Positions 1 to 31,063 of a DNA stretch of 31,063 nucleotides are shown piece after piece. A program made the position numbers and the translations under genes. The stretch comes from a virus, in the IMG/VR virus record IMGVR_UViG_3300017613_004197, positions 1-31,063 of that record. One strand, written 5' to 3'. Each line of letters begins with the position of its first letter. The stretch's first letter is position 1. The notes beneath the pieces were generated by a model. That model had not been told where the DNA came from. It made no database searches and saw nothing but the letters and a program-made list of their open reading frames with translations.

Positions 1-915
1 CCATTAGATAGCTCTCAGTTTGTGAGACTTCTCGACAAACGCCTCCGTAGCGTTAGCGAGAGTAAGTATAAGGAATTGCCCAGTATGATTCCGAAACTAT
101 ACAATACGATTTCCTCAGATAGTGCGTGGGAAGAGTTTTATAGCGTAGGGGCCGTGCCGGACATCCCGGAGTTTAACGGAAAAATCTCTTGGCTCGGTAT
201 CGCTCCGGGGTATCACACCAAGATCGAACCCAAGGAATATTCGGGTGGTATTCTTGCAAACCGCAAGATCATTGACGACAAGAAGTACGCTGTTCTCGAC
301 AACAGGTCGGCAGGGCTTATGGAGTCTGCTCACAGGGTTAGGGAAAAGAAGGGTGTCCGTCCTTTCGGATATGCCTTTTCCACGGCTTTTGACTACATGG
401 AGAGCGAAGAGGATGTAGCTCTGTGTTCGAGTTCCCATACCACGAAGTCCGGTACCTCTACCTCTTCGGGTTTTGATAATGCCGGCACGAGTGCAATGAG
501 CAAGACTTCTATTGCTGCGACCAGATTGCTCATGCGGAAGTTCAAAAACGATATCTCTGAACGGATTAACGTAGGGGATGACTTGGCGATTGTATGCCCT
601 GACAACCTTGCCGATACCGCCTTTGAGATCGTTGGGACTCCGAAAGGCTACGATACGGCTGCCCAGGACAAGAATATGGACTATGGCAGGTATGAGGTTA
701 TTCCGTATCTCCGCCTGGACGACATCGACACTAACAACTGGTTCATGGTGTGGAAGTCTCAGATGAAGAAAGACCTCATCTGGATGGACAGGATTGCTCC
801 TGAATCAAAGAACACCGTGGATTTCAAAACCTATCAGTATATGCAGGCTGTGTACTTCAGGTGTGCGGCTGGCTTTATTGACTGGCGATGGATTTATGGA
901 CACGTGGTTTCGTAA
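1..915 (+). CDS. Major capsid protein, HK97-fold (5' partial)
   Basis: The frame is open from the first base (reading PLDSSQF before the GTG at 22), and that GTG has no ribosome site, so the true start lies left of the window and probably only a short N-terminus is missing. The C-terminal half has the HK97-type layout: a segment ending LAIVCPDNLADTAFEIV that would be the A-domain core, then VIPYLRLDD, an aromatic strand NNWFMVWK, and an end FRCAAGFIDWRWIYGHVV typical of phage coat subunits (gpT-like and related). Its position at the head of the structural genes agrees. A Ser/Thr/Gly-rich segment near residues 135-160 looks like a surface loop. The exact capsid family cannot be fixed by eye. 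Stop is TAA. Confidence 0.75.
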   Translation, partial: PLDSSQFVRLLDKRLRSVSESKYKELPSMIPKLYNTISSDSAWEEFYSVGAVPDIPEFNGKISWLGIAPGYHTKIEPKEYSGGILANRKIIDDKKYAVLDNRSAGLMESAHRVREKKGVRPFGYAFSTAFDYMESEEDVALCSSSHTTKSGTSTSSGFDNAGTSAMSKTSIAATRLLMRKFKNDISERINVGDDLAIVCPDNLADTAFEIVGTPKGYDTAAQDKNMDYGRYEVIPYLRLDDIDTNNWFMVWKSQMKKDLIWMDRIAPESKNTVDFKTYQYMQAVYFRCAAGFIDWRWIYGHVVS

Positions 916-950
916 TAATATCAATAACTTAGCCGTAAGGAGCTATAAAT

Positions 951-1430
951 ATGGAAGCCCATCAGGAGGCTCCAAAAGTTCTTTCAGATGAGTATGTCGC
1001 TGGTTTGTTTGATGGAGAGGGTTGTGTTTACTGCCAAAGACAGTGGATTAAGGGAAAGTATGAAAAATATCCACGGGTTCAAATGCAAGTGAGCATATCT
1101 AACACGAACCTTGAGGTTTTAGGTTTGTTAGAAAATTGGTTTGGTGGTGGAATAACATCGAAGGGTAAAAAAAATCTGCCACATTACCAAAAATGTTACG
1201 CTTGGCGAGTTATAGGGAAAACAGAACTTTTGAGGTTTTTAAACGTAATCCATCCTCATTCTGTTGTTAAACGGTTTGATATAGAACAGGCGATACGCTT
1301 TGCGGAAACTCTTCGTGAGGAAAATTTAGGCTGTTGCCCCTTGTCGTCAGAAGTACATGCTCTTAGGGAAGAAATTTACGAAGCTTTAAAGAAGCGTAAA
1401 GACAAGAAACCTTACAAAACCCTCCGATAA
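951..1430 (+). CDS. Free-standing LAGLIDADG homing endonuclease
   Basis: A 159-residue protein with one LAGLIDADG motif at residues 17-25 (AGLFDGEGC); the acidic residue of this helix end (D21 or E23) would be catalytic. Single-motif enzymes of this length normally act as homodimers, making a staggered cut at a long DNA site. Residues 60-110 have the beta-strand and helix pattern of one LAGLIDADG domain. The ATG has a good site (AAGGAG, 8 bases upstream). The gene sits between the capsid gene and a hairpin terminator and is richer in A/T with runs of A, unlike its neighbours, which suggests later insertion. No intron or intein is visible in the adjoining capsid gene. Confidence 0.85.
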   Translation: MEAHQEAPKVLSDEYVAGLFDGEGCVYCQRQWIKGKYEKYPRVQMQVSISNTNLEVLGLLENWFGGGITSKGKKNLPHYQKCYAWRVIGKTELLRFLNVIHPHSVVKRFDIEQAIRFAETLREENLGCCPLSSEVHALREEIYEALKKRKDKKPYKTLR

Positions 1431-1449
1431 AAGGGTTCACTCTCTAATT

Positions 1450-1471
1450 GGGGGGAGTATCGGCTCCCCCC
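1450..1471 (+). terminator. GC-rich hairpin after capsid/endonuclease genes
   Basis: A perfect 8-bp stem, GGGGGGAG (1450-1457) with CTCCCCCC (1464-1471) and loop TATCGG, follows the endonuclease stop by 19 bases. The run after it (TCTATATAG) is only moderately T-rich, so it may be a weak terminator or a 3'-end-stabilising hairpin that limits read-through from the highly expressed capsid gene. Confidence 0.6.
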
Positions 1472-1491
1472 TCTATATAGTCTTACCGGGA

Positions 1492-1506
1492 TAGTCTGGT
1501 AGACTA
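1492..1506 (+). promoter_or_regulatory. Hairpin abutting the Shine-Dalgarno of the beta-helix gene
   Basis: TAGTCT (1492-1497), loop GGT, AGACTA (1501-1506) form a perfect 6-bp stem that ends where AAAGGAG begins. A second TAGTCT copy lies at 1478-1483 and could pair with the same 3' arm. This may affect translation of the gene starting at 1521, but that is inference. Confidence 0.35.
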
Positions 1507-1520
1507 AAGGAGAAAACATA

Positions 1521-2516
1521 ATGACGATTTATGGAACATTTAAGAAAGCCGGTATTCCCATTATGCCGCCCGAGTCAGGTGGTGTATGGGGACGCCAGTA
1601 TTTTGTGGATGGAACTAATGGGTCGGATAGTAATTCTGGGGAACAACCCGACAAAGCCTTTAAGACCATCCAAACGGCAGTAACCAAGCAGATAGCATAC
1701 ACTTCTGGTTTAGGTGATGTTATCCGCATATTTCCCGGTACATACGCAGAAAGCATTACGGCATCTGCGTTTGACAATTTAAGCATGGTTGGTTTGGGTG
1801 TAAATCCTGATGCGGTTATCGTGGCACCCACAGCCGGGAGTGGCTTAGTAACGGGAACTGATGGAACAGCCGCAGCTTCCATGACTAACTCGCTTATTAA
1901 GAATATGACTTGGAGGGCACCGAGTACCAGCAATGTGACATATCCCGCTGTTGTTATTGGATACATGGTTGGTTCGGTCATTGAGGATTGTAAGTTTAAG
2001 GGTACTACAACCTGTGCTTATGGTTCCACCAATGGCACTGTAGGCTTGCAGATCAGTAGCAGAACCTATGTGGCTTGGGAATTTCACGAACACAGTAGAG
2101 TTAGCCGTTGTGAATTTACCACTAATGCCGGGAGGAACAAAGAACTTAGTTACGCCATTAGAATTGGCACCGCAACCAATACTACCCCTTCTTACAGGGG
2201 GTTTAAGTCCATGATTATTGAGGACTGTCTTGTTGGTGCGTATGACACTGGGATTTTGTTAAATACTGGTGCAGCAAGCTGTAATGGCACGGTCATTCGT
2301 AGGAACATCATTACTTCTCATCAAGGTGGTGATGGTGTTAATGAAGGAATCGTGTCTGCCGCTGATGATGGTACTGATACCATGTGTCTGATTGCTGACA
2401 ATAAAATACAGGCAATCTCAGACTGTATCAAGAACTTTGCAGCAGGCAACTGTATGGGTAATATCGTATCGGTTGGTAACGCTACACCTGATACCGAGTA
2501 CTTTGACGGTTCATGA
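1521..2516 (+). CDS. Right-handed beta-helix virion protein
   Basis: A 331-residue protein. The segment YFVDGTNGSDSNSG..AFKTIQTAV (residues about 27-53) is the classic opening of DUF1565/pectate-lyase-like parallel beta-helix proteins. Short repeating strands with N, G and V/I follow (IEDCKF, VSRCEF, IIEDCLV, VIRRNII), as in stacked helix turns. It has no signal peptide. Placed right after the capsid region, it is probably a virion surface protein such as a decoration, spike or glycan-binding/degrading protein. No catalytic residues can be assigned, so enzyme activity is unproven. The start has an AAAGGAG site; the stop is TGA followed directly by TAA. Confidence 0.65.
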   Translation: MTIYGTFKKAGIPIMPPESGGVWGRQYFVDGTNGSDSNSGEQPDKAFKTIQTAVTKQIAYTSGLGDVIRIFPGTYAESITASAFDNLSMVGLGVNPDAVIVAPTAGSGLVTGTDGTAAASMTNSLIKNMTWRAPSTSNVTYPAVVIGYMVGSVIEDCKFKGTTTCAYGSTNGTVGLQISSRTYVAWEFHEHSRVSRCEFTTNAGRNKELSYAIRIGTATNTTPSYRGFKSMIIEDCLVGAYDTGILLNTGAASCNGTVIRRNIITSHQGGDGVNEGIVSAADDGTDTMCLIADNKIQAISDCIKNFAAGNCMGNIVSVGNATPDTEYFDGS

Positions 2517-2531
2517 TAACCCTTAACCGTG

Positions 2532-2547
2532 GGGGTGGAAACACCCC
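2532..2547 (+). promoter_or_regulatory. GAAA-tetraloop intercistronic hairpin
   Basis: GGGGTG (2532-2537), GAAA, CACCCC (2542-2547): a perfect 6-bp stem capped by a GNRA tetraloop, between the beta-helix gene and the next gene's ribosome site. No T run follows, so it is better read as an mRNA-stability or processing hairpin than a terminator. Confidence 0.45.
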
Positions 2548-2570
2548 TGCACACATAAGGAGAATAACTC

Positions 2571-2819
2571 ATGGCAACAATAGATCAGATAGCGGCTGGT
2601 CTGATAGCATTTAGGGATGAAACCTACAGCAGGCTTACAGCATTGGATGCTAAGATAGATGCACTTGGCGAGTTAGAAACCAAGATAGATGCCGACAGGG
2701 TGCTTTATACCAACTGTGTCCACTGCAATGTCAATGGGATGATAGATGGTGACCCTTCAAGTTGTACGGTGTGTGGTGGAACTGGTTTTAGGCCATATGG
2801 GAAAACCGGAAAAACATAA
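2571..2819 (+). CDS. Small protein with CxxC zinc-knuckle pair
   Basis: 82 residues. The first half is a helical segment (IAAGLIAFRDETYSRLTALDAKIDAL) with heptad-like spacing. The second half has two CxxC pairs about 15 residues apart, CVHC and CTVC followed by GGTGF, resembling the CxxCxGxG zinc motif of DnaJ-type proteins. A short coiled coil plus zinc module fits a small structural or assembly protein. A strong AAGGAG site precedes the ATG. Function unknown. Confidence 0.7.
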   Translation: MATIDQIAAGLIAFRDETYSRLTALDAKIDALGELETKIDADRVLYTNCVHCNVNGMIDGDPSSCTVCGGTGFRPYGKTGKT

Positions 2820-2831
2820 GGAGGAATAGCA

Positions 2832-2930
2832 ATGGCAGAATTAACTCAGGAAGAAAAAATCAAAATTAAAAAGGCTGAGTTGGAAGAAGACAAGAAAAAG
2901 AAAGCCAAAAAGAAAAAGGGGGTTAAATAA
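2832..2930 (+). CDS. 32-residue Lys-rich peptide
   Basis: Reads MAELTQEEKIKIKKAELEED and then a tail that is almost all lysine (13 Lys in 32 residues). It is preceded by AAGGAGGAATAGCA and its TAA overlaps the next ATG (TAATG), so it is embedded in the operon by translational coupling. The acidic-then-basic helix could bind DNA or a capsid partner. It is too short for family assignment. Confidence 0.6.
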   Translation: MAELTQEEKIKIKKAELEEDKKKKAKKKKGVK

Positions 2931-3523
2931 TGGCATTAGAAAGCGTTCAATTTTTTGGAGCGGCAGACAGGGAAGGGAAACGCTCTGACGGTAGAATCGC
3001 ATCGGAATATCCTGGGTGGTATTTTGATGTGCAGTTAGGGGATCTCAAAGAGGAAATAGAGTATAAGCAAGACCAAATCAAGCGGGAGCTTGTTCCCCCG
3101 TCCGAGCTGCCTTATATCAAGGAAGAACTCAAAAAACAGGAAGAAAGCCTTGAGCGTATTCGATCAAAGCCTAAACTGAAAGGCAAAGACGAAGAAGAGG
3201 CTGGATCTTTCTATAAGAAACTTTCCACGGAAATAAGGGAGTCCATGCCGTCCCGGTCTGAAATGAAAAAGGGTTTGGTCAACGTCCACGAAGAGGCACG
3301 GCGGATGACGGAACCTATCATAGACGTGCGGGGAAAAACAAAACTTTTGGCGAATATGGGTATTACGGCTAAAGGTGGAAAGATCAGCCGAACACAGGCG
3401 TCAAAGGCGTTCAAGATTTTAGGAAGGGTGCTTGACGAACCCACCAACACGGAATATCTGAGGCGGGACTATAATCACGGAACCTTTCACCAGGAAAGAA
3501 GTCTTGAAGAAATGGAGAACTAA
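2930..3523 (+). CDS. Hypothetical structural-region protein, coiled-coil
   Basis: 197 residues, not recognised. Residues about 35-75 (DLKEEIEYKQDQIKRELV onward) are strongly helical and charged with a coiled-coil pattern. The C-terminal part (GKTKLLANMGITAKGGKISRTQ) looks like a small globular helical domain. It is joined by TAATG overlaps to the peptide before it and the adaptor gene after it. The position just upstream of the tail adaptor suggests a head-completion or assembly role, but nothing in the sequence proves it. Confidence 0.65.
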   Translation: MALESVQFFGAADREGKRSDGRIASEYPGWYFDVQLGDLKEEIEYKQDQIKRELVPPSELPYIKEELKKQEESLERIRSKPKLKGKDEEEAGSFYKKLSTEIRESMPSRSEMKKGLVNVHEEARRMTEPIIDVRGKTKLLANMGITAKGGKISRTQASKAFKILGRVLDEPTNTEYLRRDYNHGTFHQERSLEEMEN

Positions 3524-4728
3524 TGTCTGATGGCAAAGACCTTCTCAGGCGGTTAGAGCAAATCCTGAATGAAGAAAGCGTGGGGACATGGCTTGATGAC
3601 AAAAGCTCCTATGACTTTCTTTGGGAAGCCGCAAAGGAATGGACGGCAAGAACAAAATGCCTGACCTCCATGTATGAGTTTAAGACGGTAGAGGGTCAGC
3701 CAAATTATACCCTGCCTGCCGGATTCTTGAAACTATTCTTAATGGACAAGCAGAATCGGTATTATGTCCGATACACGGATGGTACAGACCATTTTGTGAA
3801 GTTCAAGGATTACGAGGATATCATACACGAGAACAGCGTCCAGACCTACGATATTCAGCAAAGCACATTGACGACCTCTGCTACAACCATTCAGGATACG
3901 GGGCAGGATTTCGGGGATTGGGAGACCTCATCCGGGGATTCGGTGTATCAGTTAAGATTTACCGATACTCAAGGAAATGAATCTTGGGCATATCTTGGAG
4001 AGGCTTCTACAACGACCAACGCAGATGATACCATTGCCGTTTTCACTGATCTTGCAAGGGCTTCTACCGGCTGGAACGGGGCGGGTACTCCTTCGGGTAC
4101 GGCAAGCCATTACAGGGTTGAAAAAGCCTCATCCGCAGATGTCCCAACGAGTTTTTCTATCAGGGATAAACAAGCCCTCTATTCTCAGATAACCGGCACG
4201 GCTACCTCTGACGGGGATGATTCGGCGGGAGAGTGTACCTTGACCGACAGTTCCGGGGTCTTTATCACCACTGACTATGTAAATAAGGGTGACATAATCC
4301 ATAACACCACAGATAGCAGTGATGGTGTGGTGCTATCCATAACAAGTGCCACGGCTTTAGTCTGTGCCTTGTTCGGTGGAACCGGCAATGATTGGGACAA
4401 AGACGATGCCTATGTCATTCAGCCACAGGGTAGGCTTGAGATTTATCTTGACCCGCCTCCATCGGATTCAGGGGACATTGTAAGAGTTGATTTTACAGAA
4501 AGACCGGACCCAGTTTACTCTGATTATGGCGTTTATCGGTTCAGGCAACACGCTACGGAGGCCATAGTGAAATATGCTGCGTTTCTCTATAAATATCGTG
4601 ACCAGGAGCCTAATTTCGGGGATGCGCTCTTTCAATGGTGGGATAGGGCAGTAAGGCAGGAAGCATACAATCTACACCCGGAAAAGAAGAGATCACGGTG
4701 GACGGTTAACCTGAAGGCAAGGCGATAA
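3523..4728 (+). CDS. Head-tail adaptor (gp4/gp11-like) with two inserted beta domains
   Basis: 401 residues. The outer parts look like the podovirus adaptor family (P22 gp4, T7 gp11-type): an N-terminal helical part with YDFLWEAAKEWTARTK then YTLPAGFLKLFLMD, and a C-terminal part RLEIYLDPPP.SGDIVRVDFTERPDP followed by helices (EAIVKYAAFLYKYRD). The ring would join the portal to the tail. Between them are two unusual insertions, about residues 114-203 and 234-300, sharing a pattern (threonine-rich strand, GD..., T(D), a short I..A/S..T/A-L strand, then Y.V). The next gene carries a related copy. The start overlaps the previous stop (TAATG) and the stop overlaps the next start. The adaptor assignment is inference from order and pattern. 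Confidence 0.65.
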   Translation: MSDGKDLLRRLEQILNEESVGTWLDDKSSYDFLWEAAKEWTARTKCLTSMYEFKTVEGQPNYTLPAGFLKLFLMDKQNRYYVRYTDGTDHFVKFKDYEDIIHENSVQTYDIQQSTLTTSATTIQDTGQDFGDWETSSGDSVYQLRFTDTQGNESWAYLGEASTTTNADDTIAVFTDLARASTGWNGAGTPSGTASHYRVEKASSADVPTSFSIRDKQALYSQITGTATSDGDDSAGECTLTDSSGVFITTDYVNKGDIIHNTTDSSDGVVLSITSATALVCALFGGTGNDWDKDDAYVIQPQGRLEIYLDPPPSDSGDIVRVDFTERPDPVYSDYGVYRFRQHATEAIVKYAAFLYKYRDQEPNFGDALFQWWDRAVRQEAYNLHPEKKRSRWTVNLKARR

Positions 4729-7400
4729 TGGGAAGCGTAAAGAAAACAGGCGTAAAGAAATTTACAGACCTTAATTCACAGCCTTTCAGGGGCGGGGCGT
4801 ACACAGGCAAAGAATTAGCCTTAATCCCTTCTGGTGGTTTCTCAATGGTTCAGGATTTAAGGGCAAGACACCCTGGATTTGAGCAAAGGCCGGGGTGTGC
4901 TAAAAAGCATACAACGGCAGACTCTACCAATAAAGTTCTTTCCATGTATCAATTCTCCAAGGGCAAGCGTACAGAACGCCATTTCTTAGCCCAAATGTCA
5001 GATGGTGACATTCTTGCCGCCACAGATGCCCCCCCTACCGTTACAACCGGGGCTTTTGGGTCCGAGCTTAAAAGCAATAGCGCAAGCCAGATTCCCGCAT
5101 CTTGGGGGAATATAGATGATGTCCTAATCCATTCTAACGGTGTTGACCAACATCAAGTTTATGCCGGAACAGCCAATTACGTGAAAGCCTTTGTGAAGTC
5201 TGATAGTGATGCGGCTTTACCCAACGTACCGGAAGATGGATATGATTATACGGTAGATGTCACAGACGGTTTGACAACCACATACGCTGATCTTGGTGAA
5301 TTAGATGTCTATGCAAGCCATGAATGCGTTCTTATCTGTTGCCCGGTTCCGGCAAATAAGCTGACGTGGACATTTGGAACGGCTAACGATACGGCGGCGG
5401 TGGGAACCTTGAGATACCGAAAAAGTGATAATTCATGGGCCGACACATCTGAAACAGACGGGACTATCTCAAGTGCCAAAACTTTAGGGCAAGATGGTTC
5501 AATGACATGGAGTTCCCCGTCTGACGAGATTCCCTGTCTGATGTTTGGTATTTCAGGATATTGGTACAGGTGGGAAACCGACACACAGCTTCATGCTACG
5601 TGTACGGTTACGGGTTTGACCTATGGTAGTGACTTTAACGACCTTACGAACGTGTGGGATGGTGTGCCTGTCCCCGCCATAGAAGCCAGGTTCAATGATG
5701 ACTCTGCCAGCGTCTACAAACTATTCAGTTATGACACAATCGAAATAGACGAAATGACAGCATCGGACAAGGTATATTTCAATTCGTTTGACAACATAAA
5801 CGGCTTTTATGTGGACGTAGGAGAAAAACCGAACACCACTGCCGCCACGAAGATTGATGCTGTTTATTGTTGGGACGGGGATGCTTTTGTTACCTGCGAC
5901 ACGATTACGGATGGGACAAATGGTATGGCGAACAGCGGGTGGGTGACATTTGACAAACTTGCCACAGCCGAACCGACACAGTTTCAGACTTCAAGGTATT
6001 ACAGTTATTGGTATTTTTTTGAAGTAGACAAGACCCTTAATGATGATGTGATTATCTCGATTGAAACCATGCCTACATTTGATATTGCAGAATTGGGCAT
6101 AGGCAAATGTAATGAGGTATGGAAAGACAGGGGCGTCTATTCATTTGACAGGTTTCCTTCATATATCTATCTGTCTGCCAAAAATAACCTAAATTACTTG
6201 AATGGCATTGACTACGGTATCTTACAGGCCGGAGATGGGCGAAGTAATGAAGTTGTCTGCATGAAACGCTTTCACAATGAGCTTATGGTTTGGCAAAAGG
6301 AAAAAGGGCGGAACGGGGGTTGCCTGACCTTATTTGAAGGTTATTCCCCCCCGACATTCGGCAAGCTGGTCATATCCTCAAAGGTTGGCACATTCAATGC
6401 TAAAAGTGCGGTTGTGGTTGATGGAGTCCTGACTTCCACGGCCACGGAAGAGAAGATAAAGACATTAGCCTTTTTTATCAGTCATTATGGGGTTTGTGTA
6501 TCGGACGGTAGAACGGTTTCCGTTATTTCCGACAATATTCAGAATTATTTTGATCCCACCTTTTCGGAGTGTATCAGGCGGGGATGTGAAAACGAAATGT
6601 GGCTTGACCACGATTCGGGATTTAATGTTTTGAAATTAGGGCTTGTGAGTGGGTATCCCCTTATGACCAGTACTGCTACGTCTACGACCAGCGATAAACT
6701 GGTAGACACGGCAGGGGCTTTTACCACACGCAAGGTGCCGGGTAAAGAGGTTGCAGGAACGATAAAGATCGGTGATACGGTAAAAAACACCACGGACAGC
6801 ACCACGGCTTTAGTTACGGCGATTGATAGTGCTACTACATTGTCTATTGATACAGACATTATGGCAAGCGGGGAGGGTTATCAAATACTGTCCAGCGTGC
6901 CGAACGTGTTTCCTGTATTTGATTTAGTGGATAAGGTGTGGAGTTTTGATTTCCCCGCCCAAGAACTATCCTGCCATACTGAAGTGGAAGCCGCAAGTGG
7001 GGACATCCCAATTTTGCAGTATGGGGGCGGAACGGATGATGGATTTATTTACAGACTTAACACAACGGCCTTAGACGTAACAACAGCGATTGCACCTTAT
7101 TGCACTATTGAATTAGACGCAAAAGCCGCTGAGATGTGGCTGAGACGCCTTCTCATTCGTTTTAAGAGTCAGACATCGGGGAATTGCACAATAACGCCAT
7201 ACCGGAATGGAGTGGCGGGGTCCGATACCTTGACGTTAGATATGTCGGCAGAAACGACAAGCGAAGTTCTTAGGCGGTGGTTGGTGGGGGTAAACGTAAA
7301 AGATAGCCATATCTCCCTGAAAATAGAGAAGGCTTCCGGTGCTACGGGATTCTATCTCTTGGATTTAGGGTTAGAGATATTTATTACAGAGGGACATTAA
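4728..7400 (+). CDS. Tail hub/nozzle protein (P22 gp10/T7 gp12-like)
   Basis: 890 residues, mostly beta. Near the N-terminus is FRGGAYTGKE..LIPSGGFSMVQDLRARHPGFEQRPG, the usual opening of podovirus tail-hub proteins that describe strand-rich propeller-like domains. The centre has repeated segments such as CNEVWKDRGVYSFDRFPSYI and FHNELMVWQKEKG, fitting propeller blades. An inserted module at about residues 645-720 (GDTVKNTTDSTTALVTAIDS, ending GEGYQIL) repeats the domain seen in the adaptor. The protein would form the lower tail tube attached to the adaptor. It follows the adaptor with a TAATG overlap. The family call rests on order, size and general pattern and is not certain. Confidence 0.6.
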   Translation: MGSVKKTGVKKFTDLNSQPFRGGAYTGKELALIPSGGFSMVQDLRARHPGFEQRPGCAKKHTTADSTNKVLSMYQFSKGKRTERHFLAQMSDGDILAATDAPPTVTTGAFGSELKSNSASQIPASWGNIDDVLIHSNGVDQHQVYAGTANYVKAFVKSDSDAALPNVPEDGYDYTVDVTDGLTTTYADLGELDVYASHECVLICCPVPANKLTWTFGTANDTAAVGTLRYRKSDNSWADTSETDGTISSAKTLGQDGSMTWSSPSDEIPCLMFGISGYWYRWETDTQLHATCTVTGLTYGSDFNDLTNVWDGVPVPAIEARFNDDSASVYKLFSYDTIEIDEMTASDKVYFNSFDNINGFYVDVGEKPNTTAATKIDAVYCWDGDAFVTCDTITDGTNGMANSGWVTFDKLATAEPTQFQTSRYYSYWYFFEVDKTLNDDVIISIETMPTFDIAELGIGKCNEVWKDRGVYSFDRFPSYIYLSAKNNLNYLNGIDYGILQAGDGRSNEVVCMKRFHNELMVWQKEKGRNGGCLTLFEGYSPPTFGKLVISSKVGTFNAKSAVVVDGVLTSTATEEKIKTLAFFISHYGVCVSDGRTVSVISDNIQNYFDPTFSECIRRGCENEMWLDHDSGFNVLKLGLVSGYPLMTSTATSTTSDKLVDTAGAFTTRKVPGKEVAGTIKIGDTVKNTTDSTTALVTAIDSATTLSIDTDIMASGEGYQILSSVPNVFPVFDLVDKVWSFDFPAQELSCHTEVEAASGDIPILQYGGGTDDGFIYRLNTTALDVTTAIAPYCTIELDAKAAEMWLRRLLIRFKSQTSGNCTITPYRNGVAGSDTLTLDMSAETTSEVLRRWLVGVNVKDSHISLKIEKASGATGFYLLDLGLEIFITEGH

Positions 7401-7561
7401 TGGAAAAGCAAGTCAGATGGACAGAAAAGTTCATCAAGTGCAAAGACCTCAACGAAGAACGGGGCATAGACCCCACCGTTATTAACAAGAGTGGCTTTTG
7501 GGATAAACCAAAGCCGATGGATTATGACGATCAGGACAAAACAGCAAATCCCAACAAATAA
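7400..7561 (+). CDS. 53-residue hypothetical protein
   Basis: Starts in TAATG overlap with the tail-hub stop and reads MEKQVRWTEKFIKCKDLNEE, ending in an Asp/Lys-rich tail. No domain is recognised. Its stop lies just before the next gene, whose frame is also open across this gene's 3' end. A +1 shift near the A-rich TAAG at 7559 would fuse the two, but nothing proves it. Short and coupled, it is probably a small virion-associated protein. Confidence 0.5.
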   Translation: MEKQVRWTEKFIKCKDLNEERGIDPTVINKSGFWDKPKPMDYDDQDKTANPNK

Positions 7562-7583
7562 GGATTACAACCGTAAACCCTAT

Positions 7584-8357
7584 ATGTATGGGCCAGAGGG
7601 TGATTATCGGGAAATGATGAAGGGTGTGACCGGCAAGGCCATGTTTAACCAAAGGCTTGAGGCTCAGTCAGAGTTCAAAAAGCCTTATTTGTCTGACGAA
7701 TATCCTGAAATGGAACAGTTTTTCATGCCCCCCTTTCCGAACTTTGCATGGCCGGATTGGATTTGGCCTGACTTTTCGGGGCCAATCCCTGAGTCTACTG
7801 ACGAAGAATGGTTTGATGCTCACATGCCTGAAGGTTTGCAGGGATGTTCTATCTTTTGTGTGGGCAATGGGGGGAACCGGGAGTGTGGCGGTGTAGTAAA
7901 GTGCAAATTCTCACGGTATTATTCTGAAAGGATGGCAAATTGGAGCGTCCTGAAAACCAAGGACGGAATAATCCCGGTTGTTGATCTTGTTCAAAGTGAT
8001 GATGGGTATTGGAATCTTATCGTAATTCCGAGGGATAGTTGGAATGATTGCGTTCCAAATGGGAAACAGAGTTTTAAGTTAAAGGTAAAGTTAGACCAGG
8101 GGAACGGAATAACCTGCACGGACGAAGTGACGGTGTATTGTTATCCGTGTCCCGTTGACCCTGTTTTGACATTCGATGATGATAATACACCTGATACCAT
8201 TGTTAAGAATAGCCATATTGATGTGTATGTAGCGGGCGGGAAAGCACCGTTTACCTATGTGGTAAGCGGAACGGGTTATACTTGGAATGGTAATGGAGCA
8301 GCTTCTTACGAATCCAGCAATAGAAACGAGCAGCTTGATTGTGCAGATGGAGATTGA
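7584..8357 (+). CDS. Cys-rich virion protein, part before in-frame TGA
   Basis: ATG 7584 is chosen. The frame is open further upstream (ATG at 7524, GTG at 7491), but those starts lie inside the previous gene. The protein has many cysteines (CSIFCVGN, RECGGVVKC, VYCYPCP) and then an Ig/PKD-like beta domain (DPVLTFDDDNTPDTIV onward, IDVYVAGGKAPFTYVVSG). Translation meets TGA at 8355-8357 right after CADGD, in the middle of this domain, and the same frame then runs on for 124 more codons. It lies between the tail hub and a zinc-ribbon gene and is probably a tail or surface protein. Either a mutation or read-through splits it. Confidence 0.55.
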   Translation: MYGPEGDYREMMKGVTGKAMFNQRLEAQSEFKKPYLSDEYPEMEQFFMPPFPNFAWPDWIWPDFSGPIPESTDEEWFDAHMPEGLQGCSIFCVGNGGNRECGGVVKCKFSRYYSERMANWSVLKTKDGIIPVVDLVQSDDGYWNLIVIPRDSWNDCVPNGKQSFKLKVKLDQGNGITCTDEVTVYCYPCPVDPVLTFDDDNTPDTIVKNSHIDVYVAGGKAPFTYVVSGTGYTWNGNGAASYESSNRNEQLDCADGD

Positions 8358-8732
8358 GGTGCCGCTAAAGACTACGGGCCGGTGGCCTCGTTAACTATAA
8401 CAGATGATTGTGGGACCGTAGTAACTGCGAGTATTAGAAATGAGAGTGATAGTGATTGGTCTTTGGATTACACAAGTAATGCTTCAGGGGCGAATTGGTG
8501 TATTTCTGCAAGCTGTGTCGCTGTAGGTTCTGATACAATTATCGGGGATGAGAGATGGTTGATGAGCAATACTAATCTGTGTGGCTATAACGGATCTCCT
8601 TCTTGGGATCAGGCTGATCCCCCCTGTGGTTCGCCTACTGCTTGTTGTAGTGCTGGAGGCTGTAACTGTAGTGGGAATCCAGGGGATTGTTACGTTACGA
8701 GTCATAATAAATATACTTGGAAGTGCGTCTAA
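8358..8732 (+). CDS. Cys-rich virion protein, in-frame continuation after TGA
   Basis: Same frame as the preceding part. After the TGA it reads GAAKDYGPVASLTITDDCG, which would be the last strands of the beta domain begun upstream, so the two parts look like one protein of about 382 codons. A GTG at 8382 is the only early start and has no convincing ribosome site. The rest is extremely Cys-rich (12 Cys in the last 75 residues, for example ACCSAGGCNCSGNPGDC), suggesting disulfide or metal-bound knots. Its TAA overlaps the next ATG. Independent translation cannot be excluded. Confidence 0.5.
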   Translation, partial: GAAKDYGPVASLTITDDCGTVVTASIRNESDSDWSLDYTSNASGANWCISASCVAVGSDTIIGDERWLMSNTNLCGYNGSPSWDQADPPCGSPTACCSAGGCNCSGNPGDCYVTSHNKYTWKCV

Positions 8733-9109
8733 TGTCTATAACAATGAAACAGTTAACAGCAGGTAAGACCGGCAAGGTTCTTCAGGAGTGCCGGAACCTG
8801 ATAATAAACCTTCGGCAGAACGGCAGGGGCATGGATGAGTTTCTTAAGTATATGGAGGGTTTAGACCTGCATGCAAGACAAAGGGAGCAAGAACAGCAAC
8901 AATCTAAAGCCGAATACGCAAGGAAAGCCCCGAAATGCCCAAAATGTCAAGGTGTTATGTACTGCTATCCGGTTAATACTGGTCCAGAGGATCAGATAGA
9001 GGGCGATTGGAAGTCTTATTGGTTATGCGGCAATCCCGAATGTGGGCATGACATAGATAGTTTAAATGATGTCACAACCGAAATGAAGAAATATGGACTT
9101 GGAGGATAA
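8732..9109 (+). CDS. Zinc-ribbon protein
   Basis: 125 residues from the ATG in TAATG overlap at 8732. An N-terminal helical region (VLQECRNLIINLRQNGRGMDEFLKYM) is followed by a Gln/Glu-rich linker and a C-terminal zinc ribbon: CPKCQG...C and LCGNPECGHDI, giving two CxxC-type knuckles. Such proteins are common in phage structural operons; the role is unknown. The gene is followed after two bases by the next ATG. Confidence 0.65.
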   Translation: MSITMKQLTAGKTGKVLQECRNLIINLRQNGRGMDEFLKYMEGLDLHARQREQEQQQSKAEYARKAPKCPKCQGVMYCYPVNTGPEDQIEGDWKSYWLCGNPECGHDIDSLNDVTTEMKKYGLGG

Positions 9110-9111
9110 TT

Positions 9112-10086
9112 ATGGCAAATGTATATCAGAATCTTGACCCGCATGCTTCTGGATATGTAAGTGGGGGAGATTATCTTGGTTATAACGATTATGGCTATGA
9201 ACCCGGTCCTTATGATAGCGACCCACCTTCCCGTGCCGATGCTGATATGTGGCCGGATGATGGATATTACGGCTATGAACCTGGCCCTTATGGTGATGAC
9301 CCCGAACCAGCCGTAGGTGGTGGGGGGGTTGTAAACTCAAGCCTATTTTCTCAAAGTAATAGAGGGGGCTTAAACGCCGCACTTCATAGAACCAATAATA
9401 GGTTTGACCCTGCTCGTGCCGGAACCCCTGCCGTAGCATCAAGGGCATCTGGTGGGGGAACATTACGCCGGTATCCAACGGGATCATCCTCAACCAGTAT
9501 TTCAGAAAACATCATGCCAAGCGGTCCTGTTCCCAACTTGGACTTGCCGGGTTTTGACGCTCCTGAATGGGATGAGGACAAAATATCAGAATTAAGCCGT
9601 AAGGCGGCAGGACCGTATGTAGGTGGATTAAGAAGGGGTTTAAACAGGGCTTTGGTGGCAATCCGTAGTTCTGAAAAGAACCCCATAGCACGGGCGCAGA
9701 TGTACCGGGAAGCGTTAGAAGGTTTTGGTGGTGAGCGTGGATTGGGCGGGGTGTTGGCTCAAGCAAGACGCCAAGGCAGGGCAGAATATGGGCAGCAATA
9801 TTCATATGAATTTAGCGAGGCTGTGCATGACATAAACCAGCGAAACGCAGAGGCTACCGCTAATTTCAATGCGGCCATGATGGTTTATCAAGCGAAGATG
9901 AAAAAGAAAACATCTACCTCAAAATCTATTTCATATAGCGGGGGTAGTGGGGGTGGTGCTATCAATGCTGTTACAGGAGAGCCGGAGGGTGGTACTTCCC
10001 TTGGACTTACAACCGGCGCACCACGAAGACTGTCAGGCGGGATGGCTTATCCCGGTGAGTCAATGGCTAATTTCATAAATCAGTAA
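9112..10086 (+). CDS. Gly/Tyr-rich internal virion-type protein
   Basis: 324 residues. The N-terminus carries an imperfect tandem motif, YGYEPGPYDSD and YGYEPGPYGDD, about 30 residues apart, in a disordered Tyr/Gly/Asp/Pro region. The middle is Ser/Gly-rich, and residues about 150-265 are helical and basic, with Ala-rich helices (EAVHDINQRNAEATANFNAA). The tail is Gly/Ser-rich again. This is typical of phage ejection or tail-interior proteins, and the two genes that follow also look like ejection proteins. No enzymatic motif. A start site of the form GGAGG precedes the ATG. Confidence 0.55.
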   Translation: MANVYQNLDPHASGYVSGGDYLGYNDYGYEPGPYDSDPPSRADADMWPDDGYYGYEPGPYGDDPEPAVGGGGVVNSSLFSQSNRGGLNAALHRTNNRFDPARAGTPAVASRASGGGTLRRYPTGSSSTSISENIMPSGPVPNLDLPGFDAPEWDEDKISELSRKAAGPYVGGLRRGLNRALVAIRSSEKNPIARAQMYREALEGFGGERGLGGVLAQARRQGRAEYGQQYSYEFSEAVHDINQRNAEATANFNAAMMVYQAKMKKKTSTSKSISYSGGSGGGAINAVTGEPEGGTSLGLTTGAPRRLSGGMAYPGESMANFINQ

Positions 10087-10115
10087 AAAGGAACGGCTTT
10101 TGACAGAGGATAATT

Positions 10116-11972
10116 ATGGGAGAGTGGGGCATGAGGGCAGATGGCACCCCAAAAGGTCAGGGGTATTTTGGGACATTACAAAGGCCGGACGGGAAAGTTT
10201 CTACTGAACTATCCATTGGAGTTAATTTTGATGGAAAAGAAGTAGATATACCGGCCCTTGTGCCAACATTATCTCAGGATGAAATAAAATATCTGTTAAA
10301 CAACGGGAAACCCACTAAGGCCATTGTACAAAAAGCTGTTAGCCATGCAAGAAATAGAATGTCACAGAATAAAAATGTTTTCGCACAAGAGGGAGAACAA
10401 ATGGAAGAATTGAGTCCGGCAGTCAGACAATTTACCAACAACCCGGCAATGGCGGCTATTACGGCACCAGCCGAGAATGTAAGGCAGTTTACGGATAATC
10501 TTGATGATAAAGAACACCCTGAAGATTGGGAATATCTGCCGAACATAAGCCAGAGGAATGATCCCGATACGATTAAGGCAACTGGTGGTGATCGTGCTGA
10601 AGCCGCTGTAGGCGGTTATGGATATTCCGGCGACCCCGCCGCAATGGGTGATGCCATAGACTTTGCGAAACGCATGGAGGATACCTATGCGGAATCCATT
10701 GCCAGAGAAAAAGCCGAGAAACAGAAAATTATTGATAGTGAACCAGAAGAGTATGACATCCCTGTTTTTATCGAGAGCTTTATCGAAACACACTTTGGCG
10801 GTAAAGATCCGAGAACGATGAACCCGCAGAGGATGGCCCTTGCCCAATATGCTCAAGAGGAACGAGCTTTATTTGAAAGTACAACCGGGCTTCAATGGGG
10901 TTACGCCCCCAATAGGCAACAGGCAGCTGCTTTTAAGCAAGCCCGTCAAAACCGCAAGTCAGAATTGTTCAATATGTTCAAAGCTGACATAGAGAACATG
11001 AACAAGATGCTTGCAGGGGGAATCCAAGCTCTCAAAGACAAACAGGATTATGAAGAGGATGTGCGTAAAGAGGCTACCAGGAAGAAAGAGTTAGAAGAAA
11101 GCCGGGTAGAGAGCAAGCGTAGATATGAAGAGGGGAAGGAAGGGAAAGCAAAGGGAAAACCAACAGAGTATGACAAAAAACGACAAGCCCTTGTCGATAG
11201 ATACGGACCTAATTCTCTTGAGGTTATGAACTTTGAGTTAGGCATTAAAGCAGGAAAAGAAGGGAAAACCTCTAAACTTGATGAACTTAAAAAAGCATAT
11301 CCCAATGTAGACGATCAAACTTTGATGCGTATTGCAGCTAAAACAATCAAAGTTGTGTCTGACCCCGTAAGCGGGAATACCACTTTGGTTGATATTGGTA
11401 CAGGTGAAACTATTCCAATGACAGAGAAGGGGGTGAAACCCACTAAGCCTGCAAAAATAGAACCACCAAAACAGACTATTTGGCAACTCTCAGGTTTAGC
11501 GACAGGCCCTGTGTCAACCGGATTAGCGGCTGGCTCAGTTGCAACTGGGCTTGTTGGTGCGCCAGTTGCAGAGAAAACATTGTTTGCAAGGCAGTTTGTT
11601 GAAGCTGCCCAAAATGACCTTATCCGGTCTCTATCTATTAATCCAAGATTCCCCGCAACCGAAATCAAAAGGTTGCAAAAAGAGATAAACCTTTCTCCGG
11701 CGATATTAGACAACCCCAAAATGATGCAACAAAGGATAAAAGCCATAGATACATACTTACGTTGGCGACTTAAAAAGGAAATAAAAACATCACAAAATGT
11801 CCAAATGCCCAAAAATAGCAGGCAAAATGCTTTGTCAGCGGCCAATGATATTAAAGCTTTTCTTACTATACTTGGTGCACCACAAGGTCCAAAAGTCGGA
11901 ACGATAAAGAAGGGATATAGGTTTAAAGGCGGAAATCCTGCTGATAAAAATAGTTGGGAGAAAGTAAAATGA
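10116..11972 (+). CDS. Probable internal virion / DNA-ejection protein
   Basis: 618 residues. Residues about 1-90 form a compact domain (RADGTPKGQGYFGTLQRPDG, then TELSIGV, IPALVPTLS, and a helical AIVQKAVSHARNRM) that I recall at the start of many phage virion proteins of unknown function. The rest is long, charged and helical (residues about 190-400, with EEDVRKEATRKKELEESR as coiled coil), then a Gly/Ala/Val-rich stretch at about 455-490 that could touch membrane. Size, order and composition suit an ejection protein delivered with the DNA. Its TGA overlaps the next ATG (ATGA). Confidence 0.55.
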   Translation: MGEWGMRADGTPKGQGYFGTLQRPDGKVSTELSIGVNFDGKEVDIPALVPTLSQDEIKYLLNNGKPTKAIVQKAVSHARNRMSQNKNVFAQEGEQMEELSPAVRQFTNNPAMAAITAPAENVRQFTDNLDDKEHPEDWEYLPNISQRNDPDTIKATGGDRAEAAVGGYGYSGDPAAMGDAIDFAKRMEDTYAESIAREKAEKQKIIDSEPEEYDIPVFIESFIETHFGGKDPRTMNPQRMALAQYAQEERALFESTTGLQWGYAPNRQQAAAFKQARQNRKSELFNMFKADIENMNKMLAGGIQALKDKQDYEEDVRKEATRKKELEESRVESKRRYEEGKEGKAKGKPTEYDKKRQALVDRYGPNSLEVMNFELGIKAGKEGKTSKLDELKKAYPNVDDQTLMRIAAKTIKVVSDPVSGNTTLVDIGTGETIPMTEKGVKPTKPAKIEPPKQTIWQLSGLATGPVSTGLAAGSVATGLVGAPVAEKTLFARQFVEAAQNDLIRSLSINPRFPATEIKRLQKEINLSPAILDNPKMMQQRIKAIDTYLRWRLKKEIKTSQNVQMPKNSRQNALSAANDIKAFLTILGAPQGPKVGTIKKGYRFKGGNPADKNSWEKVK

Positions 11973-14572
11973 TAAACCCTTGGGAAGATTACCAACAAAA
12001 CGATCAACTTGATTATGAATCAATGGGATCTATTGAATCTGGTCCTTGGGATGAATACAAAGAAGAAGATTCAAACCTTGTGGCAATGCCCTTTGTAAAT
12101 AAGGCTATTGCAGAAACATTAGGTGCCCCTGTTGATTTAATTAAATCCGGGGTAAACCTTATTCCAGGGGTAGACTTGCCTGAACCTGTTGGCGGCAGTA
12201 AAAGCATACAAAAAGGGATGGAATTAATAGGGGCAAGTTTACCCGAAGAAGGACGTGAACCTCAAACTGTTTCAGAGCATATGGGACGGGGACTTGGAGA
12301 AGTTGCTGCTTTATTGTCCCCGGTTGGAGCAACCCTTAAAATGGCTTCAGGGGGAACCCGTCTTGTCGGGACAATTGCCAATTCTATTTGGCAGTCTATG
12401 GTTAAGCATCCCTATATTACCATGATAAGTGAAGCTACCGGGGGCATGGGGGCAGGTGTGGGGAGAGGTTTGGCGAAAGATGTGGAAAGTCCAACAGGTA
12501 AGGCTTTTTCAGAGGTTGGCGGAGGTGTTGCCGGGGGTGTAGCACCATTTGCGGTACTCCATACCCCAGGTGCGCTTGCTCTTAGGTATGGCAAAAGATT
12601 CTTGCGGCAAATACAGCTACCCTTTACTGAGAAGGGATCTAAATATAGGGCGGGTGAATATACCAAAGGTCAGGTTGCTAAACTTGGTGAATCCCTTAAC
12701 AAGCTCCGTGGCGACACAATAAGCGATCTTCCGCCGGTAGTTAAAACCGGAGAGAAACAGTTATTGTCCCTATATAAGTCCTTGTCTGAAGTTGATCCCG
12801 TTGCTGATTCTGAAATGGTGGAGGCAATAAGCAAATCAATTACAAAACTTGAGGGTGAGATGAGAAAATTCGGGTATGGTGCACCTGAATTTTTAGCTGA
12901 AATGACAAGAAAGCGTGTTGCGGCTATTGAGTTGAAAATGGACAAGAGGATTGCCGAGGCAGTTTCTATGGCACAACAGAAACTTAATCGTCTTCCGATT
13001 GCGCAAAGGAAAGTAGCCGAATCACGGGTTGTCAGGAGTGAACTTGAATCAGTTATGAGAAAGGAACAGCGTGAAACACAGAAACTATGGGCAGATGTAC
13101 CCAAAGACTATGAGGTAGGCATTGATAAAACACGACAAGTTTATGGATCAATCCTTGATGATTTAGCAGATGCCCAAAAGGTTGACATTCCTTTTCCTCT
13201 CAAGAAATCTCCAATCATAAAAAACGATAAGATACAAAGGACAACCCTTAAAGAAATGCAAGGACTTCGCTCTAAACTTCTTGAAACATCACGCAAGGCA
13301 AGAAAGGACGGGCAGTGGAACAAAGCACGGATAGCGGACGATGTAGCAGATGCTATACTTGAAGATTTAGGAATTGCGGCGGGTATTGCAGATTCACCCG
13401 AAGCCGCCACATTGCAAGCAGCCCTTGCAGCTACGAGACAATTTAAAACAAGGTTTGAATCAGGTGTTGTTGGAAAAATCCTTGGGTACTCCAAGTCAGG
13501 CGCACCTGCTATTGACCCCGATCTAACACTTGATATCAGCATTGGTAGGATGAAAACAAAAGGTTCAATAGACCTTGAAAAAGTAGTTATCACACAAGAC
13601 GCAAAAGCAGCCACGGAAAGATATTTAGCGAGAAGTTTCGTAGATGATGTGGCCCCTACCGGGGAGGTCAATGCCTTAAAAGCCGAAAGATGGATGAAAA
13701 ACAATGAGGCGATTTTAGATAAGTTCCCTGATTTGAGAAGCCAAATATCAGACACGGCTAAAGCACAAGAGTTTGCCAACAAAACCCGTTTTAGTATGGA
13801 TGCTCGGAAAAAAGCCATGCGAGACCCTAAAATATCTGTATCGGCTAAATTTCTCAAAATTGACGATTTAGATAACACAGTAAAAACCATTTTGAAATCA
13901 AATAGACCCGATCTAATGACGAAAGAACTTGTTTTGCAATCTGCCAAAGACCCCACGGGGAATGCTTTTATGGGATTAAAGGGTGCCTTTGTAGATCATA
14001 TGTTGGAAAAGTCTTATGTTGGTGGATTCAACGATGTCGGCGAACGTACTTTGTCTGGCAGAACCTTATTGTCTATTATTAACAACAGCAAGGTTGACGC
14101 CTCATTGAAACATTTATTCACACCCGAACAAATAACAAGGATGAGAAGTATAGGAAAAGAGCTTGCAAAAGTAGATGCTTTCCGAGAGAGCAAAGGGAAT
14201 AAACCCGATATAGTTATGAAAGATATAGCGTCTACCGGGTTGAGTTTTTTATCAAGAATGTTCGGGGCAAGATTAGGTGGTAGAATGGGCAAAGAATCTG
14301 CCGGTGGTAGCTTGCAGATGGCACAGATGTATTCTGGCGCTGCTAAGAATATTTCTACAAGATTAACAAGAGATAAGGCTGTGCAAATGGTCCATGATGC
14401 GATTTTATCTAAAGATCCCAAATTGCTTCAAGCTTTATTGTTACCGATGGATAAACCTGGAAGGGCTAAAGTAAATATGGCAATTCTTAACAAGAGAATA
14501 AATTTGTGGTTAGCAGGAACAGGCAAAAGAATTTTAGATGATATTGAAAATAAAAAGGAGGAAAGACAATGA
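11969..14572 (+). CDS. Large internal virion / DNA-ejection protein
   Basis: 867 residues from ATG 11969, which overlaps the preceding stop as ATGA. A TTG at 11954 would add five residues but is less likely. The acidic N-terminus is followed by a Gly/Ala-rich, membrane-seeking region (about residues 85-200: GLGEVAALLSPVGA, GGMGAGVGRGLA, GGGVAGGVAPFAVL), then about 600 residues of charged helices. The profile (amphipathic or hydrophobic N-terminal part plus long helical body) is that of proteins which form the channel across the host envelope during DNA entry. No peptidoglycan hydrolase motif is seen. It ends in ATGA overlap with the next gene. Confidence 0.55.
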   Translation: MINPWEDYQQNDQLDYESMGSIESGPWDEYKEEDSNLVAMPFVNKAIAETLGAPVDLIKSGVNLIPGVDLPEPVGGSKSIQKGMELIGASLPEEGREPQTVSEHMGRGLGEVAALLSPVGATLKMASGGTRLVGTIANSIWQSMVKHPYITMISEATGGMGAGVGRGLAKDVESPTGKAFSEVGGGVAGGVAPFAVLHTPGALALRYGKRFLRQIQLPFTEKGSKYRAGEYTKGQVAKLGESLNKLRGDTISDLPPVVKTGEKQLLSLYKSLSEVDPVADSEMVEAISKSITKLEGEMRKFGYGAPEFLAEMTRKRVAAIELKMDKRIAEAVSMAQQKLNRLPIAQRKVAESRVVRSELESVMRKEQRETQKLWADVPKDYEVGIDKTRQVYGSILDDLADAQKVDIPFPLKKSPIIKNDKIQRTTLKEMQGLRSKLLETSRKARKDGQWNKARIADDVADAILEDLGIAAGIADSPEAATLQAALAATRQFKTRFESGVVGKILGYSKSGAPAIDPDLTLDISIGRMKTKGSIDLEKVVITQDAKAATERYLARSFVDDVAPTGEVNALKAERWMKNNEAILDKFPDLRSQISDTAKAQEFANKTRFSMDARKKAMRDPKISVSAKFLKIDDLDNTVKTILKSNRPDLMTKELVLQSAKDPTGNAFMGLKGAFVDHMLEKSYVGGFNDVGERTLSGRTLLSIINNSKVDASLKHLFTPEQITRMRSIGKELAKVDAFRESKGNKPDIVMKDIASTGLSFLSRMFGARLGGRMGKESAGGSLQMAQMYSGAAKNISTRLTRDKAVQMVHDAILSKDPKLLQALLLPMDKPGRAKVNMAILNKRINLWLAGTGKRILDDIENKKEERQ

Positions 14573-14886
14573 TAATCAATGAAGAATTGGGCGATGCGGG
14601 AACTTATGAGGCTTTAGCCCCCACGACTTCGACGGGTATTACGGCTTCTGTCCGACACCCCACGTCAGGGAAGCACAAGGGAAGGATGGCAAGGGCGGCC
14701 TTGATCGTGGTCGAGACAAATGCTGTCAGGTTTCGGATAGACGGGACTGCCCCGGAAGCGGCAACCGGAACGCCTATCGAGGCGGGACAAAATACTACAA
14801 TAACCGGCGTAAATAACGTGAAAAATTTTCTCTGTATTGATACGGCGGCTGGTGCATCGGCTGTTCACGTTATGGTATATTTCTAA
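14569..14886 (+). CDS. Small beta-rich virion protein
   Basis: 105 residues, start overlapping the previous stop (ATGA) with an AAAGGAGG site. The C-terminal part (VRFRIDGTAPEAATGTPIEA, then NVKNFLCIDTA) resembles small beta-sandwich proteins that accompany phage tail or capsid genes (ID.T.P....G..I..G). It lies just before the fibre-like genes, suggesting an accessory tail or decoration protein. Function not proven. Confidence 0.55.
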   Translation: MIINEELGDAGTYEALAPTTSTGITASVRHPTSGKHKGRMARAALIVVETNAVRFRIDGTAPEAATGTPIEAGQNTTITGVNNVKNFLCIDTAAGASAVHVMVYF

Positions 14887-14901
14887 CAGGAGGTAAGAAA
14901 A

Positions 14902-16887
14902 ATGAAACGATGGATATTGCTATTTAGCATACTACTGCTTATGGTTTGGCCTGCTACCATAGCTGTAAGCTCTGGTATTGGTGGTGGTGGGATACATGGA
15001 TATACAAAAAGCCCAAAGTTTTTTGATATTGAGCTGTTGAATTGTAACGTAAAATATTTACAGATTACTGATAACATCGAGACTGAGATTGCGGCGGCAA
15101 CAGCTGGGGATGTTTTGATACTTGCTGCGGGAACTTATACCATTACTGACGATATTGACATTGCCAAAGCCATTACCCTTATCGGTCATGGGAGGGGAGC
15201 TACGTCTATCGCCACCGTGACAGACAGTAAGAACGTCTTTCATGTTACGGCAAGCAATGTAGCGATTAACAACCTGTCCATTGATGTGACTGCCAGTGCG
15301 TCGCCTGGGGTCAGGATTGACGGTACTGGCGGGACGGTCTTGACCGGCATTTACCTGCGAAACTTAGAGATCACCCTCAACAGCCACGCCGGTACGCAAC
15401 ACGCAATCCGCATAGTTGACGCTTCCGTTGAAGTGTTAAACTGTGAACTAACAGCCACGTCTACCAATGCCGCCGCAAGCGGTATCCATGCGGAGAACGA
15501 ATCTACAGCGGAGGCTGATACGGCAGTCCACATTCACCAGTGCTATTCCACGGTATCAGGTGCGGCTGATACTGCGGCTGGGTTTGAGGTCGTTGATGAT
15601 TCAGCGGATAAAGATTGCACACTAAGCGTATTTAATTCTCATTCAGTTGTAACAGAGGGTGCGGCTTGTACAAGCGGTGGTTTAGCTGCTTATGGTGGGG
15701 CCGATGCTATTGCTGTTGCTGAAAATTGCTGGTTTGATGCTACTGATTATGACCTATATCAAGCCAATAGTGCAAGTTTGACTGTGAGAAATTGTACGCT
15801 TGATGATAATTCTTCAAGTGGTACGATAACAGACGATGGGACTATAATTACAGAAGGCTTGGTTGCTGGAACCGCTGACATAGATCGGTTAAAGCTCGAT
15901 CAGAGCGTAGCAACACTAAGTGCTAACAAAACGCTTGTTATAACCGATATGGTGGTACAAAAGCTTGATCCAAATGGTTCTGACAGGGATGTCACGCTAC
16001 CCGCTGAAGCGAGTTCAACAGACCTATTGTTTATTATATTCAATATGGCGAATGGAACGGGGGAAACACTAACCGTTAAAACTGATGCCCCTGCTACGTT
16101 AGGCATACTTGAACCGGAGATGGTGGGGATATACCATTGTGACGGCACGACCTGGACAGGCTTTAAGATGTTGCCTGACGGTGACGAGATTATCGTGGAC
16201 GGTGTAGCGGGAACAGCTACTATTGCAAGCCTGGTTGCAACCACCGCAGATATTAATGCAGGTACAGTTGATGCTACCATAGGCGGCACTACTCCGGCAG
16301 CGGGGAGCTTTACCGACCTTAACCTTGGGGCTGCAAACACAGGCACGGTGACTCTCACAGGTTTCCATGCCGCCAATCAGACGCAGACTGGAAACATCAC
16401 AAGTGTTAATGGAAACAATCCTGTTGTTCGCAAAATGTGGGCTTATATCAGCACAGATCCTACAGCGGATACCAATGAGAGCTTTAGGTTATCAGTCTAT
16501 AACTCTGATTCCATGACTGAGGATGAGTTGATTAAAGACTGGAGTTTTAATCTTACCTATACCGAGTTCAACGGGGAGGCGGCAAGCGGTACAACTACCT
16601 TCACAGTTGACGACATTGCAGGATTGGTTAAATACGACCTGGCTCGGTGTCTTGGTGGGACAGCGGAGAACTTGAGGCTTGATGATACTCCGTCTGGAAC
16701 GAGTGTCTATATGACGGAATCAGCCAACACCCATGCAGATAATAGTGGTCTTGTGAAGATATGGGAGTATACAGATGCTTTTCAACTATATGATGCTGAT
16801 AGCTCTAATGAGATCCATATTAAACTTGAAGCATTGACTGCTTTGACTGCTTCAACTTCCATTGTTATTTATCTGGAATATCAATAA
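14902..16887 (+). CDS. Exported beta-helix fibre-like protein
   Basis: 661 residues. The N-terminus MKRWILLFSILLLMVWPATIAVSS is a Sec signal peptide with a likely cut near residue 23-25. Residues about 50-310 look like a parallel beta-helix (IETEIAAATAGDVLILAAG, LILAAGTYTITDDI, repeated I.NL.I, V.NC.L turns). A linker with the fibre motif GTTPAAGSFTDLNLG (about 455-470) follows, then a C-terminal beta domain. The layout is that of a tail spike or fibre, but a cleavable signal is unusual for virion proteins. It could be exported during infection to modify the cell surface. The AGGAGG site precedes the ATG. Confidence 0.6.
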   Translation: MKRWILLFSILLLMVWPATIAVSSGIGGGGIHGYTKSPKFFDIELLNCNVKYLQITDNIETEIAAATAGDVLILAAGTYTITDDIDIAKAITLIGHGRGATSIATVTDSKNVFHVTASNVAINNLSIDVTASASPGVRIDGTGGTVLTGIYLRNLEITLNSHAGTQHAIRIVDASVEVLNCELTATSTNAAASGIHAENESTAEADTAVHIHQCYSTVSGAADTAAGFEVVDDSADKDCTLSVFNSHSVVTEGAACTSGGLAAYGGADAIAVAENCWFDATDYDLYQANSASLTVRNCTLDDNSSSGTITDDGTIITEGLVAGTADIDRLKLDQSVATLSANKTLVITDMVVQKLDPNGSDRDVTLPAEASSTDLLFIIFNMANGTGETLTVKTDAPATLGILEPEMVGIYHCDGTTWTGFKMLPDGDEIIVDGVAGTATIASLVATTADINAGTVDATIGGTTPAAGSFTDLNLGAANTGTVTLTGFHAANQTQTGNITSVNGNNPVVRKMWAYISTDPTADTNESFRLSVYNSDSMTEDELIKDWSFNLTYTEFNGEAASGTTTFTVDDIAGLVKYDLARCLGGTAENLRLDDTPSGTSVYMTESANTHADNSGLVKIWEYTDAFQLYDADSSNEIHIKLEALTALTASTSIVIYLEYQ

Positions 16888-16898
16888 AGGAGGTCAAT

Positions 16899-18374
16899 AT
16901 GTTTAAGAAACTAATAATTACAATCCTGATCGGCCTCCTTGCCTATCCTCCCTTTGCCTTTGCAGGCGGGATATTTGACAGCAAGACATTCCCCGGCCTT
17001 GAACCAGAGACCTATGATTCCTGTTTCTTCTACTGGAATCAATCTGATACCAGGATGTATGGGGATGGTTCTGAGATGATCGACGGAAGCGGTGGCCGGA
17101 ACTTTGGTGAGCAGGGGACAGGGGCGAAGCAACCAGGAGAGTATGCTACCTATCTGGACTTTGACGGCACTGACGATTTCATGTCACAGGCTGTCATTGC
17201 CTCTCACACAGGTCTGACTTCTGCAGATTCTCGATGCTCCTTTGTCACAGACCAATCATGGCTTGCATGGAAAGACCTTGACTTTTCAGATTATGCCTCT
17301 ACGGCAGGAACCTATGAGGTAGTTGTTGAGGACTCGGCAGGCAAGAGGGCGAAGGGGTATTTGAAAGCTGTTGGTGGCGGGGAGACTTGGGGTGTTGAGG
17401 CGTTAGACGACCCAGGGTTCAGTGATGCTGGTGAGTGGGACGACACGGATGATAATATAACTCAAAACGCAGGCGCCGGAACTGTTACATGGGATGGTCT
17501 TGGGGCGGGAACACTGAAGTCTATAGATAGCCCGTTTACTGTAGGTAAGCTATATAAGATAGTCTTGGTTATTGATTCTATAACAGCAGGAAGTATTTAT
17601 TTGGCAAGCGGTGGGGCATTTGCTGGTTCAGACTACCCTGTTTACACTACAGCTGGAACAAAGACATTTTATGCGGTTTGTACCGCCGATTCTACTGCCA
17701 ATATTAGGGGCAGCGCAACATGTGATGCTGTAATAAGTAATATTTCGTTTAAAGAGGCTGCCGACTGCGCCGCCACCGGAGTACACGTCACGACTACCCC
17801 AGGAGGTGCTACCGAGGGTTGGGCAACAGTAGAAACAGGCTTTGACTACAACGACATCACAGACATTGAGATCCGCAAGAGTGCTTTCTCCGTGACAGGG
17901 GATTTCAGCGGGTTTGTGTTGGTCAGGCTGGATGATGGTCAACCAGCTTCCGATGATATGTTATTTGGCAAATGTGAAAGCGGTGTATCTGCCTATTATG
18001 CCCGTATAGACACGGCAGGTAAAGTACGGATTGGCGCAAGTAATGATGGAGTAGTTGACGACTATTTTATAACTGATGCGGCTGTCTTTTCTAATGGTCA
18101 AACAGGATGGAAGTTAATCGGTTTCTCTTATGACGCTTCTGCATCGAATATAGACGTATTCGTCAGTGGTTCTGAAGTTGCCAGCACGGAAGTTGGAGAT
18201 GTCTCGACAGCTATATATGCCGCACCAGAAGCATTTTCTATTGCTGCTGAAGAAACGGGGGCAGGTGGACTTTTAGCAGGTGACATAGCTGCCCTTGCAC
18301 TATTCAATGATGTCCTTACGGCGGCGGAGCATCAACAGATTTACAATCAGCTAAAGCGGAGGTTTGGCTTATGA
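16899..18374 (+). CDS. Exported LamG/concanavalin-like domain protein
   Basis: 491 residues. A signal peptide (MFKKLIITILIGLLAYPPFA, cut near residue 22) precedes a middle carbohydrate-binding-like region (residues about 160-285, FTVGKLYKIVLVIDSITAGS) and a C-terminal LamG/lectin-like jelly roll (about 310-491). The latter ends GDIAALALFNDVLTAAEHQQIYNQL, the usual closing pattern of the LamG family. No catalytic residues are assignable, so glycan binding is the likely role. The start has AAGGAGG and the stop overlaps the next ATG. It is the second gene in a row with a signal peptide. Confidence 0.65.
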   Translation: MFKKLIITILIGLLAYPPFAFAGGIFDSKTFPGLEPETYDSCFFYWNQSDTRMYGDGSEMIDGSGGRNFGEQGTGAKQPGEYATYLDFDGTDDFMSQAVIASHTGLTSADSRCSFVTDQSWLAWKDLDFSDYASTAGTYEVVVEDSAGKRAKGYLKAVGGGETWGVEALDDPGFSDAGEWDDTDDNITQNAGAGTVTWDGLGAGTLKSIDSPFTVGKLYKIVLVIDSITAGSIYLASGGAFAGSDYPVYTTAGTKTFYAVCTADSTANIRGSATCDAVISNISFKEAADCAATGVHVTTTPGGATEGWATVETGFDYNDITDIEIRKSAFSVTGDFSGFVLVRLDDGQPASDDMLFGKCESGVSAYYARIDTAGKVRIGASNDGVVDDYFITDAAVFSNGQTGWKLIGFSYDASASNIDVFVSGSEVASTEVGDVSTAIYAAPEAFSIAAEETGAGGLLAGDIAALALFNDVLTAAEHQQIYNQLKRRFGL

Positions 18375-18829
18375 GATATTTAATTGCCCTATTGATATTG
18401 GCATGGCCTTCAATTTCCCTTGCGGACACCCTTGTCTTGATTCCCAAAGTGCCTGATAAGCCCAAAATAGACCTGGTTGTGGACAAAGAGAAGGGGACTG
18501 TAAGGGATTACACGGATAAGGAATTGCTTCAAGTTGCTAAATACGATGCTCGTAAGGTCAATTTCAACAAAGCCAAAACAGAAATAGGCAGACCCCTATC
18601 CGGTAATTATCAACAGCTAATTGATAGCAGAGGGCCGGTATGGAGCAAGGACGGGATTGACTATTCTTTGTCCTGTTTCTCTGACAAGAAGCGCATCAAA
18701 GGTAAGATTGCCGTTAAGAATGCAGAGGCTATTGTGGTCGATACTTGTAAACTCTCGGGGACCGAATGGCTGAGAAAGAACGGATATAGGGAGATGAACC
18801 GTGGGATTTTGGAGCGACCTATTCGTTAG
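18371..18829 (+). CDS. Exported hypothetical protein
   Basis: 152 residues with a signal peptide (MRYLIALLILAWPSISLADT, cut near residue 18-19). The mature part is basic and contains three widely spaced regions, KIDLVVDKEKGTVRDY, DGIDYSLSCFSD and AEAIVVDTCKLSGTEWL, with two Cys that could pair in the periplasm. Family not recognised. The start overlaps the LamG gene (ATGA) and the end overlaps the next gene by 29 bases. Confidence 0.6.
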   Translation: MRYLIALLILAWPSISLADTLVLIPKVPDKPKIDLVVDKEKGTVRDYTDKELLQVAKYDARKVNFNKAKTEIGRPLSGNYQQLIDSRGPVWSKDGIDYSLSCFSDKKRIKGKIAVKNAEAIVVDTCKLSGTEWLRKNGYREMNRGILERPIR

Positions 18830-19106
18830 TTGGCCCAAGCGACTACCAGAGGGTTATGTTAAGACCCTTCATGTTGGTCGCATAACTGTGTTCCTGTGCG
18901 GAAAGAAGCACCCCGTACTGGACAAACAAGGTCGTGCGGGTGCGGTTATCTGGTGCAATAACTATGTATTCTTGCGGGGTTACAGACGCAGGGACGGTAA
19001 ATTAACGATCAAGCCTAAAGACGGATGGAAGGTAGCGGGACATGAGTTTCAACACCTCTTAAATTACGCTGACAAGGAAATCATAAACCCTGACTTGGAG
19101 ATGTAA
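18801..19106 (+). CDS. Small HExxH zinc-protease-like protein
   Basis: 101 residues, GTG start with GGGAG 8 bases upstream. It holds the zincin motif H76-E77-F-Q-H80 (AGHEFQHLLNYAD), where the two His bind zinc and Glu activates water; the third ligand is not obvious (D85, E88 or D97 are possible). There is no signal peptide and the protein is basic. It lies at the head of the lysis cassette, between an exported protein and a membrane protein. A lysis or host-protein-cleavage role is inference. Family not identified. Confidence 0.6.
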   Translation: MGFWSDLFVSWPKRLPEGYVKTLHVGRITVFLCGKKHPVLDKQGRAGAVIWCNNYVFLRGYRRRDGKLTIKPKDGWKVAGHEFQHLLNYADKEIINPDLEM

Positions 19107-19342
19107 TGGAGTACACACTTGGCAAGATATTCGCAGCACTCCCGTTGGGACATTGCGCTCTATTAGCTCTGGTTTTAGTAATATGGTGGCTCCTGAAGGC
19201 AGCCAGGCGCAAGGATGAGATATTAGTTGACCTTGCACAGGGTAGTGAGGAACGTGGCACTGTGATGGGAGAACTGGCACAGAGCATGTCAGGGCTAAAA
19301 GATGTAGTATTGTTATCTCTTAACAGGGGGGGCCGCCCATGA
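19106..19342 (+). CDS. Single-TM protein, holin candidate
   Basis: 78 residues. One hydrophobic span at about 12-30 (LGHCALLALVLVIWWLLKAA), then a basic stop (ARRK) and an amphipathic cytoplasmic tail. It overlaps the stop of the gene before it and the start of the next (ATGA). Small size and position before the endolysin make it a holin or antiholin candidate; the membrane protein at 19536 is a second candidate. Confidence 0.5.
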   Translation: MEYTLGKIFAALPLGHCALLALVLVIWWLLKAARRKDEILVDLAQGSEERGTVMGELAQSMSGLKDVVLLSLNRGGRP

Positions 19343-19536
19343 CAGTTAAAAGTCTCCTAAAAATACGTCCGGTATTTACAGGTTTAGGAGTGACGCTCCC
19401 GACCGAAATTGAAGCTCTTAGGATGAAAATACGAGCGAATAATCTACGGGATGCCGAGACAGCATCTAAAGCTAAGAGAGTTACTCTTGAACTACGAGAA
19501 TTAGTCAGAACCTTGAACCTGAATGGAGATGAATAG
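19339..19536 (+). CDS. Hypothetical helical protein
   Basis: 65 residues (MTVKSLLKIRPVFTGLGVTL onward), basic and mainly helical in the second half (RAKRVTLELRELVRTL-like pattern). No membrane segment or known motif. Starts in ATGA overlap with the gene before and ends in TAGTG overlap with the next, so it is co-translated within the lysis cassette. Confidence 0.5.
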   Translation: MTVKSLLKIRPVFTGLGVTLPTEIEALRMKIRANNLRDAETASKAKRVTLELRELVRTLNLNGDE

Positions 19537-19820
19537 TGGATATTTGCCTGATACTATATGCTTTATTGGTGATAGTTTGTTCGGCTGGTCTTGTCTTTTG
19601 CCACAGGCGTCCATATTTATGGCTTCTTTTTATAGCCTTATGGATGCATCATTTGGCTAATCTTAATGCAAGAATATATCGAGATATTGACCCTGTTTAT
19701 TATTATCAGATTATGGGTATGTGGTTCTGGAATGTCAGGCTTATACCGGAACTGATTATGATAGGCTTGGTAGTGGGACACTCGATCAAGAGTGGATACT
19801 GTAAGGGTGAGGAAAAATGA
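19536..19820 (+). CDS. Multi-TM small membrane protein, holin candidate
   Basis: 94 residues, GTG start (TAGTG overlap, GGAG upstream). Three hydrophobic spans are visible: about 3-22, 26-43 and 66-82, with a charged tail SGYCKGEEK. Three-TM proteins of this size are the usual shape of class I holins, and the M23 endolysin is two genes on. It overlaps the next start (ATGA). Alternatively the single-TM protein at 19106 is the holin and this one an antiholin. Confidence 0.5.
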   Translation: MDICLILYALLVIVCSAGLVFCHRRPYLWLLFIALWMHHLANLNARIYRDIDPVYYYQIMGMWFWNVRLIPELIMIGLVVGHSIKSGYCKGEEK

Positions 19821-19999
19821 CAGAGCAGGAAATTAAAGAACTTGAATATCTCCGTCATGCTATTCGCAACGGCACGACTAAACTTATGGGATTACTCAAG
19901 GAAGCTGAAAACATTGTAACTGCTATGGGAGTGGCGGTTAGGTCATTCCGGGAAAGTAACGGATATGATAAACCCAACGGGAAAACCGATCAGGAATGA
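19817..19999 (+). CDS. Hypothetical 60-residue helical protein
   Basis: A charged, helical protein (MTEQEIKELEYLRHAIRNGT) with no membrane span or motif. ATGA overlap with the membrane protein before; its 3' end overlaps the endolysin start by 35 bases in another frame. Function unknown. Confidence 0.5.
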   Translation: MTEQEIKELEYLRHAIRNGTTKLMGLLKEAENIVTAMGVAVRSFRESNGYDKPNGKTDQE

Positions 20000-20342
20000 T
20001 AGGGGCGGTAACGGTCACTTTTCTGCAAAGAGGGGGGACAGACTGCATAAGGGGTCTGATTTCGGATGTGAGGTCGGGCAGTCGGTTTTAGCTGTGATTT
20101 CGGGCAAGCTCAATCGTGTGGTTTATCCGTATACGGGTGATGCTCAATACATGGGCGTGGAGATTGTTAGCAGTCTATTTATTGTCCACATCCTATATAT
20201 AATCCCCGAATATAACCTGATCGGGACCACGGTTAATCAGGGGGATATCGTTGGGTATGCCCAAGACATTTCTCTGAAATATCCTAAAGTAGAGCCGCAC
20301 GTTCATGTAAATACTTATCTTAATATTGAGGTGTTCTTATGA
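19965..20342 (+). CDS. M23 (LytM-type) metallopeptidase endolysin
   Basis: 125 residues, one M23 catalytic domain: HKGSD at residues 28-32 supplies the first zinc His and Asp, and HVH at 112-114 supplies the second catalytic pair. The intervening beta-rich core has ...VHILYI...GTTVNQGDIVGYAQD. The enzyme would cut peptide cross-links in peptidoglycan. There is no signal peptide or wall-binding domain, which suits a Gram-negative phage whose endolysin leaves through a holin. The start overlaps the upstream gene by 35 bases with only a weak ribosome site, so expression may be coupled. Its stop overlaps the next gene's ATG. Confidence 0.85.
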   Translation: MINPTGKPIRNDRGGNGHFSAKRGDRLHKGSDFGCEVGQSVLAVISGKLNRVVYPYTGDAQYMGVEIVSSLFIVHILYIIPEYNLIGTTVNQGDIVGYAQDISLKYPKVEPHVHVNTYLNIEVFL

Positions 20343-20557
20343 AAGCCTTACTTATTACCTGTTTATTCTTCTTGTCGGCCTGTGCAACATGCCCTGAGTG
20401 TCCCCCATGCCCTCCGGAAAAGGCTTTCTATCCTATCGGCACACCCTACGGTATTATTTTTGGTCAAATGGCCCCTGGGTATTATGATGATAAAGATAAC
20501 TGGCTGACGGAAGAGGAATACAAAGAATACATGGAAGATGATGATCTTAAAATCTAA
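20339..20557 (+). CDS. Small lipoprotein, spanin candidate
   Basis: 72 residues. Signal peptide with lipobox LSAC (Cys15), so the mature protein would be lipid-anchored. It starts with a CPECPPCPP knuckle and ends acidic. The position after the endolysin is that of an outer-membrane spanin, but no partner inner-membrane spanin is evident. The same frame continues past the TAA for 29 codons (FLADVAIRIKALNKK... to 20647), so the gene may have been longer. Start in ATGA overlap with the endolysin stop. Confidence 0.6.
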   Translation: MKALLITCLFFLSACATCPECPPCPPEKAFYPIGTPYGIIFGQMAPGYYDDKDNWLTEEEYKEYMEDDDLKI

Positions 20558-20676
20558 TTTCTGGCAGATGTCGCTATCAGGATAAAAGCACTTAACAAAA
20601 AAATGGAAGTGATAATCTCTGACAAGCGGCATTTGCCGGGATTCTAAATTGTGGTTGAGTTAGATGGAGGGATAAG

Positions 20677-20904
20677 ATGAAAAAATTAATGCTGTTAATA
20701 TTCATGTCCATACTTTTGGCCGGTTGCTCAACAATATCCTATGGGGACTTCACTTATACCCGGTGGGGCGATCAGTCGATACAGGGGCTTTCTGTAACGA
20801 AGGATGGGGCTAAAATTATCGTCAAGTTAGACAGCCAAAAGTCTGATGCGGAAGCCCTGATTGAAGCCCTTAAAATTATAAACGCTCTAACGGTAGCCAA
20901 ATAA
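20677..20904 (+). CDS. Small lipoprotein
   Basis: 75 residues with lipobox LAGC (Cys17). The mature part has a conserved-looking YGDFTYTRWGDQSIQGLSV strand region and a helix (SDAEALIEALKIINAL). I recall similar short lipoproteins in phage lysis regions, with no assigned function. A GGAGGG site precedes the ATG, and its TAA overlaps the next ATG (TAATG). Confidence 0.65.
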   Translation: MKKLMLLIFMSILLAGCSTISYGDFTYTRWGDQSIQGLSVTKDGAKIIVKLDSQKSDAEALIEALKIINALTVAK

Positions 20905-21269
20905 TGTCGAAATACATCACAAAACTAAAGGCCAAAATCCTTGATAACGGCAAGTGGCAACTTACCGAACCCTTGATCTATGATAGTGATTTGGTGGGCC
21001 GTATCTTTGTCCCAACCAATTTTATAACCGACTTTGCCAGTGTCCCCAGGATACCCATTATTTATGCGATGGTGGGAAATTGTTCGCACAGGGCGGCGGT
21101 TTTACATGATTATCTTTACCGAAAGAAGGCAAGTGTAAAAGTCTCACAAACCCAAGCCGACGCTGTGTTTCGTGAAGCTATGGGAGTCAAGGGTGTATCC
21201 TGGTGGCGTAGGTGGCTGATGTGGGCGGGGGTCAGGTTGGGGGGCTGGACGGCTTATAAAAAGAATTAG
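20904..21269 (+). CDS. DUF1353 family protein
   Basis: 121 residues. The motif set fits DUF1353: a beta start (WQLTEPLIYDSDLVGRIFVP), NFITDFASVPRIP, then AAVLHDYLY, QADAVFREAM and a Trp-rich end WWRRWLMWAGVRLGGW. The family occurs in many phages near lysis or tail genes, with no agreed function. TAATG overlap with the preceding lipoprotein. It is the last gene of the rightward late block and its 3' end overlaps the converging leftward gene by four bases. Confidence 0.8.
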   Translation: MSKYITKLKAKILDNGKWQLTEPLIYDSDLVGRIFVPTNFITDFASVPRIPIIYAMVGNCSHRAAVLHDYLYRKKASVKVSQTQADAVFREAMGVKGVSWWRRWLMWAGVRLGGWTAYKKN

Positions 21270-21412
21270 CCGACTTTCATCGCACACGAAAAGCAAGATT
21301 GCAAAAGGCAAAGAAAGATTAGTATCGCTATTAATTGAGAAGCATCTTTAATGCTTTTCAATGCCCCTAATATCTTCTCCTGTAGCTCAATTTCGTTAAA
21401 GTGTGTTGCCAT
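21266..21412 (-). CDS. 48-residue membrane protein
   Basis: Leftward gene too short for routine callers: MATHFNEIELQEKILGALKS, then a hydrophobic span QLIAILIFLCLLQSCFSCAM with a Cys-rich end. An AGGAG site lies 5 bases upstream of the ATG. It is the last gene of the leftward operon, overlaps the gene before it by 17 bases, and meets the DUF1353 gene tail to tail. Function unknown. Confidence 0.6.
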   Translation of the reverse strand: MATHFNEIELQEKILGALKSIKDASQLIAILIFLCLLQSCFSCAMKVG

Positions 21413-21584
21413 TTCTTCTCCTATTTAGAAGTTGGCGATCACAAAAGATCATCTCCGCATACTTATTCGCAACATATTCATTTAAAAGATCACCATTTTT
21501 GCCCGTATAGTCCCACACCATCCTTTGACCCAAATGGATAAAGAAATACGCTAACCTATTCCAATATCTGCTAATTTTATACAT
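21396..21584 (-). CDS. Hypothetical 62-residue protein
   Basis: Starts at ATG 21584 with an AAAGGAG site 5 bases away (a GTG codon just before is less well spaced). Sequence MYKISRYWNRLAYFFIHLGQ is aromatic and basic with a weakly hydrophobic helix, followed by a helical MVWDYTGKNGDLLNEYVANK and a basic tail. No family recognised; it may be membrane-associated. Confidence 0.55.
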   Translation of the reverse strand: MYKISRYWNRLAYFFIHLGQRMVWDYTGKNGDLLNEYVANKYAEMIFCDRQLLNRRRNGNTL

Positions 21585-21602
21585 CACATCTCCTTTCCAC
21601 GC

Positions 21603-21875
21603 TCATGTAGGGCGGTTAAATGTATGCCCACACTGCTCGCAGTGCATAACCGGTTCGGGTTCACCGCATTTTGGGCATTTCGCATCCGCTTCAACGGCTT
21701 GTTCGGGAGCGTCCTGATGGGGTGCGTCGGGGAGTAACCACATGCTTCCTGAACATCGAGGGCATGTAATCATCAAAGCTTTCATTTTAGGAACTATAAT
21801 GTTTCCATAGGTGTCTAAAATTGGCAAATCAACTACTGTTAATTTTGTTTCACAGATTTTACAGAAATAAATCAT
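21603..21875 (-). CDS. Zinc-ribbon protein
   Basis: 90 residues with three metal knuckles: FCKICETKL near the start, ITCPRCSGSMW in the middle and CPKCGEPEPVMHCEQCGHTF near the end, so one or two zinc ribbons are likely. The middle CPRC also has the look of a small DNA/RNA-binding ribbon. Located in the early operon between a 37-residue protein and small proteins, it may be a nucleic-acid-binding accessory, but that is inference. The ribosome site is weak (GAGG). Confidence 0.6.
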   Translation of the reverse strand: MIYFCKICETKLTVVDLPILDTYGNIIVPKMKALMITCPRCSGSMWLLPDAPHQDAPEQAVEADAKCPKCGEPEPVMHCEQCGHTFNRPT

Positions 21876-21887
21876 ATAAGCACCTCA

Positions 21888-22001
21888 TCAGTACAATAGA
21901 TGGAAACTCCTTAACACATCTACCTCTTTAGTATTCAATGCGTGTTCAATTAGAAATTGCACGTACTGTAACCATTCGACTATTTCACCTTGTTTTTTCA
22001 A
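21888..22001 (-). CDS. 37-residue hypothetical, TTG start
   Basis: The frame MKKQGEIVEWLQYVQFLIEH begins at TTG with a strong GGGAGGT site 6 bases upstream and ends in TGA. Helical, with no motif. It lies between the methyltransferase and the zinc-ribbon gene, which leaves room for it. The alternative is that this 155-base gap has no gene, but the site strength argues for one. Confidence 0.45.
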   Translation of the reverse strand: MKKQGEIVEWLQYVQFLIEHALNTKEVDVLRSFHLLY

Positions 22002-22030
22002 GTGTTACCTCCCTTGGGACTACCATTATT

Positions 22031-23212
22031 TCAACCACTTACCTCTGGATTTACCGCTGTCCGACCGCTGTCGGGGAACTGGAATACCCCCTGTGCCAAT
22101 CCATTTGTTGACATCTCACAATATTCCGGGTTCAGTTCTATCAATACCGCCTTCCGGTTCAACCTTTTCGCTACCCTGCCCGCTGTGCCACTCCCCCCGA
22201 ATGGATCTAAAATCGTGTCACCTATCCTTGAACCTGCCAGGATGCACGGCTCTATCAGCTTTTCGGGAAATACGGCAAAGTGGGCTTGAGGGTAGGGATG
22301 TGTCGGGATTGTCCAGACTGAGCGTTTGTTGCGGCCCTTGGAAGACCCCCATTCTCTTTGATTTGCTTCATTGTCAACCTGTCTATCGTTTCTTTCTGAG
22401 ACATTAAGCCGCCATCCAGGTGAATGTGGTTCCGTTTTTAATTCTTCCCTCACCGCATCGGCATCGTAATAATACTTAGCGGATTTTGTTAGCAGGAAAA
22501 TATACTCATGGGCCTTTGTCGGCCTGTCTGTCACGCTCTCCGGCATCGGGTTCGGTTTGTTCCAAATAATATCAGACCGTAACCACCACCCCTCCGCTTG
22601 CAGGGCCAGGGCTACCCTTGCAGGTATCATACAGAGGTCTTTGGGTTTGAGGCCATGTTGTACTGCGGACAATTCCATTCCCACTACTTTATTTAATGTT
22701 TCCCTGTCTTGTCCCGGCCACCCCATCGTGCTTTTACCTTCGCCATTATGGTTTGAACGTTTACCACCCCCTGCATAACTATCCCCCAAATTAAGCCAGC
22801 ACACGCCATCCTTTTTCAGCACCCTTCGCACTTCTCGGAAGATGTCTGCCATGTGCTTAATATATAACTCCGGTGTCGGTTCAAGACCCAGACTCCCCCG
22901 CCAGGCCCCGCAGAGCTGGCAGAATTGACCGGATGAACCGCCTTTGTGAGCATCCCTTGACGGTCTTTGCCATTCTTTTGGAACGCCGTCATTCCCACCG
23001 CCTTCATGTGATCTAATTATTTCATCCCCCCACACATGCACACATCCCTCTTGAGCATCCCAAATCTGAGGCTCAAGACCGTAATCTCTCAATCCCCAAT
23101 AAGGTGGGCTGGTCACGCAACATTGGATTGATTCAGGTTCCATGCCTCTGAGTACGTCAAGGACGTGGCCCTGTAAAATCATTACTCCGTCATGTGTGTA
23201 GTACGGCCTCAC
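22031..23212 (-). CDS. Beta-class DNA amino-methyltransferase (N4-cytosine/N6-adenine)
   Basis: 393 residues. Motif IV TSPPYWGLRDYG (residues 34-45) stands near the N-terminus and motif I DPFGGSGT (336-343) near the C-terminus, the order of beta-class enzymes; SPPY is common in N4-cytosine and also N6-adenine methylases. Between them are a FCQLCGAWRGSLGLEPT segment (about 95-115, possible zinc site) and WLNLGDSYAGGG. It transfers methyl from SAM to an exocyclic amino group and probably protects phage DNA from host restriction; no partner nuclease is seen. The GTG start overlaps the stop of the gene before it (GTGA), which supports this start. Confidence 0.85.
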   Translation of the reverse strand: MRPYYTHDGVMILQGHVLDVLRGMEPESIQCCVTSPPYWGLRDYGLEPQIWDAQEGCVHVWGDEIIRSHEGGGNDGVPKEWQRPSRDAHKGGSSGQFCQLCGAWRGSLGLEPTPELYIKHMADIFREVRRVLKKDGVCWLNLGDSYAGGGKRSNHNGEGKSTMGWPGQDRETLNKVVGMELSAVQHGLKPKDLCMIPARVALALQAEGWWLRSDIIWNKPNPMPESVTDRPTKAHEYIFLLTKSAKYYYDADAVREELKTEPHSPGWRLNVSERNDRQVDNEANQREWGSSKGRNKRSVWTIPTHPYPQAHFAVFPEKLIEPCILAGSRIGDTILDPFGGSGTAGRVAKRLNRKAVLIELNPEYCEMSTNGLAQGVFQFPDSGRTAVNPEVSG

Positions 23213-23379
23213 TCCATCCCCCGTATCTTCTCCAGGTTCAGCCCACGGTACCGCTCACTCGTTGTTCTCGGATTCGTATGCCCCAAAATCTGACTCAACA
23301 AATCAAGCTGTCCCTCGAACCTATGGGCGTATGATATGGCTATCAATCGTTTAAGGTCTCTGTCTGATACTATTATCAT
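23209..23379 (-). CDS. 56-residue protein like the C-terminus of tyrosine recombinases
   Basis: A complete small gene with AAGGAGG before the ATG and a stop that overlaps the methyltransferase start. It reads MIIVSDRDLKRLIAISYAHR, then LDLLSQILGHTNPRTTSERY. The LGHTNPRTTSERY stretch matches the region of phage integrases that ends with the catalytic His/Trp box (LGH) and the nucleophile Tyr (here Y44). The rest of the integrase (Arg-Lys-His-Arg box) is absent, so it cannot recombine alone. It may be a domesticated remnant or regulator. Confidence 0.65.
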   Translation of the reverse strand: MIIVSDRDLKRLIAISYAHRFEGQLDLLSQILGHTNPRTTSERYRGLNLEKIRGME

Positions 23380-23391
23380 AAGGCCTCCTTT

Positions 23392-23550
23392 TTAAACTCG
23401 GTGCTCAGGATGTCCTTTAAAGACAACAATAGGATTCGGGTGTGCTGCATCGTTCTCTCGTTCGCAAATGTCTCCATCATCCCACACAATGCAGACTATT
23501 CCTTTATGGCCGTCCTCGTCTATGACCTGATCGCCGATTTCGTATGTCAT
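23392..23550 (-). CDS. 52-residue beta-rich protein
   Basis: Starts ATG 23550 and reads MTYEIGDQVIDEDGHKGIVC, then IVWDDGDICERE. The pattern (G-D-x-V-x-D-x-x-G-x-x-G-x-V) is that of a small SH3/KOW-like beta barrel, as in proteins that bind nucleic acid or ribosomes. Ends in TAA just before the integrase-like gene. Function not recognised. Confidence 0.55.
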   Translation of the reverse strand: MTYEIGDQVIDEDGHKGIVCIVWDDGDICERENDAAHPNPIVVFKGHPEHRV

Positions 23551-23853
23551 CTATTCCCCCTTTTCCATCTTTCCTATGTACTCCGTCTGAAGTCTAACCA
23601 TTTTAATAATCACACTTATTGGGTCCACTACGCTCCTGCCGTTTTCTTCCCTATCGTGGCATATAAGGCACAGGGGAATTGTCTGTGTGTCGGCTGGTTT
23701 CATCCCCCACCCTCCATCATGCAGGCGTACATGGTGTGCCTCGGAAGGTGCTGATTTACCGCAACCGAAGCAGGGGTGTTCACGTACAAATTCCTTGTAT
23801 TTCTCACTCCTGAATGTGTGCGGTTTTGGTATCTGTGTCACGTCCCTTGACAT
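23551..23853 (-). CDS. HNH-like (DUF968-type) nuclease
   Basis: 100 residues. After a short start comes RSEKYKEFVREHPCFGCG, then SEAHHVRLHDGGWGMKPADT and PLCLICHDREE. This layout (CxxC, AHH, C..CH) matches DUF968-type HNH proteins, related to recombination nucleases such as P1 Ref; the two His of AHH and the second CxxCH would bind metal. It lies in the early operon with the ERF/exonuclease pair, suggesting a recombination or repair role. The start overlaps the gene before it by 50 bases. Confidence 0.75.
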   Translation of the reverse strand: MSRDVTQIPKPHTFRSEKYKEFVREHPCFGCGKSAPSEAHHVRLHDGGWGMKPADTQTIPLCLICHDREENGRSVVDPISVIIKMVRLQTEYIGKMEKGE

Positions 23854-23971
23854 AGAAATCTTTCCCTTCGACGAGCTCCCGTCGTTTCAACCGATTAACC
23901 TCTTTGGTAATGGCCGTCTTCTTGTCACGCTCGATAACTGACCGTCCGTAAATGATTTCGTAGATTGGCAT
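23804..23971 (-). CDS. 55-residue basic hypothetical protein
   Basis: Starts at the ATG overlapping the preceding stop (TAATG) and reads MPIYEIIYGRSVIERDKKTA, then a basic helix NRLKRRELVEGKDFYVKG. The charge suggests nucleic-acid contact. No family. Its 3' end overlaps the HNH gene in another frame. Confidence 0.45.
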   Translation of the reverse strand: MPIYEIIYGRSVIERDKKTAITKEVNRLKRRELVEGKDFYVKGRDTDTKTAHIQE

Positions 23972-24318
23972 TATTCTTGCCCCGTTAATTCTGCCCGAAG
24001 CCAAGTCAGTAAACTGCGGTAGCTATCAATCTGCACCCTAAGATCCTTAATCTTCTCACGGCAAGCATGAAAGACCCCTTCGGCTATATCTGCCTTGTAG
24101 CACAGGTCAGCTACGGCCTTGTCCCCCTTTGCCAACGAAGGGATAATCGTCACAGACTCCCCATTAATCTTGAGTTGAGCGACCTTTTGGGCGTATGCCA
24201 CCTTGTAGTCCCGGTCTGCGACCGCTTTCTTTTCAGAGAGTTCGGCTAATTCATCATTTTTCATGGAGAGCATACGGTTTTTTTCTTTCATGCCGTTCAT
24301 GATTTCTTGTGGGTTCAC
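23971..24318 (-). CDS. Coiled-coil protein of recombination module
   Basis: 115 residues, GTG start with AAGGAGCTATC in front. A charged helical protein with a coiled-coil pattern (MKEKNRMLSMKNDELAELSE onward) and a second helical half ending RSLLTWLRAEL. I recall similar small helical proteins beside phage ERF or recombinase genes. It could assist the annealing protein. Followed by a TAATG overlap to the next gene. Confidence 0.6.
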   Translation of the reverse strand: MNPQEIMNGMKEKNRMLSMKNDELAELSEKKAVADRDYKVAYAQKVAQLKINGESVTIIPSLAKGDKAVADLCYKADIAEGVFHACREKIKDLRVQIDSYRSLLTWLRAELTGQE

Positions 24319-24327
24319 GATAGCTCC

Positions 24328-24936
24328 TTAAAACGGGGTTTCATCCAGAAAATCCTGCGGTTCATTCTGCCATGCCTCATATTGAGCGTCAAAACCGTCA
24401 ATAAATGTCTGCATTTCCTTGTCGGTTTTGGCCCCCACAAAGTCTGAAAATTTCTTCATGGCCTCCTTAGTCATACCGTTAGCCTTCATCTTATTGTAAA
24501 GAATTTGCTTTGGGGTTAATTCTTCTTTGTCGGATTCCGGTGGTTTGGATTTCTCCGGTTCAGGCTTACCCGAATCAGCATCTTTTGTATCGTCAATACA
24601 GAACAGCCCATTTAGCGCATACTTACGGGCATAGCTTGATGCTGCCCCTGTGATTTGGCTTACATCCATCCCTTTCTTAGATTCTGCTTCTCTCGCAAAG
24701 GCTGAAACAGCAATTGTATTTTCTTTATTCCAAAGGCTGACCGTGGCTTTAATATAATATCTATCCCCGATCAGAACAATTTCATCCTTCATGGTTAAGA
24801 TTGTTTCGGTTTCAGATAAAAGTGGCTTGACCGCCTCAAGAATATCTTCGCAATTGCGGTATTTATATTTGCCAAAGTCATTAAACTGCCCCTTTGGTGC
24901 TTTCAATTTACTCTGTATAATGCCAAGTGCATCCAT
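24328..24936 (-). CDS. ERF family single-strand annealing protein
   Basis: 202 residues. Residues 1-40 (IQSKLKAPKGQFNDFGKYKYR, EDILEAVKPLL) and the core ITGAASSYARKYALNGLFCIDD (96-116) are characteristic of the ERF family, which anneals complementary single strands in phage recombination. A Pro/Glu/Lys-rich linker follows (about 122-145), then a helical domain and an acidic end with a C-terminal FLDETPF, which looks like the SSB tail motif. It lies beside the exonuclease gene (8-base gap), forming a two-gene recombination system. Confidence 0.9.
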   Translation of the reverse strand: MDALGIIQSKLKAPKGQFNDFGKYKYRNCEDILEAVKPLLSETETILTMKDEIVLIGDRYYIKATVSLWNKENTIAVSAFAREAESKKGMDVSQITGAASSYARKYALNGLFCIDDTKDADSGKPEPEKSKPPESDKEELTPKQILYNKMKANGMTKEAMKKFSDFVGAKTDKEMQTFIDGFDAQYEAWQNEPQDFLDETPF

Positions 24937-24944
24937 GATTCCCC

Positions 24945-25682
24945 CTATGTTGGATTATATCGTTTTTGTATCTTCCATAGTTCAAAGCAAGCCTGAAACA
25001 TCTGCCACCCTCGTTCAATCTCTACCCTGTCATCCCAATAGACAAATTCAATGTCCCCATTCCAACCAACAAATATGTTGACAAGGACAGGAAAGGTCGT
25101 TGCCCCAATCCCTTTGGCATAGGCTGTTAGTTGCATTATGTGTTCATCCCATGCCAGCTTCTTTGTTGTATCAAGGATCTCTTTTGTTTTGATATCGGCA
25201 ATAAGGTTATCAGCCCCTAAGTCAATCGTACCACCATAACCCAAATCTGTATTTGCAAATGTCTTTTCGGCAAAAGAAAGAGACTTTAATTCCTTCATGA
25301 TACCAGCCATTACAGAAAAAGCTAAATCCTTATATTCAGCCAAAACAGCTTCTCCCCGGAATGCCTTTTCAATCGCTTTGTGAATTGCAACTCCTTTATC
25401 ACGGGCAATCCGGCTGATTTCTTGCGAGTCTGTCTTGATACGTTTCACATAAGAATCATCAGATTCATCTTTATCCCGTGGCAGGGTCAAGGCTGACTCT
25501 AATACTCTATCCTGAATCCAGTTATTAAGCCCTGGTTTGTCCAGTATCTTGATGATTTCCGTAACCGAGGGATATAAGCCCAATTTCTTGACATCTCGCA
25601 GTGTGGTGTCCCTCAGACCCCTTGAAGCATCTTTGTAGGGGACTTGGTAGACCGGATTTCCGTTTTTATCGTAACTATGCAT
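24945..25682 (-). CDS. PD-(D/E)XK exonuclease (phage recombination nuclease)
   Basis: 245 residues. The nuclease core shows E139 (SFAEKTFANTD), D154 (GGTIDLGAD) and D163-I-K165 (LIADIKTKE), the PD-(D/E)XK signature, with a helical part HKAIEKAF before it. It resembles RecB/Cas4-like nucleases in phage recombination systems, where 5'-end resection makes the single strand for the annealing protein next to it. The site GGAGG precedes the ATG, which overlaps the preceding stop (TAATG). Confidence 0.85.
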   Translation of the reverse strand: MHSYDKNGNPVYQVPYKDASRGLRDTTLRDVKKLGLYPSVTEIIKILDKPGLNNWIQDRVLESALTLPRDKDESDDSYVKRIKTDSQEISRIARDKGVAIHKAIEKAFRGEAVLAEYKDLAFSVMAGIMKELKSLSFAEKTFANTDLGYGGTIDLGADNLIADIKTKEILDTTKKLAWDEHIMQLTAYAKGIGATTFPVLVNIFVGWNGDIEFVYWDDRVEIERGWQMFQACFELWKIQKRYNPT

Positions 25683-25837
25683 TATTCCAATTCCTCCGCA
25701 AGCGTTCTAAGTTTTACGGCTAATTTTTTACCCGCACCCTTGTCCAGAAAATCGCTTTTAATGGTAGCGTTCCCCTCTGTTATTACCAACCTTTTCACCT
25801 TACCCGCATAGTCAACAACCCTAACTTCAATTTCCAT
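25682..25837 (-). CDS. 51-residue hypothetical protein
   Basis: Sequence MEIEVRVVDYAGKVKRLVIT, then a helical second half. A beta-hairpin start and helical end; no motif. Very strong ribosome site (GGAGGTGGTG) before the ATG; stop overlaps the exonuclease ATG, so it is co-translated with the recombination genes. Confidence 0.6.
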   Translation of the reverse strand: MEIEVRVVDYAGKVKRLVITEGNATIKSDFLDKGAGKKLAVKLRTLAEELE

Positions 25838-25974
25838 CACCACCTCCGTCCATATTTATCCGTGCGTTTCCGTTCCCACACCCGCCTGACTATCTCCACA
25901 ACCCCCCATGCAAGGAAGATTAGAAAGGCGATTGTCAGGATTCGGGTCAGAATTTCAAAGATTGTTTCAATCAT
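25837..25974 (-). CDS. 45-residue membrane protein
   Basis: One hydrophobic span (MIETIFEILTRILTIAFLIF, continuing LAWGVV) followed by a basic tail VRRVWERKRTDKYGRRW, so the C-terminus would face the cytoplasm. The TGA overlaps the next ATG. Small early membrane proteins of this kind occur in many phages; role unknown. Confidence 0.6.
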   Translation of the reverse strand: MIETIFEILTRILTIAFLIFLAWGVVEIVRRVWERKRTDKYGRRW

Positions 25975-26141
25975 TCTCTGCACCTTTCTCTAATGTGTTT
26001 CGGGCAACGGTAACAAGCATCCCCCGGCCCGACAGGGCATGGTCTCCACTTTTCGGCTTCACGGTCCCTCTCTGTGAGGTGTTCGTCAAGCTCACGGTCC
26101 AGTCGGTACTCATTTGTGCGGAGTTTGTCGGCAAAGGTCAT
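25971..26141 (-). CDS. 56-residue Cys-containing protein
   Basis: Begins MTFADKLRTNEYRLDRELDE, charged helical, and ends with four Cys (WRPCPVGPGDACYRCPKHI, RERCRE) that could bind one metal ion. Its stop overlaps the next gene's ATG (ATGA). Ribosome site weak. Family not recognised. Confidence 0.5.
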   Translation of the reverse strand: MTFADKLRTNEYRLDRELDEHLTERDREAEKWRPCPVGPGDACYRCPKHIRERCRE

Positions 26142-26148
26142 GGGTTGT

Positions 26149-26263
26149 CTATCTCATTTCACTTTTCATATTAAAAGGTCGCTGGCAGATAGCACACTTC
26201 TTTTTAACAGAAGGAGTCTACCGGTGCTGCGTTCTGCCTCATAAGCTCTACTACTGCCAGCAT
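26149..26263 (-). pseudogene. Possible frameshifted zinc-knuckle gene
   Basis: ATG 26263 reads MLAVVELMRQNAAPVDS and stops at TAA 26204. In another frame the sequence continues SVKKKCAICQRPFNMKSEMR to a TAG at 26149, with a CxxC knuckle that has no start of its own. Removing one T near 26210-26213 would join the parts. Either the gene is broken, a base is wrong, or these are unrelated. No good ribosome site. Confidence 0.25.
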
Positions 26264-26273
26264 AAAGGTTAAT

Positions 26274-26288
26274 TCCAAGGTTGACCAG
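26274..26288. repeat. 15-bp direct repeat, copy 1
   Basis: TCCAAGGTTGACCAG occurs here and exactly at 26673-26687, about 400 bases apart, flanking the 90-residue gene at 26296-26568. Each copy is preceded by a further AAGGTT (26265 and 26663 areas), making an AAGGTT-spacer-CCAAGGTT arrangement. Confidence 0.75.
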
Positions 26289-26295
26289 GGACACG

Positions 26296-26568
26296 TTAGA
26301 TAAACTCGTTCAGGGCGTCACGAGCTTCCCGGAGAGCACTTAATGACCCGTCAAGCCAGTAGTTTGTAATTTTAAGCCAGTTTGTAATTTTCACTGATGC
26401 GCAATCCGAGGCTTCTGATGTTTCTTCATCCGGTTGTCCCTTTAGGGGAGGTGGTGATATCTCCCAAGCCTTCCTCCGGAGTTCAACAGACAATGCCTGT
26501 AAATCTTCCAGTTTTACCATAATTCTTCCCATGCCGGTTTGTTGTTTAGCGTCTTTCATGTCTGGCAT
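26296..26568 (-). CDS. First gene of leftward operon, hypothetical
   Basis: 90 residues from ATG 26568, which has a strong GGGAGGAATGAA site; upstream TTG codons in the same frame are not needed. Helical (DLQALSVELRRKAWEIS), a Pro-rich loop (PPPLKGQPDEETSE) and a helical end (SALREARDALNEFI). No family recognised. Being first from the strong promoter, it may be an early take-over or regulatory protein. It is flanked by the 15-bp direct repeats. Confidence 0.6.
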   Translation of the reverse strand: MPDMKDAKQQTGMGRIMVKLEDLQALSVELRRKAWEISPPPLKGQPDEETSEASDCASVKITNWLKITNYWLDGSLSALREARDALNEFI

Positions 26569-26672
26569 TTCATTCCTCCCGTATTGCGAGTATTCCCTTT
26601 CAAAACTCCAAGACCCCAAAGGTTCCCATGCCCAGGCTAATAGTAGCCAATACCCGCAAAATAAGGTTTCTC

Positions 26673-26687
26673 TCCAAGGTTGACCAG
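26673..26687. repeat. 15-bp direct repeat, copy 2
   Basis: Exact copy of TCCAAGGTTGACCAG at 26274. It falls in the untranslated leader of the leftward operon, between the promoter and the first gene. The core CAAGGTTRA also occurs on the other strand at 26856-26864, where it overlaps the rightward promoter's -35 box. Confidence 0.75.
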
Positions 26688-26725
26688 TTTACAAGTTATC
26701 CTTGATCCCGCCATCACCGACAGCC

Positions 26726-26750
26726 GGGTCTCGATTTAGCTCGCAGACCC
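26726..26750 (-). promoter_or_regulatory. Hairpin in leader of the leftward operon
   Basis: On the leftward transcript GGGTCT, a bulged G, CGA, loop GCTAAA, then TCGAGACCC make a 9-bp stem with one bulge. Flanking CCCG/CGGG arms (around 26706-26728) could stack beside it. No T run follows, so it is a structured leader rather than a terminator. The 225-base leader between promoter and first gene otherwise holds only a 17-codon frame and one repeat copy. Confidence 0.45.
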
Positions 26751-26799
26751 CTGGCTTTTGCGTGTGATACAGGATTGTTGATTTTTCATGGTGAGGGTA

Positions 26800-26828
26800 A
26801 TTATAAAAAATGGATTCCGTCTTGTCAA
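26800..26828 (-). promoter_or_regulatory. Perfect-consensus sigma70 promoter, leftward
   Basis: Reading leftward: TTGACA (26828-26823), 17-base spacer, TATAAT (26805-26800). Both hexamers match consensus exactly at the best spacing. Start of transcription would be near 26793. It faces the leftward early operon and is the strongest promoter-like signal in the window. Confidence 0.85.
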
Positions 26829-26847
26829 GAACTATTTTCGTATCGAA
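26820..26847. promoter_or_regulatory. Operator-like palindromes between divergent promoters
   Basis: TCTTG-T-CAAGA (26820-26830) is a perfect 5-1-5 palindrome that covers the leftward -35 box, and TTCG-TAT-CGAA (26837-26847) is a 4-3-4 palindrome between the two promoters. They are candidate binding sites for the regulator encoded at 26897. Their short length means chance cannot be ruled out. Confidence 0.45.
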
Positions 26848-26861
26848 TCATTATTTTAACC

Positions 26862-26890
26862 TTGACATATGGTACTTTTTTCTATATGCT
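26862..26890 (+). promoter_or_regulatory. Rightward promoter for the HTH gene (leaderless)
   Basis: TTGACA (26862-26867), 17-base spacer, TATGCT (26885-26890). Transcription would begin about 7 bases on, at or next to the ATG at 26897, and there is no ribosome site between, so the message is probably leaderless, as with lambda cI from PRM. Confidence 0.65.
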
Positions 26891-26896
26891 TTAGCC

Positions 26897-27076
26897 ATGA
26901 AATACTCAAAATCAGTTAAGGGTTTGATATCACAGCTAATTTCCAAATTCGGTTCTGCTCGGGCTGTTGCGGAAGAACTTCGCATATCTAAACGGTATGT
27001 CGAGATGCTTCGGGATGGCAAGAAAAAAGCATCCTGGGCATTAGCAGAATTGATCCGGTTGAAAGTTAATGGATAG
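26897..27076 (+). CDS. Small helix-turn-helix regulator (Cro/CI-like)
   Basis: 59 residues from ATG 26897. A HTH is visible at about residues 18-44 (FGSARAVAEELRISKRYVEM, then LRDGKKKAS); the second helix would read DNA bases. It is basic and Cro-sized, sits between the divergent promoters and the rightward early genes, and probably represses one or both promoters. An upstream in-frame start at 26810 would cross the promoter and is rejected. The stop overlaps no gene with a convincing start. Confidence 0.7.
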   Translation: MKYSKSVKGLISQLISKFGSARAVAEELRISKRYVEMLRDGKKKASWALAELIRLKVNG

Positions 27077-27144
27077 GTGTGCTTCTCGCCCTCTGTGCCA
27101 ACGACAATCCTACCCCAAAGAGATGTCAAGAAATGGAGGGGTAA

Positions 27145-28026
27145 ATGACTCACATTGACCTCTTTACAGGCATAGGCGGGTTTTCTCTCGCCTGTCAATG
27201 GAACGGCATTCAAACTGAGGTAATGGTTGAAAAAGATGAAAAATGCAGAGACTTCCTTAGAAGAACCTATCCAGACATCCCTATTATTCCCGACATCCGA
27301 GAATTTGACGGAACGAAATGGCAAGGGCGATTTATCCTTACTGGGGGAGTCCCATGTCAACCTGCGAGTCGTGCCGGGAAGCAGAGAGGCAAGGAAGACG
27401 ACCGTTGGCTCTGGGGAGAAGCTCTGCGTGTTCTTGCCGAAGCAAAGCCCTGTTGGGCATTGTTTGAAAACCCTCCTGGGATCTATGACGTGGGGTTCGA
27501 TGGAATATTATCTGACCTGGAAAGCACAGGCTACGAACTCGGGATATGTGAGATTCCGGCTTGTGCCGTCAACTCCCCGCAGATCAGGCAGAGAGTGTGG
27601 ATCGTGGCAAACGCCATCGGTAGTAGACCAGACGGGCAGGCAGTATCAGTATGTGGGGAAAGACCGGAAGAAATTTCTATGTCTTCCTGGGCAAGTCAAA
27701 GCCACATGGCCGACACCGAGGGTATCTTGCCAGAACGGACCATCCCAAAAAGAAATTGCACAGAGGAACCCGAAACGCCGGCTGGAAACAGAATTGGTAA
27801 TTTCTGGCAAAACTCCCTCTGGCTCCCTTGCGCTGACGGAAAACTTCGTAGAACGCCTGATTTTATTGAGCAGTTGGTTGATGGGGTATCCGTTAACATA
27901 CTTGAAGAATTGGCAGAAGAAGGCTGGCCGCACAGGTCGGTCTTAGCGGCTTTGGGGAATAGTATAGTGCCACAGGTAGCGTTTCAAATAATTCAAGCGA
28001 TAGTGAGGGCAAACGATGAAAGCTAA
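27145..28026 (+). CDS. C5-cytosine DNA methyltransferase (Dcm-like)
   Basis: 293 residues with the ordered motifs: I IDLFTGIGGF (4-13), IV GVPCQPASRAG with catalytic Cys71, VI FENP (107-110), VIII QIRQRVWIVA (146-155) and X LGNSIVPQVA (270-279). The TRD between VIII and X is short, so the enzyme is smaller than most and its target cannot be read by eye. GGAGG with good spacing precedes the ATG. It probably hides phage DNA from host restriction, as does the second methylase at 22031. Another frame is open through most of the gene (see the 27236 entry). Its stop overlaps the HNH gene start. Confidence 0.9.
   Translation: MTHIDLFTGIGGFSLACQWNGIQTEVMVEKDEKCRDFLRRTYPDIPIIPDIREFDGTKWQGRFILTGGVPCQPASRAGKQRGKEDDRWLWGEALRVLAEAKPCWALFENPPGIYDVGFDGILSDLESTGYELGICEIPACAVNSPQIRQRVWIVANAIGSRPDGQAVSVCGERPEEISMSSWASQSHMADTEGILPERTIPKRNCTEEPETPAGNRIGNFWQNSLWLPCADGKLRRTPDFIEQLVDGVSVNILEELAEEGWPHRSVLAALGNSIVPQVAFQIIQAIVRANDES
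27236..27946 (+). CDS. Long ORF overprinted in the methyltransferase gene
   Basis: A 236-codon frame (+1 relative to the methylase) without a stop. It reads in part SHVNLRVVPGSREARKTTVG, YYLTWKAQATNSGYVRFRLV, WQTPSVV, TWPTPRVS and WLMGYPLTYL. I recall phage database proteins with this set of motifs (a PGS.EARK..TV opening, L.WK..T..G..LF.LVPS, WPTP repeats, WLMGFP end); they look like the same overprinted frame of other methylases. No good ribosome site precedes ATG 27236; translation is unproven. Conserved overlap could mean a real dual gene or only a shadow of conserved methylase codons. Confidence 0.4.
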   Translation: MKNAETSLEEPIQTSLLFPTSENLTERNGKGDLSLLGESHVNLRVVPGSREARKTTVGSGEKLCVFLPKQSPVGHCLKTLLGSMTWGSMEYYLTWKAQATNSGYVRFRLVPSTPRRSGRECGSWQTPSVVDQTGRQYQYVGKDRKKFLCLPGQVKATWPTPRVSCQNGPSQKEIAQRNPKRRLETELVISGKTPSGSLALTENFVERLILLSSWLMGYPLTYLKNWQKKAGRTGRS

Positions 28027-28390
28027 CGATCATGGCTATGTAAGAACTATGATAAATTATGAAAGAAAATATGAACATCAAAGGGTATGGGAAAAACACA
28101 ACGGCCCCATCCTTGAGGGTTTTGAAATTCATCATATCAATGGAGATTCAGCAGACAACCGAGTCGAAAACCTTGAGCTTTTAACACATAAAGAACACAT
28201 GAGAAGGCATATCACATGTTATCGCACAATAAATGGTGTTCGGCAAAAACAATGTACTGTCTGTAAAGAATGGAAACCGTTGAATGAGTTTTCACCGATG
28301 GGGCGTTGTCTTTCTGGGCCGTGCAAGCCATGTAAAGTAGAGTATAACCGAAATTTAAGATTGTCCCGCAAGTCGCATACGAAATCATAA
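28016..28390 (+). CDS. HNH endonuclease, free-standing
   Basis: 124 residues. The core EHQRVWEKHNGPILEGFEIH, HINGDSADNRVENLELLTHK and EHMRRH is the HNH_3-type layout (H..H, N..N, H), which makes a nick or double-strand cut with a single metal ion; many free-standing phage copies are homing enzymes. A C-terminal zinc-like part (QCTVCKEWKPLNEF, GPCKPCKVEY) adds CxxC pairs. The ATG overlaps the methylase end by 11 bases with GAGGG in front. Confidence 0.85.
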   Translation: MKANDHGYVRTMINYERKYEHQRVWEKHNGPILEGFEIHHINGDSADNRVENLELLTHKEHMRRHITCYRTINGVRQKQCTVCKEWKPLNEFSPMGRCLSGPCKPCKVEYNRNLRLSRKSHTKS

Positions 28391-28439
28391 GGGCGATAAA
28401 GGAAACGGATTTGTAGGCTATTTTTACGGAGGTGTCAAG

Positions 28440-28700
28440 ATGAACAAATGGCTGATGTGGGCGGTCGTGATCCTGGTAATTATCCTGCTTTATTTCTTAC
28501 TCGGGGGCCGGGGCGAGTCAAGGGTTATCTCCGTGCAACCGGATATTGACCCCTATGAGCGCATAATCTACGCCCAGGCGCACAATTACCACGGAATCCT
28601 GTTTAGCACATGCCCTGGTGACGGTGAGCCGTATTTTTACCGTAATGGACAAAAGTGTAAACTATTGTCAACAATTAGGGGTTGGAGGGTGGTGCTGTGA
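28440..28700 (+). CDS. Membrane-anchored hypothetical protein
   Basis: 86 residues. One N-terminal hydrophobic span (MNKWLMWAVVILVIILLYFL) then a folded outside part with RVISVQPDIDPYERIIYA and YFYRNGQKCKLLS, two Cys. Good site GGAGG before the ATG. It could be an exclusion or envelope-acting early protein; no family recognised. Confidence 0.6.
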   Translation: MNKWLMWAVVILVIILLYFLLGGRGESRVISVQPDIDPYERIIYAQAHNYHGILFSTCPGDGEPYFYRNGQKCKLLSTIRGWRVVL

Positions 28701-28744
28701 ATTTGAACAAGTTGAAGAACAAGAGGGCGAGAGACAGATTTTAA
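28697..28744 (+). CDS. 15-residue basic ORF in coupling chain
   Basis: GTG start overlaps the preceding stop (GTGA) and the TAA overlaps the next ATG (TAATG). It reads MNLNKLKNKRARDRF. The double overlap suggests a translational coupler or remnant; otherwise it is too short to support. Confidence 0.25.
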   Translation: MNLNKLKNKRARDRF

Positions 28745-28848
28745 TGAATTTATCAATAACTGGTATGGGAGTAAATGAAAATGACATGCCATTGCCGGTG
28801 ATATGCGTGAATGTGAAACAGACAGGGCGCATGATATTTAAGGCTTGA
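28744..28848 (+). CDS. 34-residue hypothetical protein
   Basis: Reads MNLSITGMGVNENDMPLPVI, then VNVKQTGRMIFKA, a beta-strand pattern. TAATG overlap with the short frame before. The TGA stop lies within the -35 box of the next promoter. No family. Confidence 0.35.
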   Translation: MNLSITGMGVNENDMPLPVICVNVKQTGRMIFKA

Positions 28849-28872
28849 CATTCACGGGGGAATATGGATAAT
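28845..28872 (+). promoter_or_regulatory. Sigma70 promoter of a short structured transcript
   Basis: TTGACA (28845-28850), 16-base spacer, GATAAT (28867-28872): five of six at -10, all six at -35. Transcription would begin near 28879, 40 bases before the branched hairpin. Confidence 0.6.
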
Positions 28873-28917
28873 GAGGGGTAAGGTAAACGATAGATGGAAA
28901 TTAAACTTGCAAACTTA

Positions 28918-28999
28918 AAGAAGCTCCACAAGGTTCTGTTCCGGGATGGAACGGGAGGCTTATCACCTCTACCTTGCCTTGTGGGGCTTCTTTTTTTTT
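28918..28999 (+). ncRNA. Branched hairpin RNA ending in intrinsic terminator
   Basis: The outer stem pairs 28918-28933 with 28977-28992 over 16 bp (one G-U pair), followed by nine T (28991-28999). Within the 43-base loop, GTTCC/GGAAC (938-942 and 948-952) and GAGG/CCTC (955-958 and 966-969) form two more hairpins, so the RNA is a three-way junction. With the promoter at 28845 it makes a transcript of about 120 nt that ends 14 bases before the replication gene at 29013. It may be a stand-alone small RNA or an attenuator for that operon, like the immunity RNA of phage P4 or the C4 RNA of P1. A 40-codon frame (28894-29016) crosses it but is probably not translated. Confidence 0.65.
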
Positions 29000-29012
29000 G
29001 GAGCTTACCCCG

Positions 29013-29393
29013 ATGAGTACCAATAAAAGACCATGGTATGCCTTTTGGCCTAAAGATTTCAACCAAGATGAAAAAGTTCAATGCCTACCCGCACTTGCAG
29101 AGCTTATTTATAGACGAGCTTTAGATGTATTATGGCAAAATAATGGCACTCGCATACCAAACGCAATGGCACTTTTATATAATTCGCTTGGAAAGGGTAT
29201 TTCCGAACGGGAATTTTCTGAATTATGGGAAAAAATCCAATATCCCGGATTTGAAATATTAGAAACAACACAGGATAAAAAATGGATATATTCTAAGAGG
29301 TTACAGGAACAAAAGAAAAAGATCGATGATTCTATCGAACAAAAGAGCAGGGCGGGTAAAAAAGGCGCAAAGGCAAGATGGGTAAAGCCTTAA
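29013..29393 (+). CDS. DUF1376-like replication protein, shortened
   Basis: 126 residues from ATG 29013 with GGAG 8 bases ahead. The opening RPWYAFWPKDFNQDEKVQCL, then LAELIYRRALDVLWQNNG, is the DUF1376 pattern (phage replication initiation/YdaU-type). A helical RLQEQKKKIDDSIEQK and SRAGKKGAKARW follow, where relatives usually continue with a linker and second domain. Here a tandem TAATAA ends the frame, so it may be truncated. It is preceded by the terminator RNA and followed by the helicase. Confidence 0.65.
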   Translation: MSTNKRPWYAFWPKDFNQDEKVQCLPALAELIYRRALDVLWQNNGTRIPNAMALLYNSLGKGISEREFSELWEKIQYPGFEILETTQDKKWIYSKRLQEQKKKIDDSIEQKSRAGKKGAKARWVKP

Positions 29394-29413
29394 TAACACT
29401 CGCATACGATTGC

Positions 29414-29441
29414 CAATGCGGTGGCAATGCGGTGGCAATGG
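29414..29441. repeat. 11-bp tandem repeat after DUF1376-like gene
   Basis: CAATGCGGTGG occurs twice in tandem (29414-29424, 29425-29435) with a partial third copy CAATGG. It lies in a 149-base gap in which I see no gene; the same frame as the upstream gene would read through it after the two stops. A slippage site or the eroded end of the longer ancestor. Confidence 0.5.
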
Positions 29442-29542
29442 CAAAACGATGGCTATACAGATACAGATACATAAACTACTAACTACCCTATCCAAGAAAA
29501 AGGTTATTACTATATAAGAACCTATTAACTACAAGGGGGCCG

Positions 29543-31063
29543 GTGGAAAACCCAAAATTACGAGATTACCAGGAAAGAGCAATTTCAACCCTTCGATCAT
29601 TCATTGGTAAGGGGCTACGAAAAACTATCATGGCCCTGCCAACGGGGGCCGGAAAATCAATAATTTTTGGTCAGATAATTTCAAATGCTCTCGATAAAGG
29701 TAAAACTATTCTTTGGCTGGTACACCGGAGAAACTTGGTATGGCAGATGAAAGATGTTCTTGAACAATTCGGGGTAGAGGCCGGGGTAATTATGGCCGGG
29801 ACTGAATCAGATACAACCTTACCCTGTCAGATCGGAACAATCCAAACATATATAAGGCGGTTGAAATTAAGCGCCACTTTTGACAACCATTTTTTCATTG
29901 ATGCTGATTTGGTTTTAATTGACGAGGGGCATAGATCATTAAGCAAAACCTATATGGATACGATAAGCCTATATTCTGAAAAGATCATAATAGCCTGTAC
30001 AGCTACGCCCATGAGGGCCGATGGCCGGGGTATGGGCGAAGTTTACGATTCGATTGCAGATATAGCCGGGGTTCAGGAATTAACAGATCAAGAATATTTA
30101 TCTCCTGCCAGGTACTTTGCGCCGTCAACTCCTGACCTTGAGGGGGTTAAAATTGTGATGGGTGATTACGTTGTTAAACACCTGGACAAGAAAATGAATA
30201 AGACGAAACTAAACGGCGATATTGTAGAAAACTGGCTGAAAAATGGGGAGGACAGAAAAACCTTGGTTTTTTGTGTGAATGTGAAACACTCCATAGCCAT
30301 TTGTGAAGAGTTTCAAAAGCAGGGCGTGAACGCGGAACACTTAGATGCTAAAAGCAGTGATGAGGTACGGAATGATGTTTTTGTACGGATGGAGAGGGGG
30401 GACACTCAAGTTATTTGCAATGTTGGTCTGTATCAAGAGGGGTTAGATGTTCCGAGCGTGAGTTGTGTTATTATGGCAAGGCCGACCAAGAGTATGGGCC
30501 TTTACCGACAATGTTGTGGCCGGGGGTTGCGGGTGTTCCCAGGGAAAAGCGACTGCATTATTTTCGATCACGGGGGTGTAATTGAAGAGCATGGATTTTT
30601 AGAAGATGAACTTGAATGGAGCTTAGATGGTAAAGAAAAGGCGTGGAAGAAACCTACCATAAAAGAGAATGAACCAAAATTGAGCAAGTGTAGGGTGTGT
30701 CACCAGATATTCAAGGGAACTAAGATTTGTCCAGTGTGCGGCACAGAACTTCGATCCTTCGGCAAAAAGATTGAGACGGTTGACGCTGAACTTGTGGAAT
30801 TAAAGACGCTGAAGGAAAACAATAAGGCTTTGTGTTGGGAAGATAAGCGGATTTTCTATGGGACGTTGCTTTATTATGCTGAGAAGAATGGGTATAAGCG
30901 GGGTTGGGCTTCACACTCGTATAAAAGCTACACGGGTGTCTGGCCGAACGATAAAAGGGTAAAGCATGTGTCTCCCATACATCCAGAGGGTAAGTTTAAG
31001 AATTTACTACAACATATCTTAATAAAAAAAGCTGCTCAATACAAAAAATTAAAGGCGGCGTGA
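29543..31063 (+). CDS. SF2 DEAD/DEAH-type helicase with zinc ribbon
   Basis: 506 residues. SF2 motifs: DYQ near the start (8-10), I PTGAGKS (33-39), II DEGH (127-130), III TATP (153-156), V GLDV region (299-303) and VI QCCGRGLR (323-330). A zinc ribbon C383-C386-C396-C399 follows, and then a C-terminal domain with Trp/Lys-rich stretches (WASHSYKSYTGVWPNDKR). The enzyme unwinds duplex or branched DNA with ATP, likely for phage replication or recombination. GTG start with AAGGGGG in front; TGA is the final base of the window, so the gene is complete. Confidence 0.9.
   Translation: MENPKLRDYQERAISTLRSFIGKGLRKTIMALPTGAGKSIIFGQIISNALDKGKTILWLVHRRNLVWQMKDVLEQFGVEAGVIMAGTESDTTLPCQIGTIQTYIRRLKLSATFDNHFFIDADLVLIDEGHRSLSKTYMDTISLYSEKIIIACTATPMRADGRGMGEVYDSIADIAGVQELTDQEYLSPARYFAPSTPDLEGVKIVMGDYVVKHLDKKMNKTKLNGDIVENWLKNGEDRKTLVFCVNVKHSIAICEEFQKQGVNAEHLDAKSSDEVRNDVFVRMERGDTQVICNVGLYQEGLDVPSVSCVIMARPTKSMGLYRQCCGRGLRVFPGKSDCIIFDHGGVIEEHGFLEDELEWSLDGKEKAWKKPTIKENEPKLSKCRVCHQIFKGTKICPVCGTELRSFGKKIETVDAELVELKTLKENNKALCWEDKRIFYGTLLYYAEKNGYKRGWASHSYKSYTGVWPNDKRVKHVSPIHPEGKFKNLLQHILIKKAAQYKKLKAA

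Follow-up and report, generated by a model that had tools for sequence, protein, structure and literature searches.

Long genes nested on the same strand are thought to be rare in prokaryotes. C5-cytosine methyltransferases (MTases) made of two polypeptides include M.EaeI and M.EcoHK31I, the latter requiring both subunits in vitro and having a small subunit of 176 amino acids, which Lee, Kam and Shaw (1995) are said to have found encoded in another frame inside the gene of the large subunit. The account of M.EcoHK31I in PMC3404938, citing Lee, Kam and Shaw 1995, assigns motifs I–VIII and X to the large subunit and motif IX to the smaller polypeptide. The locus described here, in a window of 31,063 nt (IMG/VR virus record IMGVR_UViG_3300017613_004197, positions 1 to 31,063), likewise has a large subunit with motifs I–VIII and X but without motif IX, which is on a second polypeptide, a likeness that holds at the level of conserved coding only, as translation has not been shown. 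M.EcoHK31I is an Escherichia coli restriction-modification enzyme, whereas the window has a phage gene with no recognised adjoining restriction enzyme, and the predicted target-recognition domain (TRD) of M.EcoHK31I was placed in the large subunit (PMC3404938), while conservation of the variable region in the window lies in the nested frame. M.AquI is also a split C5-MTase with motif IX off the catalytic chain, but its small subunit bears both motifs IX and X (PMC3404938), while the window keeps motif X in frame 0; the methylases of Mycobacterium phages Rebeuca and SchoolBus, with both motifs on the second chain, resemble M.AquI. The ShiLan type of mycobacteriophage methylase gene also contains an out-of-frame protein, in that case an HNH endonuclease encoded by a sporadically distributed mobile insertion (PMC11855218), whereas the nested frame of the window is fixed and covers the catalytic core itself. 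No report of family-wide nesting was found in the literature searched, with most subscription journals outside its scope.

The frame-0 methylase matches PF00145 (E = 8e-32, residues 1–159), phrog_363 (E = 2.6e-58) and, in a PDB search, M.HhaI (1.5e-37). The invariant residues of motifs I, IV (PCQ), VI (EN), VIII and X are all present (alignments A2 and A6), while motif IX is absent from this chain and found in the +1 frame instead. The original prediction, made from the sequence alone, had pointed to a 236-codon second frame within a phage C5-methyltransferase gene, and its coordinates are confirmed by the ORF from ATG 27236 to the stop at 27946, within a stop-to-stop open stretch of 240 codons (27224–27943). 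The start is ambiguous between this ATG, which has no strong Shine-Dalgarno sequence, and TTG 27227, with GAGGT at 27217–27221. The codon correspondences between the frames were also rightly drawn (WQTP over VANA, WPTP over MADTE and WLMGYP over LVDGVS), except that WLMGYP had been taken as derived from the methylase; the frame relation stands, but the direction is the reverse, with the +1 frame carrying the conserved motif and the V-D-G-V-S of the methylase being mostly its shadow. Between motifs VIII and X the conserved frame is +1, not frame 0 (Table 1). An HNH_3 endonuclease gene (28016–28390), whose product could be a homing enzyme or a partner, overlaps the 3' end of the methylase by 11 bases, and a second DNA methyltransferase (N6_N4_Mtase; PF01555, E = 9e-50) is encoded on the minus strand at 22031–23212.

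Table 1. Coordinates of the methylase locus features in the window and of related loci (prefix L) with other arrangements.
Feature	Position	Strand	Size, basis or remark
Frame-0 C5-cytosine methyltransferase, catalytic subunit (motifs I–VIII and X)	27145–28026	+	293 aa
Nested +1 ORF, putative motif-IX/specificity subunit	27227–27946	+	Permutation, profile scores, phrog_1008
Frame-0 motif IV PCQP, catalytic cysteine	27352–27363	+	Alignment A2
+1 PGSREARK block	27374–27397	+	Alignments
+1 LTWK	27512–27523	+	Alignment; predicted beta-hairpin, pLDDT ~93 in homologue L033
Frame-0 motif VIII RQRVWIVA	27586–27609	+	Alignment A2, PDB alignment
+1 xTP module 1 (WQTP)	27605–27616	+	Over frame-0 VANA
Frame-0 segment between motifs VIII and X, residues 165–248	27637–27888	+	Nearly all at pLDDT <50
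+1 xTP module 2 (WPTP)	27707–27718	+	Over frame-0 MADTE
+1 motif IX (WLMGYP), by sequence	27875–27892	+	Over frame-0 LVDGVS; profile comparison, motif census
Frame-0 motif X (GNSIVPQVA)	27955–27981	+	Alignment A2, profile comparison
Split methylases, Rebeuca and SchoolBus	L175 1177–2170, L176 1468–2419		
Second nested +1 ORF, phrog_16143	L262–L340 (viral contigs), L179 1652–2071, L180, L181		~110–140 aa

The identity of the +1 protein is indicated by its C-terminal end, with the consensus LNPxWVEWLMGYPxGWT, which on alignment is motif IX of the C5-MTases. In most loci the frame-0 GN of motif X follows this stretch after 14 to ~26 codons, and the counterpart of the stretch in M.HhaI is the HPRECARVMGYPDSYK segment before GNSVV, at which the PDB alignment puts the frame-0 ‘vadGvp’. 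When compared with the C-terminal parts of MTases (hhalign), the +1 alignment matched motif IX (E = 2e-7) and the frame-0 alignment matched motif X (E = 1.5e-5). The +1 family matched the single-frame viral MTase L202 (E = 4.5e-9), and the match to classical single-frame MTases and Rabbitrun only was in register and weak (probability 6%, E = 0.0064). The motif IX context of the window itself, NFVERLILLSSWLMGYP, is less typical than those of its relatives. L202 has the catalytic motifs, LLPTP repeats, FAEWMMGWPEGWVT and IGNGV in a single frame, two further loci (L209 and L210) resemble it, and the single-frame relatives read xPTP modules and motifs IX and X in the frame of the catalytic domain. 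In the split form of Rebeuca and SchoolBus, frame 0 ends after motif VIII and a separate overlapping +1 ORF, also annotated as ‘DNA methylase’, carries LPTP modules, motif IX and motif X. A census of motif patterns counted 188 nested loci (motif IX in +1, motif X in frame 0, both frames open), 17 split-tandem and 11 single-frame, with 35 unresolved and seven broken or cut. Both frames are conserved as proteins, +1 bearing motif IX and frame 0 motif X, and both single-frame and split relatives exist.

This partition of the motifs, together with the single-frame relatives, makes it very probable that the locus encodes an M.EcoHK31I-type two-polypeptide C5-MTase in which the nested product is the motif-IX/specificity subunit, in the absence of data on expression, interaction or methylation. 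Frame 0 would supply the catalytic subunit, with the AdoMet and cytosine pocket motifs I–VIII and motif X, while initiation by ribosomes at an internal site of the methylase gene would yield, from the +1 frame, a subunit of ~236 aa. This second subunit would consist of an N-terminal region, the xTP modules, which in single-frame relatives are located in the target-recognition region, and motif IX, which holds the small domain together, and would join the catalytic chain to form a working enzyme, as in M.EcoHK31I. It is inferred that the +1 frame of the window is translated, that the two chains physically assemble, that both are needed and that DNA specificity resides in the +1 subunit. In an AlphaFold2 model of the window methylase, the catalytic part has pLDDT >90 and residues 165–227 and 236–248 fall below 50, though the weak confidence of frame 0 between motifs VIII and X may stem partly from a poor alignment there. 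The model of a compact +1 homologue (L033; pLDDT 63 and pTM 0.28 overall) is locally confident at the LTWK hairpin and the motif IX helix, which fits, without proving, a protein that needs a partner to fold.

It is improbable, though this is the alternative that survives best, that the +1 frame encodes a real protein with an unrelated job (a regulator, counter-defence or similar) nested in the methylase by happenstance. Overprinted accessory proteins are common in phages, searches of Pfam and of PDB sequences gave no match to the +1 family, including no known homologue for its N-terminal ~100 residues, and a second +1 family (see below) exists in methylases with all motifs in frame 0. Such a protein would nevertheless not be expected to end in motif IX, at the right position and missing from frame 0, or to have its xPTP modules and motif IX read in the same frame as the catalytic domain in single-frame relatives. 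Further, a reverse sampling in which one genome per bacterial or archaeal species was scanned with the +1 alignment, without use of the methylase frame, yielded 80 bacterial loci with record titles covering at least 10 phyla (many from metagenome bins and probably prophages; scan E-values are relative to the candidate stretches), and no intact +1 copy without a methylase was found among these 80 loci. In 75 of the 80, no stop interrupts the methylase frame along the overlap, and its catalytic and motif X signatures are present; indels break both frames in L153, L162 and L171, and L096 and L155 are incomplete. A scan of viral contigs with only the +1 protein of the window as query gave no matches, and the viral scans that gave loci used frame-0 and family alignments as queries.

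The second +1 family occurs in Streptococcus and Lactococcus phage methylases, which retain motif IX in frame 0. All 37 dereplicated relatives of this type have a long +1 frame (permutation p < 0.01 in 37/37, against 1/37 for the +2 frame), whose product (phrog_16143) ends in SLSDILEExVxEKYFLS, and its tail also has inverted codon rates (0.391 at methylase position 1, 0.300 at position 3). A HaeII-linked plasmid methylase (L343 877–1803) has the same LSEILE..SKYFLSEE segment (PLSEILEADEDIESKYFLSEE) in frame 0, so that, in this other methylase group, a second piece of a canonical chain is found in +1. This extends the phenomenon and, since these MTases already possess motif IX in frame 0, also means that nested proteins of this kind must have some role besides providing that motif. 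A broader proposal can be put forward only tentatively and may well not hold: that phage C5-MTases generally use nested +1 partners of at least two types (motif IX and LSDILEExVxEKYFLS), and that in the window type specificity would lie in the hidden frame, with the variable-number xPTP modules as exchangeable recognition units and the catalytic frame passing through as a disordered chain.

Programmed frameshifting from frame 0 to +1 and back, to give one long methylase with a +1-encoded TRD and motif IX, is a highly unlikely substitute for two polypeptides. Two shifts could link the +1 motif IX to the frame-0 motif X, and in two of the copies with indels (L153 and L162) the sequence fuses frame 0 with +1, but two shifts would indeed be required, frame 0 is open through the whole overlap, and upstream the +1 frame, likewise open, is conserved and has an ATG and a Shine-Dalgarno sequence of its own.

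The coding status of the +1 frame was evaluated with 80 viral loci gathered by similarity to the methylase frame only (L082 left out of the frame-length figures) and with permutation of 87 methylase loci, which include those 80 and in which synonymous codons were shuffled within each methylase so that protein and codon usage were kept. Nearly all viral loci have an open +1 stretch of 135 to 386 codons (+2 median, 48), with a median of 240 codons versus 103 after permutation, and the +1 frame is open in essentially all of the 87 loci, a test of frame integrity that had been proposed at the outset; permutation gave p < 0.01 in 78 of the 87 with the +1 frame and in two with the +2 frame. In the window, a +1 run of at least 240 codons occurred in 1 of 1000 synonymous permutations (mean, 86), while its +2 frame is ordinary (57 versus 50 expected). 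The +1 product scores 164.1 bits against a profile built from other loci, compared to a mean of 54.9 and a maximum of 97.9 bits for 1000 permuted window genes, and the observed score was attained by none of 1000 permutations in each of six loci (the window and five others). Based on pairs at 55–90% identity, for which the counts are not independent, methylase position 3 differs at 0.524 before, 0.393 inside and 0.556 after the overlap, the synonymous-site depletion that the original prediction had named as a check. At the MGYP motif the methylase codon pattern is inverted (position 1, 0.354; position 3, 0.181), and past motif VIII, in the 152 loci that keep both frames open, the +1 codon changes fastest at its third position (0.512 versus 0.256 and 0.219) and the +1 protein has an identity of 0.68 versus 0.42 for the methylase. 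Of 66 loci, 26 have a Shine-Dalgarno match of at least five bases ahead of an in-frame +1 ATG (5.4 expected; p = 6e-12). Three plasmid restriction-modification MTases used as negative controls (Finegoldia, Lactobacillus iners and Acinetobacter) have no long +1 frame (p = 0.5–1.0); the Streptococcus/Lactococcus MTases were dropped as negative controls because they have a significant +1 frame of their own. The second frame is real and conserved as a protein, and of the two outcomes originally posed, a family that truly overlaps methylases is favoured by the depletion, the codon inversion, the frame integrity and the internal ribosome-binding sites. The least credible alternative is that +1 similarity merely follows from the conservation of methylase codons, with the annotated +1 proteins being artefactual, for although conserved motifs IV–VIII bias the +1 frame toward being open and permuted window genes still give ~55 bits, this explains only ~55 of the 164 bits in the window and not the failure of every permutation in six loci, the better conservation of the variable region in +1 than in frame 0, the excess of internal Shine-Dalgarno sites or the lack of a long +1 frame in bacterial restriction-modification MTases, and a pure shadow is ruled out by the permutation tests and the codon-position inversion.

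The phage database entries to which the original prediction pointed exist. The window +1 product matches phrog_1008 (E = 1.8e-15), as do all 68 of 68 +1 homologues (best, 8e-47), and tblastn with the +1 product finds +1 frames in Paenibacillus, Lacticaseibacillus, Klebsiella and Salmonella phages (E to 7e-21). Relatives are annotated as ‘g49 internal gene’ in Paenibacillus phage Diva and as ‘Mte8-like protein’ in Salmonella phage W5 and Escherichia phage K1ind2, the latter with both frames annotated. These belong to the same protein family as the window product, and phrog_1008 relatives are named ‘DNA methyltransferase’ or hypothetical without being recognised in the annotations as a nested subunit. 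The nested pair recurs in phages and in bacterial contigs of at least 10 phyla with measurable selection on both frames, and the usual annotation is one gene with at most a hypothetical protein, or a pseudogene. If the two-polypeptide reading is true, the second subunit has been missing from the cloning and assays of many phage cytosine methylases, and studies of overlap evolution would gain a large natural data set in which the protein logic is known for both frames. The closest E. coli loci found are prophage copies, and in E. coli Ec1117 (L184 2363–3532) a prophage cytosine methylase is annotated by RefSeq as two incomplete pseudogene pieces, which adjoin a frameshifted MT-A70 methylase. 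In Klebsiella phage KpV2811 (L003 1195–2553) the +1 frame is open for 453 codons, past the end of the methylase and into a downstream endonuclease VII gene in the same frame. Multiple copies were present in Lihuaxuella thermophila (three; L119–L121) and in Roseovarius sp. OX638333, where five copies have identical match statistics (L134, L135 and L139–L141).

Follow-up and report, generated by a model that had tools for sequence, protein, structure and literature searches.

A branched leader RNA ahead of phage replication genes, a putative C4/P4-CI-like antisense attenuator

Phages P1, P4 and Gifsy-1 use branched antisense RNAs to silence genes of their own. C4/CI RNA immunity has been described for Proteobacteria and their phages, in which these RNAs have a recognisable sequence (PMC2864571, PMC5320573). 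C4 is made up of P1, P2 and P3 and binds target mRNA through its a' and b' loops, the latter near the ribosome-binding site; the RNA is processed by RNase P at the 5' end of P1 and acts in trans on its target (PMC5320573). In P4, CI RNA causes premature termination ahead of the replication genes (PMC4825925). In Gifsy-1, conservation of orf45 is seen at the nucleotide level and not in the amino acids; its translation is coupled to that of anrP and is activated in trans by IsrK (PMC4825925). Among titles and abstract openings in the open-licence literature, we found no account of an RNA of this kind ahead of primosomal or DUF1376 genes.

We analysed a viral stretch of 31,063 nt (IMG/VR record IMGVR_UViG_3300017613_004197, hereafter the window), in which a promoter, a branched RNA and a T run directly precede two replication genes. 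On balance, we read this element as a C4/P4-CI-like antisense attenuator of the replication genes. It comprises the following features:

28845-28850, plus strand: -35 element TTGACA, followed by a 16-nt spacer
28867-28872, plus strand: -10 element GATAAT
28877-28885, plus strand: putative target GGTAAGGTA in the Shine-Dalgarno region of the leader ORF, with the core AAGGTA at 28880-28885
28894-29016, plus strand: 40-codon leader ORF traversing the RNA (ORF reading)
28917-28934, plus strand: 5' arm of P1 (fold)
28936-28954, plus strand: P2 hairpin, 7 bp with a loop of 5 (fold)
28955-28969, plus strand: P3 hairpin, 4 bp with a loop of 7, CTTATCA (fold)
28970-28975, plus strand: J31 single strand TACCTT, putative antisense segment (unpaired in the fold; complementarity)
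28976-28993, plus strand: 3' arm of P1 (fold)
28991-28999, plus strand: T9 run, intrinsic-terminator-like together with P1 (sequence)
29013-29393, plus strand: primosomal-protein-like gene (phrog_9327 'primosomal protein', E 8.5e-7)
29543-31063, plus strand: DNA helicase gene (phrog_16, E 1.5e-100; ResIII/Helicase_C)

The initial annotation had placed a near-consensus promoter ahead of the RNA, and we found it there: the sigma-70-type promoter TTGACA-16-GATAAT at 28845-28872 (+) matches 11 of the 12 consensus bases. Two sites of this quality occur in 21000-31063 on both strands, where 60 shuffles gave 0.23 on average. From the sequence, transcription is predicted to start near 28879. Elsewhere in the window, 26800-26900 holds divergent promoters (12/12 on the minus strand, 10/12 on the plus strand) that precede a small ORF with its ATG at 26897, Cro-like by eye; a longer ORF at that locus (ATG 26897 region) had no match in a PHROGs search.

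The region 28870-29005 folds at -46.4 kcal/mol (z = -3.46), a value that none of 200 dinucleotide shuffles equalled or bettered. The fold is a three-way junction (28917-28993), as the initial annotation had said, but its closing stem P1 measures 18 bp and not the 16 bp given there. The nine-T run noted beside the stem is likewise present (28991-28999) and is the single T9 of the window. By sequence and fold, a G+C-rich hairpin is thus followed directly by a T run, as in an intrinsic terminator; a simple terminator scan (loops of at most 8) picked up a partial stem only. We also observed that the Shine-Dalgarno stretch of the replication gene, TGGAGCTT at 28999-29006, is complementary to AAGCTCCA at 28921-28928 in the 5' arm of P1; this duplex (8 pairs, -11.2 kcal/mol) is a possible alternative fold.

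We detected eight further copies of the element, of unrelated sequence, in seven other records, mostly ahead of replication genes. Relatives of the locus were collected through searches with the primosomal protein and the helicase protein (L002-L019, viral contigs) and through helicase alignments (L022-L058, viral and genome contigs). A multiloop scan proved too loose, and a scan for dense stems upstream of the helicase was used instead; it gave long-stem branched copies in 7 of 12 records, window included (eight copies: the window, L003, L019, L026, two in L028, L056 and L057). The same scan gave no accepted copy in L022, L023, L024, L025 and L029, and in L022, the closest helicase relative (71%), the primosomal gene has no such RNA ahead of it. 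Another 47 loci, chosen for their DUF1376 or DUF4373-like genes (L061-L107), added only one copy, L073; the copy in L061 was already known, since L061 and L028 are the same contig. None of 12 named-phage regions has such an RNA before a replication gene. Candidates that were not element-like (L025 3472-3542, L066, L085, L086 and L095) were excluded from the counts, as were six matches in named phages that were weak or not located immediately upstream of the replication gene.

Of 8 copies, 6 have TTGACA no more than 110 nt ahead of the stem (P = 4e-8), and the window copy alone among the copies has a convincing -10 element. Both TTGACA and complementarity are missing in L056. In 1.11 Mb (both strands) of these loci, eight distinct places have a perfect stem of 15 bp or longer that encloses 30-60 nt, four of them directly ahead of a replication gene (window, L003, L026 and L057); because these loci are partly those that yielded the copies, this gives a background rate and not an independent test. 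L028 carries two RNAs (L028a and L028b) with different loop/target pairs, about 700 nt apart. The RNA at 2542-2617 stands ahead of a replication gene that by eye is DUF4373-like, and the RNA at 3250-3328 ahead of a gene that by eye is HNH-like. In L050, away from the helicase, the minus strand has a perfect stem of 16 bp (7644-7719) whose two-branch interior resembles that of C4. In L057, positions 572-808 encode a repeated GKSY peptide, and a weak MIR7526 match in that locus was rejected as the GKSY repeat read on the opposite strand.

Scanning IMG/VR for the DNA pattern of the stem and P2 of the window gave 0 matches, and DNA similarity searches of named phages and plasmids gave no match. 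MAFFT failed to align the copies, so there is no covariation count; the element is too diverged for classical covariation and has no near relative.

The leader ORF (28894-29016) and the complementarity between loop and leader are both additions to the initial annotation. The ORF runs across the terminator-like stem and ends at the start of the next gene, the layout of a leader-ORF attenuator; its stop codon TGA and the start codon at 29013 overlap in the sequence ATGA. Five of the seven copies examined have a coupled leader ORF, which shuffles produce at 5-27% each (joint P = 2.6e-4). It is absent in L003 and L073, and in L003 a second mini-ORF, read by eye, overlaps the gene start. L056 was omitted from the tests requiring a leader ORF, and L057, whose contig starts 12 nt ahead of the stem, from all tests requiring a leader. 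As for the genes downstream, the helicase named in the initial annotation stands (phrog_16), and 'DUF1376-like' finds no confirmation as a Pfam match, the gene at 29013-29393 having none. A search for relatives of the primosomal protein in 395 genomes of the phylum of G001, run without a positive control, found none.

GGTAAGGTA (28877-28885), located at the predicted transcript start and within the ribosome-binding region of the leader, is complementary to TACCTTGCC at 28970-28978, that is, to the junction strand and three stem bases. Its core AAGGTA (28880-28885) is complementary to all six unpaired bases of J31 (TACCTT, 28970-28975). By itself, the complementarity in the window is modest (p about 0.03-0.04). 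The P3 loop of L028a, CCGCAC, is complementary over its whole length to GTGCGG, which lies seven bases past the start of the leader; that of L028b, CTATCC, is likewise complementary throughout to GGATAG, eight bases past the start of its leader. L026 has the match ATCTCA-TGAGAT. The two L028 leaders are homologous (p = 0.002) but differ at the target, with the loops changed to match, and leaders alike except at the target are what an exchange of specificity would leave.

We scored contiguous helices, having dropped a long-range duplex score that did not separate true from shuffled pairs even for P4. With contiguous helices against the leader start in six copies, the window, L003 and L019 each came near p = 0.04, and a first version of a swap test on six copies gave 24/720. 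When the 60 nt before the stem were taken as the leader in eight copies, the Fisher p was 0.009 and the swap test gave 308/40,320. A strict test, framed after these 60-nt results, was confined to the bases that the fold leaves unpaired, and set the start of the leader against tiles from the rest of each locus. It gave p = 0.002 for L028a, 0.024 for L028b, 0.027 for the window and 0.053 for L026, and was not significant for L003 (0.32), L019 (0.41) and L073 (0.83); the combined p for the seven copies, with the three unsupportive ones included, is 7e-4. These tests are partly post hoc and involve few copies; the copies were selected by stem and fold, and the earliest scans also printed complementarity, which drew attention to L003 and L019. 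In P4, used as a positive control, the same kind of pairing search recovered matches upstream and downstream of the CI RNA, and the CI loop TCCTGTGAA pairs on both sides. In the Gifsy-1 control, pairings were recovered downstream of C4; the upstream half returned nothing, which we put down to a script boundary and did not count.

In L003 (around 2895-2907, 2985-2992 and 2613-2624), the RNA segment CTCCTTGG can in addition form 8 pairs with the ribosome-binding site of the replication gene and, when extended, 12 pairs with that of an upstream ORF. These extra matches resemble the second target site of C4.

A somewhat unlikely alternative is a leader-ORF attenuator that works in cis only: translation would open the branched terminator, no diffusible antisense RNA would be made, and the loop/leader pairing would be an intramolecular pseudoknot or chance. 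Such a device would explain the ORF that, in 5 of 7 copies, crosses the stem and is coupled to the gene behind it, the T run at the stem and the placing of target and loop in one transcript, and it fits the copies in which convincing complementarity is missing. It accounts less well for the different yet matching loops and targets of the paralogous L028 copies and for the P1-P2-P3-J31 shape, which recurs in a known trans-acting RNA. These last two observations suggest that the pairing matters; between cis and trans the sequence does not distinguish.

Terminators are common between phage operons. We regard it as improbable that the element is an ordinary one serving upstream transcription, with the promoter and the short ORF incidental: a terminator lying about 45 nt past a strong promoter, with the gene that it would silence starting about 20 nt further on, would hardly be sensible, even though the long stem with T9 suits one and the reverse strand likewise folds into a long hairpin. 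The two-branched interior, the coupled ORF and the loop complementarity moreover recur in unrelated sequences.

A leader that senses a ligand or temperature (riboswitch, thermometer or amino-acid attenuator) would also be structured and stand ahead of an operon, and we consider it very improbable here. No Rfam riboswitch reaches its gathering score, the sole match at E <= 10 in 28700-29100 being to a riboswitch family at 13 bits, far below the cut-off, and the leader peptide sequences and P1, P2 and P3 are not conserved between the copies, unlike an aptamer. Nor do we give much credence to features assembled by chance, as the p of about 0.03-0.04 for the window complementarity alone and the tests picked after the copies had been inspected might suggest, in view of the fold z of -3.46 and the promoter and recurrence results.

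As an antisense attenuator, the element would work as follows. The promoter at 28845 would start a short transcript whose 5' end carries the ribosome-binding site of the leader ORF. Ribosomes translating the leader would traverse the long stem, hold it open and block termination at T9, and leader translation would bring ribosomes to the primosomal gene, whose start overlaps the end of the leader. If TACCTT, whether in cis or supplied by another copy, pairs in the cell with AAGGTA in the Shine-Dalgarno region of the leader, the latter would remain untranslated, the stem would form and transcription would terminate. The terminated RNA of about 120 nt would then be the inhibitor and could act in trans to repress further copies, a self-reinforcing shut-off that may control copy number or timing or confer immunity to a related phage.

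A search of the window against Rfam, including RF01695, had been proposed as a check in the initial annotation, and it came back empty: nothing in the window attains the gathering score of any Rfam family, and C4 (RF01695) has no match in 28700-29100 even at E <= 10. The gathering threshold of C4 (45 bits) is reached neither by the window nor by the other copies; P4 scores 74.9 bits and Gifsy-1 69.0 bits. IsrK (RF01394) and c4-a1b1 (RF03163) are absent from the window and present in P4 and Gifsy-1; in P4 they lie upstream of C4, with c4-a1b1 just under the cut-off. A search of 155 genomes with RF01695 gave no match, but carries no weight, the positive controls being equally silent.

We also built a covariance model from the window copy alone, which with default filters found the window itself only. 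Unfiltered on 58.5 kb, it placed the L028 copies first (21.7 and 17.5 bits), followed by L073, L026 and the P4 CI RNA, which is its best place in P4 (14.1 bits, E = 0.09). Gifsy-1 C4 ranked 12th of the 26 matches listed (E 1.6), and L019 and L056 were missed. Since the anatomy resembles that of C4/CI and the C4 model does not match, we call the element C4/CI-like on anatomy and do not place it in RF01695. The likeness to P4 CI and P1 C4 seen in the initial annotation is borne out in architecture, in leader-RBS complementarity and in the Gifsy-1 type of ORF layout, and fails for RF01695 membership.

More tentatively, the copies may belong to a sequence-unconstrained class of self-made immunity or attenuator RNAs in uncultivated phages, in which the terminated leader would be its own repressor and a six-base loop-leader specificity could be rewritten in step, giving two orthogonal switches in one phage (L028a and L028b). 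If shape and antisense logic are kept without sequence, current covariance models would miss such switches, RNA control of phage replication genes would be more widespread, and the switch would be compact, with a specificity readable from six bases.

Like C4, the window RNA has a P1-P2-P3 three-way junction followed by a 3' single strand. C4 (RF01695), the family of P1/P7 c4, P4 CI RNA and the RNA of the Gifsy-1 orf45 region, has a P1 of 17 bp, a P2 of 5 bp with a 4-nt loop, a P3 of 5 bp with a 12-nt loop and then about 8 unpaired bases; the window RNA has a P1 of 18 bp, a P2 of 7 bp with a loop of 5, a P3 of 4 bp with a loop of 7 and a J31 of 6, in the same P1-P2-P3-J31 architecture, and an interior of 41-44 nt and a J31 of 6-8 nt are common to both. 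Complementarity of a loop or junction to a ribosome-binding region of the same operon is also found, modest in the window and stronger in the set, where the tests are partly post hoc. Unlike in C4, the P1 of the window RNA has its own T run, and the RNA lies within the very leader ORF whose start region it is predicted to target.

The P4 immunity system consists of CI RNA with seqA/seqC. CI is processed from an untranslated transcript, whereas a terminator end is predicted for the window RNA; CI pairs with sites 144 nt upstream and 35 nt downstream of it, and the window target starts 40 nt upstream of P1. The predicted likeness is that of a leader-derived RNA gating transcription into replication genes. 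In Gifsy-1, the downstream gene is an antirepressor, where the window has a replication gene. C4 there lies inside the 45-codon orf45, whose stop overlaps anrP as ATGA, and the window leader ORF is arranged likewise. Gifsy-1 isrK-orf45-anrP and the window thus share a short leader ORF that encodes a non-conserved peptide and has a structured RNA within it.
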